A stretch of DNA of 64,000 nt from Paenibacillus terricola. GTDB taxonomy: Bacteria; Bacillota; Bacilli; Paenibacillales; Paenibacillaceae. The translations under genes were made by a program, and so were the position numbers. The DNA lies in NCBI RefSeq assembly GCF_014779765.1, contig NZ_JACXZA010000006.1, forward strand, positions 62,001-126,000, given 5' to 3'. Positions 1 through 64,000 of the stretch are shown piece by piece; position 1 is the stretch's first letter, and every line of letters begins with the position of its first letter. The notes under the pieces were generated by a model. The model saw only the letters and a program-made list of their open reading frames with translations. It was not told where the DNA came from and did no database searches.

Positions 1-1417
1 CAGTTCCTTCTTCGGGTGAGGCCCCTCCTGCCCGTTTAAGAGCAATGAATGCAACTATTATACCAATCAATGTAACCACTGCCGATACAATAAACGCGGT
101 ATGGATGGAAGAGTTAAGTGCAGAAGGACTCATCGTCTCCATGGTTGAGTCGGAACCAATCGTTGCCGTAATGATGGCCATGATGACTGCGAGTCCGATG
201 GCCCCGCCAATTTGCTGACCGGTGTTGATAACCGCAGAGGATACCCCTTGCTCTCTCGGATCGACTCCTGTACTGCCAGCGATGAACATCGTCGTGAAGA
301 CGAACGCCTGCCCAAGACCGATGATAATCGTCCCGGGAAGCACTACCCAAGCATTGCCCGAAGCTGATAACTGGGTCAAGAGCAGGAAGCCGATGCCTCC
401 AAGTGCCATTCCTGATGCGATTGTCCCGGAAACCCCTGCTTTGGCCAGCATAGGTGTAATGAGCTTCGCTCCCAGGAACGCACTAAGGGTAAGCGGAAGG
501 AAAGTAAGTCCGGACTGGATGGCCGAGAAATGCAGAACGTTCTGCGTATATAGCGTTAAGAAGTAGTAGAGCGTACCAAACGATGCGGAGAAAAGAAAGG
601 CTATAAGCGCAGCTCCGGTTAGGTTGCGATTACGGAACATGCGGAAGTTAATCAGCGGTCCTTTAGTTCGCTTCTCAATGACGACGAACGATGCGAGAAG
701 TATGGCTCCGATCATAACGAGCGGCAAGGTTTTTGCGCTAAGCCAGCCCGAAACGGGAGATTGAATTAAATAGTAGACAACAAGAAGCATGCCAGCGGTA
801 ACCGAGATCGTCCCAGCGATGTCGAAGTGTTTACGTCCGCTCGGCACCGCGCTCTCTTTGAGGACGGCAGGAGCTAGCAGGAGAGTGAAGAGTGCGATCG
901 GTACGTTAACGAAGAACGTCGCTTCCCAACCGATAAAGCTGGTGAGCACCCCTCCGAGTAATAACCCGAGCGACATGCCGACTCCACCCATGGCAGCCCA
1001 GATGCCCATAGCCTTATTCCGTTCTGCACCTTCTTCAAAGTTAGACATGATTAGCGACAACGTTGCCGGCGATAGCAAGGCTCCTCCGAAACCTTGCAGG
1101 CCTCTAGCTATGATCAGCATAAGCTGGGAATCAGCCAGTCCGCCAAGCAGTGAACCCAGACCAAACAAGGACATCGCCAATATGAACATTTTTCGTCTGC
1201 CCATTAGGTCCGAGAGTCTGCCTCCAATCAACAGAAACCCTCCAAACGCTAGGGAATATGCGCTAACAACCCATTGCAGATGGTTGGCGCTGAAGCCTAG
1301 TTCCTCTCCAAGCGACGGCATAGACACGAAAATAATCGTATAATCAAGAGCCATAATTAATTGAGAGAAGGCAAGTACGAGAAGTGCCAACCCTTTGAAG
1401 CGGCTGCTATTATTCAT
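1..1417 (-). CDS. MFS drug efflux transporter, DHA2/EmrB-QacA type (3' end off window)
   Basis: Proton-driven multidrug exporter of the inner membrane. The frame is open from an ATG at 1417, preceded by GGAGGG, to the window edge, giving 472 visible codons. The start reads MNNSSRFKGLALLVLAFSQL. Motif A appears as GGRLSDLMGRRKMF after the second segment, and about 14 hydrophobic segments follow, ending in VTLIGIIVAFIALKRAGG. DHA2 proteins are about 470-510 residues, so only the tail is missing. It lies 94 bp downstream of a tetR gene on the same strand, with a matching operator between them, so TetR-repressed efflux is likely. The substrate cannot be told from sequence. Confidence 0.9.
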   Translation of the reverse strand, partial: MNNSSRFKGLALLVLAFSQLIMALDYTIIFVSMPSLGEELGFSANHLQWVVSAYSLAFGGFLLIGGRLSDLMGRRKMFILAMSLFGLGSLLGGLADSQLMLIIARGLQGFGGALLSPATLSLIMSNFEEGAERNKAMGIWAAMGGVGMSLGLLLGGVLTSFIGWEATFFVNVPIALFTLLLAPAVLKESAVPSGRKHFDIAGTISVTAGMLLVVYYLIQSPVSGWLSAKTLPLVMIGAILLASFVVIEKRTKGPLINFRMFRNRNLTGAALIAFLFSASFGTLYYFLTLYTQNVLHFSAIQSGLTFLPLTLSAFLGAKLITPMLAKAGVSGTIASGMALGGIGFLLLTQLSASGNAWVVLPGTIIIGLGQAFVFTTMFIAGSTGVDPREQGVSSAVINTGQQIGGAIGLAVIMAIITATIGSDSTMETMSPSALNSSIHTAFIVSAVVTLIGIIVAFIALKRAGGASPEEGT

Positions 1418-1461
1418 TAAAATACACCCTCCATTGATTAACGAATCTAAAAATCATTTTC

Positions 1462-1475
1462 GGACTGAACGGTCT
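1462..1475. promoter_or_regulatory. TetR-type operator, site 1 (upstream of the MFS gene)
   Basis: The sequence GGACTGAACGGTCT contains the half-site pattern GACYG-NN-CGGTC. It lies 45 bp upstream of the MFS start. Three more copies occur around the neighbouring tetR gene (2137, 2223, 2348), which points to the local TetR as the binder. That assignment is inference. Confidence 0.65.
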
Positions 1476-1511
1476 AATAATGGCAACGGAAGGGAGAGAA
1501 AAGTCCCTCCG

Positions 1512-2096
1512 TCAGTCTTCTAGTGCCGACAGTGTAACAGTCGTGATCTCATCCAGCACCTGGGGATTGCTCGTTAACTTAGCCACTTGCGTCAAGGCAT
1601 ACCGCGAATGGTACAGATACCGCGCCAACGCCTGCAGATCCTGGCCGGTGCTCAGTTCCTGCCTCCGTTTGGCCCGAACCAACGCTTCGTAGAAAGCATG
1701 CTCGAGTCGATTTTGGTCCTCCTGGAACAAGGCCGCAATCTTCGGTTCGTGGGGAACTTGATCGATGGCGCTGTGTAGAATGAAACACTCTTTGCGCCGA
1801 TCCTCATCTTGAAGGACGAGTACGATTTCTCGAAAGATCGAACGGACCGCTTCCTTCACGGACTCCGACTTCTCCAATCGAACGACAACGGCAGATGATT
1901 TCTCCTCTAAGTAATGCTTCACAGCCTGGATGAAGAGATCCTTCTTCGTGCCGTACGTATCATATAAGCTCTGTCGGGCTATTCCGAGACCTTCGAGCAA
2001 AATAGGGAGAGACGCTCCCTCGTATCCGTAATGGCCGAACACTTCCATTGCTTTATGCAGTACCAGGTTCTTATCGAATTCTTTGCTTCTTGCCAC
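1512..2096 (-). CDS. TetR/AcrR family transcriptional repressor
   Basis: DNA-binding repressor, 194 residues. The N-terminal helix-turn-helix spans about residues 10-55 (AMEVFGHYGYEGASLPILLE, then GIARQSLYDTYGTKKDLF), a typical TetR fold, followed by an all-helical ligand domain with a TetR_C-like end. The start chosen is GTG at 2096, with AAGGAGG eight bases upstream; an upstream TTG at 2150 is in frame but falls inside the promoter. The gene is followed by the MFS exporter on the same strand, the usual repressor-pump pairing. A promoter overlapped by an operator lies just upstream, so autoregulation is likely. The inducer is unknown. Confidence 0.88.
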   Translation of the reverse strand: MARSKEFDKNLVLHKAMEVFGHYGYEGASLPILLEGLGIARQSLYDTYGTKKDLFIQAVKHYLEEKSSAVVVRLEKSESVKEAVRSIFREIVLVLQDEDRRKECFILHSAIDQVPHEPKIAALFQEDQNRLEHAFYEALVRAKRRQELSTGQDLQALARYLYHSRYALTQVAKLTSNPQVLDEITTVTLSALED

Positions 2097-2121
2097 GCCG
2101 GATCCCTCCTTCACTCGTCCC

Positions 2122-2150
2122 ATACTACCCTTAACAGATCGTTCAGTCAA
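2122..2150 (-). promoter_or_regulatory. tetR promoter overlapped by TetR operator, site 2
   Basis: On the minus strand a -35 TTGACT (2145-2150) and a -10 TAGTAT (2122-2127) are 17 bp apart. The operator-like palindrome GACTGAACGATC (2137-2148) overlaps the -35 and the spacer, the arrangement expected for autorepression. Confidence 0.65.
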
Positions 2151-2222
2151 GAAATAGAACTACATCATTACGCTTCTATGCAGGCCCATGTTCTACATCG
2201 ATAATCCCTCCAATTCAATCTA

Positions 2223-2234
2223 GACCATTCAGTC
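2223..2234. promoter_or_regulatory. TetR-type operator, site 3
   Basis: GACCATTCAGTC is one base from the reverse complement of the site 1 core. It lies 127 bp upstream of the tetR start with no gene next to it. The 388 bp between tetR and the merR gene otherwise holds site 4, a promoter and a terminator, and no convincing gene. Confidence 0.5.
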
Positions 2235-2332
2235 CGAAATAACCAAAAAAAATGTTTATCACGTCTTTAATGCTTTCAATCTCAGAACCCAATTTTTCCG
2301 GATATCCTTCGCTCCCTTCGGTTGATGATTTC

Positions 2333-2361
2333 ATCCTAGCATTTCCAGACCGAACGGTCAA
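2333..2361 (-). promoter_or_regulatory. Second minus-strand promoter with TetR operator, site 4
   Basis: A -35 TTGACC (2356-2361) and a -10 TAGGAT (2333-2338) are separated by 17 bp. The most symmetrical operator, GACCGAACGGTC (2348-2359), covers the -35. The promoter points at tetR from about 240 bp away. Either tetR has a long second leader or a gene once lay between. Confidence 0.55.
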
Positions 2362-2388
2362 TAATTATTTTGCATTTTCATAAAGAAA

Positions 2389-2421
2389 CAGAACACCGGC
2401 AGTCGCTTACGCCGTGTTCTG
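2389..2421 (-). terminator. Terminator of the SDR-merR operon
   Basis: On the minus strand CAGAACACGGC pairs with GCCGGTGTTCTG (one bulge), followed by TTTCTTT. It lies about 64 bp past the merR stop. Confidence 0.7.
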
Positions 2422-2484
2422 TCATTACATACGAAGCTCCTGCTTGTGTACAGTGCCAATCAAGGCAATCTGCGGGACTGAATG

Positions 2485-2865
2485 TTACGAATCCCTCAGC
2501 AGGCTTTTCTTATTCGCGATTTTGTAATCCAATACGCCCAATATTTTCTGCAAGTGATTGATTTGATCTTGGATCTTTCTTCTGTACACCTGCACTTTAT
2601 CATACACTTCGGGTGTAGACAGGATATCTTCTTGGTAGGAAAGCGATGCAAACTCTTTAATATCTTTAAGAGGAACACCTATCTTCTTCAGACAAATAAT
2701 AAGCTCCATTAACTGCATGTCTTCCTTGTGATACATTCGTCTGCCGTTCTCTCTTCTTTGCGCCCGGGGAAGCAGCTCGATCTTCTCATAATAGCGGAGA
2801 GCATCCTCTGTCAATCCGGTCATCCTCGACATTTCCTTAATTGAATAAGCGGCATCACTGCTCAT
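2485..2865 (-). CDS. MerR family regulator (AdhR-like)
   Basis: DNA-distorting transcription activator/repressor, 126 residues. The N-terminal winged helix reads YSIKEMSRMTGLTEDALRYY, with the arginine after it in a typical RR..GRRMYH wing, and a C-terminal coiled coil (about residues 75-118) for dimerisation. There are no conserved C-terminal cysteines, so it belongs with the small aldehyde/stress-type MerR proteins rather than the metal sensors. The ATG has AGGAAGG upstream. It is second in an operon behind an SDR gene, 31 bp away, whose promoter carries a MerR-type palindrome. AdhR of Bacillus subtilis is a comparable case, responding to reactive aldehydes; the ligand here is inferred at best. 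Confidence 0.85.
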   Translation of the reverse strand: MSSDAAYSIKEMSRMTGLTEDALRYYEKIELLPRAQRRENGRRMYHKEDMQLMELIICLKKIGVPLKDIKEFASLSYQEDILSTPEVYDKVQVYRRKIQDQINHLQKILGVLDYKIANKKSLLRDS

Positions 2866-2896
2866 CCTAAGACCTTCCTATCTTCGTGAAATATTA

Positions 2897-3625
2897 TCAC
2901 CAAGGAATGACACCTTGCTCATTGAAGTAACCGCCTGTCGGTCCTTCTTGTGCAAGTGTAGCATACTGGACGATGATTCGGGAACCTTGTTCCGGCGTCA
3001 GATCGCCGTATCCGTTATTGAAATCGGTCGCGACAAAACCAGGGCACACGGAATTTACTTTAGCAGAAGTATGTTTCAATGTAAAAGCAAGATGAGTGGT
3101 AAGCTGATTCAGTGCCGTTTTGGAACTGCTATAGGCTAATGCCTTTAAAGGATATACGCCGCTTGCCGGGTCGCTATGCAGCGTTATGGATCCTATGGAG
3201 CTGGAAATATTGACAATGCGCGGGGCATCCGAGTTTTCAATGAGGGGAAGCATCGCTTGACTGACAGCGAATGCGCCAAAAAAGTTCGTATCGAATGATC
3301 TCTTTAATTCCGCAACGCTTAGGTCCGTGAATTTGGGAATGATGCCGATTCCCGCATTGTTAATCAACACATCCAGTTTACCGTATTCCGTTGCGATTTT
3401 CCGGGCTGCTGCTTCAATAGAGGCTTGATCGGTCACGTCCAGTTGGATAAAATGCGCATTCAATTTTTGTGCCTGCAGTTTTGCTGCCGCTTCTTCCCCT
3501 TTTTCCTTGTTTCTCGCTCCTAGCAGAACCGTATACCCCAGACTCCCTAATTGGCGGGTCGTTTCGAATCCAAGCCCTCTGTTGCCTCCCGTAATCAAGG
3601 CTACCTTCTTCGTTGGTATGGACAT
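2897..3625 (-). CDS. Short-chain dehydrogenase/reductase (SDR)
   Basis: NAD(P)-dependent oxidoreductase, 242 residues, the usual classical SDR length. The cofactor motif TGGNRGLG is at residues 13-20, NNAG follows in the middle, and the catalytic serine (NISSS) and YSSSK pair follow. The arginine-rich segment after the second strand (GARNKEKGEEAA) fits NADP preference, which is inference. The ATG has GGTGAGGAG just upstream. It is first in an operon with a MerR regulator and is driven by a 19-bp-spacer promoter, so the pair probably answers carbonyl or electrophile stress. The substrate is unknown. Confidence 0.88.
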   Translation of the reverse strand: MSIPTKKVALITGGNRGLGFETTRQLGSLGYTVLLGARNKEKGEEAAAKLQAQKLNAHFIQLDVTDQASIEAAARKIATEYGKLDVLINNAGIGIIPKFTDLSVAELKRSFDTNFFGAFAVSQAMLPLIENSDAPRIVNISSSIGSITLHSDPASGVYPLKALAYSSSKTALNQLTTHLAFTLKHTSAKVNSVCPGFVATDFNNGYGDLTPEQGSRIIVQYATLAQEGPTGGYFNEQGVIPW

Positions 3626-3700
3626 TTCTCCTCACCTATCCTTCTCTTTTTTTGAGCAATAATGACAAGCATCATCACGCTGTTGACCTTTGCATCGCTC

Positions 3701-3731
3701 ATGTTACAACTTGGTGTAAACACCAAGTCAA
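3701..3731 (-). promoter_or_regulatory. MerR-type promoter with palindromic operator
   Basis: On the minus strand -35 TTGACT (3726-3731) and -10 TAACAT (3701-3706) are 19 bp apart, the over-long spacing typical of MerR-activated promoters. A perfect palindrome, ACTTGGTG-TTTA-CACCAAGT (3709-3728), fills the spacer. It drives the SDR-merR operon 76 bp downstream. Confidence 0.85.
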
Positions 3732-3752
3732 GCGCAAAAATACAAAAAGGGC

Positions 3753-3800
3753 GAAAAAAAAGAGGCTTCCAGAAGGTTCTGAAACCTCATGGAAAGCCTC
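3753..3800 (-). terminator. Terminator of the arsR-MATE-gshF operon
   Basis: On the minus strand a hairpin with outer stem GAGGCTTTCC / GG-AAGCCTC and an inner AGGTT / AACCT stem is followed by eight T. It lies 180 bp past the gshF stop. The rest of the 3801-3979 gap shows nothing clear. Confidence 0.75.
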
Positions 3801-3979
3801 ATTTCTCTGTAGTCGCTCGGAAAGGTGGTCAAAATGTGATCATGTGGTCATATACCGTCTTCCGAACTGGGCCATGATCGATAATCGCGTTTTATCAGAC
3901 AAAAGCTTCAAGCCCTCTGTTTGACCGACAAAAAACGAACGCCTACTTCCTTTGGAAGTAACGCCCGTGCTTGTTACAT

Positions 3980-6319
3980 TCATTTCTCTTGAAACAACAA
4001 ATCAAGAATTTTATCATCCGCTTTTCGGTTTATCCCTTGATACGGATAACAATGAATATGGATAGCTGGATTAAAGTTAATTTCAATTATGCAGTAATTC
4101 CTATTAGATGCTTCTTCAGATATGTCATCGATCATCATATCGACACCACAGAATGTCGCTTCAGCAGCTTTAGCAGATTGGATGGCAATCTGTTTATAGC
4201 TTTCTGGGATTTCATCTGTAAAGTCGATACTATCTCCGCCTGTGCTGATATTAGAGTTCTCACGCAAATAAACAATCTCGCCAGCCATTGGAACATCCGC
4301 GATGGTTCTAGATTGATTTTTCAAGAACATCTTTTCTACATCTCCAAGTTGAATACGTTCAAGCGGCGTTTTATAACCTATACCTCTTAGCGGATCTTTG
4401 TTTTTATCAATTACGAGCTGTTCGATCGTACGAATCCCATCCCCCACAACGTTTGCCGGAACACGGTGTAGAACACCGACAACCTCGTCCCCCATGACGA
4501 GAAACCGATATTCCTTTCCTGTGACAAATTGTTCAAGCAAGATCGTTTGGTCATGTTCGAAGGCCATTTCAAATGCCTTGTGATAATCCTCCAGAGTATA
4601 GTCCCCGGCAAATATCGTTATGCCAAGTCCAAAATTTGTCGACTTCGGTTTAATGACGATCGGCTTACCTCGATGTAACGGATAATCAGCGAGCGCAATA
4701 TCCAAATCGTGATAGACCCTTCCCTTTGGAACACGAATACCATTTCGCTCTAGTACTTTTTTTGTGACAATCTTATTCTCCATAATTAGAATTGTGCTAT
4801 ATGAATCCAGAGATGTTTTAGTTGCTTGCTTGATGTATTCCTTATGGTCACCTTGTTGAAGTAAAATAAAATTATCTTGCCGGTCTAAAATTTCGAATTT
4901 AACCCCCCTCTTTACCGCCGCCTTTAGTAACAGCTGCGTAGATAATTCCAAATCCTCATATCCTGTAAACTGATAACCTGTTGCTTTACTTTCCTCCCTA
5001 TATCGCCTTGCCTTCTCAAGATGATAAGACAAATATGTGGACTGTTGAATTTCGGATTTTACGATCTCCGCATAACTGAGCTGCGCGTCTTTAACAATCC
5101 TCCTGCTATTTTCAAGCAACTCTATAAATGATTGTTCATTTGACATTAGGAAATTCAGCATTTCTTCCATTTCATCAATAAAGTAAAGTGCCTTTTCCCT
5201 CAAATTCTCAAAATGCGATTCTTCTCCGTATAGTCTACCCTCTATGCCATTCATGATCAGGCTATCATGATTAAGAGCAGCTATTTTATGCTCTTCTTCC
5301 CCGAACGGCTGATCTTCGATAAGCAACAAAGTGACGAGGAACAAATGAACGAAATGCAGTGATTCTTTACTGACTCCAATTTTATATAGAGGGTTTAAAT
5401 CAATCATTCGCAGTTCTAGGTAAGCGATCCCATGATGTATTAATTCATGCACAACATCGCACCCGATTGCGGGTTTTATTCGGACCGGACTATAATATTC
5501 TCTCACACTTAGCAATTCATTGGATGAAACAAGCTTTTGTAAATCACGAATATAATCTTCAACAGAATCCATAGAAACATGCAAAAGTTTATCGTTACGA
5601 TATCCACACACGCTATTGCGAAGAGAATTCATGTTCGGAAAGAAGTGGCTCTCTTCATCGAAGTGATCGCTAAGTTGAACACATCTTTCGATATAAGACT
5701 TGTCAAAAACTGGGCTTGCACCGGTTAGATAAATTAGAAGCCAGCGGTATTTCATTACATTGCGGGCCACTTTTAAATAAACGTCATCTTTAAAGTTCCT
5801 GAAGCTTTGTTTCACTTGAAGCGTGCCATACAGCTTTTGAAGAAACTCCTCTTGAAAAGAGAAATTAAAATGGATACCACTAATGAGTTGTCTCTTTCGA
5901 CCATATTTCTCAGCTAGTTTCCTTCGATATTGGTTTTCAGATGGATCGTCCATAGATGCGATTGGGATCTCATCTTCATCTGGCAAAACAGGCGGATTGC
6001 TGCTTGGCCACATATACTCATCATTCAACTCAAGTGATACGATATCGTGGAGAGTCTCCATAAAATGATAAGTCTCCTCGATCGATTCAAAAACAGGTGT
6101 AATTAGTTCTATTTGGCTTTCCGAGAAATCTGTCTTGATATACGGGTTCTCCTTTTTACTTCCAAACGCTTTGGGATGTGGGGTCAAAGCAAGCTTCCCC
6201 TTAAGGTCAACTCGGTTATTTTCTTTTTCTAAACCGAAGTTGCCGCGAAAGATATCCTTTTGCAAATGATTATCGACCACATATTGTAATCGTTCGCGAT
6301 TTAATATTCTCATCATCAT
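3980..6319 (-). CDS. gshF: Bifunctional glutamate-cysteine ligase/glutathione synthetase
   Basis: Makes glutathione from glutamate, cysteine and glycine in two ATP-dependent steps in the cytosol. The 779-residue length matches GshAB/GshF fusion proteins. The N-terminal half (about 1-480) is the glutamate-cysteine ligase domain, including VKQSFRNFKDDVYLKVARN and a run like LTGASPVFDKSY. The C-terminal third is an ATP-grasp domain with PIVIKPKSTNFGLGI and the ending EINFNPAIHIHCYPYQG. The start at 6319 has AAGGAAAG upstream and shares ATGA with the MATE stop, so the two are translationally coupled. Paenibacilli often rely on bacillithiol, so a glutathione gene inside an arsR operon suggests acquired metalloid detoxification (inference). 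Confidence 0.93.
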   Translation of the reverse strand: MMMRILNRERLQYVVDNHLQKDIFRGNFGLEKENNRVDLKGKLALTPHPKAFGSKKENPYIKTDFSESQIELITPVFESIEETYHFMETLHDIVSLELNDEYMWPSSNPPVLPDEDEIPIASMDDPSENQYRRKLAEKYGRKRQLISGIHFNFSFQEEFLQKLYGTLQVKQSFRNFKDDVYLKVARNVMKYRWLLIYLTGASPVFDKSYIERCVQLSDHFDEESHFFPNMNSLRNSVCGYRNDKLLHVSMDSVEDYIRDLQKLVSSNELLSVREYYSPVRIKPAIGCDVVHELIHHGIAYLELRMIDLNPLYKIGVSKESLHFVHLFLVTLLLIEDQPFGEEEHKIAALNHDSLIMNGIEGRLYGEESHFENLREKALYFIDEMEEMLNFLMSNEQSFIELLENSRRIVKDAQLSYAEIVKSEIQQSTYLSYHLEKARRYREESKATGYQFTGYEDLELSTQLLLKAAVKRGVKFEILDRQDNFILLQQGDHKEYIKQATKTSLDSYSTILIMENKIVTKKVLERNGIRVPKGRVYHDLDIALADYPLHRGKPIVIKPKSTNFGLGITIFAGDYTLEDYHKAFEMAFEHDQTILLEQFVTGKEYRFLVMGDEVVGVLHRVPANVVGDGIRTIEQLVIDKNKDPLRGIGYKTPLERIQLGDVEKMFLKNQSRTIADVPMAGEIVYLRENSNISTGGDSIDFTDEIPESYKQIAIQSAKAAEATFCGVDMMIDDISEEASNRNYCIIEINFNPAIHIHCYPYQGINRKADDKILDLLFQEK

Positions 6320-7665
6320 GTACCAGCTTTCCTTTGATTCATTTTTTCGAAAGTCCAAATAAACCAAGTGACAAGTATGATTCCTTTAAGCACACTGCTT
6401 AATGCAATGGATATCCAAACGCCGTTCAATCCATAAGAATTTGAAAGCACAATCGCCATAGGTATTCGCAGCGAAGTTAGAATAATACTGAAAATGGGCG
6501 GTATGTAGGTTTTTCCAATCCCATTGAAAGCCCCAACCGTCATCAATTCCACGCACATAAACAACTGCGAAGCACCGATAATTTGCAAATAGTCTACACC
6601 AAGACTTAGACTTGCTTCATCCGCCAGGAACAACGCAAAAATAGGCTCGGGAAACAACATGAAAAGGATAGAAACAAACATGCCAAATAATGAAGTGATA
6701 ACTAAGCCGATCCTATATCCGCTTTTAATTCTGTCATGCTTGTGTGCACCGAAATTTTGTCCGATAAAAGCTGCAACTGCCCCTTGAAGTCCACCGATAG
6801 TCATGTATGAAATGGATTCAATTTGAATGCCTACTCGTTGAACCGCAATTGCGTTTGGTCCCCATTGGACTACTATTTTAGCAATGATGATGGAAATGAC
6901 GGTAAAGGCCACACGTTGTACCGTTATTGGCATCCCTATTCGAAGAACTTCTTTCATGTGTTCAAAATGGAATATAAACGGCCTGGAGAATAAAGGCGAC
7001 TGCCTCGTATTCACTATAAATAAACACATAACAATTACATTTGCTATCAATGTAGATAACGCTGCCCCCGATACTCCAAAGCCGTTGAAATTCCCTACTC
7101 CAAAAATGAATAAGGGATCCAGAAATAAGTTAACGAGGAATCCTACGGTTTGTACTTGAAACGGTTTTCTGCTGTTTCCCATTGAAGTAAGAACCATGCT
7201 GAACAATGAATTCAACAGTGTAAAGAACGTTCCTATGATCGCAATGATAAGGTAATGGCTTGCCATCTGTTCAATTTCTATACTGCCTAACTCGAAATAT
7301 TCGATCAGGTATTGATGGGTTGCCAATATGATTAATATGAATATAGTACCCATGACTAACGACATGAGTATCCCATTATGTGTATGAACTCTTGCTTGGT
7401 CTTCCTTCCCAGCTCCTAAGCTATGCGAAACCTTAATGCCTGTTCCAATAGAAACTATCGTAAACAAGGCAATTGCTAAGTTCACGAAAAAGTTCGCGGT
7501 GCCGATCGCTGCAACTGGATTACTTCCCAACTTCCCGATCCAGAACATATTTACAAGACCATAAGTGGTCGAGATAAAATTCGTGGCGATTACAGGCAAA
7601 GTCAATCTCATGAGGGTTGATGTAATTGGGCCCTCCCGCAAGTCATGCGTTCCCTTCAAATCCAC
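6316..7665 (-). CDS. MATE family efflux transporter
   Basis: Cation-coupled exporter of the inner membrane, 449 residues with 12 predicted segments in two similar halves. The MATE hallmark lies near the start (LTLPVIATNFISTTYGLVNMFWIGKLG) and again in the second half (IGMPITVQRVAFTVISIIIAKIV). The GTG start at 7665 has AAGGA close by; a TTG two codons later has better spacing and is equally possible. It is downstream of an ArsR-type regulator, with an ATCAA-N6-TTGAT operator in the 131-bp gap, and overlaps gshF by ATGA. ArsK, a MATE protein exporting trivalent arsenicals, is a precedent for the inferred role. Confidence 0.88.
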   Translation of the reverse strand: MDLKGTHDLREGPITSTLMRLTLPVIATNFISTTYGLVNMFWIGKLGSNPVAAIGTANFFVNLAIALFTIVSIGTGIKVSHSLGAGKEDQARVHTHNGILMSLVMGTIFILIILATHQYLIEYFELGSIEIEQMASHYLIIAIIGTFFTLLNSLFSMVLTSMGNSRKPFQVQTVGFLVNLFLDPLFIFGVGNFNGFGVSGAALSTLIANVIVMCLFIVNTRQSPLFSRPFIFHFEHMKEVLRIGMPITVQRVAFTVISIIIAKIVVQWGPNAIAVQRVGIQIESISYMTIGGLQGAVAAFIGQNFGAHKHDRIKSGYRIGLVITSLFGMFVSILFMLFPEPIFALFLADEASLSLGVDYLQIIGASQLFMCVELMTVGAFNGIGKTYIPPIFSIILTSLRIPMAIVLSNSYGLNGVWISIALSSVLKGIILVTWFIWTFEKMNQRKAGT

Positions 7666-7761
7666 ACTTCCTTAAATCAGTTATCAAACCTCTTACAGAG
7701 GAGGAAAATACTCATTCATGAATCGTACAACTTATCATGCCCGGTCTTTCTTATGATTCTT

Positions 7762-7781
7762 AAATCAATTTATTTTGATTT
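7762..7781. promoter_or_regulatory. ArsR-type operator between arsR and MATE gene
   Basis: The palindrome AAATCAA-TTTATT-TTGATTT has seven-base arms and contains the ArsR half-site arrangement ATCAA-N6-TTGAT. It lies just past the arsR stop and about 100 bp upstream of the MATE start. The same arrangement occurs upstream of arsR. Confidence 0.7.
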
Positions 7782-7796
7782 ATAGGTCATAAAAAA

Positions 7797-8147
7797 TCAT
7801 TTGCAGCAATCCAATGAAGTCTCATCTTGACGGCGGAATATACAGCACAAATCGGATGAAAGCAGCCTGTTTACCTCAAGCTGATTCAATTCGTAATAGC
7901 TCCATGTCCCCTTCGTTTCGCGGTTAATGATACCAGCATCCAACAGTATTTTAAGGTGATACGAGAGTTTCGATTGCGGCATATCAACCAACTCGCCTAA
8001 TTCGCATACACAAGTGCTGCCCCTTTGAGTAAGTTCGTACATAATTTGAAGCCGTTTTTGATCCGCAAAGGCTTTAAACTTTTTTTCATACGTTGTGAAA
8101 TCTACAGATGCATCCTTGTCACTAAATATAGGAAACCCTTTTATCAT
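7797..8147 (-). CDS. arsR: ArsR/SmtB family metalloid-responsive repressor
   Basis: Winged-helix repressor of 116 residues. The recognition region reads MPQSKLSYHLKILLDAGII. The metal-site motif is TCVCEL, with Cys46 and Cys48 where classical ArsR carries CVC; the third classical cysteine is replaced by Gly51. The C-terminus adds two vicinal pairs, Cys101-Cys102 and Cys114-Cys115. Vicinal C-terminal cysteines are known in ArsR variants selective for methylarsenite, so an organoarsenical inducer is possible (inference). The ATG has GAGGAGA upstream. It is first in an operon with the MATE exporter and gshF, and has twin ATCAA-N6-TTGAT operators. Confidence 0.88.
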   Translation of the reverse strand: MIKGFPIFSDKDASVDFTTYEKKFKAFADQKRLQIMYELTQRGSTCVCELGELVDMPQSKLSYHLKILLDAGIINRETKGTWSYYELNQLEVNRLLSSDLCCIFRRQDETSLDCCK

Positions 8148-8217
8148 ATATTATCTCCTCTCCCATAATTTTTAAGTTGTACAGATCGAATTCAGCGTGC
8201 CATAAATCATTTTTTTG

Positions 8218-8268
8218 ATGTTAACATGGGATAACAGAAACATCAATTATTAATCAAGAAAAGTTGAT
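8218..8268 (-). promoter_or_regulatory. arsR promoter and ArsR-type operator
   Basis: On the minus strand a -35 TTGATG (8241-8246) and a -10 TAACAT (8218-8223) are 17 bp apart. An ATCAA-N6-TTGAT operator (8253-8268) abuts the -35 from upstream. The transcript start would fall about 60 bp before the arsR ATG. Confidence 0.65.
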
Positions 8269-8382
8269 GAATTTGATCCAGACTCGAAACACGTCCGGGG
8301 ATGCTTGTATCGCAAATAATTCGTTAATTAATTCGTTGCAAGCGGGTCATTACTACGTGTATCTGCACGTCACCAAAGGAAC

Positions 8383-8429
8383 GAAAAAAGAGGCTTCTCA
8401 CAAGTTCGCTGAACTCATGAGAAGCCTCT
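8383..8429 (-). terminator. Terminator of groESL
   Basis: On the minus strand AGAGGCTTCTCA pairs with TGAGAAGCCTCT over 12 bp, with an inner GTTC/GAAC stem, followed by six T. It lies about 90 bp past the groEL stop and resembles the terminator at 3753-3800. Confidence 0.75.
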
Positions 8430-8517
8430 AGTTTTCTCCCCGATGTTACCCTTTAGTTACCCTCAGGATACCCCCGGCACCTCAAACCCCTTATAAATCA
8501 AGGGTTTTCGGTGGTTA
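8430..8517. other. Possible recombination-site scar downstream of groEL
   Basis: On the minus strand this gap carries near-repeats GGGGGTATCC, GAGGGTAACT and AAGGGTAACA at short intervals, and a small inverted repeat, AAACCCTTG and AAGGGGTTT. Such G-rich near-repeats look like arm sites beside tyrosine-recombinase attachment sites. No integrase gene or second att copy is visible in the window, so this is a guess. The remaining 8269-8382 stretch holds no gene. Confidence 0.25.
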
Positions 8518-10197
<1,680 letters not shown>

Positions 10198-10234
10198 TTA
10201 TGTGTGTCTGCCTTGTATGTGACTCCTCGAGCGA

Positions 10235-10516
10235 TTAGCCCAGGATTGCGTGAATGTCGCTTTCCTTCATAATCAAATACTCTTTGCCTTCGTATTTGAC
10301 TTCCGTGCCCGCATATTTGGAGAACAGAACGCGATCGCCTACTTGAACTTCAAGCGCAATGCGTACGCCGTCCTTAAGCGTGCCGCTGCCTACAGCAACG
10401 ATTTGTCCTTCTTGCGGCTTTTCTTTGGCCGTATCTGGAAGCAGAATGCCGCTTGCCGTAGTCTCTTCTTTCGCGATCGGCAGTACCAATACGCGCTCAC
10501 CCAAAGGTTTGATCAT
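10235..10516 (-). CDS. groES: 10-kDa co-chaperonin GroES
   Basis: Lid of the GroEL chamber, 93 residues. It begins [13 protein letters not shown] and carries the mobile loop [19 protein letters not shown] that binds GroEL. The ATG has AAAGGAGG upstream. It is the first gene of groESL, behind a SigA promoter and a CIRCE operator. Confidence 0.99.
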
Positions 10517-10557
10517 GAAAAATAGCCTCCTTTAGAAAATGTTCCTTGTACTTTCTA

Positions 10558-10584
10558 TTAGCACTCGAACGACTCAAGTGCTAA
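10558..10584. promoter_or_regulatory. CIRCE operator (HrcA site)
   Basis: TTAGCACTC-N9-AAGTGCTAA differs from the consensus TTAGCACTC-N9-GAGTGCTAA at one position. It lies between the groES promoter and start codon, so HrcA repression with heat-shock relief is expected. Confidence 0.95.
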
Positions 10585-10595
10585 CAACCATTTTT

Positions 10596-10624
10596 ATAAT
10601 ACTCATTTTGGCGATACATTTCAA
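10596..10624 (-). promoter_or_regulatory. SigA promoter of groESL
   Basis: On the minus strand -35 TTGAAA (10619-10624) and -10 TATTAT (10596-10601) are 17 bp apart, directly upstream of the CIRCE element. Confidence 0.8.
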
Positions 10625-10661
10625 GTGCCCGGCCATCAATTTATCTGATTTTAACATATCG

Positions 10662-11807
10662 CTATTGGAGCTCATATTTGCCGCTTGACTGCAATATCGT
10701 GCGCACTTCAATGTCCATGTCTTCTCCGCCAGGGAGCCAGTCGTGCCCTGATACGTGCTTCTTCCAATAAGACAAATGGTACCGATACAAATTCAGCCTT
10801 GTCTGAAACACATCGGCATGCTGCTTCAGCCCTGACTTATAAGCTCGCTGAAGCTCCTTTGTCACAATTTTATTCGCCACGCTCTCCAGCTCCTGCTTGG
10901 AAAGCTTGCCTCCCATTTCAACCAAATGCGCCTTGATTGTTATCTTCAGCTTGAAACGAACATGGTCGCCTTGAGCGATTGCTTTCAATTGCTGCTTCAC
11001 ATCGTCTACAGAGATAGTCGCCTTATCTCCGTCTGACTTTATGGCTAACAGTTCATGCTTGAAATCAGGCTGCAACCATCGGATTCCTCGATAGTCGTTG
11101 TCGCTCATGTAACCAATAAAGCTTCGATTCGAGAATAAGAACACGCCGTCAAGCAAGTTGAGCTTCATCGGCTTGTCCATCTGTTTCCAATCCCCTGTCT
11201 CGGCAGTCAAGCTGGGCAGCAAGACGGTAATGGAGGGCTCATTCAGCTGCTGTACGTACATCTGCATATTCATAGACCGATATGCGCTGATTTGCTCGTG
11301 CAACAGATGAGGGGCGTACAATAGGCTAATGAGCGGCGAACGATTAAAAAGATTATGGGTCGTGAACAACTTCTCGATCTCATCGCGTGTACCGAACATC
11401 CACACCGTATACCTAGAAGCCCGTTGCCGGTTAAGTGCATCTAGCAGCTCATTGATCTGCAGCATGGCCCGCTCTTGAATGACGATCGATTTCAGCTGTT
11501 CGATGCTGACTTGATATTGAGAAGACTTAATCAGTGAGCGAATCGCCTCGAACACGGTATCCCCTTCGCCGCGCCCGATCCATATGACAGGAGATTTGTC
11601 CGGAGTCCCGCCTTCCGTCTTTGCTACTGCACTGAATCCGATCATCTCTCCGTAGAGAATGTACTTACCGTCCTTATAATCGACGCCAAGCGCTGTAACA
11701 TAACCGACATCCTGGAGATCGACTTCGTCCCAGCACCCTCCGATCACTAGCGCAACGGACAAGCCGAGCAATGCCTTTATTGCGTTTCTCAGCCATCCGA
11801 AGCTCAT
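10662..11807 (-). CDS. Ger(x)C family spore germination lipoprotein
   Basis: C subunit of a nutrient germinant receptor in the spore inner membrane, 381 residues. The N-terminus has a lipoprotein signal ending in the lipobox VIGGCWDEVDLQD, so Cys25 would be the lipidated residue. The rest shows the GerAC pattern: VTALGVDYKDGKYILYGEMIGF, then a C-terminal domain with repeated lysine-rich helices. The ATG overlaps the stop of the gerA-like gene by ATGA. It is last in a permease/A/C operon. Confidence 0.93.
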   Translation of the reverse strand: MSFGWLRNAIKALLGLSVALVIGGCWDEVDLQDVGYVTALGVDYKDGKYILYGEMIGFSAVAKTEGGTPDKSPVIWIGRGEGDTVFEAIRSLIKSSQYQVSIEQLKSIVIQERAMLQINELLDALNRQRASRYTVWMFGTRDEIEKLFTTHNLFNRSPLISLLYAPHLLHEQISAYRSMNMQMYVQQLNEPSITVLLPSLTAETGDWKQMDKPMKLNLLDGVFLFSNRSFIGYMSDNDYRGIRWLQPDFKHELLAIKSDGDKATISVDDVKQQLKAIAQGDHVRFKLKITIKAHLVEMGGKLSKQELESVANKIVTKELQRAYKSGLKQHADVFQTRLNLYRYHLSYWKKHVSGHDWLPGGEDMDIEVRTILQSSGKYELQ

Positions 11808-13234
11808 CGGCTCTCGCTCCCTCTGCTTCTATGTCTCAGCAAATCCCAAGGCACATGAATGATCGCTCTCAGCAGCTTCCGCCATTCAATCGGCGCGATC
11901 GGCGCCATGAATGGATGCCCGAACGATTCCAGCGAGCACATGTACACAAGAACGACGAACACGCTGATGAAGAAACCGAATATACCAAGGATGGAGGACA
12001 AGATCAGAATAAACAGTCGGATGACGCTAACCGACCCGTTCAAGGACTGATTGACTAGTGTAAAAGTAGCAACGGCCGTTACCGCTGCCGCGACTAACAT
12101 CGTCGGGGAAGTAAGGCCTGCCCGAATCGCGGCATCGCCGACGATTAAGCCCCCGACGACGGACACGGTCTGACCGACGGGTCTCGGCAGTCGGACGCCT
12201 GCTTCTCGAAACAGCTCGAACATCGCGAGCATCATGAACATCTCCATAGGGGCGGAGATCGGAAGCCCTGCACGCGATACCGTTACGGTAGCCAACAGAT
12301 TGAAAGGGATCTGGTCGGTATTAAAGGCGGATAAAGCGATCCAAAAGCCTGGCACGCACAGCGCCAGCACAAGACCGAATAAACGAAGCAGCCGCTCCAT
12401 CGTCACATAATGGTACGGCAAATGCGCATCCTCCGGCGACTTGATAAGCAGCGATAACGATGCCGGTGCGATAATAGCAGACGGCGAGCCATCCACCAAT
12501 ACCGCAACTCGCTTGCTTACAAGCGCCTGAACCACATAATCCGGTCGTCCATTGTAGTCCAGCAGCGGAAATAACGACAGCGGACGATCGGAGACCAGCT
12601 CTTCCAGCTGCGTTGAACTGTACATCGCATCAACGTCGATCGCTTTCAATCGACTGCGCATCTCGTCCACGATCGAGCTTTTGACTTTGCCATCGAGATA
12701 TAGCAACGCTACCTCAGTCTTCGTCATCTTCCCGAGCGAATAGAATTCGCAACGCAAATCAGCCGTTCTCAGCCGCTTGCGCACCAGCGCCAGATTCGTC
12801 TCCAGCTTCTCGACGAAGCCGTCTCGCGGTCCCTTCAGCGACACTTCCATTGTCGACTCTTCCGGCTGGCGGCCAGGAGGATCGCTAATTTCCGCTTTGT
12901 ACCAGCGATCGCCGCAATAGGCGATCAGCGCACCCGATGTAAGCTCCATAAAGATGGACTCCGTATCGACATCCTCCCGGATTTGCGAGAAGACCGGCGG
13001 CATACAAGAGTTCGAGCTGAAATCCCACGACTCCATCTCATTCATAATGCCGATATGAAGCTCGCGGCTATCTATCATGCCAATGCAATAGTACATGTGG
13101 ACTTGCACCTTGCCGTCATTAACATTGATGTTGCGCATGGTCACGTCGCCGCAGCGCTCCACCATCTCATCCCAATCCTGCAGGCTCGGATTGCGGCGAG
13201 CTGAACTCGGCTTTTTATTATCCGTGTCGATCAC
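11804..13234 (-). CDS. GerA family spore germination protein (A subunit)
   Basis: A subunit of the germinant receptor, 476 residues. An N-terminal cytosolic domain (about 1-290) with KTEVALLYLDGKV and a DRPLSLFPLLDYNGRPD segment typical of the family is followed by several membrane segments including SAPMEMFMMLAMFELFREAG. The GTG at 13234 has AAGGAGGTG six bases upstream and is preferred to in-frame starts further upstream with no ribosome site. It overlaps the permease gene by 17 bp, as is common in ger operons. Confidence 0.93.
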   Translation of the reverse strand: MIDTDNKKPSSARRNPSLQDWDEMVERCGDVTMRNINVNDGKVQVHMYYCIGMIDSRELHIGIMNEMESWDFSSNSCMPPVFSQIREDVDTESIFMELTSGALIAYCGDRWYKAEISDPPGRQPEESTMEVSLKGPRDGFVEKLETNLALVRKRLRTADLRCEFYSLGKMTKTEVALLYLDGKVKSSIVDEMRSRLKAIDVDAMYSSTQLEELVSDRPLSLFPLLDYNGRPDYVVQALVSKRVAVLVDGSPSAIIAPASLSLLIKSPEDAHLPYHYVTMERLLRLFGLVLALCVPGFWIALSAFNTDQIPFNLLATVTVSRAGLPISAPMEMFMMLAMFELFREAGVRLPRPVGQTVSVVGGLIVGDAAIRAGLTSPTMLVAAAVTAVATFTLVNQSLNGSVSVIRLFILILSSILGIFGFFISVFVVLVYMCSLESFGHPFMAPIAPIEWRKLLRAIIHVPWDLLRHRSRGSESR

Positions 13235-14336
13235 GCTTTCCACCTCCTTCCGTTTCTTTCCCATCGGCACCGCTTGCGGCAGCAATGGCCCACAGCATTA
13301 ACGTTAGGAATAGAACTACAATGCCGGAATAGTGAAAATAGTCCTGAAGCATGCCTCTGTAATACAGTTGCCTCTCCACGGTATAATAAGCCGCATATCC
13401 AACCAGAAGGGACAGTCCGATGATGCCGTTGTTTCGGCTCTTGTTTGTCCGGAACAACAGCTCCGATGCCAAGTATAGCGTTAATGAAATCCGCACGAAC
13501 GAGCCGGCCATCCATTGATAGATCGCAAGAAAATCAAGATGCTCAATGTAGTGACCGATGGTTACGAGCCTCCATTGGGAGAATGCCGGGTACTTCAACC
13601 GTTCGCTCTCGAACGGGCCAAACTCTGCGATCGCTCCTGTAGCGGGACCAAGCGCAAGCATCGCAAGAAACGCAATCAGTATTACGATGCCTCCTCGGCT
13701 CATCTGTCCTTTCAGGTGAGGCTGAATCAGCATCAGCATATACAGCTCGAGCAGAGCGCTGAAAGCATACAATCCCCCGTCCAGAATCGAACTAAAGCCA
13801 TGCTCTGCAATCGGCAGCATGAAATGGTAATCCTTGTGACGAATATTAGCCGACATGACAAAATCGCCGAGGAAAATAACGATCGGAAGCAGAATGCACG
13901 ATATGAATGCTATCGTCCGAAGACCTGCCAATGCGCCGTACGCGCAAAGCGCAATAAAGAGGAACGTTACGACATACGAAGGCGTAAGCGGCACATAAGT
14001 CGAATTGGAGAAGGCGACTGTGTCAACTAGCGAATGATAACACGTGAATATTAGCATCGAGAAAATGATTGCATTCACCAGCCATTTGGTCACAGACGGC
14101 ACCCTGGCGTCCAGCCAGTCGTTGAACGAACGTTCCTTGATGGAACGAACGATGCCCATCAGCGGAAAAGCAGCCCACAGCGCAGCCGCGGGAAGCGAAA
14201 CAAGCACGCTCAGCCACGCGTCACGATGTGCCGATTTCAGCAATAAGGGAATGATGACGACATGATTTACGATTCCGACCGACAGCGTCATCATCATAAT
14301 CATCGGCCATAAGCCAAAACGTTTCATCGCTTGCAT
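13218..14336 (-). CDS. GerB (GRT) family spore germination permease
   Basis: B subunit of the germinant receptor, 372 residues with about ten membrane segments; related to amino-acid permeases of the APC superfamily. It starts MQAMKRFGLWPMIMMMTLSV, with GGAGGTGA seven bases before the ATG at 14336. The next two genes complete the receptor in the order B-A-C, an alternative to the A-B-C order of Bacillus subtilis. It is presumably transcribed in the forespore; no clear SigG promoter was identified. Confidence 0.92.
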   Translation of the reverse strand: MQAMKRFGLWPMIMMMTLSVGIVNHVVIIPLLLKSAHRDAWLSVLVSLPAAALWAAFPLMGIVRSIKERSFNDWLDARVPSVTKWLVNAIIFSMLIFTCYHSLVDTVAFSNSTYVPLTPSYVVTFLFIALCAYGALAGLRTIAFISCILLPIVIFLGDFVMSANIRHKDYHFMLPIAEHGFSSILDGGLYAFSALLELYMLMLIQPHLKGQMSRGGIVILIAFLAMLALGPATGAIAEFGPFESERLKYPAFSQWRLVTIGHYIEHLDFLAIYQWMAGSFVRISLTLYLASELLFRTNKSRNNGIIGLSLLVGYAAYYTVERQLYYRGMLQDYFHYSGIVVLFLTLMLWAIAAASGADGKETEGGGKRDRHG

Positions 14337-14412
14337 CCTGACCTCACCTCCATCCCCAATATTTTCCCCTCGGGCCCTGTGATCATACATGGTTTGTCGA
14401 ATAATGGAACAC

Positions 14413-14465
14413 AAAAAAAAGCCGATCCGCAACATCCCTTCATCAGGAAAATTGCGAATCGGCTT
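14413..14465 (-). terminator. Terminator downstream of tatC
   Basis: On the minus strand AAGCCGATTCGCAA pairs with TTGCGGATCGGCTT (one mismatch), followed by eight T. It separates tatC from the ger operon. Confidence 0.9.
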
Positions 14466-14484
14466 ACTCTATTTACAGCTTCCA

Positions 14485-15315
14485 TTATGACTCGTTCACT
14501 GCGCTTCCTGCTTCGAACTCTTGCTCCCATGCGGCATCTGCAGCCTGCTGCTTCTTATAGACCGAATTCGATAAGAAGATGCTAATCTCATACAGCAAGA
14601 GCAGCGGAATCGATACAAGCACGTCAGAGATGACGTCAGGCGGTGTGATGATCGTACCGATCAACACCATGACGAAGTAGGCGACCCTTCTCATCTTGCG
14701 CAGACGAATCGGATTCAGAATCCGCAGCTTGGTCAGAAACATAATGACGAGCGGAAGCTCGAACAACAGCGAGATCGGAAGGAGAATATTGAACAGAAAC
14801 TGAATGTACTGCATGACACCGTACGTCTCAATCAAACCAAGGCTGCGAGACACTGACGTTGTGAAATCAAACGCCATCGGCGCGATAACGAAATAAGCAA
14901 ATGAAAGACCGACCAAGAAGAGGAAAAGCGCGAACGGAATATATTTCAGCGTCGCCTTCTGCTCCTTCGGCGATAAAGCCGGTTTCACGAACGACCATAG
15001 CTGGTAGAAGCCGAATGGCAGCACAAGCACCAGCGAGATGAGGAACGCGAACTTCATATACATCCCGATGCCATCCCATAACGAGAACGTGTGAAGATCA
15101 ACACCGTTCATCGGTCCATCCGTTATTACGAATTGATAAAGCGGCTTCGCATAATACAGCCCTATGCAGAGCCCGACAACGAGTACTAATATCGTCCAGA
15201 AAAGGCGCCGCCTCAGCTCGCCCAAATGTTCCAGCAGCGGCATCATTCCTTCTTCGCGCATGCGGCTTCTAATCCCCGCCGCCGACTGGCCGGAAGACTG
15301 CCGTTGTTCGGCCAT
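14485..15315 (-). CDS. tatC: Sec-independent protein translocase TatC
   Basis: Receptor subunit of the twin-arginine translocase in the plasma membrane, 276 residues. The TatC signature is visible: MPLLEHLGELRRRLFW (residues 25-40), then FYQLWSFVKPALSPKEQK, with six membrane segments. The ATG has AGGAGTGAG upstream. It follows tatA by 179 bp, with a terminator-like hairpin between. The N-terminal 20 residues before MMPLLEH are longer than usual. Upstream molybdenum-cofactor genes suggest that folded molybdoenzymes are among the cargo (inference). Confidence 0.97.
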   Translation of the reverse strand: MAEQRQSSGQSAAGIRSRMREEGMMPLLEHLGELRRRLFWTILVLVVGLCIGLYYAKPLYQFVITDGPMNGVDLHTFSLWDGIGMYMKFAFLISLVLVLPFGFYQLWSFVKPALSPKEQKATLKYIPFALFLFLVGLSFAYFVIAPMAFDFTTSVSRSLGLIETYGVMQYIQFLFNILLPISLLFELPLVIMFLTKLRILNPIRLRKMRRVAYFVMVLIGTIITPPDVISDVLVSIPLLLLYEISIFLSNSVYKKQQAADAAWEQEFEAGSAVNES

Positions 15316-15394
15316 GTTGGCTCACTCCTAACCAAGCACGCGTATCTTGTCCACTCGATGGGTGCGACACGCGCTTCATATGTATGCCGTGCGT

Positions 15395-15446
15395 GAAAAA
15401 ACCTCTATCGCGGCCCCATACGAGATATGCAGCCGCGTTTAGAGGT
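15395..15446 (-). terminator. Terminator-like hairpin between tatA and tatC
   Basis: On the minus strand CTCTAAACGCGGC pairs with GCCGCGATAGAG (one bulge), followed by six T. It lies inside the apparent operon and could set an excess of tatA over tatC transcript. Confidence 0.7.
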
Positions 15447-15494
15447 AGTTTGTATTGCAAATAGTAATGTCAGCCTCATGACAAACGGCTCCAA

Positions 15495-15728
15495 CTATTC
15501 CGGGAGCCGTTTATCGTTGACTTGAACGTCGTCCACCTTATTGATCTCTACACGTTCCTTCGACTTCTGATCATCGGTGTCGCTCATTACTTCGCGGGCA
15601 CCCGCCTTGAATTCACGCAGCGTACGTCCGAATGCGCGACCAAGCTCAGGCAGTTTGTTCGGTCCGAACAGCAGCAGTGCGATTACGACGAGCAGTATAA
15701 AGCCCGTAGGTCCGATACCATTAAACAT
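15495..15728 (-). CDS. tatA: Twin-arginine translocase subunit TatA
   Basis: Pore-forming subunit of the Tat translocase, 77 residues. It has one membrane helix (GFILLVVIALLLFGPNKLPELG), the FGPNKLPELGRAFG hinge that marks TatA/E, and an amphipathic helix followed by a charged tail. The ATG at 15728 has GAGAGG seven bases upstream; the in-frame GTG three codons earlier overlaps that ribosome site. It is followed by tatC. Confidence 0.95.
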   Translation of the reverse strand: MFNGIGPTGFILLVVIALLLFGPNKLPELGRAFGRTLREFKAGAREVMSDTDDQKSKERVEINKVDDVQVNDKRLPE

Positions 15729-15797
15729 TCCATTCACCTCTCTAATATTCGTTTGTGTATACTAGAAACTGCTAACGAGATAGCGTAATTCTATGTA

Positions 15798-16841
15798 CTA
15801 GCAGCCGTGCAATCCGCCATACCCCATCGTAACGATATCTTCGCGTGTTATCGTGTCGCCAGCCAATATTCTTGGAAGCAGCACATCGAAAGAGGTATGC
15901 GGGTCATGCATGACGCAGCCCGGCAGTCCCATAATCGGTACCCCGGCCAAATAACCGATTAACAGCATCGAGCCCGGCAGCATTGGTGTGCCATAGCTTA
16001 CGATGTGTGCGCCGGCTTCCCGGATCGCGCCTGGCGTCCGGTCGTCCGGATCAACGGACATACCACCAGTCACTAGTATCATATCATAACCGCTGTCAAA
16101 CAAGGAACGGATATGATTGACAATTGTATGTCGATCATCAGGGGTGAAGCGCTGCTCCACGACCTCGGAACCAAGTGCCTCCAGCTTGGCGCGCACGACT
16201 GGACCAAATTTGTCCTCGATCCGTCCACTAAACACCTCGCTGCCTGTCGTAAGCAAACCAACTCTGAATTTCTTCAGTGGACGCACCGTAATCGGAGCTG
16301 CTCCATCATTCTCCAGACGGTAAGCCTGTGCAAGTTTCTCTGCCGCTTCCACCTTCTCCTTCGGCAGAACAAGCGGGATTGCCCGCGTAGCGGCGACTGG
16401 TTGTCCCTCTCGAACGAGCGTATGATGCCGAACGGTCGCAAGTGCAATGTCGCCAATCCGATTGATGGATTCAACCAATTCAGGCGGGATAACCGCAAGT
16501 CCAGTCCGCTGAGCGCGAAGCGAAACTTTGCCCTCATGCGGCTCTGACAGCACGATGCCTTCGCCCTGCAGCGATGCGGCAAGACGGCCTGCTGCCTCAT
16601 CCTCGTGCAAATCATTATCCCCAATATCAAGCGTATAAATATGTGCCTTCCCGATATCAAGCAATCCAGGAATATCGGCCTCCGTGATCAGATGGCCGCG
16701 CTTATATTTACGTCCCTTGAACTGGCCGGGCACAATCTGAGTCAGATCGTGCGCAAGCCGCATCCCAACTGCTTCCTCGACCGGAATTTCCCGCATTACT
16801 GTCGATTGTAATTGTCCGTCGCTCGTTTCATTACCGTTCAT
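15798..16841 (-). CDS. Molybdopterin-binding protein (MoeA/MogA-like domain)
   Basis: 347 residues. The C-terminal part carries a MoCF_biosynth domain: VGLLTTGSEVFSGRIEDKFG, the TGGMSVDPDDRTP phosphate loop and the PGCVMHDPHTSFDVLLPR end. The N-terminal 160 residues lack the usual MoeA domain layout. Such proteins bind molybdopterin or handle Moco late in synthesis or delivery; the exact role is not known. The ATG at 16841 overlaps the mog stop by 11 bp, so they are coupled. Confidence 0.85.
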   Translation of the reverse strand: MNGNETSDGQLQSTVMREIPVEEAVGMRLAHDLTQIVPGQFKGRKYKRGHLITEADIPGLLDIGKAHIYTLDIGDNDLHEDEAAGRLAASLQGEGIVLSEPHEGKVSLRAQRTGLAVIPPELVESINRIGDIALATVRHHTLVREGQPVAATRAIPLVLPKEKVEAAEKLAQAYRLENDGAAPITVRPLKKFRVGLLTTGSEVFSGRIEDKFGPVVRAKLEALGSEVVEQRFTPDDRHTIVNHIRSLFDSGYDMILVTGGMSVDPDDRTPGAIREAGAHIVSYGTPMLPGSMLLIGYLAGVPIMGLPGCVMHDPHTSFDVLLPRILAGDTITREDIVTMGYGGLHGC

Positions 16842-17331
16842 TGGCGTGTTCCCCAACTTGGCCGGATACAATGCCAAGCGCATGTGGAAGCTGATCGATG
16901 ACGCTCATAAGGCTTTCCTGAACGCCTTTGGGACTTCCAGGAAGATTAATGATGAGCGAACGATCCCGGATGACACTGACGCCTCGGCTTAACATCGCCC
17001 TGCGCGTCCGGCTCATCCCGTTCATTCGCATCACTTCCGAAATACCTGGCACGAGACGATCAGCAACCTTCAAGGTCGCTTCAGGCGTAACATCCCGTGG
17101 GCCAAGGCCTGTTCCGCCTGTCGTGAGCACGAGATCCGCCTTATAATAGTCCGTCATCTCGATGAGAGCAGCCATAATCTCATCCTGCTCATCCGGTACG
17201 ATTCGGTAGTCGACAATCTCGCCTCCGATCTCTTCTTCCACCAATTCTCGAATGACCTGCGCACTCGTATCCTCGCGTTCTCCCCTCGAGCCCTTATCAC
17301 TTGCTGTCAGAATCGCCACTTTCCATTTCAT
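16831..17331 (-). CDS. mog: Molybdopterin adenylyltransferase-like protein (MogA/MoaB)
   Basis: Activates molybdopterin by adenylation before molybdate insertion. At 166 residues it is a stand-alone MoCF domain: KVAILTASDKGSRGEREDTS, then LTTGGTGLGPRDVTPEAT, both family signatures. The ATG at 17331 has GGAGGA upstream; the TTG two codons earlier has poor spacing. MogA and MoaB are hard to tell apart on sequence alone. The gene is downstream of moaC and overlaps the next gene. Confidence 0.92.
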   Translation of the reverse strand: MKWKVAILTASDKGSRGEREDTSAQVIRELVEEEIGGEIVDYRIVPDEQDEIMAALIEMTDYYKADLVLTTGGTGLGPRDVTPEATLKVADRLVPGISEVMRMNGMSRTRRAMLSRGVSVIRDRSLIINLPGSPKGVQESLMSVIDQLPHALGIVSGQVGEHANER

Positions 17332-17448
17332 GAACAATTCCTCCTGACTCAGGATCTTTGAGCCGAGCTCAAAGTCACTCTGCTCAGCAAATTGCTTGCC
17401 TCTTTCAAACTGTAGCTTATAAGCAAATTGCTTGTTTCCGCGAGGGAG

Positions 17449-17937
17449 CTAGATTGACTTCTCGTCATTCCGCCGATAATCCCCGCTCTTACCGCCGGTC
17501 TTCTCGATCAACCGTGTCGGTCCAATCACCATATCTTTATCGATTACCTTGCACATATCATATACGGTCAATCCAGCAGCTGAAACAGCGGTCAGCGCCT
17601 CCATCTCTACACCTGTCTTGCCGGTCGTTCTTACTGTAGCTTCGATGTATAGCTCATCATGGCCATTATCTTCAAAGGCGATGCTGACGCCTGTCAACGC
17701 AATCGGATGACACATTGGAATCCATGCCGATGTCTGCTTCGCCGCCATAATGCCAGCAACCTGCGCGACCCCAAGCACATCTCCCTTGCTAATCCGGCCT
17801 TCCTTAATCGTCTGCAGCGTCTCCGGCCGCATCGTTACCGCCGTCCGCGCGATCGCTGTCCGTTTCGTTACGTCCTTCTCCGAAATATCAACCATACGCG
17901 CTCTGCCCTGCTCATCGAAATGCGTTAACGATTCCAA
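17449..17937 (-). CDS. moaC: Cyclic pyranopterin monophosphate synthase MoaC
   Basis: Second enzyme step of molybdenum cofactor synthesis, 162 residues. Signatures are [22 protein letters not shown] near the start, [12 protein letters not shown] (catalytic histidine region) and [22 protein letters not shown]. The start is TTG at 17937, with AAGGAG nine bases upstream, overlapping the previous gene by 13 bp. In the 117-bp gap after it, CTTTGAGC-CGA-GCTCAAAG (17355-17373) and two copies of AGCAAATTGCTTG form small hairpins of unknown role. Confidence 0.97.
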
Positions 17938-18563
17938 TCTAATCGACTCCTTCGTCCGCTCCAGTACACGTGCTGCTCTGTCACGATCGCATCCATTCGA
18001 GCATCATGACTATCCATTGGCACTGCCGAGACGATCTGCGCCTCAAAGCAGCAGCCAGCCCACAATGGCATTTCCTTCTCACTTGGCACAAGGCTGCGCA
18101 GACGGTCGCAATAACGATCATAGAAGCCGGCTCCGTATCCAAGCCTTCCTCCGAGCTGATCAAAGGCAAGTCCAGGAACAATGACAGCGCCAGGTACGTA
18201 CGTATCTTCGCACTTCACAGCCTGCGCTGGATTCGGTTCTCGAATGCCGAACGCGCCAGGCATGAGCTCGTCCCAACCGCGAATCCAATATGGCGTCATC
18301 GTTACGCCATCCGCTTCGCAGCGCGGTGCCGACACAGCAATTTCATTCCGCCAGCACCACTCGATGAATTCCGCTGTATCCAGCTCCGAACGAAGCCCGA
18401 TGTAGACCATCACATTCTCGGCTCCGATACCCGCCAATAGGTCGGCTATACGTTGACAAGCCGCTTGCGACCAGCTTGTACGTTGTGCTGGCGCTATTGC
18501 TTCGCGCCTACTCTTCATGACAGCCCGCAGCTCGCGCTTCTCGCCGTTATTCTGTTGCATCAT
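17925..18563 (-). CDS. 5-formyltetrahydrofolate cyclo-ligase
   Basis: ATP-dependent conversion of 5-formyl-THF to 5,10-methenyl-THF, cytosolic, 212 residues. The family signature [15 protein letters not shown] is present at about residues 138-152, and the N-terminus ([15 protein letters not shown]) carries the usual lysine/arginine-rich helix. It overlaps moaC by 13 bp and heads the moaC-mog-molybdopterin operon, an arrangement that puts folate salvage with pterin cofactor genes. Confidence 0.95.
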
Positions 18564-18765
18564 GGGTTAGCCCTCTCTACCAAATCTTGCAGCAATAATC
18601 GTTATTAGTTTACCATTGTTGAACAGCTTTCGCCAATGCGAAGGCTAGTTTCGTATTCGGTCATTATCATGTGAGAAAAGCACTATCTAGGCCAAGCGAA
18701 GATGTTCGACCTATAGCTTTGAGGAGTTAAGTATCTTCGAAAGGTAGGTTTTATCGAATTGAATC

Positions 18766-18859
18766 GAACCGTTCCGATTAAAAAGTCGGCTCTGTCGGTT
18801 CACCTCGCCAATAAGAATTTGTTCTTTCCTAATTACACCGGAAACATATAAATTCTTAT
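18766..18859 (+). other. Structured leader upstream of the ABC-F gene
   Basis: Two hairpins precede the ABC-F gene: GAACCG/CGGTTC with an inner CCGA/TCGG stem (18766-18801), and ATAAGAATTT/AAATTCTTAT (18811-18859). Neither has a T run. Leader hairpins control some antibiotic-resistance ABC-F genes, but there is no visible uORF to support that here. The rest of 18564-18916 shows nothing definite. Confidence 0.3.
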
Positions 18860-18916
18860 GTGGTAAACTGTCACTATACGTTGACTCATGTTGTGAATTG
18901 GAGGTTATCATTCCAT

Positions 18917-20872
18917 ATGCTGCTTCAAGTTTCTGACTTATCCAAAAGCTACGGCGTTACGCCGATTCTATCCCGTATTACATTTCAAATCCAGGAGCGC
19001 GAAAGGATCGGCCTCGTTGGCGTGAACGGCGCCGGCAAGTCGACGCTTCTCCAAATTATCGCAGGCGAAATGTCCTATGATTCCGGAACGATCTACAAAG
19101 CCAAAGAAACACGCATCGGCTATCTGGCTCAGAACAGCGGACTTCAATCCGATCGCACTATTATTGAAGAAATGCGCGAAGTATTCCGTGCACTCCTTGA
19201 TACGGAGCAGGAGCTTCGCCAGCTTGAGGTCGCCATCGCAGACCCTGATCTGCAGCGTGACGAGAAGCGATATGAAGAAACGCTTGCCCGCTATGCGGAG
19301 CGTTCCGAATGGTTTCGCAGCAATGGCGGCTTCGAGATGGATACTCGGATCAAAAGCGTCCTGCATGGCATGGGCTTCAGCCAATTCGATCCGAATACGG
19401 TCATCTCGACGCTAAGCGGCGGACAGCGGACACGGCTGGCACTTGCCCGCATGCTGCTGCAAGCTCCTGATCTGCTTATGCTTGACGAGCCTACCAACCA
19501 CTTGGATATCGAGACGTTGACATGGCTCGAATCGTATCTTCGCGGTTACAGCGGTTCGATTCTGATCGTCTCCCATGACCGCTACTTCCTTGATGCACTG
19601 GCGACAGGCATCGTAGAGATCGAACGTCATGCCGCGAAGCGGTATACGGGCAACTACAGCCGTTACATTGATTTGAAAGCCGCAGAATACGAATCACAGT
19701 TGAAACAATATGAGAAGCAGCAGGATGAAATTGCGAAGTTGGAACAATTCATTCAACGCAATATCGTCCGCGCTTCTACGACCAAGCGCGCGCAGAGCCG
19801 GCGCAAAGCGCTTGATAAGATGGATCGTCTCGACAAGCCGCTCGGCGAGTTGAAGAAAGCGCACTTCTCGTTCGAGATCGATCGGCAGACTGGCAAGGAC
19901 GTCCTTACAGCCGATTCGCTTTCTGTTGCGTTCGAAGGTGCCGATCAGCCTCTGTTCCGCAATATCAGCTTCCGCCTTGAACGCGGCGAGACAGTGGCGT
20001 TGGTAGGCCCGAATGGTATCGGCAAATCGACGCTGCTCAAGGCGCTAATTGACCGACAGCCGCTAGCCAATGGTGCGTTCCGTTGGGGCTCGAACGTTAA
20101 GCTTGGTTTCTATGACCAGGAGCAGGCAACACTGACAGGCTCCAATACGGTGCTGGAGGAAGTATGGAGCGCCTTCCCTCATCTGGAGGAAGCACGCATC
20201 CGCACGGTTCTCGGCAACTTCTTGTTCAGCGGAGACGATGTACAGAAGGTCGTGTCATCATTGAGCGGCGGCGAGAAAGCACGCGTTGCTCTAGCCAAGC
20301 TAATGTTGGACCGCGCCAATGTACTCATTCTCGACGAGCCTACCAACCACTTGGACTTGTTCAGCAAGGAAGTGCTGGAGTCGGCGTTGATCGATTATGA
20401 TGGCACGCTGCTGTTCATCTCGCATGACCGCTATTTCCTGAACAAGATGGCAGAGCGAATCGTTGAGCTGACACCGGATAGCTGCCGACATTTCCTGGGA
20501 AATTATGACGATATGATCGAGAAAAAGCAGGAGCTCGAGGAGCTGGCCGCTCTCGCTGCTGCAGAAGCAGCGAGCGGTAAAGGCGCTGCGAAATCCCAGG
20601 CAGCAGCAGTAGATACTTCTTCGACTCCAAGTTCTTCGTATGAAGCAGACAAACAGGCCAAGCGCGACGAGCGCACTCGTCAGCGTAAGCTGGAGCAGCT
20701 CGAAGCCTCTATCGCTGAACTGGAATCGGCTATCGAAGAACTGGAGACTGAACTGACGAAGCCTGAAGTGTTCAACGACTACGTTCGCGTGCAAGAGATT
20801 CAAGCCAGCATCGACGCGAAACGCACGGAACTCGCGGCGGTGTACGAGCAGTGGGAAACATTGGTTGGTTAA
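18917..20872 (+). CDS. ABC-F family ATPase (YdiF/Uup-like)
   Basis: Ribosome-associated ATPase with two ABC domains and no membrane part, 651 residues. The first domain has GVNGAGKST, LSGGQRTRLALARMLL and LMLDEPTNHLD; the second has GPNGIGKST, LSGGEKARVALAKLML and LILDEPTNHLD. A linker of charged helices between them (QLKQYEKQQDEIAKLEQFIQ) is the PtIM region. The C-terminal 60 residues form a coiled coil (QLEASIAELESAIEELETEL), as in Uup and YdiF. The ATG at 18917 has GGAGG 12 bases upstream. A housekeeping translation factor is more likely than drug resistance. Confidence 0.93.
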   Translation: MLLQVSDLSKSYGVTPILSRITFQIQERERIGLVGVNGAGKSTLLQIIAGEMSYDSGTIYKAKETRIGYLAQNSGLQSDRTIIEEMREVFRALLDTEQELRQLEVAIADPDLQRDEKRYEETLARYAERSEWFRSNGGFEMDTRIKSVLHGMGFSQFDPNTVISTLSGGQRTRLALARMLLQAPDLLMLDEPTNHLDIETLTWLESYLRGYSGSILIVSHDRYFLDALATGIVEIERHAAKRYTGNYSRYIDLKAAEYESQLKQYEKQQDEIAKLEQFIQRNIVRASTTKRAQSRRKALDKMDRLDKPLGELKKAHFSFEIDRQTGKDVLTADSLSVAFEGADQPLFRNISFRLERGETVALVGPNGIGKSTLLKALIDRQPLANGAFRWGSNVKLGFYDQEQATLTGSNTVLEEVWSAFPHLEEARIRTVLGNFLFSGDDVQKVVSSLSGGEKARVALAKLMLDRANVLILDEPTNHLDLFSKEVLESALIDYDGTLLFISHDRYFLNKMAERIVELTPDSCRHFLGNYDDMIEKKQELEELAALAAAEAASGKGAAKSQAAAVDTSSTPSSSYEADKQAKRDERTRQRKLEQLEASIAELESAIEELETELTKPEVFNDYVRVQEIQASIDAKRTELAAVYEQWETLVG

Positions 20873-20892
20873 AGACTGGTGAAGGAAAGCCC

Positions 20893-20944
20893 AAAAGGCG
20901 GCGCAGGAATGAACGGAATCGTTCAGCCCTGCGCCGCCTTTTTG
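20893..20944. terminator. Bidirectional terminator between ABC-F and GDPD genes
   Basis: A 13-bp GC-rich stem, AAAGGCGGCGCAGG against CCTGCGCCGCCTTT, is followed by five T on the plus strand and four on the minus strand. It ends both convergent transcripts. Confidence 0.9.
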
Positions 20945-20954
20945 TCAAAACAAA

Positions 20955-23900
20955 TTAGCCTATGAATTTCACGATCATCGCTGCAACTTCTGCACGCGTC
21001 AGATTTGCTTTGGGTCTGATCGTACCGTCTGGATAGCCGCCGAGCAATCCGTTCGTCGTCATCACCAGTACCGCCTCTTGTGCCCAAGCAGCAATCTTCG
21101 CACTGTCCGTGAACGACAATTGCTCATTGTCTGCCGAAAGCAGCTTGTCTTGCAGTGCGCGATACAGAATAACAATTGCCTCTTCTCGCGTAATGTTCTG
21201 ATTCGGACGGAAGGTATGATCCGCGAAGCCTTGTACCCAACCCGCTTCTACCGCACTGTTCACATACTTCGCATACCAGGCATTCGCCTTTACATCGCTG
21301 AACGAAGAACTGTTCTGCGCTTCTGGCAGCGCCAGCAGTCTGGACACGACCGTAATGAACTCAGCACGGCTAATGCTGTTGTTCGGCTTGAACGTACCAT
21401 CCTGGTAACCGTTCATGAAACCATGCTCAGCAACCTGCATAATAATCGAAGATGCCCAGTGGCCGTTAATGTCCGAGAAAGAAGGCTGCTCGACTGTCGT
21501 GCCTCCCGAGCCATTGCCTTCATTCGTACCTCCGCCCTGCTGACCACCATTGTTGTTCTCTTCTGTACCTCCGTTGTTACCTGGATTGTTGTTCTCGCTG
21601 CCGCCATTATTGCCCGTGTTGTTATTGCCATTCCCCGAATTGTTACCGCCATTACCAGTCGAGCTTGGCGCATTCACGCGAATCGCGATCGGCTGCGTAT
21701 ACACATCATAGTGATCCGAATCAATGGTCGCTGTGTAACGAAGCAGCGCATACGTAACGCCCGCTTTGTTCGCTGTAATATGGTTATCTTTCGCCGTAAC
21801 CGTACCGCTGTCGTCCAACAGAACAACTGTTGGCTCAACCTGCGTTAACGTTCGATCATAGCTGCGAACCGCCGCCTTCAAATCTTGGCTCGCTCCTGTT
21901 TCAAGCGTGTACTCCATTTTCTCTGGCTCAACTTCATACACCCATTTGCTTGCCCAGTTTGCATAGTCCGTCGTAATGCCGAAGCCGCCGCGCAGGAAGA
22001 TCGTTTTGAAATCGTTATAATTGTTATAAGTCCAAGGAGAAACGATCAGACCGCGTTCATGCGCTGCCTGCATAAACTTCTCGCCAAGTTCGCTATAGCT
22101 TGTATTAAACGTACTGTCATAGTATTGCGTAACTTTCAATGCTTCACGAAGCGAGCTGTTTACTGCATTTTCATTCGCATAGCCTGATGTAAGGAGACCA
22201 AGCGGCATATCCGGCATCTGCGCCGCAAGCCTTACCAATTGATTCGTATCAAAGGACATCGTGTTGATAATATCTTCCGCATGCTTCTCTCGTACGAGCT
22301 TAACGAAAGCATCGACCGCTGCCTGCGTAGCCGTCTTAATCTCCGCATAGATCATCGCGCCGCGTTCTCTTGCCAGATCAATCTGCTCTTCAAGCGTCGC
22401 AATACGCGCTTCCGGATAGTTCGTTCCTGCCACTTGCTTCACTTGCAGCTTGCGCAGCTCTTCCAGCGTGAAGCTCTCTACCGCGCCTTTGCCGTTCGTC
22501 GTTGATTCAACAACGGAGTCGTGGATAATGACGAGGACGCCATCTTTGGACAAATAAATGTCATTCTCGATAAAATCAGCGCCCGCGTCCAGCGCCAGTT
22601 CATTACTAATAATCGTATTCTCCGGCGCTGCCGAAGGCAGACCGCGGTGCCCGATCATGTACGGCTTGCGGATAAGCGTAGTCTCATTGGAGTAAACATT
22701 CAACGCACGCAACAGTTCACCGACCGCTCCTGTTATAATCCCGTTGGCGCCCGCCGTGATCATGCTGTGCAGGTTCACATATTGATCCTGCGTGTTTGCA
22801 GCAGCATTTTCTCTCGTCCAGACTACAATCGTACGCTCCTGGAGGTACGCCACATTCGATTTCGATGCAGCCGTTTGTGGCAATACAACGATCTTAGCCT
22901 TGTTGATTGTCGCTTCTTCACGAATTTTCATCAGGTCATCATTCGATGCAACTGCCGCCTTGGTGTAATCGACAATACCACGCAGCATCAAATTCGCCGC
23001 TCTTGCTCGCTTCACAAGCGCTGGCTTGTCCGAAATGACGAAAGCATCCTCAAGCTCATTGTGCTTCAAATAAGCAACCAACGCATCAACTGCCTTGTCA
23101 CTCTCCACATAGAAAGCTGGAATCATGCGCGTGTCTATCGTTTGCAATGCTTCGTCCAACGTCATAATGACTTGTCCACCATCTGGCGCAACGACTTTCA
23201 TATCATCATTCACATGAAGAATGACCGTCGCTGGCAGCGCGTTGCCTGTATAGCTCGCAAGCTGCTGTTTGCTTGCAATGTCCGTCACAACCGATGGCGC
23301 GAGCGAGATTCGCGTATCCGCCTCTGTTACATCCACATAACGATCGCCTGGAAGAGGCGGCAGCTGCTCGAGCTGCAGCGTAACGCGAAGGTTATCGACC
23401 TTCATCTTGCTGCCATTGGCTTGCAAGCCGATTCCGCCCTTCGTATAGGCCGTCGCACTCGCCGTATCGATCATCACTTCGTCGTTAATCAGCTCACGAA
23501 CGCGATCACCGTACGTTACAACCGTGTAGTGATACATTTTGTCCGCATTAATCGCCTCACTGAAGGAACCTCTGTTCATAACATTCCAAGCGTTCTCTGG
23601 TGTACGTTCTGCGAATTCTACCCCATTAGCGGCTGTCGCATCTTTACGTACCGCCATCTGGTAATAAGGATAGTTGTTGTTCTGAATCCGATACATAATC
23701 GAATTCCATCTTGCCGCATCGTTCGACGCGGTATTCGTTACATCCGCCTCAATTTTATAGTTGCCGAACATACTCAAGTACGTAGGAAGCAGCACGCGGG
23801 ATGGATTATCTGGAGAAGCGAGCGCATCGATCTCGAATACGCCGGACTTTACAGCCGCTTTGCTAGTTGTCGTCCCTTCAATTCGCTTCCAATCCGTCGG

Positions 23901-26108
23901 GAGTGCACCGTCTGCCATATTGTCAAAATTATTCTCATACAGCACATATTCCGCGTCCGCTGCATCTTTCGCAGCTATGAGCAGGTTAACCGAAACACCG
24001 TCCTTCTGTCCGGTAACCGTATGAACGCCTTTCTGCTTTACTACAAGCTTGCCATCCTCAACAGCCACCGCCGCATCCGCCGAAGTCCATGTCAGATCCT
24101 TGCCCGATACCGTACCCGTCGAGAAATCATTGAACACAGCATCAAAAGACAACGTTGCCGGATCCAACGGCACGTTCGTTGTCGCCAGCGTATAACCCGT
24201 GTCGTGCTTCAGCGACGTAACCGTTACTGGTGCAGTCGAAGGCGCAACCGTAATCGTCTGCGACCATTCTGCATTCGCGAATACAGCCGTCACCGTTACC
24301 GTACCTGGCTTAATGCCATACAGCTGCCCCCCGCTTACTCTTGCGACCGACTCATCCGACGAGTATAGCTGAACACGGTCCATTGCAAGTGCTTCCGTAA
24401 TACCATCCGAGTAAACAACCGTACCCGTCAGAGGCACCGGTGCCGTCAACGCCTCAACCGTTGCAGGCACGGTCAGCGCAAGCGAATTAGCTGTAATGCG
24501 AGTGACTTTCAAGTTATCGAAGGAAACCGAGCTTTGATCCGCTTGGAAGCCTACTTTGCCGCGTGACAGCAGATCGGCAGAGAAGCTTCGGTCCACTAGC
24601 AGCTTATAGTCCGTATCACTCTTCGCTTTGATATACTCTTTGACGTTGTTATCGAATACCCGCATCTTGAGCGTATAGTCCTGCCCAATCGTCAACGCAG
24701 GAGAAGTCCCGGTGGCGATAACCGACCAAGAATCATCCGGTTTGCGGTAAGCCACTTCATACGTACCATTCTGGCGAATCGCCATTTGGTTGTACGGCTT
24801 CTTGCCGTCTGCCGCTCCGCGGAAAATAAGGGATGCCCATCGTGCCGAGTTCAGCACGCTCTCGAATCGCAGTTCGGCTTCAACCGTATAGTTGTCCCAC
24901 TGAACAGGCGCCGTGACCCGGCTCTGTTTGCCCGTTGCCGTACCCGAGAATGCCATACGGCCATTGCCGCTGCCATCCTTCACAATGCCGAACGGTGCGC
25001 TGCCGCTGTTCACATCAGAGATCCAATTCGGCGGAATGGAGCCGTCCGCATAAGCATCGAAGTTTTCTTGCAGCAGTACAGGATCCACACTTCCAGATAC
25101 CGGGCTGTCATCGACAAGCGTAAGGACACCATAACCCTTCGTGTTATTCCAGAACGAGTTGGACTGATAGGCGCTCCATGCGCCATTGTGAACCGAAGCT
25201 GCATCATCGCTGTAACGGTCCGTCGCTGATGCTTCGAAACCAAGCTGCTTCCGTTGAATCGGATTCATATCGAGCATCGTCCAAGGGACTGCAACCTCGA
25301 GCGACCAGCCATGATCCGTCGTCTGTATGGCGCGCAAAATGTTCTTCTCATCTTTACCGGCATGGTTGTTCAGCGCCGAGCCAAAATGAAACGTTGGCGT
25401 CGTAGCACCTGCCGCATAGTTAAACCCTGCCTGCATGTCGCTGCCGATAAAAGGCTCCGAGCTGTGCAGCGTTGGGTCAAAGAACAAGCTGACGCTGTCC
25501 TGATCGAACCAATTGCCTGGCGCGTTTGAAGTCAAGGTCGAATCCGTCATATCCATACCGATGTACAAATATTGATTGTCCCACAGCAAGCCAAGCTTAG
25601 CTGGCGTCGTTAGTCCATCGCCACCATAGGGTACTTCTACGGAATGGGTTACCGACCAGAACGATTCATCGAACTTGCCGTCGATGATCGGAGCCGTCAG
25701 CGTCTTGCGAACGTCCAGTGTCTTCCTGCTTGCTTCAGCTAGATCTGCCGCTAACGCTGCAGCCGCTGTAGGTTCAGCTTCCAGCCCATCACCCGTTGCT
25801 GGCTCCGGATTCGACTGTGCATCTGTCTCAGGCGTCGTTGCTGGTTCCGGATTCGACTGTGTATCTGTCTCAGACGTCGTTGCTGGTTCCGATTCTGCAT
25901 CCGTTTCTGCCGCTCGCTCTACATCATCAGCTGCATCGTCCGCTGCAGGCTGCGACTCGTTGCCCGCTTCCGGCAAGGTTGCTGCCGACTCTTCTGTCAC
26001 TGCCCCAGCCGCTTCAGCCTTTGCCGGCAGTTCTGCCGATTGTGCGACATTCCCGAACATAACGACAAGTGCGATCATGCTCATCCACGTTGACCACTTC
26101 TTCTTCAC
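20955..26108 (-). CDS. SLH-anchored multidomain glycerophosphodiester phosphodiesterase
   Basis: Secreted wall protein of 1717 residues. In order: a signal peptide (1-35); an acidic Ser/Thr/Pro repeat stretch; a CBM9-like domain (about 130-350, PIIDGKFDESFW); two concanavalin-like domains (about 360-545 and 740-915) flanking Ig-like repeats; an uncharacterised 925-1140 segment; the GDPD domain (about 1148-1385) with IGHRG, FIENDIYLSKDG and VIIHD; a Gly/Asn linker (1481-1540); and three SLH repeats (SFSDINGHWA, SFSDVKANAWY, SFTDSAKIAAW). It should release glycerol-3-phosphate from glycerophosphodiesters or teichoic acid at the surface. The GTG at 26108 has GAGGGAG upstream. It lies behind the ugp-like uptake genes, which fits product import. 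Confidence 0.9.
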   Translation of the reverse strand: MKKKWSTWMSMIALVVMFGNVAQSAELPAKAEAAGAVTEESAATLPEAGNESQPAADDAADDVERAAETDAESEPATTSETDTQSNPEPATTPETDAQSNPEPATGDGLEAEPTAAAALAADLAEASRKTLDVRKTLTAPIIDGKFDESFWSVTHSVEVPYGGDGLTTPAKLGLLWDNQYLYIGMDMTDSTLTSNAPGNWFDQDSVSLFFDPTLHSSEPFIGSDMQAGFNYAAGATTPTFHFGSALNNHAGKDEKNILRAIQTTDHGWSLEVAVPWTMLDMNPIQRKQLGFEASATDRYSDDAASVHNGAWSAYQSNSFWNNTKGYGVLTLVDDSPVSGSVDPVLLQENFDAYADGSIPPNWISDVNSGSAPFGIVKDGSGNGRMAFSGTATGKQSRVTAPVQWDNYTVEAELRFESVLNSARWASLIFRGAADGKKPYNQMAIRQNGTYEVAYRKPDDSWSVIATGTSPALTIGQDYTLKMRVFDNNVKEYIKAKSDTDYKLLVDRSFSADLLSRGKVGFQADQSSVSFDNLKVTRITANSLALTVPATVEALTAPVPLTGTVVYSDGITEALAMDRVQLYSSDESVARVSGGQLYGIKPGTVTVTAVFANAEWSQTITVAPSTAPVTVTSLKHDTGYTLATTNVPLDPATLSFDAVFNDFSTGTVSGKDLTWTSADAAVAVEDGKLVVKQKGVHTVTGQKDGVSVNLLIAAKDAADAEYVLYENNFDNMADGALPTDWKRIEGTTTSKAAVKSGVFEIDALASPDNPSRVLLPTYLSMFGNYKIEADVTNTASNDAARWNSIMYRIQNNNYPYYQMAVRKDATAANGVEFAERTPENAWNVMNRGSFSEAINADKMYHYTVVTYGDRVRELINDEVMIDTASATAYTKGGIGLQANGSKMKVDNLRVTLQLEQLPPLPGDRYVDVTEADTRISLAPSVVTDIASKQQLASYTGNALPATVILHVNDDMKVVAPDGGQVIMTLDEALQTIDTRMIPAFYVESDKAVDALVAYLKHNELEDAFVISDKPALVKRARAANLMLRGIVDYTKAAVASNDDLMKIREEATINKAKIVVLPQTAASKSNVAYLQERTIVVWTRENAAANTQDQYVNLHSMITAGANGIITGAVGELLRALNVYSNETTLIRKPYMIGHRGLPSAAPENTIISNELALDAGADFIENDIYLSKDGVLVIIHDSVVESTTNGKGAVESFTLEELRKLQVKQVAGTNYPEARIATLEEQIDLARERGAMIYAEIKTATQAAVDAFVKLVREKHAEDIINTMSFDTNQLVRLAAQMPDMPLGLLTSGYANENAVNSSLREALKVTQYYDSTFNTSYSELGEKFMQAAHERGLIVSPWTYNNYNDFKTIFLRGGFGITTDYANWASKWVYEVEPEKMEYTLETGASQDLKAAVRSYDRTLTQVEPTVVLLDDSGTVTAKDNHITANKAGVTYALLRYTATIDSDHYDVYTQPIAIRVNAPSSTGNGGNNSGNGNNNTGNNGGSENNNPGNNGGTEENNNGGQQGGGTNEGNGSGGTTVEQPSFSDINGHWASSIIMQVAEHGFMNGYQDGTFKPNNSISRAEFITVVSRLLALPEAQNSSSFSDVKANAWYAKYVNSAVEAGWVQGFADHTFRPNQNITREEAIVILYRALQDKLLSADNEQLSFTDSAKIAAWAQEAVLVMTTNGLLGGYPDGTIRPKANLTRAEVAAMIVKFIG

Positions 26109-26148
26109 CTTAACTCTCCCTCTCTCTTGGCGGGCCAAGAACAACGCA

Positions 26149-26214
26149 AAAACCCCTTCACGATGCGGTCAAGGCAACGCCAAATAAGCGTCCTTGCGCA
26201 TCATAAAGGGGTTT
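26149..26214 (-). terminator. Long hairpin terminator after the ugp-like operon
   Basis: On the minus strand AAACCCCTT...GATGCG..CAAGG..CGC pairs back through GCG..CCTTG..GCATC..AAGGGGTTT, ending in five T. It lies between the permease genes and the GDPD gene and could act as a terminator or partial read-through element. Nothing else was seen in 26215-26359. Confidence 0.7.
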
Positions 26215-26359
26215 CTCATCGTCTCATACCCTAAATTTGATATTCGATTGTTGTTACTCTCAATCTATCAATCAACTATTATGCGAATATCATCTGCTAT
26301 TAAAGATTGTGTTACGGAGCTATCAATCTATGAATCTACCAATCTGTGAATCTACAACT

Positions 26360-27178
26360 CTACTTAATGCCCGCATGCATAAAGCTCTGTACGAACTGCC
26401 GCTGGAAGAAGAAGAATGCAACCAGCAGCGGAGATATAACGAGCAGCGTTGCCGCTGTCACCGGCCCCCATTGCGCCCCTGTCTCCGACGATTGGGCGAA
26501 GATCGCAATGCCTACGGTCAGCGGACGGTTCGACACGGAATCCGTTACAATGAGCGGCCACATGAAGTTGCTCCAATGCGTGCTGATCGAGATAAGCGTG
26601 AACGCCACATAGGTCGGCTTTGACGAAGGCAGATACACATGCCATAACGTCTGCCACCATCTGCATCCATCCACCTTGGACGCCTCATCCAGCTCGTACG
26701 GAATCTGCAAGAACATCTGGCGAAGCAGGAAGACGCCGAATGAGGAAGCCCAATACGGAATCATGATCGCCAGCTTCGTGTTGATCAGATCGAGCTCTTT
26801 CATTATCGAATAGTTAGGAAAAATAAGAATGTCCGGCGGAATCATAATTTGGACGAGAAACAGAATGAACAGCGCTGATTTCCCGATAAAACGCAGCCTG
26901 GCGAAGGCGTACGCCGCCAGCGTCATCGTGACAAGCTGTGCAATTAATATGCCCGCTACGATAATGATCGTGTTCCGATAATAGATTGGGAACGGGATCG
27001 TCTTCCATGCATCCACATAGTTCTCGAATGACAGCTTCACGACTGCGAACGGATTTACCCGGGTCAATATTTCATCCGATGGCGTTATGGACGTTATCGC
27101 TGCCCAGAGCAGCGGCACGATGAACAGGACAGCTAGGACGACAGTTCCGATGCGATTCACAATACGGTGTACAGCCAT
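26360..27178 (-). CDS. Carbohydrate/glycerol-phosphate ABC permease (UgpE/MalG-like)
   Basis: Second permease of a CUT1-type importer, 272 residues with six membrane segments. The EAA loop reads ELDEASKVDGCRWWQTLWHVYLP, the MalG-family form. The ATG has GAGAGGAG upstream. It is third in the SBP-permease-permease order. The module has no ATPase of its own; a shared MsmX/UgpC-type ATPase elsewhere would be needed. The glycerol-phosphate assignment rests on the neighbours GlpP, HAD phosphatase and GDPD, not on this sequence. Confidence 0.85.
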   Translation of the reverse strand: MAVHRIVNRIGTVVLAVLFIVPLLWAAITSITPSDEILTRVNPFAVVKLSFENYVDAWKTIPFPIYYRNTIIIVAGILIAQLVTMTLAAYAFARLRFIGKSALFILFLVQIMIPPDILIFPNYSIMKELDLINTKLAIMIPYWASSFGVFLLRQMFLQIPYELDEASKVDGCRWWQTLWHVYLPSSKPTYVAFTLISISTHWSNFMWPLIVTDSVSNRPLTVGIAIFAQSSETGAQWGPVTAATLLVISPLLVAFFFFQRQFVQSFMHAGIK

Positions 27179-27193
27179 ATGCGCGGCTCCTCT

Positions 27194-28087
27194 CTAGTAA
27201 TGAATCCGCTTGTCCAATATTCCATAGTAGAGAATGGAAATGACCAGCAGAATGGCGAGCAGAATGACCGTCAGCACAGATGCAGTACCCATATCCCAGA
27301 AGCTGAACGCTGTCTCGTAGATGTGGAACAGCAGCAGGTTGCTCGCATTGTTCGGTCCGCCCTTCGTCATGATGTAAATATGATCGACCAGCTTGAACGA
27401 GTTCGTCGTCGCAATGACGAGTACGAACAACGTCGTCGGCATGATGAGCGGGAACGTAATCGACACGAACTTGCGCAGCGGCTTAACTCCATCGATCTCC
27501 GCCGCCTCGTATACTTCCTTCGGCAGCGATTGCAGCCCCGCCAGATAGAAAATCATGAAGTAGCCGGCTTCCTTCCAGATGAGCATCCCCATCATCGAGA
27601 TCAGCACCCACGATGGATCGCCAAGCCAATTCGGCCCATCGATGCCGAGCAACTGAAGAAACTTGTCCAGCAGCCCGTAATCCGGCGTGTAGATGAAGAG
27701 CCAGATGTTAGCGATCGCTATCATCGGGATAAGCGTCGGATAGAAGAAGGCGGCTCGAATGAGACTCGTTCCCCGTACTTTGTTGTTCACCCATATCGCC
27801 ATGTATAAGGCGAGCAGAACGCTAATCGGTACAGTCACGATCGCCAGCAGCAAATTGTTCCGAAGCACCTTCAGGAACACATCATCATGGAACACCCGCT
27901 CATAGAGCTTTATGCCGACGTAATGTTTGATGCCCATCGCAGATTCATAGAAGCTCCAATCGACAACTTTAATAATCGGGTAGATCGTAAATGCTGCGAG
28001 AAATACAAGCGATGGAAGCAGCAGCATATAAGCCAGCATATTTTCCTTCCAACTGTACCCCCGCAATAGCTGCCTCATCCTAATCAA
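27194..28087 (-). CDS. Carbohydrate/glycerol-phosphate ABC permease (UgpA/MalF-like)
   Basis: First permease of the importer, 297 residues with six membrane segments; the EAA loop reads EVYEAAEIDGVKPLRKFVSITFP. The start is a TTG at 28087 with GAGGG seven bases upstream; an ATG three codons later (28078) is also possible. It is 24 bp behind the binding-protein gene and 15 bp ahead of the second permease, so one transcript is likely. Confidence 0.85.
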   Translation of the reverse strand: MIRMRQLLRGYSWKENMLAYMLLLPSLVFLAAFTIYPIIKVVDWSFYESAMGIKHYVGIKLYERVFHDDVFLKVLRNNLLLAIVTVPISVLLALYMAIWVNNKVRGTSLIRAAFFYPTLIPMIAIANIWLFIYTPDYGLLDKFLQLLGIDGPNWLGDPSWVLISMMGMLIWKEAGYFMIFYLAGLQSLPKEVYEAAEIDGVKPLRKFVSITFPLIMPTTLFVLVIATTNSFKLVDHIYIMTKGGPNNASNLLLFHIYETAFSFWDMGTASVLTVILLAILLVISILYYGILDKRIHY

Positions 28088-28111
28088 TGCCGTCCCTCTT
28101 CTCTTCGCTTA

Positions 28112-29494
28112 TTACTTCTTGAATGGCTTCAGAATATCGTCCGCTTGCTGCTGCGATTTCGTCAGTGCATCCTCGGCCGTCATCGTGCCAAGAAGCGCTG
28201 CTTGAATATTGTCATTGAACAGCTTCGTAATTTGGCCGTTCTGATGCGTGGACAGTTCGCTTGAAGCATATTGCATTTGGTCGCGAGCAATAGCTGCTTG
28301 CGGGAATTGTGCGACATAATTTTTCAACAGATCCGTTTCATAAGCTGCTTTCGTCGTGCCGACATAACCTGTGTCGATCGACCATTGCGCTACGCGCTCC
28401 GGCTGCGTAAGGAACTCAATGAACTTGAGAGCAGCTGCTTTGTGGTCATCCGGAATGTCTTTGAATACGTACAAATTGCCGCCGCCAGTCGGTGAACCAA
28501 AGCTTTTGTTGGCTGGCAGATAGGCAACGCCGAAGTCGAACTTCGCGTCTGTTTTCACCTTCGTCAGGTTACCCGTTGTATGGAACATCATCGCTGTCTT
28601 GCCGCTAATGAAGTCCGATGGTACCGTAGCCCATTCCAGTACGCCTTCAGGCATTACTTTGTCTGTACGGCCGAGATCGGAGTAGAACTGCAGAGCTTCT
28701 TTCACTTCCGGTTTGTTGAAATAAACTTCCGTGCCATCGTTCGAGACGATGTTCGCGCCCGATTGAAGCGACAGCGCTTGAAGCATCCAATATTGATAGC
28801 CTGTGGACGGGATTTCGATCCCCCATTGGGAGATAGCGCCTTTGCTGTCCTTCAGCGTCAGCTTCGCTGCATCTTGACGCAGTTCTTCCCAAGTCGTCGG
28901 CGCTTTCTCCGGGTCGAGGCCCGCTGCTTTGAACATATCTTTGTTGTAGTAGAGAACGATCGTACTGCGTTGGAACGGTACGCTCCATACTTGGTCGCCC
29001 GACTTCGTGTTGCCCATGAACGCTTCATAGAATCCGTCAAAATACGTTTGCGGGAACTTCGGCGTCAGCTCCTCGAGCGCATTCATATCGAGCAGGCTGT
29101 ACAGCTCTGTGGACAGCAGTACGGCGAGGTCTGGCGAGTTGCCGCCTTGTACAGCTGTGACAACTTTGGTCATCGTATCTTGATAGTTGCCTGCATAAGT
29201 AGGCGTAACCGTAATGTTCGGATTCTCTTTATTGAAATCAGCTGCAAGCTTGTCAATTAAGCCCGTAATCGGTCCACCGACCGCTACAGGGAAATAGAAG
29301 TTAAGATTAACAGGCTTGTCCGAAGCGGTTGCCGTATCCGTCGTCTTCTCGGAATCAGCACTTGTTGTGTCTTTCGTTGTGGACGCTTCCGTTCCCGTCG
29401 TCTTCGTGCTGTCGTTGGTGTTGCTGTCGTCCTTGCTGCCGCAAGCGGTCAGAGCGAAAGTAAGAGCAACAAGCAGAATGCCTAGCTTCTTCAT
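28112..29494 (-). CDS. ABC solute-binding lipoprotein (UgpB-like)
   Basis: Extracellular binding protein for the importer, 460 residues. A lipoprotein signal ends at ALTACGSKDDS, so Cys18 would be lipidated, followed by a Ser/Thr/Asp-rich tether. The mature part has the family 1 fold markers: LNFYFPVAVGGPITGLIDKL near the start and TTWEELRQDAAKLT. The ATG has AGGAGGAG upstream. The ligand is inferred from context (GlpP, HAD phosphatase, GDPD) as glycerol-3-phosphate or a glycerophosphodiester; a sugar is not excluded. Confidence 0.82.
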   Translation of the reverse strand: MKKLGILLVALTFALTACGSKDDSNTNDSTKTTGTEASTTKDTTSADSEKTTDTATASDKPVNLNFYFPVAVGGPITGLIDKLAADFNKENPNITVTPTYAGNYQDTMTKVVTAVQGGNSPDLAVLLSTELYSLLDMNALEELTPKFPQTYFDGFYEAFMGNTKSGDQVWSVPFQRSTIVLYYNKDMFKAAGLDPEKAPTTWEELRQDAAKLTLKDSKGAISQWGIEIPSTGYQYWMLQALSLQSGANIVSNDGTEVYFNKPEVKEALQFYSDLGRTDKVMPEGVLEWATVPSDFISGKTAMMFHTTGNLTKVKTDAKFDFGVAYLPANKSFGSPTGGGNLYVFKDIPDDHKAAALKFIEFLTQPERVAQWSIDTGYVGTTKAAYETDLLKNYVAQFPQAAIARDQMQYASSELSTHQNGQITKLFNDNIQAALLGTMTAEDALTKSQQQADDILKPFKK

Positions 29495-29523
29495 TGGATT
29501 CTCTCCTCCTAATAATGGACCTC

Positions 29524-30348
29524 TTATATTTGTTCCTTCACCTTAGATGAAGGCTGAAGCCTAGCTTCTTCGGCGATCACGCCGATTGACGCCCAGACGT
29601 AGTCAGGCTCAATGCCCGTACGGACGATCGATTCCTTAGAATCTGCACCGGATAATACAAGTGCCGTGTACATCCCCGTCGAATTGCCGAGCTCGACATC
29701 GGTTTCCAGCCGATCCCCAACCATCAAGCACTCCTCCGGTCTGCAGTCTAATTGATGCAGTACATAGGAAGCGTAATAGCGGGATGGCTTGCCGATAATG
29801 TCATGCGTCTGCAGCATGCTCGCGGTTTCAATGGCACGAACGAGCGCCCACGTATCGGGAATAACGCCTGTTTCGAGCGGACAGAACGGATCGGGATTGG
29901 CAGCGATGAGCAGCGCCCCGCTGCGTACGGCATTCATCCCTACAGTCAACTTCTCGAAGTCGAAGCGGCGGTCAAGACCGACCAATACATGGGTGGCAAG
30001 CATCGGGTCATCGGTCGTATCGACCTCGCTAAACTTCATCTCTTCTGTCATCGCATCGCTGCCGATGAGCAGTACCTTCGCTCCTGGCGCGTAATGGCGG
30101 AAGTACATTCCTGCAACCGATAATGCCGTCACAATCTCATCTCGCTCGCATTCGATTCCTAGCTGGATCAGCTTGTCCCGTACTTCCTCGCGCGTATATA
30201 CGGTCGTGTTCGTTGCGAACATAATTTTTTTGTCTCGATCGCGCAATGTTTGAATGGTATCTACTGCCCCGGGCAATGCCTTTCCCCCGACATAGATCGT
30301 CCCATCGAGATCGAATAGATAGCTTGTGAAATCGAATATGGGCCTCAC
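29524..30348 (-). CDS. HAD-IIA family phosphatase (NagD/AraL-like)
   Basis: Phosphate-monoester hydrolase, 274 residues. Motif I is LFDLDGTIYVG near residue 15, motif II TNTTVYTR, motif III GKPSRYY, and motif IV GDRLETDVELG; a C2-type cap lies between. The GTG at 30348 has AAGGAGAG upstream; in-frame starts further up lie inside the leader hairpin. It is first in the operon ahead of the binding protein, so a phosphorylated glycerol or sugar from the importer is a plausible substrate (inference). Confidence 0.85.
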   Translation of the reverse strand: MRPIFDFTSYLFDLDGTIYVGGKALPGAVDTIQTLRDRDKKIMFATNTTVYTREEVRDKLIQLGIECERDEIVTALSVAGMYFRHYAPGAKVLLIGSDAMTEEMKFSEVDTTDDPMLATHVLVGLDRRFDFEKLTVGMNAVRSGALLIAANPDPFCPLETGVIPDTWALVRAIETASMLQTHDIIGKPSRYYASYVLHQLDCRPEECLMVGDRLETDVELGNSTGMYTALVLSGADSKESIVRTGIEPDYVWASIGVIAEEARLQPSSKVKEQI

Positions 30349-30475
30349 CTGCGATTCTCTCCTTCCAAACAAAATAACCCTTGTCGAAGAAATGGAATAC
30401 GTAAGAAGACCGGCTAGCTGCGGTCGTATCTTGTGTATCCCATTACCGAACAAGGGTTTGTCTCCTGGTCTCAAC
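30349..30475 (-). promoter_or_regulatory. Terminator-type leader of the HAD-ugp operon (candidate GlpP target)
   Basis: On the minus strand the leader contains GAGACCAGGAGA (30461-30472), then AACCCTTGT (arm 30450-30458), about 65 bases of loop, and ACAAGGGTT (arm 30376-30384) followed by ATTTTGTTT. This is a terminator just before the HAD ribosome site. GlpP acts by antitermination at such leaders in Bacillus, and glpP is the next gene upstream. The link is inference. A -10-like TATACT lies further upstream; no clear -35 was assigned. Confidence 0.5.
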
Positions 30476-30586
30476 CCGATTGAGCAGTAACCGGTTTAGG
30501 TTATTACAACTTACAATTGAAGTATAAAAGACTTTCATCAACGGAAAATCAATTCAACCTGGTGAAATTGTAAATTTGCTGTCGAT

Positions 30587-31156
30587 TTATTGGACTGGCG
30601 TCTTACTCGTTATCGCATGCCGCCACATGAGCGGATCGCCGCTTGAGATGTAGTCCGCTCCACTAGCCAATGCAGCAGCAACCTCCTCTTCGTGACGGAT
30701 CAATCCGCCGACGATCAGCGGCTGCTTGATCATTCCCTTCACTTCCTGCGTAACGCGGGGCATTAATCCTGGCATCAACTCAACTTCATCGGGGTTCGTG
30801 CTGTTGATCATCCGAACAGCGGTATGAATCGCTGCTGTGTCGATCGCGAAGATGCGCTGGATCGTACGCAGATTGGACTGCTTCGCAGCCGTTATAATGT
30901 TGGATTTCGTCGTAATAATGCCATCCGCCTGAAACTTGTCCCGCAAATAAGCGACCGTATGCGCATCTCTGCCAAGGCCAGCGATCATCTCAATATGGAC
31001 ATAGACCTGCTTGCCCCAATCGTGCAGCTTCGTAATATAAGACTCCAGATTGCCGATATGGCCCGTCATCAAATTCACACGCTCGACATCGCTTTCAAGA
31101 ACATGCGCAAACTGCTCCTCTTTGGTGACGGAAGCAATGATTGGATAAAATTTCAC
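30587..31156 (-). CDS. glpP: Glycerol-3-phosphate responsive antiterminator GlpP
   Basis: RNA-binding antiterminator that, with glycerol-3-phosphate, lets RNA polymerase pass leader terminators of glp genes. It is 189 residues, the usual length. Signatures are VNLMTGHIGNLESYI, ADGIITTKSNIITAAK and the C-terminal PLIVGGLIRHEEEVAAALASGA. The GTG at 31156 is preceded by AGGCAGG; longer in-frame versions add a non-homologous tail. It precedes the HAD-ugp operon, which has a terminator in its leader. Confidence 0.93.
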   Translation of the reverse strand: MKFYPIIASVTKEEQFAHVLESDVERVNLMTGHIGNLESYITKLHDWGKQVYVHIEMIAGLGRDAHTVAYLRDKFQADGIITTKSNIITAAKQSNLRTIQRIFAIDTAAIHTAVRMINSTNPDEVELMPGLMPRVTQEVKGMIKQPLIVGGLIRHEEEVAAALASGADYISSGDPLMWRHAITSKTPVQ

Positions 31157-31264
31157 CGCATTCACCTGCCTAATCGTATTTGCTATTAGTCTAGTGATGA
31201 ATTGTTCGTACAATATTAACTGGGGAGGGCGGTTGTAAATCGAGATGCACCGTTCTCGGAAAAT

Positions 31265-31298
31265 AAAAAGTCGGGCAGAGATCATACCTCTGCCCGAC
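31265..31298 (-). terminator. Terminator of the catalase gene
   Basis: On the minus strand GTCGGGCAGAG pairs with CTCTGCCCGAC over 11 bp, followed by five T. Confidence 0.93.
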
Positions 31299-31314
31299 CT
31301 ATGTAAATTCATCC

Positions 31315-32940
31315 TTAGTACCCGTCGCTCTTATGACCAAGCTCGGATGCCATCTCCATAGCGTCGCCATTCTGCGACGTAATGCCGCTGTTCATGCTCG
31401 CCCGCTTCGCAAGCGCCTCCTCGATCGCCTTCGCAACATTGGCGCCATACTCCGGGTCCGCCTTCGTGAAATGTTCAACCATCCGATTGCGAATGATGTC
31501 TTTGCATTCCGCGAGCGCTCCGCCAAGGTTCGCAATGAGATCCGCTCGTTCTACTTCATCGAGGCTGCGATAGGTTGCTCCAGCTTGGGCAAAATCGTTC
31601 GTCCGGTCAATCTGCTGCCGTACAAGCCGATCATTATAGAGCGGCTCATGCTCCTTGCCATGCTGCGGAGCCTCTTGCAGGCCGCCAAGCGAAGATGGCT
31701 CGTAGTTAACGTGCGGATTCTGACCTGGCGCGAGATCTACCTCATAAGTCATCTGACCATCACGCTGATTGGTCGCAACATGCTTCTTCGGTGCATTGAT
31801 CGGCAGTTGCAAGTAGTTGGTTCCTACCCGATGCCGCTGCGTATCGGAGTAGGAGAAGGTCCGTCCTTGCAGCAGCTTGTCGTCCGAGAAATCGAGACCG
31901 TCGACGAGAACGCCTGTACCAAACGCCACCTGCTCCACTTCTGCAAAATAGTTGATCGGATTCGTATCCAACACCATTTTGCCAACCTTCAGGAATGGGA
32001 ACTGTTCAGGATCCCACAGCTTCGTCGGGTCAAGCGGATCGTAGTCTAGCTCAGGATGCTCTTCGTCGGTCATCAGCTGTACGCTCAGCTCCCACTCCGG
32101 ATAGTCGCCGCGCTCGATCGCTTCATATAAGTCCTGCGTCGCGTGGTTGAAGTTCGTCCCTTGAATCTTCTCCGCTTCGCCAGCCGTCAAGTTCTTAACC
32201 CCTTGCAGCGGCTCCCAATGATACTTAACCAGCATGGCTTGCCCTTCTTCATTGACCCATTTATATGTATTCACACCCGAGCCCTGCATTTGACGATAGT
32301 TGGCCGGAATGCCCCATGGCGAGAACAAGAACGTAACCATATGTGTCGCTTCAGGCGAGTTCGACACGAAGTCGAAGAAACGCTCGTTGCTCTGAATGTT
32401 CGTTACCGGATCAGGCTTGAACGCATGCACCATGTCCGGGAATTTGATCGCATCTCGAATGAAGAAGATCTTCAGATTGTTGCCGACCAGATCCCAGTTT
32501 CCGTCCTCCGTATAAAATTTGACCGCGAATCCGCGCGGGTCCCGCAACGTCTCTGGCGAATGATTGCCATGAATAACAGAGGAGAATCGCACGAACACCG
32601 GCGTCCGCGTGCCTGCTTTCTGAAACAACTTCGCCCGCGTATATTTGGATACTGGCTCATTGCCTGCCTTGCCATAGGCCTCGAAGTACCCATGGGCGCC
32701 CGCTCCGCGTGCGTGTACGACTCGCTCTGGGATGCGCTCTCGGTCAAAATGCGATATTTTCTCAAGGAAATCATAGTTTTCAAGTGTAGATGGCCCCCGA
32801 CGTCCGATGGTCCGAAGATTCTGGTTGTCCGTAATCGGATGACCTTGCCGGTTCGTTAGCGTTAGTTCCGACTCTCCCTCGCTGAATCGCTGATCATTCG
32901 AGCCACCTGCTCCAAGTCCGTTGGAATCGTTATTTGTCAT
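31315..32940 (-). CDS. Heme catalase, KatX-like
   Basis: Monofunctional haem catalase (hydrogen peroxide to water and oxygen), 541 residues. The catalytic histidine region is [14 protein letters not shown], the active-site asparagine region [14 protein letters not shown], and the proximal haem tyrosine motif [14 protein letters not shown]. Length and the C-terminal extension resemble the spore catalase KatX rather than the shorter vegetative KatA, so a role in spores is possible. The ATG at 32940 has GAAGGAGG upstream. The upstream region holds no PerR box that I recognise. It carries two TGTCGAA Spo0A-box matches. Confidence 0.9.
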
Positions 32941-33104
32941 CGTTGTCGCCTCCTTCATTCGAGCTTCATGTTGAACAATGGTTCGTTTTGTCGAAAATGT
33001 ACCGCATCGCTTTCGAAATGCATTGGGTCCTGATTTACGCTCCCCATCCAGTATTTCTCTGCGAACAATCCGTTATGCATCTGCCATTTATTCGGATATT
33101 CACC

Positions 33105-33374
33105 TCATCCACAGGTTTATCCACACCCCTGAACAAGTTGTTGTACAATTCTGTCGAAAGCATCGTCGAATTATCGCCTGGTTTAGCGGGACATTCGCTT
33201 ATGCTATGTTCCTCTAGGACGATAGACCTGTCCATTATCCACGTTATCCACATTATCCACATTCAGCCTGTGAAAAAGTTGTCCACTTTTACATAACAGT
33301 ATCAATTTGCAAGGAAGGGCGTTCAGATGCGGGATTGGAAAATTTACACACATTTCACACATGGTTGTGGATAA
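33105..33374. other. DnaA-box cluster
   Basis: Four perfect TTATCCACA boxes are seen at 33117-33125, 33244-33252 and 33253-33261 on the plus strand and 33366-33374 on the minus strand. Two boxes with one mismatch (33105-33113, 33235-33243) and one with two (33279-33287) add to them. There is no dnaA, dnaN or rpmH nearby, so this is not the usual oriC. Two perfect Spo0A boxes TGTCGAA (32989-32995, 33152-33158) lie in the same gap. The 549-bp gap 32941-33489 otherwise holds only the terminator below. Confidence 0.8.
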
Positions 33375-33377
33375 ATG

Positions 33378-33420
33378 AAAAAAGACGGTCCGTTAGGCTG
33401 CTGGAGCCTCTTGGACCGTC
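33378..33420 (-). terminator. Terminator of the methyltransferase gene
   Basis: On the minus strand GACGGTCC pairs with GGACCGTC, with an inner AGGCT/AGCCT stem, followed by six T. Confidence 0.85.
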
Positions 33421-33489
33421 GTTGAACCTTTTTTCGAAAGTGTATCGAAAGATGTTTCGTAAAACGTATATCCGTATCGCTAGCTAGAG

Positions 33490-34305
33490 CTACTCCGCAC
33501 GCCCGATATACAACAGATGTGAGGATGCGCCTAGATTGAAGCGGTTGGCCGCCTCACGGTAGACCAGACCCATGATCGCTCGATATCGTTCCTCGCCGAA
33601 CGACTGCCAGTAGTCGAATCGTTCTCCCTTCATGCTGCCGGCAATACTCGAGGAGCCGATCAACTGAATGGTTCTGAACCCATGTGCCTCCATGAACGGT
33701 TCAATCTTTTCTATCTCATAATAGTAAGCACCCGTGAAACGTCCTTCGTCTGTGTGATTGAAGTTCCCCGTCTGAGCGAACGACATAATTCCTTCTGGCT
33801 CATGATTCGGCTTCCATTGATGCGGGTCAGACAACGAGGTCATCAGATGCCGTGTCCGTGTCATAAAGGCGACGAATACGAGTCCTCCCCGTTTCGTGAT
33901 GCGATGCAACTCGCTCGCTGCGCGACTCCGATCGGCTTCCTCTTGGAGGTGATACAGAGGGCCAAGCATAAGTGCGGCATCGAAAGCTTGATCGTCGTAA
34001 CGGCTTAGATCCGTTGCATCAGCGGCATGGAATCCGCGGAACTGCTTGGTTAGCTCTAGCTCTTCTGCTTTGTCTCTTGCGATGTCAACAAGCCGCGGCG
34101 TCAGATCCGCCAGCGTAACTTCATAGCCATGCTGCGCCAGCGCCATGGAGTACTTGCCGGGACCTGCGCCAATATCGAGAATATGGCCTTGGGCGGGTAA
34201 ATGTTTGCGCATGTAATGCCAATTCACGAGAAATTCGATCGGCTCGCGGTCGAGCCTTCCCCATTCATCGAACTGATTGTAGTAATCGACAATACTATTT
34301 GCCAT
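33490..34305 (-). CDS. Class I SAM-dependent methyltransferase
   Basis: Methyl transfer from S-adenosylmethionine to an unknown acceptor, 271 residues. Motif I is ILDIGAGPGKYSMALAQHG, followed by an acidic residue at the end of strand 2 (VTLADLTPRLV) and ALMLGPLYHL for the fourth strand. The ATG at 34305 follows GGGGGCGG. The first 16 residues (SIVDYYNQFDEWG) are repeated 176 bp upstream in a truncated copy. The substrate cannot be told; the fold resembles small-molecule methyltransferases. Confidence 0.85.
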   Translation of the reverse strand: MANSIVDYYNQFDEWGRLDREPIEFLVNWHYMRKHLPAQGHILDIGAGPGKYSMALAQHGYEVTLADLTPRLVDIARDKAEELELTKQFRGFHAADATDLSRYDDQAFDAALMLGPLYHLQEEADRSRAASELHRITKRGGLVFVAFMTRTRHLMTSLSDPHQWKPNHEPEGIMSFAQTGNFNHTDEGRFTGAYYYEIEKIEPFMEAHGFRTIQLIGSSSIAGSMKGERFDYWQSFGEERYRAIMGLVYREAANRFNLGASSHLLYIGRAE

Positions 34306-34490
34306 ACCGCCGCCCCCTTTGATCACAATTATTGGATTCTGTACGATTCTGTACAACCCATACAAAGTCCTTTGCGATGGGCTAGCTCGGTGCCTCTTTG
34401 TACGATATATCGTACAAAACCTTTGCGACGGACTCCCCATTCATCGAACTGATTGTAGTAATCGACTATGCTGCTTTCTCCCATGCTGCC
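34306..34490 (-). pseudogene. Duplicated 5' fragment of the methyltransferase with palindromic element
   Basis: A 33-bp stretch at 34434-34466 is identical to 34258-34290 and encodes the same SIVDYYNQFDEWG start, behind its own ATG and GGGAGG. After that it runs into unrelated sequence. Between the two copies lies a 22-bp perfect palindrome, TTTGTACGATATATCGTACAAA (34397-34418), and related TGTACAGAATCGTACAGAAT repeats, which look like a small mobile or repetitive element. Confidence 0.6.
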
Positions 34491-34519
34491 GGCCTCCCAC
34501 ATTACAAATATTGGATGAA

Positions 34520-36118
34520 TTATACTGCCGACTCCTCTTCTAGTCCATCCCCTTCTTGCTTATTGCCGCTGCTCAAAATCGCTTGGTTGCACGCTGCCAC
34601 GTATGCTTGTGCCGAAGCAAGAATAATATCCTTGTGGATCGAAGTGCCTCGGAACCGGCGTCCCTCATACAAGATCGTAACGACCGCTTCACCGTACGCA
34701 TTCTCGCCCGACGACAGCGAGTGCAGCTCCAGGTCCTCGAACTCCGCCGCGGCTGGGATCGCTTGTTGGATGCAGCGGATAACGGCTTCGACTGGCCCTT
34801 CGCCTACTGCGGAGTACGAGCGCTCCTTGCCGCTTGCTTCCTTCACTGTGACCGACGCGACGCGAGAGCGCTGCGTACCGGATACAACCTGCAGGTCGGT
34901 CAGCACATAAGGGTCGGGCTGCGTATCCGTTGCTTCTCCAGCCATGCGGATCAGCTCGACATCGGATACGATTTTGTGCTTATCGGCAGCAACAATGAAT
35001 TTCTCGTAGACCGTCTGCATTTGCTCTTCGTTAACGATAATCCCGTACTCCGACAGACGATGCTTAATCGCGTGACGGCCGGACGATTTGCCGAGGATAA
35101 TCATATTGCGCGGAATGCCCATCGCTTCCGGATCCATAATTTCGTAAGTGTTCCGGTTCTTCAGCAGACCGTCCTGATGGATACCAGACTCATGTTGGAA
35201 AGCATTACGCCCGACGATTGGTTTGTTGAATGCAATCGGGAAGCGCATCGTCCGGCTGACCAGACGCGACGTCTCGAAGATCTCCGACTGTACGATGCCC
35301 GTCTCAGCTTGCATCGCGTCTTTGCGCGTTTCAATCGCCATCACCAGTTCTTCCAGCGAACAGTTGCCGGCGCGTTCGCCAATACCGTTAACCGTTACCT
35401 CGATCTGCGTTGCTCCGCCGCGAATGGCAGCCAAGCTGTTCGCAACCGCCATGCCCAGATCGTTGTGGCAGTGAGCGCTGAAGCGGACTCGATCAGCTCC
35501 ACGCGCTTCACGGCGCACCGTGCGGAACAACTCCTCGACTTCGCTCGGAATCGCATAGCCCATCGTGTCTGGCAGGTTGATGATTGTAGCGCCAGCACCA
35601 ATCGCTGCTTCAACCAGCTCCGTTACGAACTCGATACCCGAACGTGTCGAGTCCATTGCCGAGAATTCGATCTCGTCCACGAACTGCTTGCCGAAGCTGA
35701 TCATATCGCGGGCGATCTGAATGACTTGCTCGCGGGATTTGCGGATCTGGAAGTTCAAGTGAATATCCGACGACGAGATGAACAGATGCAGTCTGCGTCG
35801 TGCCGCGTCCTGCGTCGCTTGGATAGCCGATTCGATGTCTGCCTTGACGCAGCGAGCGAAGCCCGCGATCTCGACATTGTGCAGCTCACGGGAAATTTGC
35901 TGAATCGCAGCGAAGTCTCCTGGGCTCGAAATAGCAAAACCCGGCTCGATTACGTCGATACCCAGCTTCGCCAGCTGGCGGGCGATGACGATTTTGCGGC
36001 TGGAGTCGATCGAAGCGCCTGGTGACTGCTCACCGTCACGCAGCGTCGTGTCAAAAATTTGGATCCGTTTCATGGTATCGTTAGCATTCACGTTTGTATT
36101 TGCGTTAAAAGTTGTCAT
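34520..36118 (-). CDS. leuA: 2-isopropylmalate synthase LeuA
   Basis: Condenses acetyl-CoA with 2-ketoisovalerate, the first step of leucine synthesis, 532 residues. The catalytic TIM barrel has FDTTLRDGEQSPGASI (metal-binding aspartate), FSAHCHNDLGMAVANSLAA (the HCHND metal histidines) and GNCSLEELVMA. A C-terminal regulatory domain (about 390-510) provides leucine feedback. The ATG has AGGAGG upstream. No other leu or ilv gene is adjacent. Two leucine T-box leaders lie directly upstream. Confidence 0.94.
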   Translation of the reverse strand: MTTFNANTNVNANDTMKRIQIFDTTLRDGEQSPGASIDSSRKIVIARQLAKLGIDVIEPGFAISSPGDFAAIQQISRELHNVEIAGFARCVKADIESAIQATQDAARRRLHLFISSSDIHLNFQIRKSREQVIQIARDMISFGKQFVDEIEFSAMDSTRSGIEFVTELVEAAIGAGATIINLPDTMGYAIPSEVEELFRTVRREARGADRVRFSAHCHNDLGMAVANSLAAIRGGATQIEVTVNGIGERAGNCSLEELVMAIETRKDAMQAETGIVQSEIFETSRLVSRTMRFPIAFNKPIVGRNAFQHESGIHQDGLLKNRNTYEIMDPEAMGIPRNMIILGKSSGRHAIKHRLSEYGIIVNEEQMQTVYEKFIVAADKHKIVSDVELIRMAGEATDTQPDPYVLTDLQVVSGTQRSRVASVTVKEASGKERSYSAVGEGPVEAVIRCIQQAIPAAAEFEDLELHSLSSGENAYGEAVVTILYEGRRFRGTSIHKDIILASAQAYVAACNQAILSSGNKQEGDGLEEESAV

Positions 36119-36150
36119 GGGGGTAGCCTCCTAAAGGTTAAGTACGAAAA

Positions 36151-36498
36151 AAAAGCAAGCCTATCGTCTCCCGCTCCGGTTTACACCTTTGCGAATAAGA
36201 GACGACAGGCTTGCTTTCAAGCCGCTGCCGCGGTACCACTCTCGTTGACTTCGCTCCTCTTCAGGTGCGAGTCCTCTTTGGCGCCAAATGCTCTCTGCCA
36301 CAGCAGGCAGAGCACATTCAGCATCCGGGGTAACGGCTGGATGGGCCGTAATGGTGTACATAAGCTCGCGTATTCATAACGCTCGCTGTTCCACCACTCC
36401 GCTCACAGGCGAGTTTCCAACATTCGTTCGACTGCGTCGCACCACCCCGCAGCTCTCTGTACCCCGAATCGGTTGTACTGCTCCTGTTCATCGCGTTC
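36151..36498 (-). promoter_or_regulatory. T-box riboswitch B (Leu, leuA-proximal)
   Basis: On the minus strand the leader starts with GCGATGAACAGGAGCAGTA (36483-36498) and carries an AGAGAGCTGCGGGGTGG stretch. The candidate specifier CTC sits in GGAAACTCGCCTG. It ends with the T-box AGAGTGGTACCGC (36230-36242) and a terminator, AAAGCAAGCCT...AGGCTTGCTTT (36151-36217), followed by eight T. Uncharged tRNA-Leu would favour the antiterminator and leuA transcription. Confidence 0.88.
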
Positions 36499-36623
36499 AC
36501 ATGTATGGTCAGGTCATTGATTTTCAGTCGTTTGTTTCGTGTTTCTGCTCAGATTCACACTTGGCGAATATGCACCAACATCGCTTAGAACGTTCACGTT
36601 CACATAGAGGATGACAACAAGAA

Positions 36624-36970
36624 AAGCCTGCCGTCCCTTGCAATTATGCAAGAGACGACAGGCTTATGTGCCCGCGCGGTACCACTCTTGTTGACATTCC
36701 GCTTGTTCTCGCGTGAATGCCCACCTTAAGCGCTTCGTCATATCCGGATCATGACGGCAGCGCACCCTCTCACGGAGGTCAACCGTAATGACGTACATCC
36801 GAGCCAGATGACCGTCGTCATCCGTAATCGGTTCCGCCATTCCGCTCCCAGGCGAGTTTCGAAATCCCCTTCGACTGCGTTGCACCACCCCGCAGCTCTC
36901 TAGCGGCAACACGTCTTACGACAGCGCTGCCTGTACCCGGTAATCTCTACTGCTCCTGTTCTTCGCGTTT
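36624..36970 (-). promoter_or_regulatory. T-box riboswitch A (Leu, distal)
   Basis: A second complete T-box lies upstream of the first: GCGAAGAACAGGAGCAGTA (36955-36970), AGAGAGCTGCGGGGTGG, the CTC specifier in CGAAACTCGCCTG, the T-box AGAGTGGTACCGC (36676-36688), and its own terminator AAGCCTGTCGTC...GACGGCAGGCTT (36624-36665) with TTTTCTTGTTG. Both units read CTC, so they act in series. The 36971-37200 stretch shows nothing clear. Confidence 0.87.
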
Positions 36971-37232
36971 GGAACATATTCGTGTGATCTGTTGGAGCCA
37001 TTATATGCACAATCCCAATCGCCTGTCAAACATCAAATTTACAGAATGCTCTGCGAGTGAATCTAGGTTGTCTGAAAAGTGCAAATGAAATACGTGGGAA
37101 AAGGAGGAATTTGCTCACCACTAACGTTGCGTAAAGCTAGTAGAAACACAAATCTATCTTATATCCGTTTCGGCATGTTAGACAGACAGAAACTGGACCT
37201 ATTTGCCTCAAGATGATACATTATGCATTGAG

Positions 37233-37247
37233 GATACAATTTGTATC
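37233..37247. promoter_or_regulatory. GATAC-N5-GTATC motif, copy 1 (upstream of rfbB-like gene)
   Basis: GATACAATTTGTATC, palindromic apart from the centre, lies 27 bp upstream of the dehydratase start. The flanks extend it: GATGATACA (37213-37221) against TGTATCATC (37243-37251). The identical 15-mer precedes the PilZ-like genes at 57408. The binder is unknown. Confidence 0.45.
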
Positions 37248-37274
37248 ATCCAGAATAAAGGAGTTGTACAAAGA

Positions 37275-38261
37275 ATGAACATACTGGTCACTGGAGGCGC
37301 AGGGTTTATTGGCAGCAATTTTATTCAACATATGCTAGACAATCATGATGACTATCACATTATAAACTTAGACAAATTAACGTACTCGGGCAATTTGGAG
37401 AATTTGTCCGAAGTACAATCCAGACGTAATTATAAATTTATTAAGGGCTCAATATGTGATCAAAAGCTGGTTGATGAAGTCATAATAAAGTACGACATTG
37501 ATGTAATTATTAATTTTGCAGCAGAATCACATGTCGATCGAAGCTTTCAGAATCCATTTTTGTTTACAACCAACAATGTATTAGGAACGCAGTCTCTGCT
37601 TGATGCCGCTAAAAACCACGGTCTTCGATTTGTACAAATCTCTACAGACGAGGTGTACGGGGAACTTGGGGACACGGGGGTTTTCACGGAGGACTCACCG
37701 ATTTCACCTAACAACCCATATGCTGCGAGTAAAGCAAGTGCAGATCTACATGTTCTCGCTTACCACAGGACATACGGACTGCCGATTAATATCGTAAGGT
37801 TCGCAAATACGTATGGCCCTAAACAATATCCTGAAAAGCTAATACCGATGACTATAACGAACGCCCTGCAAGATATGCCGATCTATATTCATGGGGAAGG
37901 GAAAAGCATTCGTGATTGGTTGTACGTCGTTGATAATGTTGAGGCGATAAGACTGGTTATGGAAAACGGGATTCCTGGTGAAGTGTACAATATTGGTGCA
38001 CGTCAAGAATGTCAAACGCTTGAAACGGTTTACCTTATATTGGATTACCTTAGGAAGCCAAGGACTCTTATCAAATTTGTCGAGGACCGTCCATGTCAGG
38101 ATTATCGATATGCTAACGACCCGTCGAAAATCATGTCACACTTACATTGGAAAGCCCAGTATGACTTTGAAGTCGGCCTTCGCAAGACAATTCAGTGGTA
38201 TATGGACAACCGAAGATGGTGGCGATCTCATGATCCAAGAAGCGTTGAATCAAGGATATAA
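37275..38261 (+). CDS. dTDP-glucose 4,6-dehydratase-like sugar nucleotide dehydratase
   Basis: Extended SDR enzyme, 328 residues. The cofactor loop is MNILVTGGAGFIGSNFIQHM, then STDEVYGE, and the catalytic YxxxK is NPYAASKASADL; this matches RfbB rather than GalE. It probably makes dTDP-4-keto-6-deoxyglucose for surface sugars. The ATG at 37275 has AAAGGAG upstream. The gene is AT-rich against its neighbours and has no rfbA, rfbC or rfbD nearby, so it is an orphan and perhaps acquired. Confidence 0.88.
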   Translation: MNILVTGGAGFIGSNFIQHMLDNHDDYHIINLDKLTYSGNLENLSEVQSRRNYKFIKGSICDQKLVDEVIIKYDIDVIINFAAESHVDRSFQNPFLFTTNNVLGTQSLLDAAKNHGLRFVQISTDEVYGELGDTGVFTEDSPISPNNPYAASKASADLHVLAYHRTYGLPINIVRFANTYGPKQYPEKLIPMTITNALQDMPIYIHGEGKSIRDWLYVVDNVEAIRLVMENGIPGEVYNIGARQECQTLETVYLILDYLRKPRTLIKFVEDRPCQDYRYANDPSKIMSHLHWKAQYDFEVGLRKTIQWYMDNRRWWRSHDPRSVESRI

Positions 38262-38496
38262 TCCGCCACAACGAAGCAGCTACACAGGATCTCAAAAGTT
38301 ATGATTCTCACGGCTAAGGTCTTGGTACGAAGTAATAACTATTATTGACGGGAGATGAGATTTTTGTTTGAAATAATTGACGCAATGGTAGGACAGAAAT
38401 ACGCTGCAAATGGGGGATATTGCTGTTAATCGTAGACCATGAAAATGCAAAGGAAACTGAAGTGTAGTAACAAACTAATACGCTCGAACAAGAGTT

Positions 38497-38625
38497 GTGC
38501 CCCACAGGGGCACGCGACTCTACGCACTCAGCAACTTTCACGCAACTCTGTCCCTCTACCGACAACTTTCCGGGGTCCAGGGGTTGGAAACCCCGGGGCC
38601 CTCCCTTGCAGGGAGGGTTTGGGTG
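38497..38625. repeat. GC-rich array of three hairpins (REP-like)
   Basis: Three hairpins sit in a row: GTGCCCC-ACA-GGGGCAC (38497-38513), CCGGGGT...ACCCCGG and CCCTCCCT-TGC-AGGGAGGG. The last is followed by TTTGGGTGGGTAG. They resemble repetitive intergenic palindromes seen in many bacterial genomes, not a protein gene. The rest of the 38262-38638 gap shows nothing else. Confidence 0.5.
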
Positions 38626-38638
38626 GGTAGAAAAAACA

Positions 38639-39697
38639 TCAGACCGGCTCTACAGACCACTCCTCGAGTGAGAGGAGCGGATCGGCTTTCATATCAAGCG
38701 AGGTGAACTCGCCGCTTTTCCATTTCAGGTGCGCTGCTGCGCCGATCATGGCGCCGTTGTCCGTGCACAGCTCGAACGGCGGCACGAGCAGTGGTACACC
38801 GGCCGCTTCGCAGCTCGTCGCAAGCGCAGCGCGCAAGCCGCGATTGGCTGCAACGCCGCCGCACAGCAGCAGCTGCCGAGCGCCAAACTCCTGGATTGCA
38901 CGCATCGATTTGCCAACAAGTACATCGATGACAGACTCTTGGAAGCCGCGCGCCAGCGCAGCGGTATTAAGCGTCTCGCCTTTCATCCGCGACTGGTTGA
39001 TCGCGGCAAGAACCGCCGATTTCAAGCCGCTCAGGCTGAAATCGTACGAATCTGGCTCCAACCACGCGCGAGGCAGCTCGATGACCTCTTCGGCTTCGAT
39101 CGCAAGTCGATCGATATGAGGACCTCCCGGATACGGGAAGTTGAGCGCGCGCGCAACTTTGTCATACGCTTCTCCAACCGCATCGTCCCGTGTACGTCCC
39201 ACAATGCGGAACGATCCTTCCCGCTCCAGCACAACAAGCTCCGTATGTCCGCCGGAAACGACCAGCGCCACGCATGGATAAACGATGTCATGCACGAGTG
39301 CATTCGCATAGATATGTCCGGCAATGTGATGCGTCCCGATCAGCGGAATATCAAGCGCCATAGCGTACGTTTTGGCAGCTACACCGCCAACAAGCAGCGC
39401 CCCTACAAGCCCTGGTCCCTGCGTTACCGCCACAGCCGACAGCTCTTTAGGCGTAATACCCGCCTGCTCTAACGCCGCCTCCATCATTACAGTAATCGTC
39501 TCCACATGTTTGCGCGAAGCGATCTCCGGCACGACGCCGCCGAACTTCCGATGTGTCTCGATCTGGCTCGAAATCACGTTCGACAGAATCTGTTTCCCAT
39601 TGCGCACAACTGCGACAGAAGTCTCATCACAGCTTGTCTCGATTGCGAGCAGCAGGCTCTCCTGCTCCCCGACCAAATGTTCTTTCCGTTCCGTCAT
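38639..39697 (-). CDS. tsaD: tRNA threonylcarbamoyladenosine transferase TsaD
   Basis: Transfers the threonylcarbamoyl group onto A37 of ANN-decoding tRNAs, with TsaB and TsaE, cytosolic. It is 352 residues. Signatures are LAIETSCDETSVAVV, the metal-binding histidines in GTHHIAGHIYA, CVALVVSGGHTELV and CTDNGAMIGAAA. The ATG at 39697 overlaps the rimI stop by ATGA. An upstream in-frame start adds 14 residues of unlikely sequence. It is last in the thiL-tsaE-tsaB-rimI-tsaD operon. Confidence 0.97.
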   Translation of the reverse strand: MTERKEHLVGEQESLLLAIETSCDETSVAVVRNGKQILSNVISSQIETHRKFGGVVPEIASRKHVETITVMMEAALEQAGITPKELSAVAVTQGPGLVGALLVGGVAAKTYAMALDIPLIGTHHIAGHIYANALVHDIVYPCVALVVSGGHTELVVLEREGSFRIVGRTRDDAVGEAYDKVARALNFPYPGGPHIDRLAIEAEEVIELPRAWLEPDSYDFSLSGLKSAVLAAINQSRMKGETLNTAALARGFQESVIDVLVGKSMRAIQEFGARQLLLCGGVAANRGLRAALATSCEAAGVPLLVPPFELCTDNGAMIGAAAHLKWKSGEFTSLDMKADPLLSLEEWSVEPV

Positions 39698-40188
39698 TCT
39701 GGCTGCTCTCCCGTCCCAGACATCTGAAGCTCGACCCACATAATGAGCGCATCCTCATTGTTGTCTGAATAATAACCCGGTCGAATGCCGGCAGGCTCGA
39801 ACCCGAGCCGCTCATACAGCCGCTGCGCTCGATCGTTTGATACGCGTACCTCCAGCGTCATTCGCTGCATGCCGTATTCGACTGCATTCGCCATCTGCTG
39901 CTTCAACATCTTCTCGCCAAGCCCCATGCCACGGCGATCATGCCGTACCGCAATATTGGTCACATGCGCTTCATCGATAATCGTCCACATGCCTCCGTAA
40001 CCGATAATACCCGATTGATCCTCCATTACAATATAGCGGGCAAAATGGTTATGCGTCAGCTCGTTAAGAAATGCTTCCGCCGTCCAAGGCGTCGTAAAAG
40101 CTTCCCGTTCGATCGCGATAATGTCCGGCACATCCGTGATGCGCATCGCGCGAAATGTAACAGCTGACTGCTGTGTGCCGCTGTTCAT
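39694..40188 (-). CDS. rimI: Ribosomal protein S18 N-acetyltransferase RimI-like
   Basis: GNAT-fold acetyltransferase of 164 residues. The acetyl-CoA loop region reads HDRRGMGLGEKMLKQQM, preceded by VTNIAVRHDRRG, with ARYIVMEDQSGIIGYGGMW for strand 4. Its place between tsaB and tsaD is the classic RimI context. The ATG shares ATGA with the tsaB stop. Confidence 0.93.
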   Translation of the reverse strand: MNSGTQQSAVTFRAMRITDVPDIIAIEREAFTTPWTAEAFLNELTHNHFARYIVMEDQSGIIGYGGMWTIIDEAHVTNIAVRHDRRGMGLGEKMLKQQMANAVEYGMQRMTLEVRVSNDRAQRLYERLGFEPAGIRPGYYSDNNEDALIMWVELQMSGTGEQPE

Positions 40189-41006
40189 CGACTATCACGC
40201 TCCGCTGCTTGTTTCTCACGAAGCTTAACCTCTGCTTCGGTCAGCTGTGTATAGTTCGGCACAAAGCTGTGCACGTCTTCCCGCTCGCCTCGAGCCAGGC
40301 GTGCTGCGCCAAGCAGTGCACTGCTGCGGCCTTCCATAAGCGATGGTGACAGCAGAACGCGAACGCCGCTTGCTTCGCAGAGCTGCTGCAAGCGTGCCGC
40401 CTCATCCTCATGCTTCTCCAAATCACCGCACACCACAATCGTCAGCGAACCCTCATCTTCATGGAACTCCGAGTAGGCGCTGGCGCGATCTGCCAGTTCA
40501 TCAACCCAGTCCGCCATCAGTCGAATGGCATCCGGTGCAAAGCGCACCCATGTGGTATTAATCTCTCCGCCAGCAGCCCAAGCAGCTGTATACACTTGTC
40601 CACGACGTGCATCCATCAGCGGCACATACCAATGCTCGCTGCCATCAGCCTCTGCAGACACACTGCCATAGGCAAGCGCCTCTAGGCTCGACACGCCTAC
40701 AATCGGTTTATTCCATGCCCAAGCTAGCGTCTTGGCAACCGTAACGCCAATCCGCATTCCTGTATACGATCCAGGACCGCGACCCACGGCAATCCCGTCG
40801 AGCGTATCTGCCGTCACGCCGCAGTCCGCCATAAGCGCCTTCAGTTTCGATACGACCTCAACCGAATGGTTGCGTTCGGCCATCGACTGCACTTCGCCCA
40901 GCACTTCATCACCGCGCACGATCGCCATCGCCATGGCTGCTGTTGATGTATCAAGTGCCGCTACGATCGGCTTAGCCGCGCCAAGCGTTCCCTTCATTCC
41001 GATCAT
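40185..41006 (-). CDS. tsaB: tRNA threonylcarbamoyladenosine protein TsaB
   Basis: Partner of TsaD in t6A modification, 273 residues; an ASKHA-fold protein. It begins with VAALDTSTAAMAMAIV, and GIAVGRGPGSYTGMRIGVTVAK is the hallmark. The C-terminal 90 residues are more variable. The ATG has GGAGGAA upstream and overlaps the tsaE stop by ATGA. Confidence 0.96.
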   Translation of the reverse strand: MIGMKGTLGAAKPIVAALDTSTAAMAMAIVRGDEVLGEVQSMAERNHSVEVVSKLKALMADCGVTADTLDGIAVGRGPGSYTGMRIGVTVAKTLAWAWNKPIVGVSSLEALAYGSVSAEADGSEHWYVPLMDARRGQVYTAAWAAGGEINTTWVRFAPDAIRLMADWVDELADRASAYSEFHEDEGSLTIVVCGDLEKHEDEAARLQQLCEASGVRVLLSPSLMEGRSSALLGAARLARGEREDVHSFVPNYTQLTEAEVKLREKQAAERDSR

Positions 41007-41512
41007 ACCTGTTCCTCCCCGCGCCGACCGCGCTTCTCCTCGGCCAGTTCCTTCACGAACTGTGCGTTGCGGCCGCCGATGCCCATCAGCTCATAACGGC
41101 GGCTTTGTCCACCAAGATGTACGAGCTGAACATGGAGCCGATCCGGCGGCAATAGTTCTTCAATTAAGCTTGCCCATTCGACAATCGTAACGCCCTGACC
41201 GAAGAAATAATCGTCCAGCCCCAGATCATCTGCTTCCTCAATCGACAAACGATAGACATCCATATGGTAAAAAGGCATCGACTGCCCTTCGTATTCCTTA
41301 ATAATCGTAAACGTCGGACTATTCACGATGCCCGGTACACCTAATGCTGCGGCAAACGCTTGCGAGAAACGCGTTTTGCCTGCGCCTAGATCGCCATCAA
41401 GCGCAAGCACTGTGCCCGGCTCTGCCCAATGTGCCAGACGCTCTGCCAGCTGTATCGTCTCCGTCTCGGCGTGGCCTTCCCAGGTCGCCGCTTCTACTAA
41501 TCGCGTATTCAT
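41003..41512 (-). CDS. tsaE: tRNA threonylcarbamoyladenosine ATPase TsaE
   Basis: P-loop ATPase of the t6A complex, 169 residues. The Walker A motif is [15 protein letters not shown], followed by [12 protein letters not shown] and FYHMDVYRL, then [19 protein letters not shown]; all are family features. The ATG follows GTGAAGGA. It lies 34 bp behind thiL. Confidence 0.97.
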
Positions 41513-41546
41513 TCCTTCACCGTTCCCTTAATATCTATCTAGATCC

Positions 41547-42575
41547 TCAGCCAAAATGGTTATATCCGCGCTTCTGCAGCTGCCTTCTTCGCTCCGAACC
41601 CATGGAACTCCCTGCGCCGCCGGTAACAAGCTGAACGTCCGGTCCGCCTTCCTCGACCTCGCCGATGATAAACATCGGAATGCCTTCTGCCTCTAGCGCA
41701 GCCTTGGCGCCCTCAGCATCTCCTGCTTCAATCGTCCCGAGCAGCACATAATCCTCACCGCCGTACATCATCCATTCCAGCGCGTCCTGCCCGGAGTCAG
41801 CCGCGTAGCTCATCAGCGCACCGCTTCTAGGCAGCTGCCGATCGTGAAGCACCAAGCAAACGCCAGAAGCCTCTGCAATTTCCCATGCCTCGCTTGCCGC
41901 GCCATCGCTGACATCATTAAGTGACGTACAAGTTCCACGCTGCTGCAGCAGCCGTCCCGCCAGTACCGAAGGCGATGGCCGTCGATGCGCGCGAACGAGC
42001 GGTTCCGGCATAACGCTTGCTTGTCCATCCAATAATCCATGCAGCCCGGCAGCCGATTGTCCAATCGGACCCGTTACGAATACCACATCACCTGGCTTGG
42101 CACCGGAACGCTGCAGCGCCCTCCCCGTCTCCACTCTGCCAACGACGGTAACTGCAACTACGAGATGCTGCGGAGAAGACGTCGTATCACCGCCGATAAT
42201 GGCCACCCCATATCGATCCGCACACTCGTATAATCCATCATACAATGACCGCATCCGATCCGGACCCCAGTTAGGCGGGACGCTCACCGACACGAGCGCA
42301 TGCATCGGCAAACCGCCCATCGCTGCAACGTCGCTCACATTGGCGGCTAATGCTTTGAAGCCAATATCTGATGCTGACATCGTCTTATCGTTGAAGTGGA
42401 TCGTCTCAACCATCGTATCCACCGCGAGCACCCACTGCCATTGCTGCTGCGGTACGTCCGGCAATTGAACAACAGCCGCATCGTCCCCAATGCCCAGCAC
42501 GACGCCCCGTTCCTTCTGCCACTGCGCGGACTGACGCTCAGCGGTCCAATGACCGATGCTTGCGAACTCGTCCAA
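41547..42575 (-). CDS. thiL: Thiamine-phosphate kinase ThiL
   Basis: ATP-dependent phosphorylation of thiamine phosphate to thiamine diphosphate, 342 residues. Signatures are VVLGIGDDAAVV, AVDTMVETIHF, KALAANVSDVAAMGG and IIGGDTTSSPQHL, with the C-terminal GGEDYVLLGTI. The start is TTG at 42575, with GGAGG eight bases upstream. It heads the tsa operon; the same order is widespread in Firmicutes. Confidence 0.96.
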   Translation of the reverse strand: MDEFASIGHWTAERQSAQWQKERGVVLGIGDDAAVVQLPDVPQQQWQWVLAVDTMVETIHFNDKTMSASDIGFKALAANVSDVAAMGGLPMHALVSVSVPPNWGPDRMRSLYDGLYECADRYGVAIIGGDTTSSPQHLVVAVTVVGRVETGRALQRSGAKPGDVVFVTGPIGQSAAGLHGLLDGQASVMPEPLVRAHRRPSPSVLAGRLLQQRGTCTSLNDVSDGAASEAWEIAEASGVCLVLHDRQLPRSGALMSYAADSGQDALEWMMYGGEDYVLLGTIEAGDAEGAKAALEAEGIPMFIIGEVEEGGPDVQLVTGGAGSSMGSERRRQLQKRGYNHFG

Positions 42576-42729
42576 TTAACCCGCCTCCATGCCGCTCTCT
42601 ATTTACAATGTGCCGTCCATAGGACGGCGACAGCCGTTTCACCTTGGTTCCTGCGTTGACCTTATTATATCGGGCGTCGACGAGTGCCGCAACAGAAGGT
42701 ATCAATAACCCGCATTACCTGCTCGTACG

Positions 42730-42773
42730 AAAAAAGCCGCATTCGCAAAGGCATAAGCCTGACGAATACGGCT
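42730..42773 (-). terminator. Terminator of the yitT-like gene
   Basis: On the minus strand AGCCGTATTCGTCAGGC pairs with GCCTTTGCGAATGCGGCT (mismatched middle), followed by six T. Confidence 0.88.
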
Positions 42774-42789
42774 GTTAAGGGCTAAACGG

Positions 42790-43659
42790 CTAGTGAATGT
42801 CTTTCTTCTTGAACCTTCCGCCCTTCACATCGTGGATGTTGCCAACGGCCATGAAGGCCGATTCATCGACCTCTTGTACGATTGACTTGAGCTTCGCTTC
42901 TTCCAGACGTGTAATCACACAGAAGATTACTTTCTTACTGCCGCCGGAGAAGGCGCCTTCTCCGTGCAAATACGTAACGCCGCGGCCAAGGCGGCTCATA
43001 ATCGCATCGCCAATCATCTCCGACTTATCGCTAATGATCCAGATCGATTTCGACTCGTCGAAACCTTCGATCACAATATCGATCATTTTGTAAGCCAAGT
43101 AATATGCAACAAGGGAGTACATCGCGCGATCCCATCCGAAGACGAAGCCAGCGCTGCCGAGAATGAAGAAGTTAAGGAACATAACGATCTCGCCTACGGA
43201 GAACGGAATTTTCTTGTTAACAAGAATAGCTACAATTTCAGTGCCGTCGAGCGAACCGCCCGAACGGATTACGATACCAACGCCTACGCCTAGAATAAGA
43301 CCACCGAAAATAGCTGCGAGGAAAGTGTCATCAGTGAAAGCTTGCACGGGGTGAAGCAGGAATGTGCCGAGCGACATAACGACGACACCGTATAAAGTGG
43401 ACATTGCGAACGTCTTGCCAATCTGCTTGTAACCAATGAATAAGAACGGGAGGTTGAGGAAGAACAGGAATACACCAAGCGGTACACCTGATAAGTGACC
43501 GAAGATGATAGAGATACCGGTAATACCGCCATCGATAATGTTGTTCGGAACTAGAAATATTTCAAGCCCGACGGCCATAAGCATTGCCCCGATGGTTATG
43601 AAAATAATTCTCCGGGCAATCTCGACCTTGGTCAATCTGCTGTGTTGGATGTTTGCCAT
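42790..43659 (-). CDS. YitT family membrane protein
   Basis: Membrane protein of unknown function, 289 residues. The N-terminal part has five or six membrane segments with the family pattern LVPNNIIDGGITGISII and LGVGVGIVIRSGGSLDGTEIVA. The C-terminal DUF2179 domain reads RLGRGVTYLHGEGAFSGG...VIFCVITRLEEAKLKSIV. The ATG has AAGGAAGG upstream. It stands alone between two terminators. Confidence 0.9.
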   Translation of the reverse strand: MANIQHSRLTKVEIARRIIFITIGAMLMAVGLEIFLVPNNIIDGGITGISIIFGHLSGVPLGVFLFFLNLPFLFIGYKQIGKTFAMSTLYGVVVMSLGTFLLHPVQAFTDDTFLAAIFGGLILGVGVGIVIRSGGSLDGTEIVAILVNKKIPFSVGEIVMFLNFFILGSAGFVFGWDRAMYSLVAYYLAYKMIDIVIEGFDESKSIWIISDKSEMIGDAIMSRLGRGVTYLHGEGAFSGGSKKVIFCVITRLEEAKLKSIVQEVDESAFMAVGNIHDVKGGRFKKKDIH

Positions 43660-43851
43660 TGAACCCCTTCCTTTCTTGTTGTCTCACTATTCTTACTATA
43701 GTATACATGAAAATTCGGTCAAATTGAACCGAAAACCATCATTTTCGTTCAAAAAATATCGAATTCACGACTTTTTAACATCAGACCTTCGTTTATCAGA
43801 TGTTATATCGGTTTATCTGTCGCTTGTGAAACGAATCCTTAATGTAAGCAT

Positions 43852-43907
43852 AAAAAAGGCTGCATTGCGGGGTATCAGCATGACGCTGATATACCGCAGA
43901 TGCAGCC
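43852..43907 (-). terminator. Terminator of the TrxR-like gene
   Basis: On the minus strand GGCTGCATCTGCGGTATATCAGC pairs with GCTGATACCCCGCAATGCAGCC with small bulges, followed by six T. Confidence 0.88.
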
Positions 43908-43951
43908 CTTAAGTTCCAACTCATTCTGGCTATTTCTTCGAAATGCTTCGT

Positions 43952-44524
43952 CTAGCTCTTGAGCACGTCATGATCGACGTAACGCTCGCCATTAATCTCG
44001 CTGATCACGTTAATTGCAACCTTAGCGCCATCGCCAGCCGTTACAATGGTATGTACGCTAACGCCTGCTGCTGCTCCTGCTGCCCATACGCCTGCAACGC
44101 TCGTCTTGCCTGCTGCATCCGCATCGAGAATCGTCTTCACACGCGGCTCCGTGCCCGGCTTCACGGCAATGCCGCTTGCTTCAGCCAACGCTTCTGTCAG
44201 ACCTGTGCCCGTTGCGAGAATGATGTGCTTCGCCTCATAAGATGTGCCATCTTCCGTACGTACGGATACAGTGCCTTCGCCAGCTACAACTTGAACCGCT
44301 TTGCCTGGAACGAACTCGGCACCGAATTTCTTCGCCTGCTTCACGCCTACAGCAATAAGATCAGGACCGCTGATCGCTTCCACACCATAGTGGTTCTCGA
44401 TCCATGCCCGCTTCGTAATGCTCTGATCGCTGTCGATGACAAGCGTGGACTTGCCTGCTTTGGCTGCGAACAATGCGGCGCTAGCGCCCGCTGGACCTGC
44501 TCCGACAATAACAATATCGTACAT
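43952..44524 (-). CDS. Half-size thioredoxin-reductase-like FAD protein
   Basis: FAD-binding protein of 190 residues. It starts MYDIVIVGAGPAGASAALFAA, the Rossmann loop, and ends in GVWAAGAAAGVSVHTIVTAGDGAKVA, the second FAD contact. The NADPH domain and the CxxC redox pair of normal thioredoxin reductase (about 310 residues) are absent, but no frameshift is seen. Similar single-domain proteins occur in Bacillales; their reductant and substrate are unknown. The start at 44524 has AAGGAGG upstream. Confidence 0.8.
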   Translation of the reverse strand: MYDIVIVGAGPAGASAALFAAKAGKSTLVIDSDQSITKRAWIENHYGVEAISGPDLIAVGVKQAKKFGAEFVPGKAVQVVAGEGTVSVRTEDGTSYEAKHIILATGTGLTEALAEASGIAVKPGTEPRVKTILDADAAGKTSVAGVWAAGAAAGVSVHTIVTAGDGAKVAINVISEINGERYVDHDVLKS

Positions 44525-44748
44525 AAATATTCGCCTCCTTAAGATATGGACAATAGAAGATGTCGTTCAATAAGAAGCATATATTATTACCCAAATCCCG
44601 CCAAGTGCAAATCGGTATAATCATCATCTAAAGGGGAAAATGACTGCTTGCATCCCGTTCTTCTGTCGCATATGCTGATAGTAATGCATAAGAGCGCTGA
44701 ATCTGCTCCGTCAATGCATGGCATATCCATATCGGAGGTAGGTAAATA

Positions 44749-44952
44749 ATGAGCAAGAACAATAAAGCCGGAGCGAATCGCTCCGCGAAGGACAAAGCAC
44801 GAGCAATTCTTACAGGGGCCGGTCGCAATGAATGGACCCGCAAACCGCAGACGCAAGTCGTTACGAATCGGAAAGCAGAACAGCGCCGTACGTGGTGCCG
44901 CAAAGGCATCGACGATGGCGCTGTTTCTTTTTGCACAACAATATGCGTTTAA
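44749..44952 (+). CDS. Small basic hypothetical protein
   Basis: 67 residues, rich in Lys, Arg and Asn: it begins MSKNNKAGANRSAKDKARA and ends with CRKGIDDGAVSFCTTICV. The ATG has CGGAGG upstream, good spacing. I do not recognise a family; the composition suggests a small nucleic-acid-binding or spore protein. It converges on the sspH-like gene, overlapping its end by four bases. Confidence 0.55.
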   Translation: MSKNNKAGANRSAKDKARAILTGAGRNEWTRKPQTQVVTNRKAEQRRTWCRKGIDDGAVSFCTTICV

Positions 44953-45134
44953 CCCTTATCTTCCACTAATCGATCCACCGACACCGTATGGGTATTCTGC
45001 GGCGTTCCTCCAACTTGTACCGTTGCCATGCCATTCGCCTCATCGACGGACTCGATCCATACCGGCTCGCCTTCCAGATGAACGCCGATCGTGCCGGATG
45101 ATTCGTAGATTTGCTTGGCTCGTTTGATATCCAC
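44949..45134 (-). CDS. sspH: H-type small acid-soluble spore protein
   Basis: Minor spore protein of 61 residues. The sequence MDIKRAKQIYESSGTIGVHL followed by GEPVWIESVDEANGMATVQV matches the SspH family pattern (RAxxI...V...VPVxIxxVDExNGMA). The start is GTG at 45134, with GGGGAGG eight bases upstream and inside the end of the preceding gene. Expected to be made in the forespore. Confidence 0.9.
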   Translation of the reverse strand: MDIKRAKQIYESSGTIGVHLEGEPVWIESVDEANGMATVQVGGTPQNTHTVSVDRLVEDKG

Positions 45135-45356
45135 TTAGTTGTCCTCCCCTACAATCGGACGCTCAAGCGTCTCCATGTAATCGGTCGTGGATGCGTCAAT
45201 CAGGCCGTTATGCGTCGTCACCTGACCCCCGCCAAGCCCTTCATTCACCATGCGGTCGATATCCATCTCGTAGCTGCTTCGTCCATCGTGCCATGCATCG
45301 GTGTCTACGTCCCGTCCTTCTTGTTCACCCGTGTTCGGAATGCGGTCCATTGCCAT
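45135..45356 (-). CDS. Hypothetical protein, perhaps YozQ-like
   Basis: 73 residues, acidic, with GLGGGQVTTHNGLIDASTTD and DTDAWHDGRSSYEMDIDRM. The GL...TTH...DA...YME spacing resembles the YozQ/DUF4025 family of Bacillus, but I am not sure. The ATG has AAGGAGG at long spacing (14). It ends against the sspH start, so the two are cotranscribed and may both be sporulation genes. Confidence 0.65.
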   Translation of the reverse strand: MAMDRIPNTGEQEGRDVDTDAWHDGRSSYEMDIDRMVNEGLGGGQVTTHNGLIDASTTDYMETLERPIVGEDN

Positions 45357-45492
45357 GGTTGCTCTGACAACCTCCTTGGAAGATTAATGATCGAATGATC
45401 GTTGCATGCTCTGCAAGGCACTTGCCTTCTTGAAAAATATGCCCTATGCGGCCAGATTTCATGCATAAGATTCCGTGCTTAATACAAGCAAA

Positions 45493-45519
45493 ACAGCAAG
45501 CCCGGGGGGAGCCTGCTGT
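45493..45519 (-). terminator. Terminator of the solute-binding protein gene
   Basis: On the minus strand ACAGCAGGCT pairs with GGGCTTGCTGT (imperfect), followed by TTTTGCTTG. Confidence 0.65.
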
Positions 45520-45545
45520 CCTGTTTATGATGTTAAATTAGGTTG

Positions 45546-46946
45546 TTACTGTTTCCATACCTTGTCGACAGCCGATTGGAATGGCGTTTTATACTTCTCG
45601 ATAACCGTCGATACGGATACGCCCTCACGAATCTCTCCGATGAAATCGTAGAATGGCATTTCCGGATAACCGTTATCGGATTCGACGACTTTAATGCTCT
45701 CGCCTGCGAGCTTCGCGTTGTTCACATCATCTTCGTTGCTGAAATACGACTCCAGGGAAGCTTGTTTCGGATAATCGTAGACAGAGGTGATATCGTTGAT
45801 TTTCTCGTAAATGTATACCAACTGCTCCGGATGCTCAACCGCCTTCGGAACGGTCAAGTAGTTCGGAATGGTTAACAAGGAATGGTATTCGGTCACGCTT
45901 GGACCTTTCGGGAACGGAACAAAACCGATATCGATGTCCGGCATATCCTTGTGGAAATCGTTCGTTTCATAGTCGCTGCCCGCATACATGAGCGTATTGC
46001 CTTGACGGAAGAACTGTCCTGGCTCCGTCCAATCTCCGCCTTCTGTCGGCCTGCCGATCTTCTCCGTTGCTAGCTTGGACAAGAAGTTGAGCACTTCCAG
46101 CGTCTTCGGATCGTCAAGCGTTTGTTTGCCGTCCGCCACCAGGTTCGCTTCGTTCGCAGCCATTGCCGGAACCAACAGAGAATCGCTGGCAAGACCCCAC
46201 GTATCCAGCTTGCCGTCGTTATTCGTATCTTTGTTCGCTTCTTTGGCGACTTCCATGAACGTATCCCAGTTCCAGTTGCCTTCGTTGACATAATCCTGCA
46301 GCGGCTTAATGCCCATCTTAGCCATGAGAGTGCGGTTGTACAGAATCCCGGACGATGCGCCATTGATGCCTGAACGGAAGCCGTAGCCTCTGCCTTCGAA
46401 CTGCGAATATTCATTCGTGTACTGCTGAATGAACACCTTGTCGTTCTTCGTGTATTCGTCAACCGGCCAGAACATATCTTTCTTGACCAACGTTGGAATC
46501 ATCCACGGTCTAGCAACCCTGATAATATCTCCGACCGGTGTTCCGGACATTAGCGATGCCGTTACTTTATCCTTATATTCGCCGTAATCAACGACTACGT
46601 ATTCGATTTTGAAATTGTGTTTCTTCATGAGCGCATCCAGATTTTTCTTTTTCTCAATATTATCCGGATTGTCTTCCTTGATCGATTCATCGTACCACGA
46701 TACCCATTTGATCGTTCTGCCGCCCATGTCGAAATCCATCTCTGGCGTCGTGCTCGCAGGGTCCGCTTCGGCGTCTGTGGATGTTTCTCCTGTATCCTCC
46801 GCCTTCTCTCCAGCAGGAGCCGTCGCCTCTTTGCCGCCTGTATTGTCTGTCTCTGTGCTGCTCTTCTCCCCGCTTGAACCGCATGCCGCCATAAATACGA
46901 GCATCAAACTGCACAACAGCATCCCCATTGACTTACGGAACTTCAT
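45546..46946 (-). CDS. ABC solute-binding lipoprotein
   Basis: Extracellular sugar-type binding protein of 466 residues. The lipobox is FMAACGSSG, so Cys22 is lipidated, followed by a Ser/Thr/Glu/Ala tether of about 45 residues. The mature part contains IKWVSWYDESIKEDNP and NLVADGKQTLDDPKTLEVL, typical of the family 1 binding proteins used with LplB/YtcP permeases. No permease gene is adjacent; a divergent AraC regulator is. The substrate is probably an oligosaccharide (inference). Confidence 0.87.
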   Translation of the reverse strand: MKFRKSMGMLLCSLMLVFMAACGSSGEKSSTETDNTGGKEATAPAGEKAEDTGETSTDAEADPASTTPEMDFDMGGRTIKWVSWYDESIKEDNPDNIEKKKNLDALMKKHNFKIEYVVVDYGEYKDKVTASLMSGTPVGDIIRVARPWMIPTLVKKDMFWPVDEYTKNDKVFIQQYTNEYSQFEGRGYGFRSGINGASSGILYNRTLMAKMGIKPLQDYVNEGNWNWDTFMEVAKEANKDTNNDGKLDTWGLASDSLLVPAMAANEANLVADGKQTLDDPKTLEVLNFLSKLATEKIGRPTEGGDWTEPGQFFRQGNTLMYAGSDYETNDFHKDMPDIDIGFVPFPKGPSVTEYHSLLTIPNYLTVPKAVEHPEQLVYIYEKINDITSVYDYPKQASLESYFSNEDDVNNAKLAGESIKVVESDNGYPEMPFYDFIGEIREGVSVSTVIEKYKTPFQSAVDKVWKQ

Positions 46947-47058
46947 TTGTATGAATCCCCCTTCAGATTCGGCTGCGATAAGGCAGCGCTTTCAAATGTA
47001 TAAGCCTGCAAGGAACATCTTTCGCTAGCAACGTTCCGAACATATGGAAAGTGTATAT

Positions 47059-47075
47059 TTTGACAGGTTGTCAAA
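47059..47075. promoter_or_regulatory. Inverted repeat between SBP and araC-like genes
   Basis: TTTGACA-GGT-TGTCAAA lies in the divergent 331-bp gap, 113 bp upstream of the SBP start and about 200 bp upstream of the AraC start. It could be an operator. No confident promoter was assigned on either strand. Confidence 0.4.
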
Positions 47076-47277
47076 CCATAGAGTTTCTAAATATGATTTG
47101 TAATAAATCAATACAAATGTAAATGACTAGGAGGAAACAACCACTGCCAATTGCCCACCCAACGCCTCAAATCAGACCTTTGCCCTACCTACAATCAATA
47201 GCTGTCCTTGATTTCCTGAACGTTCCATCCACGATTCATACGATAGTCTAAACCATTTTCACTTGGGAGGAATTGCA

Positions 47278-48069
47278 ATGGAGCTCTACTACCATCCCCA
47301 CCTTGTGCCAAATATCTTTCTATTCGTTGAACGCAAATGTTTCCCGGATTGGACCATTCAGAGGTCAACCATCAGTTTTCACGATCTTACGTTTGTCATC
47401 GAAGGCCGAGCCAGCTATTACATTAACGGAGAGAAATACAATGTAGAGGCGGGGGATCTGATTTATGTTCCAGGGGGCAGTGTTCGAGAAGCGCATACCT
47501 TCAAGTCTTGTCCGATGCATGCCTTTCCCTTCAACTTCTATTGGGCTTCGCCGCATAATGATATTCGTCTTCCATTCGGGATCGTAACGAAAAGAATGAT
47601 AACCAAAGAAATCCTGGGTTATATCCGAGAATTCAACCAAGTGTGGATGAGCAAGCAGCCGTTCTATCTCATTCAAGCGCGTGCGATCTTCGAGCTTATC
47701 CTTCATCGCCTGCTGAGCAACTTTGCCCGTCAGTCGAGCATGCAGGTCGATCCGCGGATCAAGAAACTTATCGCATACATAACAGAAAGCTATGCAGAAC
47801 CGCTTAAGATTGGCGACTTAGCGGAGCGCGTGAAACTGAATCCCGTTTACTTAGGCAAGCTCTTCAAGGAAAGCACCGGCTCGACTTTCAGAGAGTTCCT
47901 AAACCGCATACGCATCAATAACGCTGAGATGATGCTGGCGGATGGTGATTTCACGGTAACGGAAACGGCCGAACGCTGCGGCTTTCAGGACATTTCGTAC
48001 TTCAGCAACTTGTTCAAAGAGATGAAGGGCTATCCTCCTTCCGCAGTGAGAAAGATTGCAGAGGGTTAG
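47278..48069 (+). CDS. AraC family regulator
   Basis: Ligand-responsive activator, 263 residues. The N-terminal cupin (about 1-140) carries FHDLTFVIEGRASYYINGEK and VEAGDLIYVPGG. The C-terminal double helix-turn-helix reads LKIGDLAERVKLNPVYLGKLF and FTVTETAERCGFQDISYFSNLF, followed by KGYPPSAVRK. The ATG at 47278 has GGGAGG upstream. It diverges from the binding-protein gene and is likely to control it. Confidence 0.93.
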   Translation: MELYYHPHLVPNIFLFVERKCFPDWTIQRSTISFHDLTFVIEGRASYYINGEKYNVEAGDLIYVPGGSVREAHTFKSCPMHAFPFNFYWASPHNDIRLPFGIVTKRMITKEILGYIREFNQVWMSKQPFYLIQARAIFELILHRLLSNFARQSSMQVDPRIKKLIAYITESYAEPLKIGDLAERVKLNPVYLGKLFKESTGSTFREFLNRIRINNAEMMLADGDFTVTETAERCGFQDISYFSNLFKEMKGYPPSAVRKIAEG

Positions 48070-48193
48070 GGAGCTCGCAGTTCACCTTTTTTAATCAAAA
48101 TGCAGGGTCAGCACCGGTTGAATCGCCTTCATTGCGGGAACGCTGGTAATGATCTGTTCAAAACGCGATAAGCGCGATGGAGGTGCTTGAGCC

Positions 48194-49210
48194 ATGCATA
48201 CGGTATGGAAAGGTGCGATCAGCTTCGGTCTTGTACATGTTCCTGTCAAAATGTTCTCGGCAACCGAGGACAAAGATATTTCGCTTCGTATGATCCATCA
48301 GGAGTGCGGCAGTCCGATTTCCTATGTGAAGACATGTCCTGCATGCGAGAAGGAAGTCGCGATGGACGAAATCGTGAAGGGCTACGAATATGAGAAAGGC
48401 CGCTTTGTTCTGCTCGATAAGGACGACCTTGAGTCAATCGGAGGCGAGCGGTCGAAGACGATCGCCATTCTCGACTTTGTAGCGCTGTCGGATATCGATC
48501 CGATTTATTTTCAGAAAACATACTTTCTGGCGCCGGATCAGGCTGGCGGGAATGCTTACCACCTGCTTATGGAGTCCATGCGAGATACCGGTAAGATCGG
48601 CATAGCGAAAGTATCGATTCGGCAGAAAAGCTCGCTCGCCGCAATCCGCGTCATGGGCGATTGCCTGGCCATGGAGACCATCTACTACCCGGACGAAATT
48701 CGCTCTGTACAGCAGGTGCCCGGACTCGCCGATGTTCAGACGAAACCCGTTAACGAGAAAGAGCTGATGATGGCCAAAATGCTTATCGAGCAGCTATCGA
48801 CGCCTTTCGAGCCGGAGAAATATACCGACGATTACCGCGCCCAGCTCATGGAGCTCATCCAGCATAAAATCGCTGGCGAGGACGTCCGCGTTGCACCGCA
48901 AGCGGAGCAGACGAACGTCCTCGATCTCATGGCCGCGCTGCAGGCGAGCCTCGAGGCTGCGCGCTCGACGCCAGCAGCAGAAGCGCCGCCAGCTGTTGCC
49001 GCTGGGCCAATCGTGACGGCCAGCGGCGCGGGCGATGCCGCCACGGCAGCGGCGAAGCCTGCCGCCAAGCGCAGTCGCAAGGCGGCTGGCGCCGCAGACA
49101 CTGCTGCGGGAGGCCCGATCGCGAGCGATACAGGCGTCGGCAGCGCGGCACCAGAAGCGCCAGCGCCGAAGCCGCGTAAACCAAGAGCGCCGAAGAAGGC
49201 GGCTCAGTAA
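48194..49210 (+). CDS. ku: Ku protein (non-homologous end joining)
   Basis: Homodimeric DNA-end-binding protein of bacterial NHEJ, 338 residues. The Ku core starts MHTVWKGAISFGLVHVPVKM, with ISYVKTCPACEKEV as the zinc-like CPxC region. After residue 250 an Ala/Pro/Lys-rich tail follows, ending KPRKPRAPKKAAQ; such basic tails help DNA binding and ligase recruitment. The ATG has GGAGG upstream. The ligase and polymerase genes follow on the same strand. Confidence 0.96.
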   Translation: MHTVWKGAISFGLVHVPVKMFSATEDKDISLRMIHQECGSPISYVKTCPACEKEVAMDEIVKGYEYEKGRFVLLDKDDLESIGGERSKTIAILDFVALSDIDPIYFQKTYFLAPDQAGGNAYHLLMESMRDTGKIGIAKVSIRQKSSLAAIRVMGDCLAMETIYYPDEIRSVQQVPGLADVQTKPVNEKELMMAKMLIEQLSTPFEPEKYTDDYRAQLMELIQHKIAGEDVRVAPQAEQTNVLDLMAALQASLEAARSTPAAEAPPAVAAGPIVTASGAGDAATAAAKPAAKRSRKAAGAADTAAGGPIASDTGVGSAAPEAPAPKPRKPRAPKKAAQ

Positions 49211-49280
49211 CATTGGAGCCCAGCAATTCCTCACGAGTTTAGCGTAAGTAAGCTTCTTCAATACAATTGTAATAGTCTCA

Positions 49281-49320
49281 CACACAATAGCGATCCACTT
49301 CGGGTCGCTATTGTTGTGTG
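49281..49320. terminator. Hairpin after ku
   Basis: CACACAATAGCGA pairs with TCGCTATTGTTGTGTG (one bulge) around a short loop. There is no T run on the plus strand, so termination may be partial. Confidence 0.5.
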
Positions 49321-49453
49321 CGGACGTCAGACATCATTATCGATCTAATGTGCAGGCTTAGAGGATTAGAGTGCGTTTGGTACACCTCTATACAGTCGAT
49401 ACTATCTATAAAAAGGATTCGGATTAGCATTATTAATGAAGGAGGGTACGGGG

Positions 49454-50428
49454 ATGGCAAAGGCATTACCGTGGTCGGTCGACCAGCCGATTGAGCCGTT
49501 CGAGCCCGTGGCGGCAGAGAAGCCGCCTGAGGGGAATTGGTTATATCAGATCAAATGGGATGGCGTTCGGATGCTTGTCTATGCGGATGGTGACCGGTGC
49601 GAGCTGTTCAATCGACACGGCAATCACAGGACGGCGTTATATCCCGAGCTATTGGATTGGCGGTCGTACTGTTCAGCCACCTCCTCCGTTCTGCTTGATG
49701 GCGAAATTATTGCACTCGGCGCGGATGGGAAGCCTTCCTTTCACGAGGTGATGCGGCGGGATGGCATTAGGCGGACCGATCGTGTGAAACAGGCCGCACG
49801 TGAAGTACCCATCGCTTATATGGTCTTTGATCTCCTCTACTGTGACGGAGAATGGTGGAATAACAAGCCGCTGACGGAGCGGATGCGCAAGCTTGAAGAG
49901 CTGCTGCAGACCAGTCGCCTCGTGCAGCTTGTGCCCTCCTATCCCGATGGATCCACCCTGTTCCAAGTGACGAAAGCGCAGAACCTCGAAGGTATTGTCG
50001 CCAAACAAGCAGACAGCACTTATTCATTCGGCGGCAAGGATGGCCGCTGGCTCAAAATCAAACACTGGGGCGATGTCATCGCCACAATCGGTGGTTACAC
50101 GACCAATGGGGGTATCGTCAATGCTTTGCTAGCAGGGGTTTTTGATGATAAGGGAGGTTTTCATTTTATCGGGAAGGTTGGCACGGGTCGTCTCAAACGT
50201 TCGGAGTGGGCTGCGCTAGCGGATGTGTTCGCACCGGTCCGCCGCAGCACTAGCCCCTTCGTCACCTATCATCGAGATATGGCTGGCGCTGCCTGGGTCG
50301 AACCGCTGCTCACCATGCGCGTCCAATATGCCGAATGGCGCTGGCAGGAAGGCCGTCAGCTTAGACAGCCGATGATCGAGGCACTGCTAGGCACAACTCC
50401 AGCTCCGCCATTCTTCACAACTAACTAA
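49454..50428 (+). CDS. ATP-dependent DNA ligase (LigD ligase module)
   Basis: Seals nicks and ends in NHEJ, 324 residues. The nucleotidyl-lysine motif is YQIKWDGVRMLVY near residue 35, with LLDGEIIAL (motif III), MVFDLLYCDG and LEGIVAKQADSTY (motif IV), and GRWLKIKHWGDV (motif V); a C-terminal OB domain follows. The ATG at 49454 has GAAGGAGGG upstream. In Bacillus LigD the polymerase is fused behind this domain; here it is a separate gene 286 bp downstream. Confidence 0.93.
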   Translation: MAKALPWSVDQPIEPFEPVAAEKPPEGNWLYQIKWDGVRMLVYADGDRCELFNRHGNHRTALYPELLDWRSYCSATSSVLLDGEIIALGADGKPSFHEVMRRDGIRRTDRVKQAAREVPIAYMVFDLLYCDGEWWNNKPLTERMRKLEELLQTSRLVQLVPSYPDGSTLFQVTKAQNLEGIVAKQADSTYSFGGKDGRWLKIKHWGDVIATIGGYTTNGGIVNALLAGVFDDKGGFHFIGKVGTGRLKRSEWAALADVFAPVRRSTSPFVTYHRDMAGAAWVEPLLTMRVQYAEWRWQEGRQLRQPMIEALLGTTPAPPFFTTN

Positions 50429-50485
50429 CTGACTAATGAGTGCAGAATTGTGCTCTCACATGGTATTCACCCCCCCGCCTCCATT

Positions 50486-50668
50486 CTAACGGACCGAAAG
50501 GACGCTATTCATCGTCTATCCTCGCTACTATGTTTCTAACGGACTCAGATGCAACTAATTAGGTGGAATTCACTCTAACAAGCTGTTTTCCACCCCGATA
50601 GCGTCACCGTAGTCCGTTACATCACGAATCGAGCTCTTAGACATTAATTAGGATCCCTACAGTCCGTT
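50486..50668. repeat. Scattered CTAACGGAC repeats
   Basis: CTAACGGAC occurs at 50486-50494 and 50536-50544, and the inverse GTCCGTTA at 50612-50619 with GTCCGTT at 50662-50668. They could fold as pairs. They look like a worn intergenic repeat between the two lig genes; no gene is seen in the 286-bp gap. Confidence 0.45.
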
Positions 50669-50714
50669 CCGTGGTACAGCAAGCAACAAACACATTCGTT
50701 AAGGAGGGATTACC

Positions 50715-51620
50715 ATGTCAGCCAGCTCCAAAGGCACCATCATCATCGACGGCGAGACGATTACGATCTCGAATCCGAATAAAGTGCTGTGGCCAGAGCC
50801 TCGCATTACGAAGGCCATGTACTTGGAGAAGCTGGCGCTGCTGGCCCCGTATCTGCTTCACCATTGCAGCGGGCGCTATATGACAACGATTCGATGGCCG
50901 GATGGGATCGCTGGAGAATCCTTTTATCAGAAAAATTGCCCTGAGCCAGCTCCCGCCTTCGTCCATACCGCTCAGCAAGGTGACATCAACTATGTGCTGC
51001 TTGATTCACTCCCGACGCTGCTGTGGCTCGGCAACCTTGCCTGCCTCGAGTTTCATATGTCCTTCGACCGAATCGGGGAAGCTGTCTACCCTACGGAGTG
51101 GATCATTGATCTTGATCCTTCATTAGAAGAGGAGCCTCGCATCATGGAGGCGGCGGTCATCGTGGGGGACTTGCTGCGGAGCATTGGCGTGGAGTCGATG
51201 CTCAAAACATCTGGCGCAACAGGCGTCCAGCTTATTATTCCATCAACAGGCGACGTCACGTTCGACGAGCTGCGCGTGATGGGTCGCTTCATTGGCACTT
51301 ACCTAACGCAGGCACACCCGCAGCTGTTTACGATCGAGCGAATGAAGGTTGACCGAGGCGATTGTATATATGTCGACTACTTGCAGCACTATCCTGGCAA
51401 AACGATCGCAGCTCCCTACTCACCCCGCGCACGCAAGGGGGCGACGTTGTCGACGCCGCTTACTTGGGAGGAAGCAAGGTCAGGCGCGCGGATCGCAGAT
51501 TATAATCTTCTCACAATTGGCGACCGGCTAAGCCAATACGGGGATCTGCTCTTTCAAATAAAACCGCAGCAATTGCGGCCGATTTACCATTTTGTGAGTA
51601 AAAATACACCAAAAGGTTGA
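50715..51620 (+). CDS. DNA polymerase module of LigD (PolDom-like)
   Basis: Primase-polymerase family enzyme that fills gaps in NHEJ, 301 residues. The catalytic acidic pair is WIIDLDPSLEEEP (DLD) and the third acid lies in GDCIYVDYLQH. The MLKTSGATGVQLIIP loop has Gln where mycobacterial enzymes have His. The N-terminus (ISNPNKVLWPEPRITKAMYL) matches the LigD polymerase start. The ATG has AAGGAGGG upstream. It follows the ligase gene rather than being fused to it. Confidence 0.92.
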   Translation: MSASSKGTIIIDGETITISNPNKVLWPEPRITKAMYLEKLALLAPYLLHHCSGRYMTTIRWPDGIAGESFYQKNCPEPAPAFVHTAQQGDINYVLLDSLPTLLWLGNLACLEFHMSFDRIGEAVYPTEWIIDLDPSLEEEPRIMEAAVIVGDLLRSIGVESMLKTSGATGVQLIIPSTGDVTFDELRVMGRFIGTYLTQAHPQLFTIERMKVDRGDCIYVDYLQHYPGKTIAAPYSPRARKGATLSTPLTWEEARSGARIADYNLLTIGDRLSQYGDLLFQIKPQQLRPIYHFVSKNTPKG

Positions 51621-51744
51621 CCTTCTAGGCTGTGCAATAGGCGTGCGCACCTTCATATTTAGCAGACATGAATTGTAGACAGACCGAATAAATAGGATTA
51701 GAACGTTCGAATACGCACGCCGGCAGAAAGGAGAACAGCCTCAA

Positions 51745-52740
51745 GTGAAACGGTCAACTAAGCCGAAGTGGTCCTTCGTACTGATGCGCGGCGCTGACAA
51801 GTCAGTCCGGCAGTTTAAGGTATCCAGGCGGTCTATCGTAGCCGCTCCGGCCGTCGCCGTCCTTGCGCTGTCAGGGTGTATTGCGGCGCTCCAAATCCGC
51901 TCCGCCTTCAAGATCGATACGCTGCAGGACGAGATGTCCCAGCAATCCAATTCGTTCACCCAAACTGTGCACGGTAAGGATGATTCGATTGGAACTCTCC
52001 AAGAGGAAATCGATCGGTTGAATCGGCAAACCGAAGAGCTGAAGAGCAAGATCAGCGATCTTCGCGAGCTGGAGAGCAAGCTTAAAGTTTTTATTGAACA
52101 ATACGGGCGGCTGACGGAGACGTCCGATTCGAGTATGCCTGCAAATGCAGATCCAGCGACGCTTGACGCACTGTCTGGGCTGCAGCAATCGAGCGGCACT
52201 CCTACTGCTCAAGAGGCTAGAGATCTGATCGCCATTGCCGAGCAGTCGGGGCTTGATTTTCGCCAGATCAGCTCTCTCGTCGATTCAATGGAAGACACAA
52301 TGGAGCAATCGGTGAAGCAAGCGAAAGCTCGCCAAGCGATACTTGATGCGCTTCCGACCGGATGGCCAACCAAGAGCTCATCCAAGATGACGTCGGGCTT
52401 CGGTTATCGAAGCGACCCGTTCACCGGCAAATCGACGTTTCATGCAGGCATCGATATCGGGGGTAAGGTTGGCGATCCGGTATTCAGCGCTGGGGATGGA
52501 ACCGTTGTCGAGACGGGCTCGAGCAACGACAAAGGCAACTATGTCATGATCGATCATCATAACGGCTTGAAGACGGTATATATGCACTTATCGCGTATTG
52601 AAGCGAAGGAAGATGAAGAAGTCGTTCGCGGGGAGAAAATCGGGTTGATGGGAAGTACCGGACGGAGTACGGGGGCCCATGTTCATTTTCAAGTGATGCA
52701 AAAGAATGAACCGGTCAACCCGCTTCGTTATTTAAGCTAA
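51745..52740 (+). CDS. M23 family metallopeptidase (LytM-like), membrane-anchored
   Basis: Zinc peptidoglycan endopeptidase of 331 residues. One N-terminal membrane segment (VAAPAVAVLALSGCIAAL) is followed by a coiled coil (about 55-115) and a C-terminal M23 domain: GFGYRSDPFTGKSTFHAGIDIGG holds the first His and Asp ligands, and GAHVHFQVMQKNEPVNPLRYL the HxH. All metal residues are present, so it should be active. The start is GTG at 51745, with AAAGGAG 11 bases upstream. A bactofilin gene follows by 85 bp. Confidence 0.9.
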   Translation: MKRSTKPKWSFVLMRGADKSVRQFKVSRRSIVAAPAVAVLALSGCIAALQIRSAFKIDTLQDEMSQQSNSFTQTVHGKDDSIGTLQEEIDRLNRQTEELKSKISDLRELESKLKVFIEQYGRLTETSDSSMPANADPATLDALSGLQQSSGTPTAQEARDLIAIAEQSGLDFRQISSLVDSMEDTMEQSVKQAKARQAILDALPTGWPTKSSSKMTSGFGYRSDPFTGKSTFHAGIDIGGKVGDPVFSAGDGTVVETGSSNDKGNYVMIDHHNGLKTVYMHLSRIEAKEDEEVVRGEKIGLMGSTGRSTGAHVHFQVMQKNEPVNPLRYLS

Positions 52741-52825
52741 CAACGTACCCTATGCTTTCGAAGCGAGTTTGTGCTACAGGAAGTGATGCCATGAGGCTGC
52801 GCATTAACTTTTAGGAGGTTCGCCA

Positions 52826-53317
52826 ATGTTCAAGGATTCGAAGAGACTCAGCTTAACGGATACGCTAATCGGGCAAGGCACACATGCCGAGGGGAAGATG
52901 GAATGCGAAGCCGGGCTTCGCATCGAAGGCGAATTTCGAGGCGATATCGACTGCCATGGCGATGTCATTATCGGAGAATGCGGCATTGCTCGCTCGAACA
53001 TTAACGCGCGCGACGTGACGATCGCCGGCAAAGTATTCGGCGACGTAACGACCAAAGGCCGCTTGACCATTACAGCGACTGGCCAGGTGCACGGCAACAT
53101 TAATGCCCATATATTCGTCATGCAGGACGGCGGAATATTTACTGGCGCATGCCGGATGGAACGGACGCAGGACAACAGCCGCTCCCGCCCTCTCGTCGAA
53201 GCCGAGCCGGTGCAGCAGCAGGCAGGAGCGCGCGAGAACAAATCCGAGCAGCCTAACCATGCGCAGAATCAGAATCAACAGAACGGCAAAGACAAACGGC
53301 AGCAGCAAGCCGGTTAA
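52826..53317 (+). CDS. Bactofilin
   Basis: Self-assembling cytoskeletal protein of 163 residues. The beta-helix core (about 15-110) shows the repeating glycine/valine pattern GLRIEGEFRGDIDCHGDVII and VTIAGKVFGDVTTKGRLTI; a Gln/Asn-rich tail follows. The ATG has AGGAGG upstream. Bactofilins are often encoded beside M23 peptidases and guide them to wall sites (established for CcmA/Csd1 systems); the pairing here fits. Confidence 0.92.
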   Translation: MFKDSKRLSLTDTLIGQGTHAEGKMECEAGLRIEGEFRGDIDCHGDVIIGECGIARSNINARDVTIAGKVFGDVTTKGRLTITATGQVHGNINAHIFVMQDGGIFTGACRMERTQDNSRSRPLVEAEPVQQQAGARENKSEQPNHAQNQNQQNGKDKRQQQAG

Positions 53318-53350
53318 CCCATACTTACAGCGTAATATATGCACAACAAA

Positions 53351-53390
53351 GAAGCAGCCCGGTCATCGTGACCGAGCTGCTTCTTCTCTT
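53351..53390. terminator. Bidirectional terminator between bactofilin and ABC permease
   Basis: GAAGCAGC pairs with GCTGCTTC, with an inner GGTC/GACC stem. TTCTTCTCTT follows on the plus strand and TTTGTTGTG on the minus strand. Confidence 0.75.
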
Positions 53391-53391
53391 A

Positions 53392-54189
53392 TTAAGACGT
53401 AATGTCTCGTCTCGTGAACTGCCACCAAGTGATGAACATGAACACGATATAATACACAATGAGAACGGCCAATGAGAACATAATCGTGTGATCATGCGTT
53501 ACATCAGACGCATTGTTCAAGTACTGTGTCAGATTGCTCTGCATGAACCAGAAGTAATCTTTCCATGGTTTGTCGATCAAGGACATAAGGCCAGCAAGCG
53601 TGTCGCTCATGAACATCAGGAATAACGAGAGACCGATCGACAAGCCGCCGCTGCGGAATACCGTCGACAGCAGGAATGAGATCGTGATCGTCGTCAGCAC
53701 CATGCTGACGTACTGAAGACCAAGGCCCGACAGCACGTAGCCCCATACCGATCCAGTTGCCTGCTCAGTCGTCAGCTCCTGCATCGAGCCGGATGAGAAC
53801 CCGAAGAATATACCGTTCCAGAGATATGTCCATACGAACAACACAGCAAGGAAGAATATAGCGAATTGGAGAAGCGAAATGTACTTGGATAGCAGTACCT
53901 TCGATCTCGACCAAGGGCGAATAAGCAGCAGCTTAATCGTACCCGAGGAGAATTCGCCCGCCACGCTGTCTGCCGCGACGATAACCGTGAAGATCGTAAC
54001 GAGAGATGTACCGGCCATAACCTCGTTGAGCAGAACCGTCCACATCGACTTAACGCCTTCGCCGATCGACAGCACCACAATCGAAGCAGCCAGCATGATG
54101 ACAAGCATAATGCCCATCATAATCCACGTACGCAGACGGGAGTAGATCTTCATATTCTCATTGCGTACCAACTCCATGAAGTTACCCAA
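53392..54189 (-). CDS. ABC-2 type transporter permease
   Basis: Membrane subunit of an exporter, 265 residues with six segments. The start region reads GNFMELVRNENMKIYSRLRT, a usual opening for NatB/YthQ-type permeases, and FSSGTIKLLLIRPWSRSKVLLSKY is the family motif before the second segment. The start TTG at 54189 has GGAGG eight bases upstream; ATG at 54177 is the alternative. It overlaps the ATPase gene by a few bases. The substrate is unknown. Confidence 0.87.
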   Translation of the reverse strand: MGNFMELVRNENMKIYSRLRTWIMMGIMLVIMLAASIVVLSIGEGVKSMWTVLLNEVMAGTSLVTIFTVIVAADSVAGEFSSGTIKLLLIRPWSRSKVLLSKYISLLQFAIFFLAVLFVWTYLWNGIFFGFSSGSMQELTTEQATGSVWGYVLSGLGLQYVSMVLTTITISFLLSTVFRSGGLSIGLSLFLMFMSDTLAGLMSLIDKPWKDYFWFMQSNLTQYLNNASDVTHDHTIMFSLAVLIVYYIVFMFITWWQFTRRDITS

Positions 54190-55096
54190 CCGTCTCACCT
54201 CCCGTTACTTCCAAGAACTGCTCTTCAAGCGATTTGACATGCGTACGGAAGCCATATACTTTGAGACCTGCCGAGACGAGCTGCGCATTGATCCATGCTG
54301 CCGTCTCGCGGTCTGTATCCAGTTCGATTCCATCCTTCGTCACAACAGCCGAGTGCTGCGCAAGCAGCTCGAGCGCTTCGGCCGGACGATCGACTTCGAA
54401 CCGATAACGGCCGACAGCATCCTTCGCTGGACCATCTTGCAATATGACCCGCTCATCGATCAGCTTGCCGTTCTGAATAATCGCAACACGGTCGCACATC
54501 AATTCCATCTCGCTGAGCAAGTGACTGGATACGAAGACGGTAATGCCTTCGCTCTTCGCCAGATGGCGAAGGTAATCGCGCAGCTCGCGAATGCCGACAG
54601 GGTCCAGACCGTTCGTCGGCTCATCGAGAATGAGCAGCGATGGCTTATGCATGATCGCCTGCGCTACGCCAAGACGCTGACGCATGCCAAGCGAGTACGT
54701 CTTCACTTTATCGTGAATGCGTCCCTGCAGTCCGACGAGCTTCACGACCTCATCGATACGCTGACGCGTAATGCCAGGCACCATCCGAGCGTAGTGGATC
54801 AGATTCTTGTAGCCGGACATATATTTGTACATCTCCGGATTCTCGACGATTGCGCCAACTTGACGAATCGCTTTCTCGAAATTGTCCGCGATGCTATGTC
54901 CCTTGATCGTAATTTGACCTTCAGTGAGCTTCATCAAACCGACCATCATCCGAATGGTCGTTGTCTTACCGGAACCGTTCGGTCCTAGAAATCCGTAAAC
55001 TTCACCAGGGTGCAAATCGAGTGTTAGATGATCGATAATAGTTCGATTGCCGATTCGCTTCGTAACGTTCGACAATTGAACAATCGGTTCACTCAT
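54182..55096 (-). CDS. ABC transporter ATP-binding protein
   Basis: ATPase of the exporter, 304 residues. Walker A is GPNGSGKTTTIRMMVGLM, the Q-loop and the signature TYSLGMRQRLGVAQAIM follow, and Walker B is LLILDEPTNGLDP. The C-terminal 80 residues form the usual DUF4162-like extension. The ATG has GGAGGCAG upstream. Bacitracin- or antimicrobial-peptide-type exporters share this architecture, but there is no adjacent two-component system, so the cargo is open. Confidence 0.93.
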   Translation of the reverse strand: MSEPIVQLSNVTKRIGNRTIIDHLTLDLHPGEVYGFLGPNGSGKTTTIRMMVGLMKLTEGQITIKGHSIADNFEKAIRQVGAIVENPEMYKYMSGYKNLIHYARMVPGITRQRIDEVVKLVGLQGRIHDKVKTYSLGMRQRLGVAQAIMHKPSLLILDEPTNGLDPVGIRELRDYLRHLAKSEGITVFVSSHLLSEMELMCDRVAIIQNGKLIDERVILQDGPAKDAVGRYRFEVDRPAEALELLAQHSAVVTKDGIELDTDRETAAWINAQLVSAGLKVYGFRTHVKSLEEQFLEVTGGETVG

Positions 55097-55219
55097 TGCG
55101 CTGCCTCCTCAAATATAATTACCAATTTTTTAATTATACACGAATTGGTAGCCGCAATAAATTGATTTAATAAAACTTAAGGTCCGCCGGCACACTTGGA
55201 CGGTGTGGACGGCGAACCT

Positions 55220-55546
55220 TTAATGGTAGAGATTCATTGTTTTCTTATTGTCCATCTGGTCATTCCAATAGAGTGGAACATCAGAGCCCGATGCAATACG
55301 GTGTACGCCAATCCCTGCACTCCCCATATCGGTCAGCGGTTCAATACGGAATACTTGCGCACCTGTAACAAGTCGCGGATGATCCGGCAGCTCGGTCGTA
55401 TGACGCTCTCGCCGCTCGCACGCTACACAGCATCCCAGCGGGTATACAACCCGGAAGTAGCCGGTACGGAACAAAATGTCTGCTTCTTTTCTTCCTAACA
55501 ACTGATTGCAGCAAACGCAGTAAAACTGCTCGCTATATTCATGCAC
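55220..55546 (-). CDS. Cysteine-rich hypothetical protein
   Basis: 108 residues with two cysteine groups, FYCVCCNQLL near residue 12 and LGCCVACERRER near 40, spaced like a zinc ribbon. I do not recognise the family. The start is GTG at 55546, with GGAG nine to ten bases upstream. A GATAC-N5-GTATC motif lies 65 bp upstream. The 55097-55219 gap shows nothing else. Confidence 0.6.
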   Translation of the reverse strand: MHEYSEQFYCVCCNQLLGRKEADILFRTGYFRVVYPLGCCVACERRERHTTELPDHPRLVTGAQVFRIEPLTDMGSAGIGVHRIASGSDVPLYWNDQMDNKKTMNLYH

Positions 55547-55610
55547 AGCCGCTCATCTCCGCTTTTTTTGACATTTTTGTATACCATACGTATCATACTC
55601 TAACAAATTC

Positions 55611-55625
55611 GATACAATCCGTATC
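55611..55625. promoter_or_regulatory. GATAC-N5-GTATC motif, copy 2
   Basis: GATACAATCCGTATC shares both five-base arms with the copies at 37233 and 57408. It lies upstream of the cysteine-rich gene on the minus strand, near GTATGATACGTATGGTATAC. Confidence 0.35.
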
Positions 55626-55693
55626 TTTTAAGTTAAATTTATGACAAATATCGATGAATGTCAAGAGAGACGCCCGAGTTTTGTCGTTATTCC

Positions 55694-56182
55694 TTACTCC
55701 GTCTTCCAAAGTAATGACCATTCACCATTTTCCTCCGCCACATAGCACATCTGAACCAACTGAATGGGACCGTACAATGTGTCGAAATCTTGTGTCACCT
55801 TAACGGCATACACATGATCCAGCTCGAGATCCTTGCCATTCTCCTTCAATTGAAGGCTGGATAATGCCTTTGACTTGCCAAGCTCATATAGATACGAATC
55901 GGACTTGAAGTCCTGCATAAAAATATGTGCGCGCTTCTGGATGTACTCATCCTTCGGAAAATGCTCTTTCATCGAGGAATGAAGCAGCTCCCATGAGCTT
56001 CCGTAGTCGCCTTCCTGCTCCAGCTTGTAGAACTTATCCACGACATGCTCCGCTTCCTCTGCTCGTCCTGTTGTAAACAGCAGATGAAGCCCTTTCGTGG
56101 TCAGCCATCCGCAGACGACGACGATGCCTATAAGAAGGAGCCATTGCTTCGCATAGCGGCGTCTTCTGGATCGCCAGGCCAA
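55694..56182 (-). CDS. Membrane-anchored hypothetical protein
   Basis: 162 residues: a basic N-terminus, one membrane segment (WLLLIGIVVVCGWLTTKGL) and an extracellular domain. EEAEHVVDKFYKLEQEGDYG and SSWELLHSSMKEHFPKDEYI are reminiscent of the DUF4878/NTF2-like lumenal domains. I cannot assign a function. The start is TTG at 56182, with GGGAGG eight bases upstream. Confidence 0.7.
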   Translation of the reverse strand: MAWRSRRRRYAKQWLLLIGIVVVCGWLTTKGLHLLFTTGRAEEAEHVVDKFYKLEQEGDYGSSWELLHSSMKEHFPKDEYIQKRAHIFMQDFKSDSYLYELGKSKALSSLQLKENGKDLELDHVYAVKVTQDFDTLYGPIQLVQMCYVAEENGEWSLLWKTE

Positions 56183-56221
56183 ATGCTCTCCCTCCCATCC
56201 AATGCAGGTTTGTCCCTACTA

Positions 56222-56396
56222 GAGGAAGTTCAAAAAGTCGTCTTTTGATCACGAAGCAACTCAAGGAGCTTATTCGACATCGAATCTTACGTTCACCTTC
56301 GAAGTCCGGTGCTCATGTAGGTTTTGCCTACACTCTGCTCCTCCTTCTTCAGGTTCTCGTAAGCTTCTCGGTGCTGAAAACCCGACTTTTTGAACA
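56222..56396. repeat. Intergenic inverted-repeat element, about 170 bp
   Basis: GTTCAAAAAGTCG (56228-56240) is matched by CGACTTTTTGAAC (56383-56395), giving 13-bp terminal inverted repeats around an internal hairpin, TGTAGG-TTTTG-CCTACA. The layout suggests a non-autonomous repeat. No coding frame is evident. It resembles sequences I associate with Paenibacillaceae intergenic regions, which is recollection, not a search. Confidence 0.6.
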
Positions 56397-56463
56397 CGTA
56401 CTACAATTGTATGAGAGAGGTTTTTTTTCAGAACGTTTTATTCATACAAGCTGGCACTCACAG

Positions 56464-56877
56464 CTAGAGCGCCGACTCATGTCTGCGGTATATCGCATGC
56501 ACGAAGGTCGCTGATGGGTTCATCCGCTGCAGCATCTGCTCGAGCGCTCGTATAATCGCTGTACGAATTTGCGGATCCGGCTGCAGCGCACATTGATAAA
56601 CATACTGATTGCCATCGCGCTTCCATTGGTGCACCGCTAATTCACCTACTAAGCTAAAGTGCCACTCATTGAATTGGAGGTCAAAATGCAGCTCCAGCCG
56701 CTTATCAGCCTGCAGCTTCAAATAGGTCATAAACTCGATGCTGTCCGCGCTCAAATAGTTCACGAACACTTTCGCCGCTCTCGTCTGCACCGGCCGGCCA
56801 TCTACGCTGCATATCGATACATGTGCGACCGTGCCGCTTTCCATGCGAATTCGTATCGATCGCTTCGTCGAACTCAT
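56464..56877 (-). CDS. PilZ-like protein 2
   Basis: 137 residues. The centre reads VNYLSADSIEFMTYLKLQAD and then WHFSLVGELAVHQW, the beta-barrel pattern of PilZ domains (a D/NxSxxG-like turn followed by strands). The N-terminal c-di-GMP-binding RxxxR is not clear, so binding is uncertain. The ATG overlaps the stop of the preceding gene by ATGA, so the two are made together. Confidence 0.55.
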   Translation of the reverse strand: MSSTKRSIRIRMESGTVAHVSICSVDGRPVQTRAAKVFVNYLSADSIEFMTYLKLQADKRLELHFDLQFNEWHFSLVGELAVHQWKRDGNQYVYQCALQPDPQIRTAIIRALEQMLQRMNPSATFVHAIYRRHESAL

Positions 56878-57347
56878 CCGATCACATCAACGAGCAGCCC
56901 TCGGCCAACTCCCGAATCCAGCAGCAGATTGCTGCGCTCATAGCTCCGCCGACGCTCTTCCGTGCTCATATTCAGCCTTACTTTCCATGCTAGCTGAAGA
57001 TTCCAATGCAGCCTTTTCAGCTGGCCGCCCGTGAATTGGCAGCTGTATAGGAAACCCTTCTTCTCTTTACGTCTCCACGTTAACCGTCCCAACAGCATCG
57101 TACGACGGCCGTCAATTGTAACTTGAAGGCGAACGATATACTGCTCATTAATAGGCAGATTGAGCGGCAGCAGAAACTGCAGGCTGGAATCACTAATCCA
57201 GATCGGCTTCACTGCCGTTTCCCCAGACTCAACGGACTTGCCACGGACGCTATCAATGGATAAAAGAACAGCAAGATCGTTGCTGGCCATCCATTCTTTC
57301 TGAACGGTGCTCAGCTTACGGCTAGCTTGTACGGGAACGTGGGACAT
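56874..57347 (-). CDS. PilZ-like protein 1
   Basis: 157 residues. ISDSSLQFLLPLNLPINEQY followed by TMLLGRLTWRRKEKKGFLYS is a PilZ-like strand pattern; no RxxxR start is evident. The ATG at 57347 has AAAAAAGGAG upstream. It forms an operon with PilZ-like protein 2 under two GATAC/GTATC-type repeats. A c-di-GMP or surface-behaviour role is inferred from fold resemblance only. Confidence 0.55.
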   Translation of the reverse strand: MSHVPVQASRKLSTVQKEWMASNDLAVLLSIDSVRGKSVESGETAVKPIWISDSSLQFLLPLNLPINEQYIVRLQVTIDGRRTMLLGRLTWRRKEKKGFLYSCQFTGGQLKRLHWNLQLAWKVRLNMSTEERRRSYERSNLLLDSGVGRGLLVDVIG

Positions 57348-57364
57348 CGGGATTCTCCTTTTTT

Positions 57365-57422
57365 GATACAAAATGGATTGTATTTTAAATAGAGTAATCA
57401 TTATTATGATACAATTTGTATC
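57365..57422 (-). promoter_or_regulatory. Double GATAC/GTATC-type operator upstream of PilZ-like genes
   Basis: GATACAATTTGTATC (57408-57422) is identical to the copy at 37233-37247. A second imperfect repeat, GATACAA-AATGGA-TTGTAT, follows at 57365-57383. They sit 18-75 bp before the first PilZ-like gene. Confidence 0.45.
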
Positions 57423-57443
57423 CACATAGACATAGAAAGGCCT

Positions 57444-58385
57444 TTATTTCGCTTGCTGATGCTCTTTCAACAAATTGTGAATTCGAGTCTGCTCCTCTGG
57501 GGTCACGATATCGTACCAGATCTTGTTGATGATTTTGCCGGTCCCCTTGATTTCAACGGTATCGACATGATCGATCACCGAGCGATAATCGGTGGCAAAC
57601 GTCTTCATTTCGTCAAAGGTGATGTTCGTCTTCACGCCATTGCCGACCTCATCCAGAATGGATTGAATCTTCGTCACGTTCTGAATGTTGACGGCGTGAT
57701 GCATGACGGATTGAAGAATGTCACGCTGCCTCGTATTGCGGCCGAAATCGCCTCGCGGATCATCGTAACGCATACGGGAATAGGATAATGCTAGCGTGCC
57801 ATCCAGCTCCAGAGGTCCTTGCGCAAAGCTATGTCCCTCATAATCGAAGGCAAAAGGATTGTTTACCTCTACGCCGCCGATCAAGTCTATGAACGTCTTA
57901 AAGTTCTCCATATTGACTTTCACATAGTAGTCGATTCGATAGTCGAGGAAGTTCTCGATCGTTTGAAGCGACATATCGACGCCGCCGAATGCGTAAGCGT
58001 GATTGATTTTGTCCGTTGTACCGTGCCCGATGATTTCCGTTCGTGTATCCCGCGGGATGTTGAACATGAGAACGGAGTTTTTACTCGGATTGACCGACAT
58101 CACGACGATCGTATCCGAACGCCCCGGGTCGTTCGTCCGCTGATCGACCCCAAGCATAAGGACGGTGAATGCATCCTTGTCTTTAATGGAGACGGGCTTC
58201 GTCGGCAGCGGAGTTGCTTCAGGGTCCTTGCTGACGTAGACGGGACGGGTAGGTTCTTCGTAGATTTTGGTTGCCGTATGCTCAATCTGAACAGCGACAT
58301 AGATGACATAGCTGACAACGCCAAGGATAATAAGTGTTATGGATGAAGCCGTCCATATAATGATCTTTTTCCATTTGCGTGAAAT
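57444..58385 (-). CDS. LytR-CpsA-Psr (LCP) family wall-polymer ligase, ATT start
   Basis: Attaches teichoic-acid or polysaccharide chains to peptidoglycan, outside the membrane. With the start at 58385 the protein is 313 residues: a basic N-terminus, one membrane segment (IIIWTASSITLIILGVVSYV) and the LCP domain with LMLGVDQRTNDPGRSDTIVV and NIPRDTRTEI, and the arginines that bind the lipid pyrophosphate. ATG, GTG and TTG are absent in frame before residue 77, which is inside the LCP domain. The codon at 58385-58383 is ATT, with AGGAGGG eight bases upstream and an in-frame stop 24 bp above. So ATT is the likely start. It lies 30 bp behind the lasso exporter gene. Confidence 0.82.
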   Translation of the reverse strand: MSRKWKKIIIWTASSITLIILGVVSYVIYVAVQIEHTATKIYEEPTRPVYVSKDPEATPLPTKPVSIKDKDAFTVLMLGVDQRTNDPGRSDTIVVMSVNPSKNSVLMFNIPRDTRTEIIGHGTTDKINHAYAFGGVDMSLQTIENFLDYRIDYYVKVNMENFKTFIDLIGGVEVNNPFAFDYEGHSFAQGPLELDGTLALSYSRMRYDDPRGDFGRNTRQRDILQSVMHHAVNIQNVTKIQSILDEVGNGVKTNITFDEMKTFATDYRSVIDHVDTVEIKGTGKIINKIWYDIVTPEEQTRIHNLLKEHQQAK

Positions 58386-58415
58386 TGGGGAGCCCTCCTG
58401 TCTTATTTAACAAGC

Positions 58416-60218
58416 TTACGAATTTACTCCTGCTTCCTGATAAGAAAGCAGTCGACTGAATGTCCCTCTCGTCTCGGTCGACAGCTGGTGATAGGCTCCC
58501 TGCTGCACAACACGGCCCTGCTCAATCACGATAACCTGATCAGCGTTACGGATCGTCGACAGTCGATGTGCGATAACGATGATTGTCATCGTGCCTTTCA
58601 GACGTTCCAGCGCCGCCTGTACTTTCGCCTCATTCTCGTTATCGAGTGCACTAGTCGCCTCATCAAGCACGAGAATTGATGGCTTTCGCAGAATCGCTCG
58701 TGCAAGAACAAGACGCTGCCGCTCGCCGCCAGACAATCGGATGCCCCTGTCGCCGATTATCGTATCAAGTCCGTCCGGCAGCTGCCTGACGAAATCGTCA
58801 GCCGCCGCGAAACGAAGGGCCTCCCATAACCGTTCATCAATGGCATGCGGGTCGACCAGCTTCAGGTTGTCTCGAATGCTGGAATGGAACAAGAACGGAT
58901 CCTGCGGGACATAGCTGACCATCTTACGATGCGCGAGCGTGTTGCGTTCGGTAAGCGCAACCCCATCGTACAGCACCTCCCCGCTCTCGGAACGCACAAG
59001 TCCGATAAGCAGGTCAATCAGCGTACTTTTACCAGCGCCCGATTTGCCTACGATAGCAGTCATGCTGTTCGCTGGTACGTGTATATTCACGTCCTTTAAG
59101 GCGAATTCAGGTTTATTCTTATCGTATCGATATGATATGTTGCGACATTCAATCGCCGATTTCAGATTAAACCGTAGTTCATCATCCAAGTCTCTAAGCT
59201 CGAATTCTTTGGTCTCCTCGCATTCCTTCTGCAATTCCCGCACACTTCGAAATGCCGGCAACGAATTAACCAGCTGTTCCCAACTATTCTGTATCGTAAT
59301 GAATTTCGGCCATAACCTCGAGAAAATCACAACGATGAGCATCAACTGCCCGCCGGAAACATGCAGCACCTCGAAGGAGATATAGATGAAGAGGCCAATT
59401 AGAATGGCGGATGCTATTTTATAGAACAACTGCGTACCCGTCTGCAAACTCGCAAACTTGACGAAATTGCTCTCCAATCTCTTACACAGAGCTAGAAACC
59501 AGTTGTAATGCTCTCGCTCGAGCATATTGGTCTTGATATCTTTTATCCCATTGAAATGGTCGGTGATGCCGGCTATGTATGTCTTGGTAAGCTCGGTCGT
59601 CTCATCGCCAATTGTTTTCGCACGTTGGGTGAATCGTCTTGAGAAGAAGGCCATCAGGCCGCCGCACAGCAGCACAAGGAGGGTTAGCTTGTAGGAGAGC
59701 CATAAGGCGAATGCTACTTGGATAAGGGTGAAGATCATTGTGGTGGCCAGCTTCATAATAATACCCATACCAACAATAATCCGTACGATCTCATTCGTAA
59801 GAATATGGCTGATATCGGACTTACGAGTTCGCAGATAAAACTTCCACTCCGCTTGAATCAAGCCTTTATAGGTGGATAATCTCAGGTAGCGAATAAACTT
59901 ATGCAATATTCGAGTATTAAGTACAGTCTGGTTACGCTGAACAATGGCTTGTGTAATAACAAGAAGAATATATAAGGTTAGCATTGTAATGAGCTGCGCG
60001 TGCTCCGGAATTCGCAGCACCAAGCTATTCACTTGATCGAGGAATGGAATCGTCAATGAGCCCAAATTAAAAATACCCGTCAATCCAAGCAATGGAATGA
60101 GCAGGTAGATGGAGACACCTTCTATCGAGCTTATCAGCATCATCCCAATCATATTGATATATAGCTTTATACCTGACACAGTATGCAGCTTCTTCAAATA
60201 ATAGATAAGCTCAGACAT
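58416..60218 (-). CDS. Lasso peptide ABC exporter (LasD-type)
   Basis: Fused permease/ATPase, 600 residues. The N-terminal half has six membrane segments. The ATPase half has VGKSGAGKSTLIDLLIGL (Walker A), DRGIRLSGGERQRLVLARAI (signature) and ILVLDEATSALDNENEAK (Walker B). No N-terminal C39 peptidase is present, as expected when leader removal is done by the B2 protein. It lies nine bp behind B2 and presumably exports the mature peptide and gives self-immunity. Confidence 0.9.
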   Translation of the reverse strand: MSELIYYLKKLHTVSGIKLYINMIGMMLISSIEGVSIYLLIPLLGLTGIFNLGSLTIPFLDQVNSLVLRIPEHAQLITMLTLYILLVITQAIVQRNQTVLNTRILHKFIRYLRLSTYKGLIQAEWKFYLRTRKSDISHILTNEIVRIIVGMGIIMKLATTMIFTLIQVAFALWLSYKLTLLVLLCGGLMAFFSRRFTQRAKTIGDETTELTKTYIAGITDHFNGIKDIKTNMLEREHYNWFLALCKRLESNFVKFASLQTGTQLFYKIASAILIGLFIYISFEVLHVSGGQLMLIVVIFSRLWPKFITIQNSWEQLVNSLPAFRSVRELQKECEETKEFELRDLDDELRFNLKSAIECRNISYRYDKNKPEFALKDVNIHVPANSMTAIVGKSGAGKSTLIDLLIGLVRSESGEVLYDGVALTERNTLAHRKMVSYVPQDPFLFHSSIRDNLKLVDPHAIDERLWEALRFAAADDFVRQLPDGLDTIIGDRGIRLSGGERQRLVLARAILRKPSILVLDEATSALDNENEAKVQAALERLKGTMTIIVIAHRLSTIRNADQVIVIEQGRVVQQGAYHQLSTETRGTFSRLLSYQEAGVNS

Positions 60219-60227
60219 CCGATCGGT

Positions 60228-60704
60228 TCATCCCCTTACGTGTTCCAACTGTTTCTTCCGATGTCCGTTGTTGGCGAACTTGCCGACGACGGTGAATTTG
60301 CTCATTTCCTCATAACCCGTCAAATAATGCGGACCGCTTCGCAGCCACGCATGAGCAATCATTCGTCCTGTTGCATCCTTAGCCGTACCCATGTATAGGG
60401 TACAAGATATACCGCGGCGTTCCAGCATTTTCATAGCTGCTATTGCCTTTACCATACACATGCTCTCCCACCAAGTATGACGGCTCATGCGCTGAATCGC
60501 TGTGGAAACACCAGCCAGAATCCGATCCTGCGATGGATCATGAGCGAACGAGGACTCTTCCGTACGAACGCCTAATGTCGGAGCAACCTTCGCGAATGGC
60601 AGCTGTTTCAGTACGCGCGCCCATCCAAGGTACAAGAAAGCTTCGGCGTACAGCCATTTGCGTTCCATCGGCATGGCTATTATTTTCTTAACAACTCTCC
60701 ACAC
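60228..60704 (-). CDS. Lasso peptide leader peptidase (B2)
   Basis: Transglutaminase-like cysteine protease that cuts off the precursor leader, 158 residues. The catalytic cysteine is Cys83 in WWESMCMVKAIAAMKML, and His118 lies in RMIAHAWLRSG. The start is GTG at 60704, with AAGGAG upstream. It acts together with the separate RRE protein encoded just before it. Confidence 0.88.
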   Translation of the reverse strand: MWRVVKKIIAMPMERKWLYAEAFLYLGWARVLKQLPFAKVAPTLGVRTEESSFAHDPSQDRILAGVSTAIQRMSRHTWWESMCMVKAIAAMKMLERRGISCTLYMGTAKDATGRMIAHAWLRSGPHYLTGYEEMSKFTVVGKFANNGHRKKQLEHVRG

Positions 60705-60734
60705 GATGTGTTGTCTCCTTTGCTTAAGAGTCCG

Positions 60735-61031
60735 TTAAATCGCTGCCGCTGCTTGGATAACGACGAGGTTCTCGCTGGCTAGATTATCGAGGAAAGAAAT
60801 AACCTGCGCTGTGCAATCCTCTGTCGACACGTCGTACTCTTCCGTTAACTTTGTGACAAGCTCGCTTACGCTAACAGGTGCAGCGATCGATTCCCAGATG
60901 CGTCCACCAATTTCACCAAGATTGTAGTACTTACCGGATTCGATGCTCATCATGACCGTTTCGCCACCCATCTGGCTAGCGAGATTCCCCTTCGCCTGGG
61001 ATACAATATCAGTCAATGAGATAGACTTCAT
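60735..61031 (-). CDS. Lasso peptide RRE protein (B1, PqqD-like)
   Basis: RiPP recognition element that binds the leader and hands the precursor to peptidase and cyclase, 98 residues. The PqqD fold is visible in VMMSIESGKYYNLGEIGGRI and EEYDVSTEDCTAQVISFLDN. The ATG overlaps the kinase stop by ATGA. Confidence 0.88.
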   Translation of the reverse strand: MKSISLTDIVSQAKGNLASQMGGETVMMSIESGKYYNLGEIGGRIWESIAAPVSVSELVTKLTEEYDVSTEDCTAQVISFLDNLASENLVVIQAAAAI

Positions 61032-61954
61032 AAAGTTACACCCTCCCTAATTTCATTTGTTATACATTCGACAAGCTCATGCGCAGTCATTCCAACCATC
61101 GGCCTTCTTAGTTTATACACGGGCACCTTCTCAGCCAGCTGAGCACTTAATGCAAAATGCCATTGTTTCATTTGCAGAATAGACACAAGAAAATTCCGAT
61201 AGGTATGCGTTAGCAAGAGCGGAAAGCGATCCAAACCAGTAACGGTCTTCAACACGACCAGGCCTTCACCCGAAATTGACAATTCAAAGATACCGCCAAG
61301 CGGCACTGGCACAGTCTCGAATTGCTCCGCAACGGGCACAGCGAATTTGACTCGTTCATTATCCTGATAGAGCTCATTGAAGTCGTGATCCTTCATCTGA
61401 AGTTGACTGACGCTTTCCTCCCACAGTTTCTGCTGCGGATAGGATGGGATCACAGTAGGCCGTCCTGAAACATCATCCATCGTTACAGCGATGACATCAT
61501 CAGTAAGCATCTTATAGCCTTGTTGGAGGAAGGCTGCAGCCAATGTCGACTTGCCCGCTCCCGATTCACCTACGATTGCATAAGCTTGCCCATCAATGAC
61601 AACAGCACTGCCATGCAAAGGTAATATCTTTCTCTGCAGCAGGATAACCGCCATACAAGTTCCAAGTATATACAGCCGAAGCGCAGCTTCATTACAATTA
61701 GGAAACGGAGAAGCGGTAATCGTTCTCGCGCTGACACAGAAGATTGCGGCATCATCAAACTTAAAATAGAAGTTCGGCGCCTGATAGCGACAGCCATTAT
61801 TCGGGAGCTGCGCGACTTCAGGGATCGACGTCAAGTCCTGCAGAATGATTTGCACATCTGCTTCCTTATCGTTATCGAAATCTGATAATTCAAACAATTC
61901 AGGAAGCATAATCTCGCTTCGAATCGTTAAACCGAATGCCTTGTATGCATCCAC
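61028..61954 (-). CDS. Lasso peptide kinase (HPr kinase-like)
   Basis: 308 residues with an HPr-kinase-like nucleotide domain. Walker A is GESGAGKST at residues 129-137, and LTDDVIAV is the acidic Walker B (Asp152/153). Related kinases in paeninodin-type clusters phosphorylate the C-terminal serine of the precursor, and the precursor here ends in Ser60. The start is GTG at 61954, with GGGAGG upstream. It lies between precursor and RRE genes. Confidence 0.87.
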   Translation of the reverse strand: MDAYKAFGLTIRSEIMLPELFELSDFDNDKEADVQIILQDLTSIPEVAQLPNNGCRYQAPNFYFKFDDAAIFCVSARTITASPFPNCNEAALRLYILGTCMAVILLQRKILPLHGSAVVIDGQAYAIVGESGAGKSTLAAAFLQQGYKMLTDDVIAVTMDDVSGRPTVIPSYPQQKLWEESVSQLQMKDHDFNELYQDNERVKFAVPVAEQFETVPVPLGGIFELSISGEGLVVLKTVTGLDRFPLLLTHTYRNFLVSILQMKQWHFALSAQLAEKVPVYKLRRPMVGMTAHELVECITNEIREGVTL

Positions 61955-61978
61955 TACTGTTCCAGCCTCCCTGGGATT

Positions 61979-62011
61979 GTACCCTAATAAAAGAAACCTT
62001 TATTAGGGTAC
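61979..62011. other. Perfect 13-bp hairpin between precursor and kinase genes
   Basis: GTACCCTAATAAA (61979-61991) is matched by TTTATTAGGGTAC (61999-62011) around a 7-base loop. There is no T run, so it may protect or process the precursor mRNA rather than end it, raising precursor over enzyme levels. Confidence 0.6.
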
Positions 62012-62044
62012 AAATTAAGTACGGGATCATGCAGTAAGTAATGA

Positions 62045-62227
62045 TTACGAGCGTGGGTCTGGACCGATTACCCATGTACCGCCTGGTTGAGGACCGACTG
62101 GATCCTTCGTGTTCTCGAAGTGGTGGTCCGTGAAGTACAGGTCAATGTTAGGACCGCCGCTGCCTGCCATCGTTTCCTTAACATCAAGCACTTCAACAAC
62201 TGGAGTTGCCCAAGTTTGTTTTGTCAT
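62045..62227 (-). CDS. Lasso peptide precursor with unusually long core
   Basis: 60 residues. The leader runs M1-M20 (MTKQTWATPVVEVLDVKETM), with Trp6/Pro9 in the place of the usual YxxP motif and Thr19 at position -2, the lasso leader rule. The core would start at Ala21: AGSGGPNID puts Asp29 at core position 9, right for an Ala1-Asp9 ring as in paeninodin. The tail carries on 31 residues to the C-terminal Ser60, a 40-residue core against the usual 15-26. The ATG has AAAGGAGGTG upstream. A second processing step is possible. Confidence 0.85.
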   Translation of the reverse strand: MTKQTWATPVVEVLDVKETMAGSGGPNIDLYFTDHHFENTKDPVGPQPGGTWVIGPDPRS

Positions 62228-62257
62228 TGTTTTTCACCTCCTTTCAAAGCCTTACGT

Positions 62258-64000
62258 TTATGCTATTTGATTAGATAAGAATCGATGAATGACAATACAG
62301 CGAAGGAGCAGTCTCATATCCGGATCGAAGGCCAGTTCCGGCCCTAGTTTTCCTCTTACTTTATCCAGCGATTTGAGCATTTGTTGTTGGTTCAATAAGC
62401 CCGCAACTCGGCTATCACGACTTATCGCTTCAAGCTCTTCTACGAATCGGTCCCAGTCCGGCAGAATTCGATGAACCCAATCCGAGGCTTGAATGCCTCT
62501 GGTACGCTGATTCAATCGAATCTGATCGGGAAGCCGATCCTTCATCGCTCTTCGAATTAATGCACGATCCATCCCTTGCTGCACATATTGCTCGAGCGGT
62601 ACAGACAAGCAGAATTGAACAACTCGCGGATCGATCGTTGGATCACGCTCCAAGACCCCGAGCCGAAGCGATAGCTTCGTCGCAACCGTGCCCTGCATAC
62701 TACTGACCGACGGCACATTGAAGTATCGCATCCGTTCATCCCTGATGTCCTGTGAGAAACCATTGATTCCAACATCAGATGACTTTAACCGCTCGAATAC
62801 TTTAGTCGATCTAGCGAAGTCCGGATGAATCAGCTGCGGATCTTCTGAAGCCGTTCCTCTTGATTGGATTTTCTCCAATATCGGCATAGCCAGCCTACTA
62901 ACGATTGGAACAAGCTGTTTCCTACCCATTCCCATAATTCTTCCGAAGTGCTTAAGCTCTTGGTTTAATCTCATGAAGCGGAACTGTTTCAATAGGTAGG
63001 CATAATAATGAACAGCGGATCCCCAGGAGATCGTATGATTACCTCTACCGCCGGTAAGAAGAATGCCAACATCTTGTCGAGCCGCTTCTTCACATATACC
63101 TTTTGCCCAGAACGAGTTTTCACCGAATTTATAAGGCATCTCCATCAGACTGAGCCAATCGTCGATCTCGGTGTATGAACTCTTCTCCGGAAAGTTTAGA
63201 TAATGATCAGAGATATTGCTTCCGACATGACGAACGGTCTCATGTATGTAAGGACGTTCATCCGCCAGTCGGCCTCTTGAGGTCCAGTCGACAAAATCAT
63301 CCGGCGGAATATAGCTGAAGGTATGTAACGTTCGATTAACACCATTCAACTCTCGAGCTGCTAAGCTAACAACGGATCCAGAATCAAGCCCTCCACTCAA
63401 ATGGGCTCCAATCTGCCGATTCGTGCGAAGCTTCGATTTGACCGCCTGTGAGAATACATCGAGAAAAGCTTCTTCATATTCCCCGTCTGAACGCAGCTTT
63501 AGAGGCTCCGGAAGCACAAAACTTGCGTAACGAGAAACCGTTAGATTACCTGCGACGAATGTAAATCGGTGAGCGGGCGGAAGCTGATCTATATCTTCAT
63601 AGACGGTTTCGCCACAATCCACGGAATCCAAAACAATGGGAATCGCCAGATATTGCGCCAGCCAAGATTCACGAATTGTCCCTCGAACTCCCTGCAGTCG
63701 AAGCAACGGCCGAATCATAGTCGAGAAGGCAAATTGATTCGAAGTTCGCGTATAGTACAATGTACGATTGCCAAAATGATCACGGGCCCCAAACATCGTC
63801 TGCGTACGCTGATCCCATATGACAAACGCATAATCGCCAATCATATATCGCGGAGCATTCGCTCCCCACTTCTGATAAGAGAGTAGGATCAGCTCGCAAT
63901 CGGATATGAAGATGCGACGAGCAGCCGATACTCCCAGCCGTTCGCACAGCTCCTCCCGATTATCCAGAATGACATCCGCTGTTATCACAAGCCCACTACT
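62258..64000 (-). CDS. Lasso peptide cyclase, asparagine synthetase-like (5' end off window)
   Basis: ATP-dependent macrolactam synthetase that closes the ring. The visible 580 codons run off the window edge in frame, so the N-terminal glutaminase-like residues are cut. The PP-loop for ATP is GAHLSGGLDSGSVVSLAA, and the C-terminal region has MDRALIRRAMKDRLPDQIRL. It precedes the precursor gene by 30 bp. Order C-A-K-B1-B2-D is consistent with one transcript. Confidence 0.9.
   Translation of the reverse strand, partial: SSGLVITADVILDNREELCERLGVSAARRIFISDCELILLSYQKWGANAPRYMIGDYAFVIWDQRTQTMFGARDHFGNRTLYYTRTSNQFAFSTMIRPLLRLQGVRGTIRESWLAQYLAIPIVLDSVDCGETVYEDIDQLPPAHRFTFVAGNLTVSRYASFVLPEPLKLRSDGEYEEAFLDVFSQAVKSKLRTNRQIGAHLSGGLDSGSVVSLAARELNGVNRTLHTFSYIPPDDFVDWTSRGRLADERPYIHETVRHVGSNISDHYLNFPEKSSYTEIDDWLSLMEMPYKFGENSFWAKGICEEAARQDVGILLTGGRGNHTISWGSAVHYYAYLLKQFRFMRLNQELKHFGRIMGMGRKQLVPIVSRLAMPILEKIQSRGTASEDPQLIHPDFARSTKVFERLKSSDVGINGFSQDIRDERMRYFNVPSVSSMQGTVATKLSLRLGVLERDPTIDPRVVQFCLSVPLEQYVQQGMDRALIRRAMKDRLPDQIRLNQRTRGIQASDWVHRILPDWDRFVEELEAISRDSRVAGLLNQQQMLKSLDKVRGKLGPELAFDPDMRLLLRCIVIHRFLSNQIA

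What the first reader, a model, noticed from the sequence alone, without database searches (positions are those of the whole stretch)
62045..62227. Lasso peptide precursor with a 40-residue predicted core
The leader, Thr at -2, Ala1 and Asp9 all fit the paeninodin-type rule, and the C-terminal serine fits the adjacent kinase. But the core from Ala21 to Ser60 is 40 residues, far beyond the usual 15-26. Either the threaded tail is extraordinarily long or a second cut trims it. The tail is rich in Pro, Gly and acidic residues and holds His35-His36.
Basis: partly seen in the sequence, partly recalled or inferred. Interest (0 to 1): 0.7.

Follow-up and report, generated by a model that had tools for sequence, protein, structure and literature searches.

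The report
Long-tailed lasso peptide precursor gene
A bacterium of the Paenibacillus family carries an intact gene set for a knotted (lasso) peptide whose encoded product is 40 amino acids long, longer than any characterised lasso peptide I could find reported, and its relatives show that such long tails are a recurring, selected feature rather than a reading error.

Summary
Window 62045-62227 (-) encodes a 60-aa precursor of NCBIfam NF033524 (paeninodin family; 46.7 bits, cut-off 27) in an intact C-A-K-B1-B2-D cluster. The core is Ala21-Ser60, 40 residues, and fits the Ala1-Asp9 ring rule.

It is not a freak. Twenty distinct precursors from eight genera have cores of 34-41 residues (nine of exactly 40), all with Asp9 and a C-terminal Ser; most relatives have 21-26. 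The tail beyond residue 15 is under purifying selection as strong as the ring (pooled pN/pS 0.26 against 0.35). All long cores lie in one of two cyclase clades, where length changed several times. The longest characterised lasso in the review I could read is pandonodin, 33 aa.

Best reading: a class II lasso with a 9-residue ring and a 31-residue loop plus tail. The tail is kept at least until the kinase phosphorylates the C-terminal Ser; the nucleotidyltransferase upstream of the cyclase probably caps it. The cluster closes a capsule/exopolysaccharide locus. Sequence alone cannot settle whether the final product is trimmed.

Side findings: the genome's only B1 and B2 lie here although a second precursor locus exists; a hairpin follows the precursor gene in most relatives.

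The parts
62045..62227 (-). lasso precursor A, 60 aa: leader 1-20, core 21-60 (40 aa), ring Ala21-Asp29, C-terminal Ser60
   Evidence: NF033524 46.7 bits over cut-off 27; alignments with relatives
62258..64000 (-). lasso macrolactam cyclase C (Asn synthase + GATase domains); continues 264 bases past the window end, 668 aa in all from a TTG
   Evidence: PF00733, PF13537; best NCBIfam match NF033535 lass_lactam_cya, 328 bits, below its cut-off of 525; open frame joined with L036
61977..62013 (-). 17-bp hairpin between A and K
   Evidence: fold z -3.81; a post-A hairpin is common in relatives
61028..61954 (-). HPrK-like kinase K, 308 aa, predicted to phosphorylate Ser60
   Evidence: HprK-related matches; His, Lys and Asp-Asp aligned with HPrK 1jb1
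60735..61031 (-). B1, leader-binding RRE
   Evidence: NF033536 126 bits; 54.5% identical to PbaB1 of PDB 9x90
60228..60704 (-). B2, leader peptidase
   Evidence: NF033537 98 bits, PF13471
58416..60218 (-). D, ABC exporter without a C39 peptidase domain
   Evidence: PF00664, PF00005
57444..58385 (-). LytR-CpsA-Psr family protein directly after D; apparent ATT start
   Evidence: PF03816 157 bits; syntenic in L099 and L114; start region

Best explanation
The gene encodes a genuine paeninodin-family (split-B, kinase-bearing) lasso precursor. B1 binds the WATPVV leader motif and presents the Met20/Ala21 bond to B2. C closes Ala1 onto Asp9 around the tail. K phosphorylates the C-terminal Ser60 on the full-length precursor, and the NTP_transf_5 protein encoded upstream of C probably adds a nucleotide or sugar to that phosphate. 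D exports the product. The 40-residue core is the true core: a 9-residue ring followed by a 31-residue loop and tail, retained at least until phosphorylation and most likely in the product. Shown here: the genes, their intactness, the family membership, the recurrence of long tails and the selection on them. Inferred: threading, phosphorylation, capping, export, and absence of trimming.
For: Family models for A, B1 and B2 and domain matches for C, K and D. Gene order C-A-K-B1-B2-D as in paeninodin-type firmicute clusters (PMC5067487). Kinase His, Lys, Asp and Asp residues present (motif from PMC9266682). PF14907 nucleotidyltransferase beside C, the counterpart of PsmN of pseudomycoidin. The nearest relative in the genus, L099, has a 41-aa core in the same gene order. 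Twenty distinct cores of 34-41 aa in eight genera, all with Asp9 and a C-terminal Ser; 91 of 101 pattern hits end in Ser and the other ten lack a family leader. Tail pN/pS 0.26 against 0.35 for residues 1-15, pooled over five pairs of relatives. PadeK acts on the precursor, not on the threaded peptide (PMC9266682), so the encoded C-terminus must be present at that stage. Tail extension is tolerated by some systems: astexin-1 and pandonodin accept C-terminal fusions (PMC13352647).
Against: No product has been seen. The closest studied cluster, pba of P. alginolyticus, gave no assignable masses from its native host (PMC13381572). No characterised lasso in the review read exceeds 33 aa. Endogenous carboxypeptidases are known to shorten lasso tails. 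The window tail itself aligns poorly with those of relatives (34-47% identity over the precursor); the pN/pS counts are small and come from relatives, not from close strains of this species.
Confidence: 0.62

Rival explanations
1. The 40-residue core is trimmed after or during maturation: the distal part acts as a follower or kinase handle and is removed, leaving a conventional lasso of about 15-25 residues.
For: Tail trimming by host carboxypeptidases is known for lasso peptides (PMC13352647). Several relatives carry Gly-Gly at core 14-15, a motif that C39 peptidases use elsewhere (the C39 link is general knowledge).
Against: Gly-Gly at 14-15 is absent from the window core, L099 and L102, and D has no C39 domain. 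No extra peptidase shows among the cluster genes or the neighbouring genes checked. Tails are conserved between species pairs and the C-terminal Ser is constant.
Confidence: 0.25
2. The cluster makes a linear phosphorylated peptide rather than a lasso, like the linear polyphosphorylated peptides (LPP) of Bacillota.
For: LPP clusters share an HprK-like kinase, RRE, nucleotidyltransferase and MsbA-like exporter, can lie near capsule genes, and the one studied has a 45-aa core (PMC13381572).
Against: The leader motif is WxxP, not YxxP; a macrolactam cyclase and B2 are present and intact; the genome has no SipW-like peptidase match over the family cut-off; the phosphorylated Ser of the LPP is core residue 3, whereas the constant Ser here is C-terminal.
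Confidence: 0.05
3. The cluster is decaying and the long tail is a read-on into formerly untranslated sequence after loss of a stop codon.
For: Length varies from 31 to 41 between syntenic clusters of the genus.
Against: All cluster genes are open. Long tails end in Ser each time, recur in distant genera and show purifying selection. Apparent in-frame TAG hits in other genomes are simply the stops of 25-aa cores.
Confidence: 0.04

Closest known systems
Paeninodin (Paenibacillus dendritiformis C454)
   Same: Gene order C-A-K-B1-B2-D, leader type, Thr at -2, C-terminal Ser, HPrK-like kinase
   Different: Paeninodin is of the short-core type (23 aa, from memory); short AGPG-type cores fall in the other cyclase clade; the window core is 40 aa and its cluster sits in a polysaccharide locus
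pba lasso cluster of Paenibacillus alginolyticus DSM5050 (PbaB1, PDB 9x90)
   Same: B1 54.5% identical; paeninodin-like; surrounded by polysaccharide genes (PMC13381572)
   Different: Its core length and product are not given in the text read; it lies beside an LPP cluster, of which no sign was found in this genome
Pseudomycoidin (Bacillus pseudomycoides DSM 12442)
   Same: Kinase plus nucleotidyltransferase acting on the C-terminal Ser (PMC9266682)
   Different: The nucleotidyltransferase gene sits upstream of C here; the two cores were not compared here
Pandonodin
   Same: Exceptionally long tail, the record in the review read (33 aa in all, tail 18)
   Different: Proteobacterial, class IV with a disulfide in the tail; the window core is 7 residues longer and has no Cys

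Membership tests
Lasso peptide, paeninodin subfamily | Precursor matches NF033524 over its cut-off | tested here: met
   46.7 against 27 bits
Lasso peptide, paeninodin subfamily | Cognate C, B1, B2 present and open | tested here: met
   C scores below the cut-off of the cyclase model NF033535 but has PF00733 and PF13537
Lasso peptide, paeninodin subfamily | Thr at -2 and acidic acceptor at core 7-9 | tested here: met
   Thr19; Asp29 = core 9
Lasso peptide, paeninodin subfamily | HPrK-like kinase with His-Lys-Asp-Asp and a C-terminal Ser on the precursor | tested here: met
   Ser60
Lasso peptide, paeninodin subfamily | Threaded macrolactam in the product | not testable with these tools
   needs mass spectrometry and NMR
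Lasso peptide, paeninodin subfamily | Core length within the range of characterised lasso peptides (descriptive, not a formal criterion) | tested here: not met
   40 aa against a reported maximum of 33 (PMC13352647)
LPP (linear polyphosphorylated peptide) | YxxP leader and SipW-like peptidase LppS | tested here: not met
   WxxP leader; no TIGR02228 match over cut-off in the genome

The most novel reading that the evidence does not exclude
The 40-residue product is the longest lasso peptide known, and its Pro/Gly-rich tail is a tether: the phosphorylated C-terminal Ser is linked, through the nucleotidyltransferase and the adjacent LytR-CpsA-Psr protein, to the capsule or wall polymer made by the same locus, so that the lasso is displayed on the cell surface instead of being released.
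Probability: 0.1. Interest if true: 0.8.

Novelty: new variant of a known kind. Interest (0 to 1): 0.45.

Why it matters
If the full core is matured, it pushes lasso length past the published record and gives a natural set of long-tailed scaffolds. The syntenic clusters with 31, 40 and 41 residues are a ready-made series for asking how the cyclase threads and tolerates long tails. The link to a C-terminal phosphate and a polysaccharide locus bears on the open question of what paeninodin-type peptides do.

Tried and rejected
Precursor against the PDB: only chance matches. Kinase-based scan of named genomes: none confirmed. Alignment A1 was too divergent for a pattern scan; A2 worked and named two hosts of 40-aa cores, P. 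sambharensis and P. tarimensis. Capsule association: at least one of four polysaccharide or wall genes within 10 kb in 9 of 18 long loci (34 aa or more) against 7 of 37 short ones (26 or less), Fisher p 0.027; LytR-CpsA-Psr in 7 of 21 (30 aa or more) against 1 of 37, p 0.002. On the cyclase tree only three independent pairs exist and neither trend is supported, so I do not rely on it. Rfam has no family for the hairpin. Apparent in-frame TAG codons in relatives were ordinary stops. Pseudomycoidin's original paper is not held.

Full report
What is there. The minus-strand ORF 62045-62227 is a 60-residue protein, MTKQTWATPVVEVLDVKETM/AGSGGPNIDLYFTDHHFENTKDPVGPQPGGTWVIGPDPRS. It has a good ribosome-binding site and matches the NCBIfam paeninodin-family precursor model at 46.7 bits against a cut-off of 27. 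On the same strand follow a kinase of the HPrK type, a B1 leader-binding protein, a B2 peptidase and an ABC exporter; the macrolactam cyclase lies upstream and runs 264 bases past the window end. This order, C-A-K-B1-B2-D, is that of paeninodin-type firmicute clusters (PMC5067487). All frames are open. The nearest solved B1 is PbaB1 of the P. alginolyticus pba lasso cluster, PDB 9x90, 54.5% identical. The kinase keeps the His, Lys and Asp-Asp residues that align with HPrK.

Surroundings. Upstream of C, on the same strand, lie an NTP_transf_5 nucleotidyltransferase and then a mannose-1-phosphate guanylyltransferase-like protein, a sugar epimerase/dehydratase, UDP-glucose dehydrogenase, a Wzx-type flippase, glycosyltransferases, a TupA-like ATP-grasp protein, a GDP-mannose dehydratase and a bacterial sugar transferase. 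Downstream of D is a LytR-CpsA-Psr protein. The lasso genes therefore close a capsule or exopolysaccharide locus. Paeninodin-like clusters inside capsule loci have been reported (PMC13381572), and in pseudomycoidin the kinase and nucleotidyltransferase genes account for phosphate and hexose on the C-terminal Ser (PMC9266682).

Is the length real, and is it rare? NF033524 hits occur in 241 of 396 genomes of the family. Among the precursors read from fetched loci most cores are 21-26 residues (37 pattern hits of 22). Twenty distinct precursors have 34-41, nine of them 40 (the one from L023/L110, listed as 38, is 40 when cut after Thr-Met as). They come from the window's genus, six other genera of the family and one genus of another family in the order. 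Two hosts are named: P. sambharensis and P. tarimensis. In all of them residue 9 is Asp and the last residue is Ser. The sampling favours loci that resemble alignment A1, so these numbers do not estimate how common long cores are.

Is the tail functional? In five pairs of related precursors with cores of 31-40 residues the pooled pN/pS is 0.26 for residues 16 to the end and 0.35 for residues 1-15. The tail is thus constrained about as much as the ring. The counts are small, and the window's own tail has no close relative: against L099 the ratios are 0.60 (tail) and 0.48 (residues 1-15), with silent sites near saturation. A tree of 61 cyclases splits with full support into a clade of short-core types (one core of 31 aside) and a clade that holds all 19 long ones. 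The long label needs 7 changes on the best tree and at least 3 on well-supported branches. The window cyclase groups with those of 40-, 41- and 31-residue cores. Between the window and L099 the exporter (85%), LytR-CpsA-Psr protein (91%), B1 (78%) and B2 (80%) are much more alike than the cyclase (59%), kinase (52%) and nucleotidyltransferase (64%). The enzymes expected to handle the core and its C-terminus have diverged with it; those that see the leader have not. This fits the tail being a substrate, but is an inference.

How it most likely works. Leader recognition and cleavage, ring closure, phosphorylation of Ser60, a further cap on the phosphate, and export follow from characterised relatives and are not shown here. 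PadeK acts on the precursor and not on the threaded product (PMC9266682). If this kinase does the same, the encoded C-terminus is intact at that stage, which argues against an early second cut. A later trim remains possible. The record in the review I could read is 33 residues, for pandonodin (PMC13352647), so an untrimmed product would exceed it. I found no paper in the held library that describes a long-core class, but most subscription papers are missing from it.

A second result concerns the whole genome. It is scored 100% complete and holds one B1 and one B2, both in this cluster. Yet a second precursor locus lies on contig 13, with its own cyclase, kinase and exporter and a 28-residue core. 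G003 and G004, in the same genus, have three and two precursors and one B1/B2 pair each. G342 has at least two precursor loci and one pair. The simplest reading is that one B1/B2 pair serves several cyclase modules in trans.

Verdict. Observation confirmed. The precursor is an ordinary family member in every respect but length; the length is real, recurrent and, in relatives, selected. A link between long cores and capsule genes is a trend that cannot be separated from relatedness, so the tether idea stays a hypothesis.

Noticed in passing
L037 (G000:C13) about 6949-11965, and window 60228-61031: The genome has a single B1 and a single B2, both in the window cluster, but a second precursor locus (core GGPNGVVPDKNGKGANNRHDEGPGPTIS) with its own cyclase, kinase and exporter; B1/B2 probably act in trans. 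G003, G004 and G342 show the same pattern.
   Followed up: partly
window 61977-62013, and the 100 bases after the precursor gene in relatives: A hairpin follows the precursor gene in most clusters, often with arms like GCCCTTATAC / GTATAAGGGC; 56 of 90 distinct downstream stretches reach a stem score of 11 against 3 of 90 mononucleotide-shuffled ones; no Rfam match. It may set the amount of precursor mRNA relative to the enzymes.
   Followed up: partly
L032 (G001:C40), about 1338-1620: A paeninodin-family leader is followed by a 57-residue Gly/Pro/Ser-rich, collagen-like core with no acidic residue at 7-9, which could not form the usual ring.
   Followed up: no
L100, L101, L103, L104, L107, L110, L113, L136, L139: Cores that begin with Leu, Ile, His, Glu or Tyr after the Thr-Met cleavage site, instead of Ala, Gly or Ser.
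   Followed up: no
window 58383-58385 (-): The LytR-CpsA-Psr gene has no in-frame ATG, GTG or TTG before its membrane helix; an ATT codon at the corresponding place in the window, L099 and L114 looks like the start.
   Followed up: partly
L100 and L101 (G003, G004): Loci with 40-residue Leu1 cores show only cyclase, precursor and exporter, with no kinase, B1 or B2 detected beside them, yet the precursor still ends in Ser.
   Followed up: no
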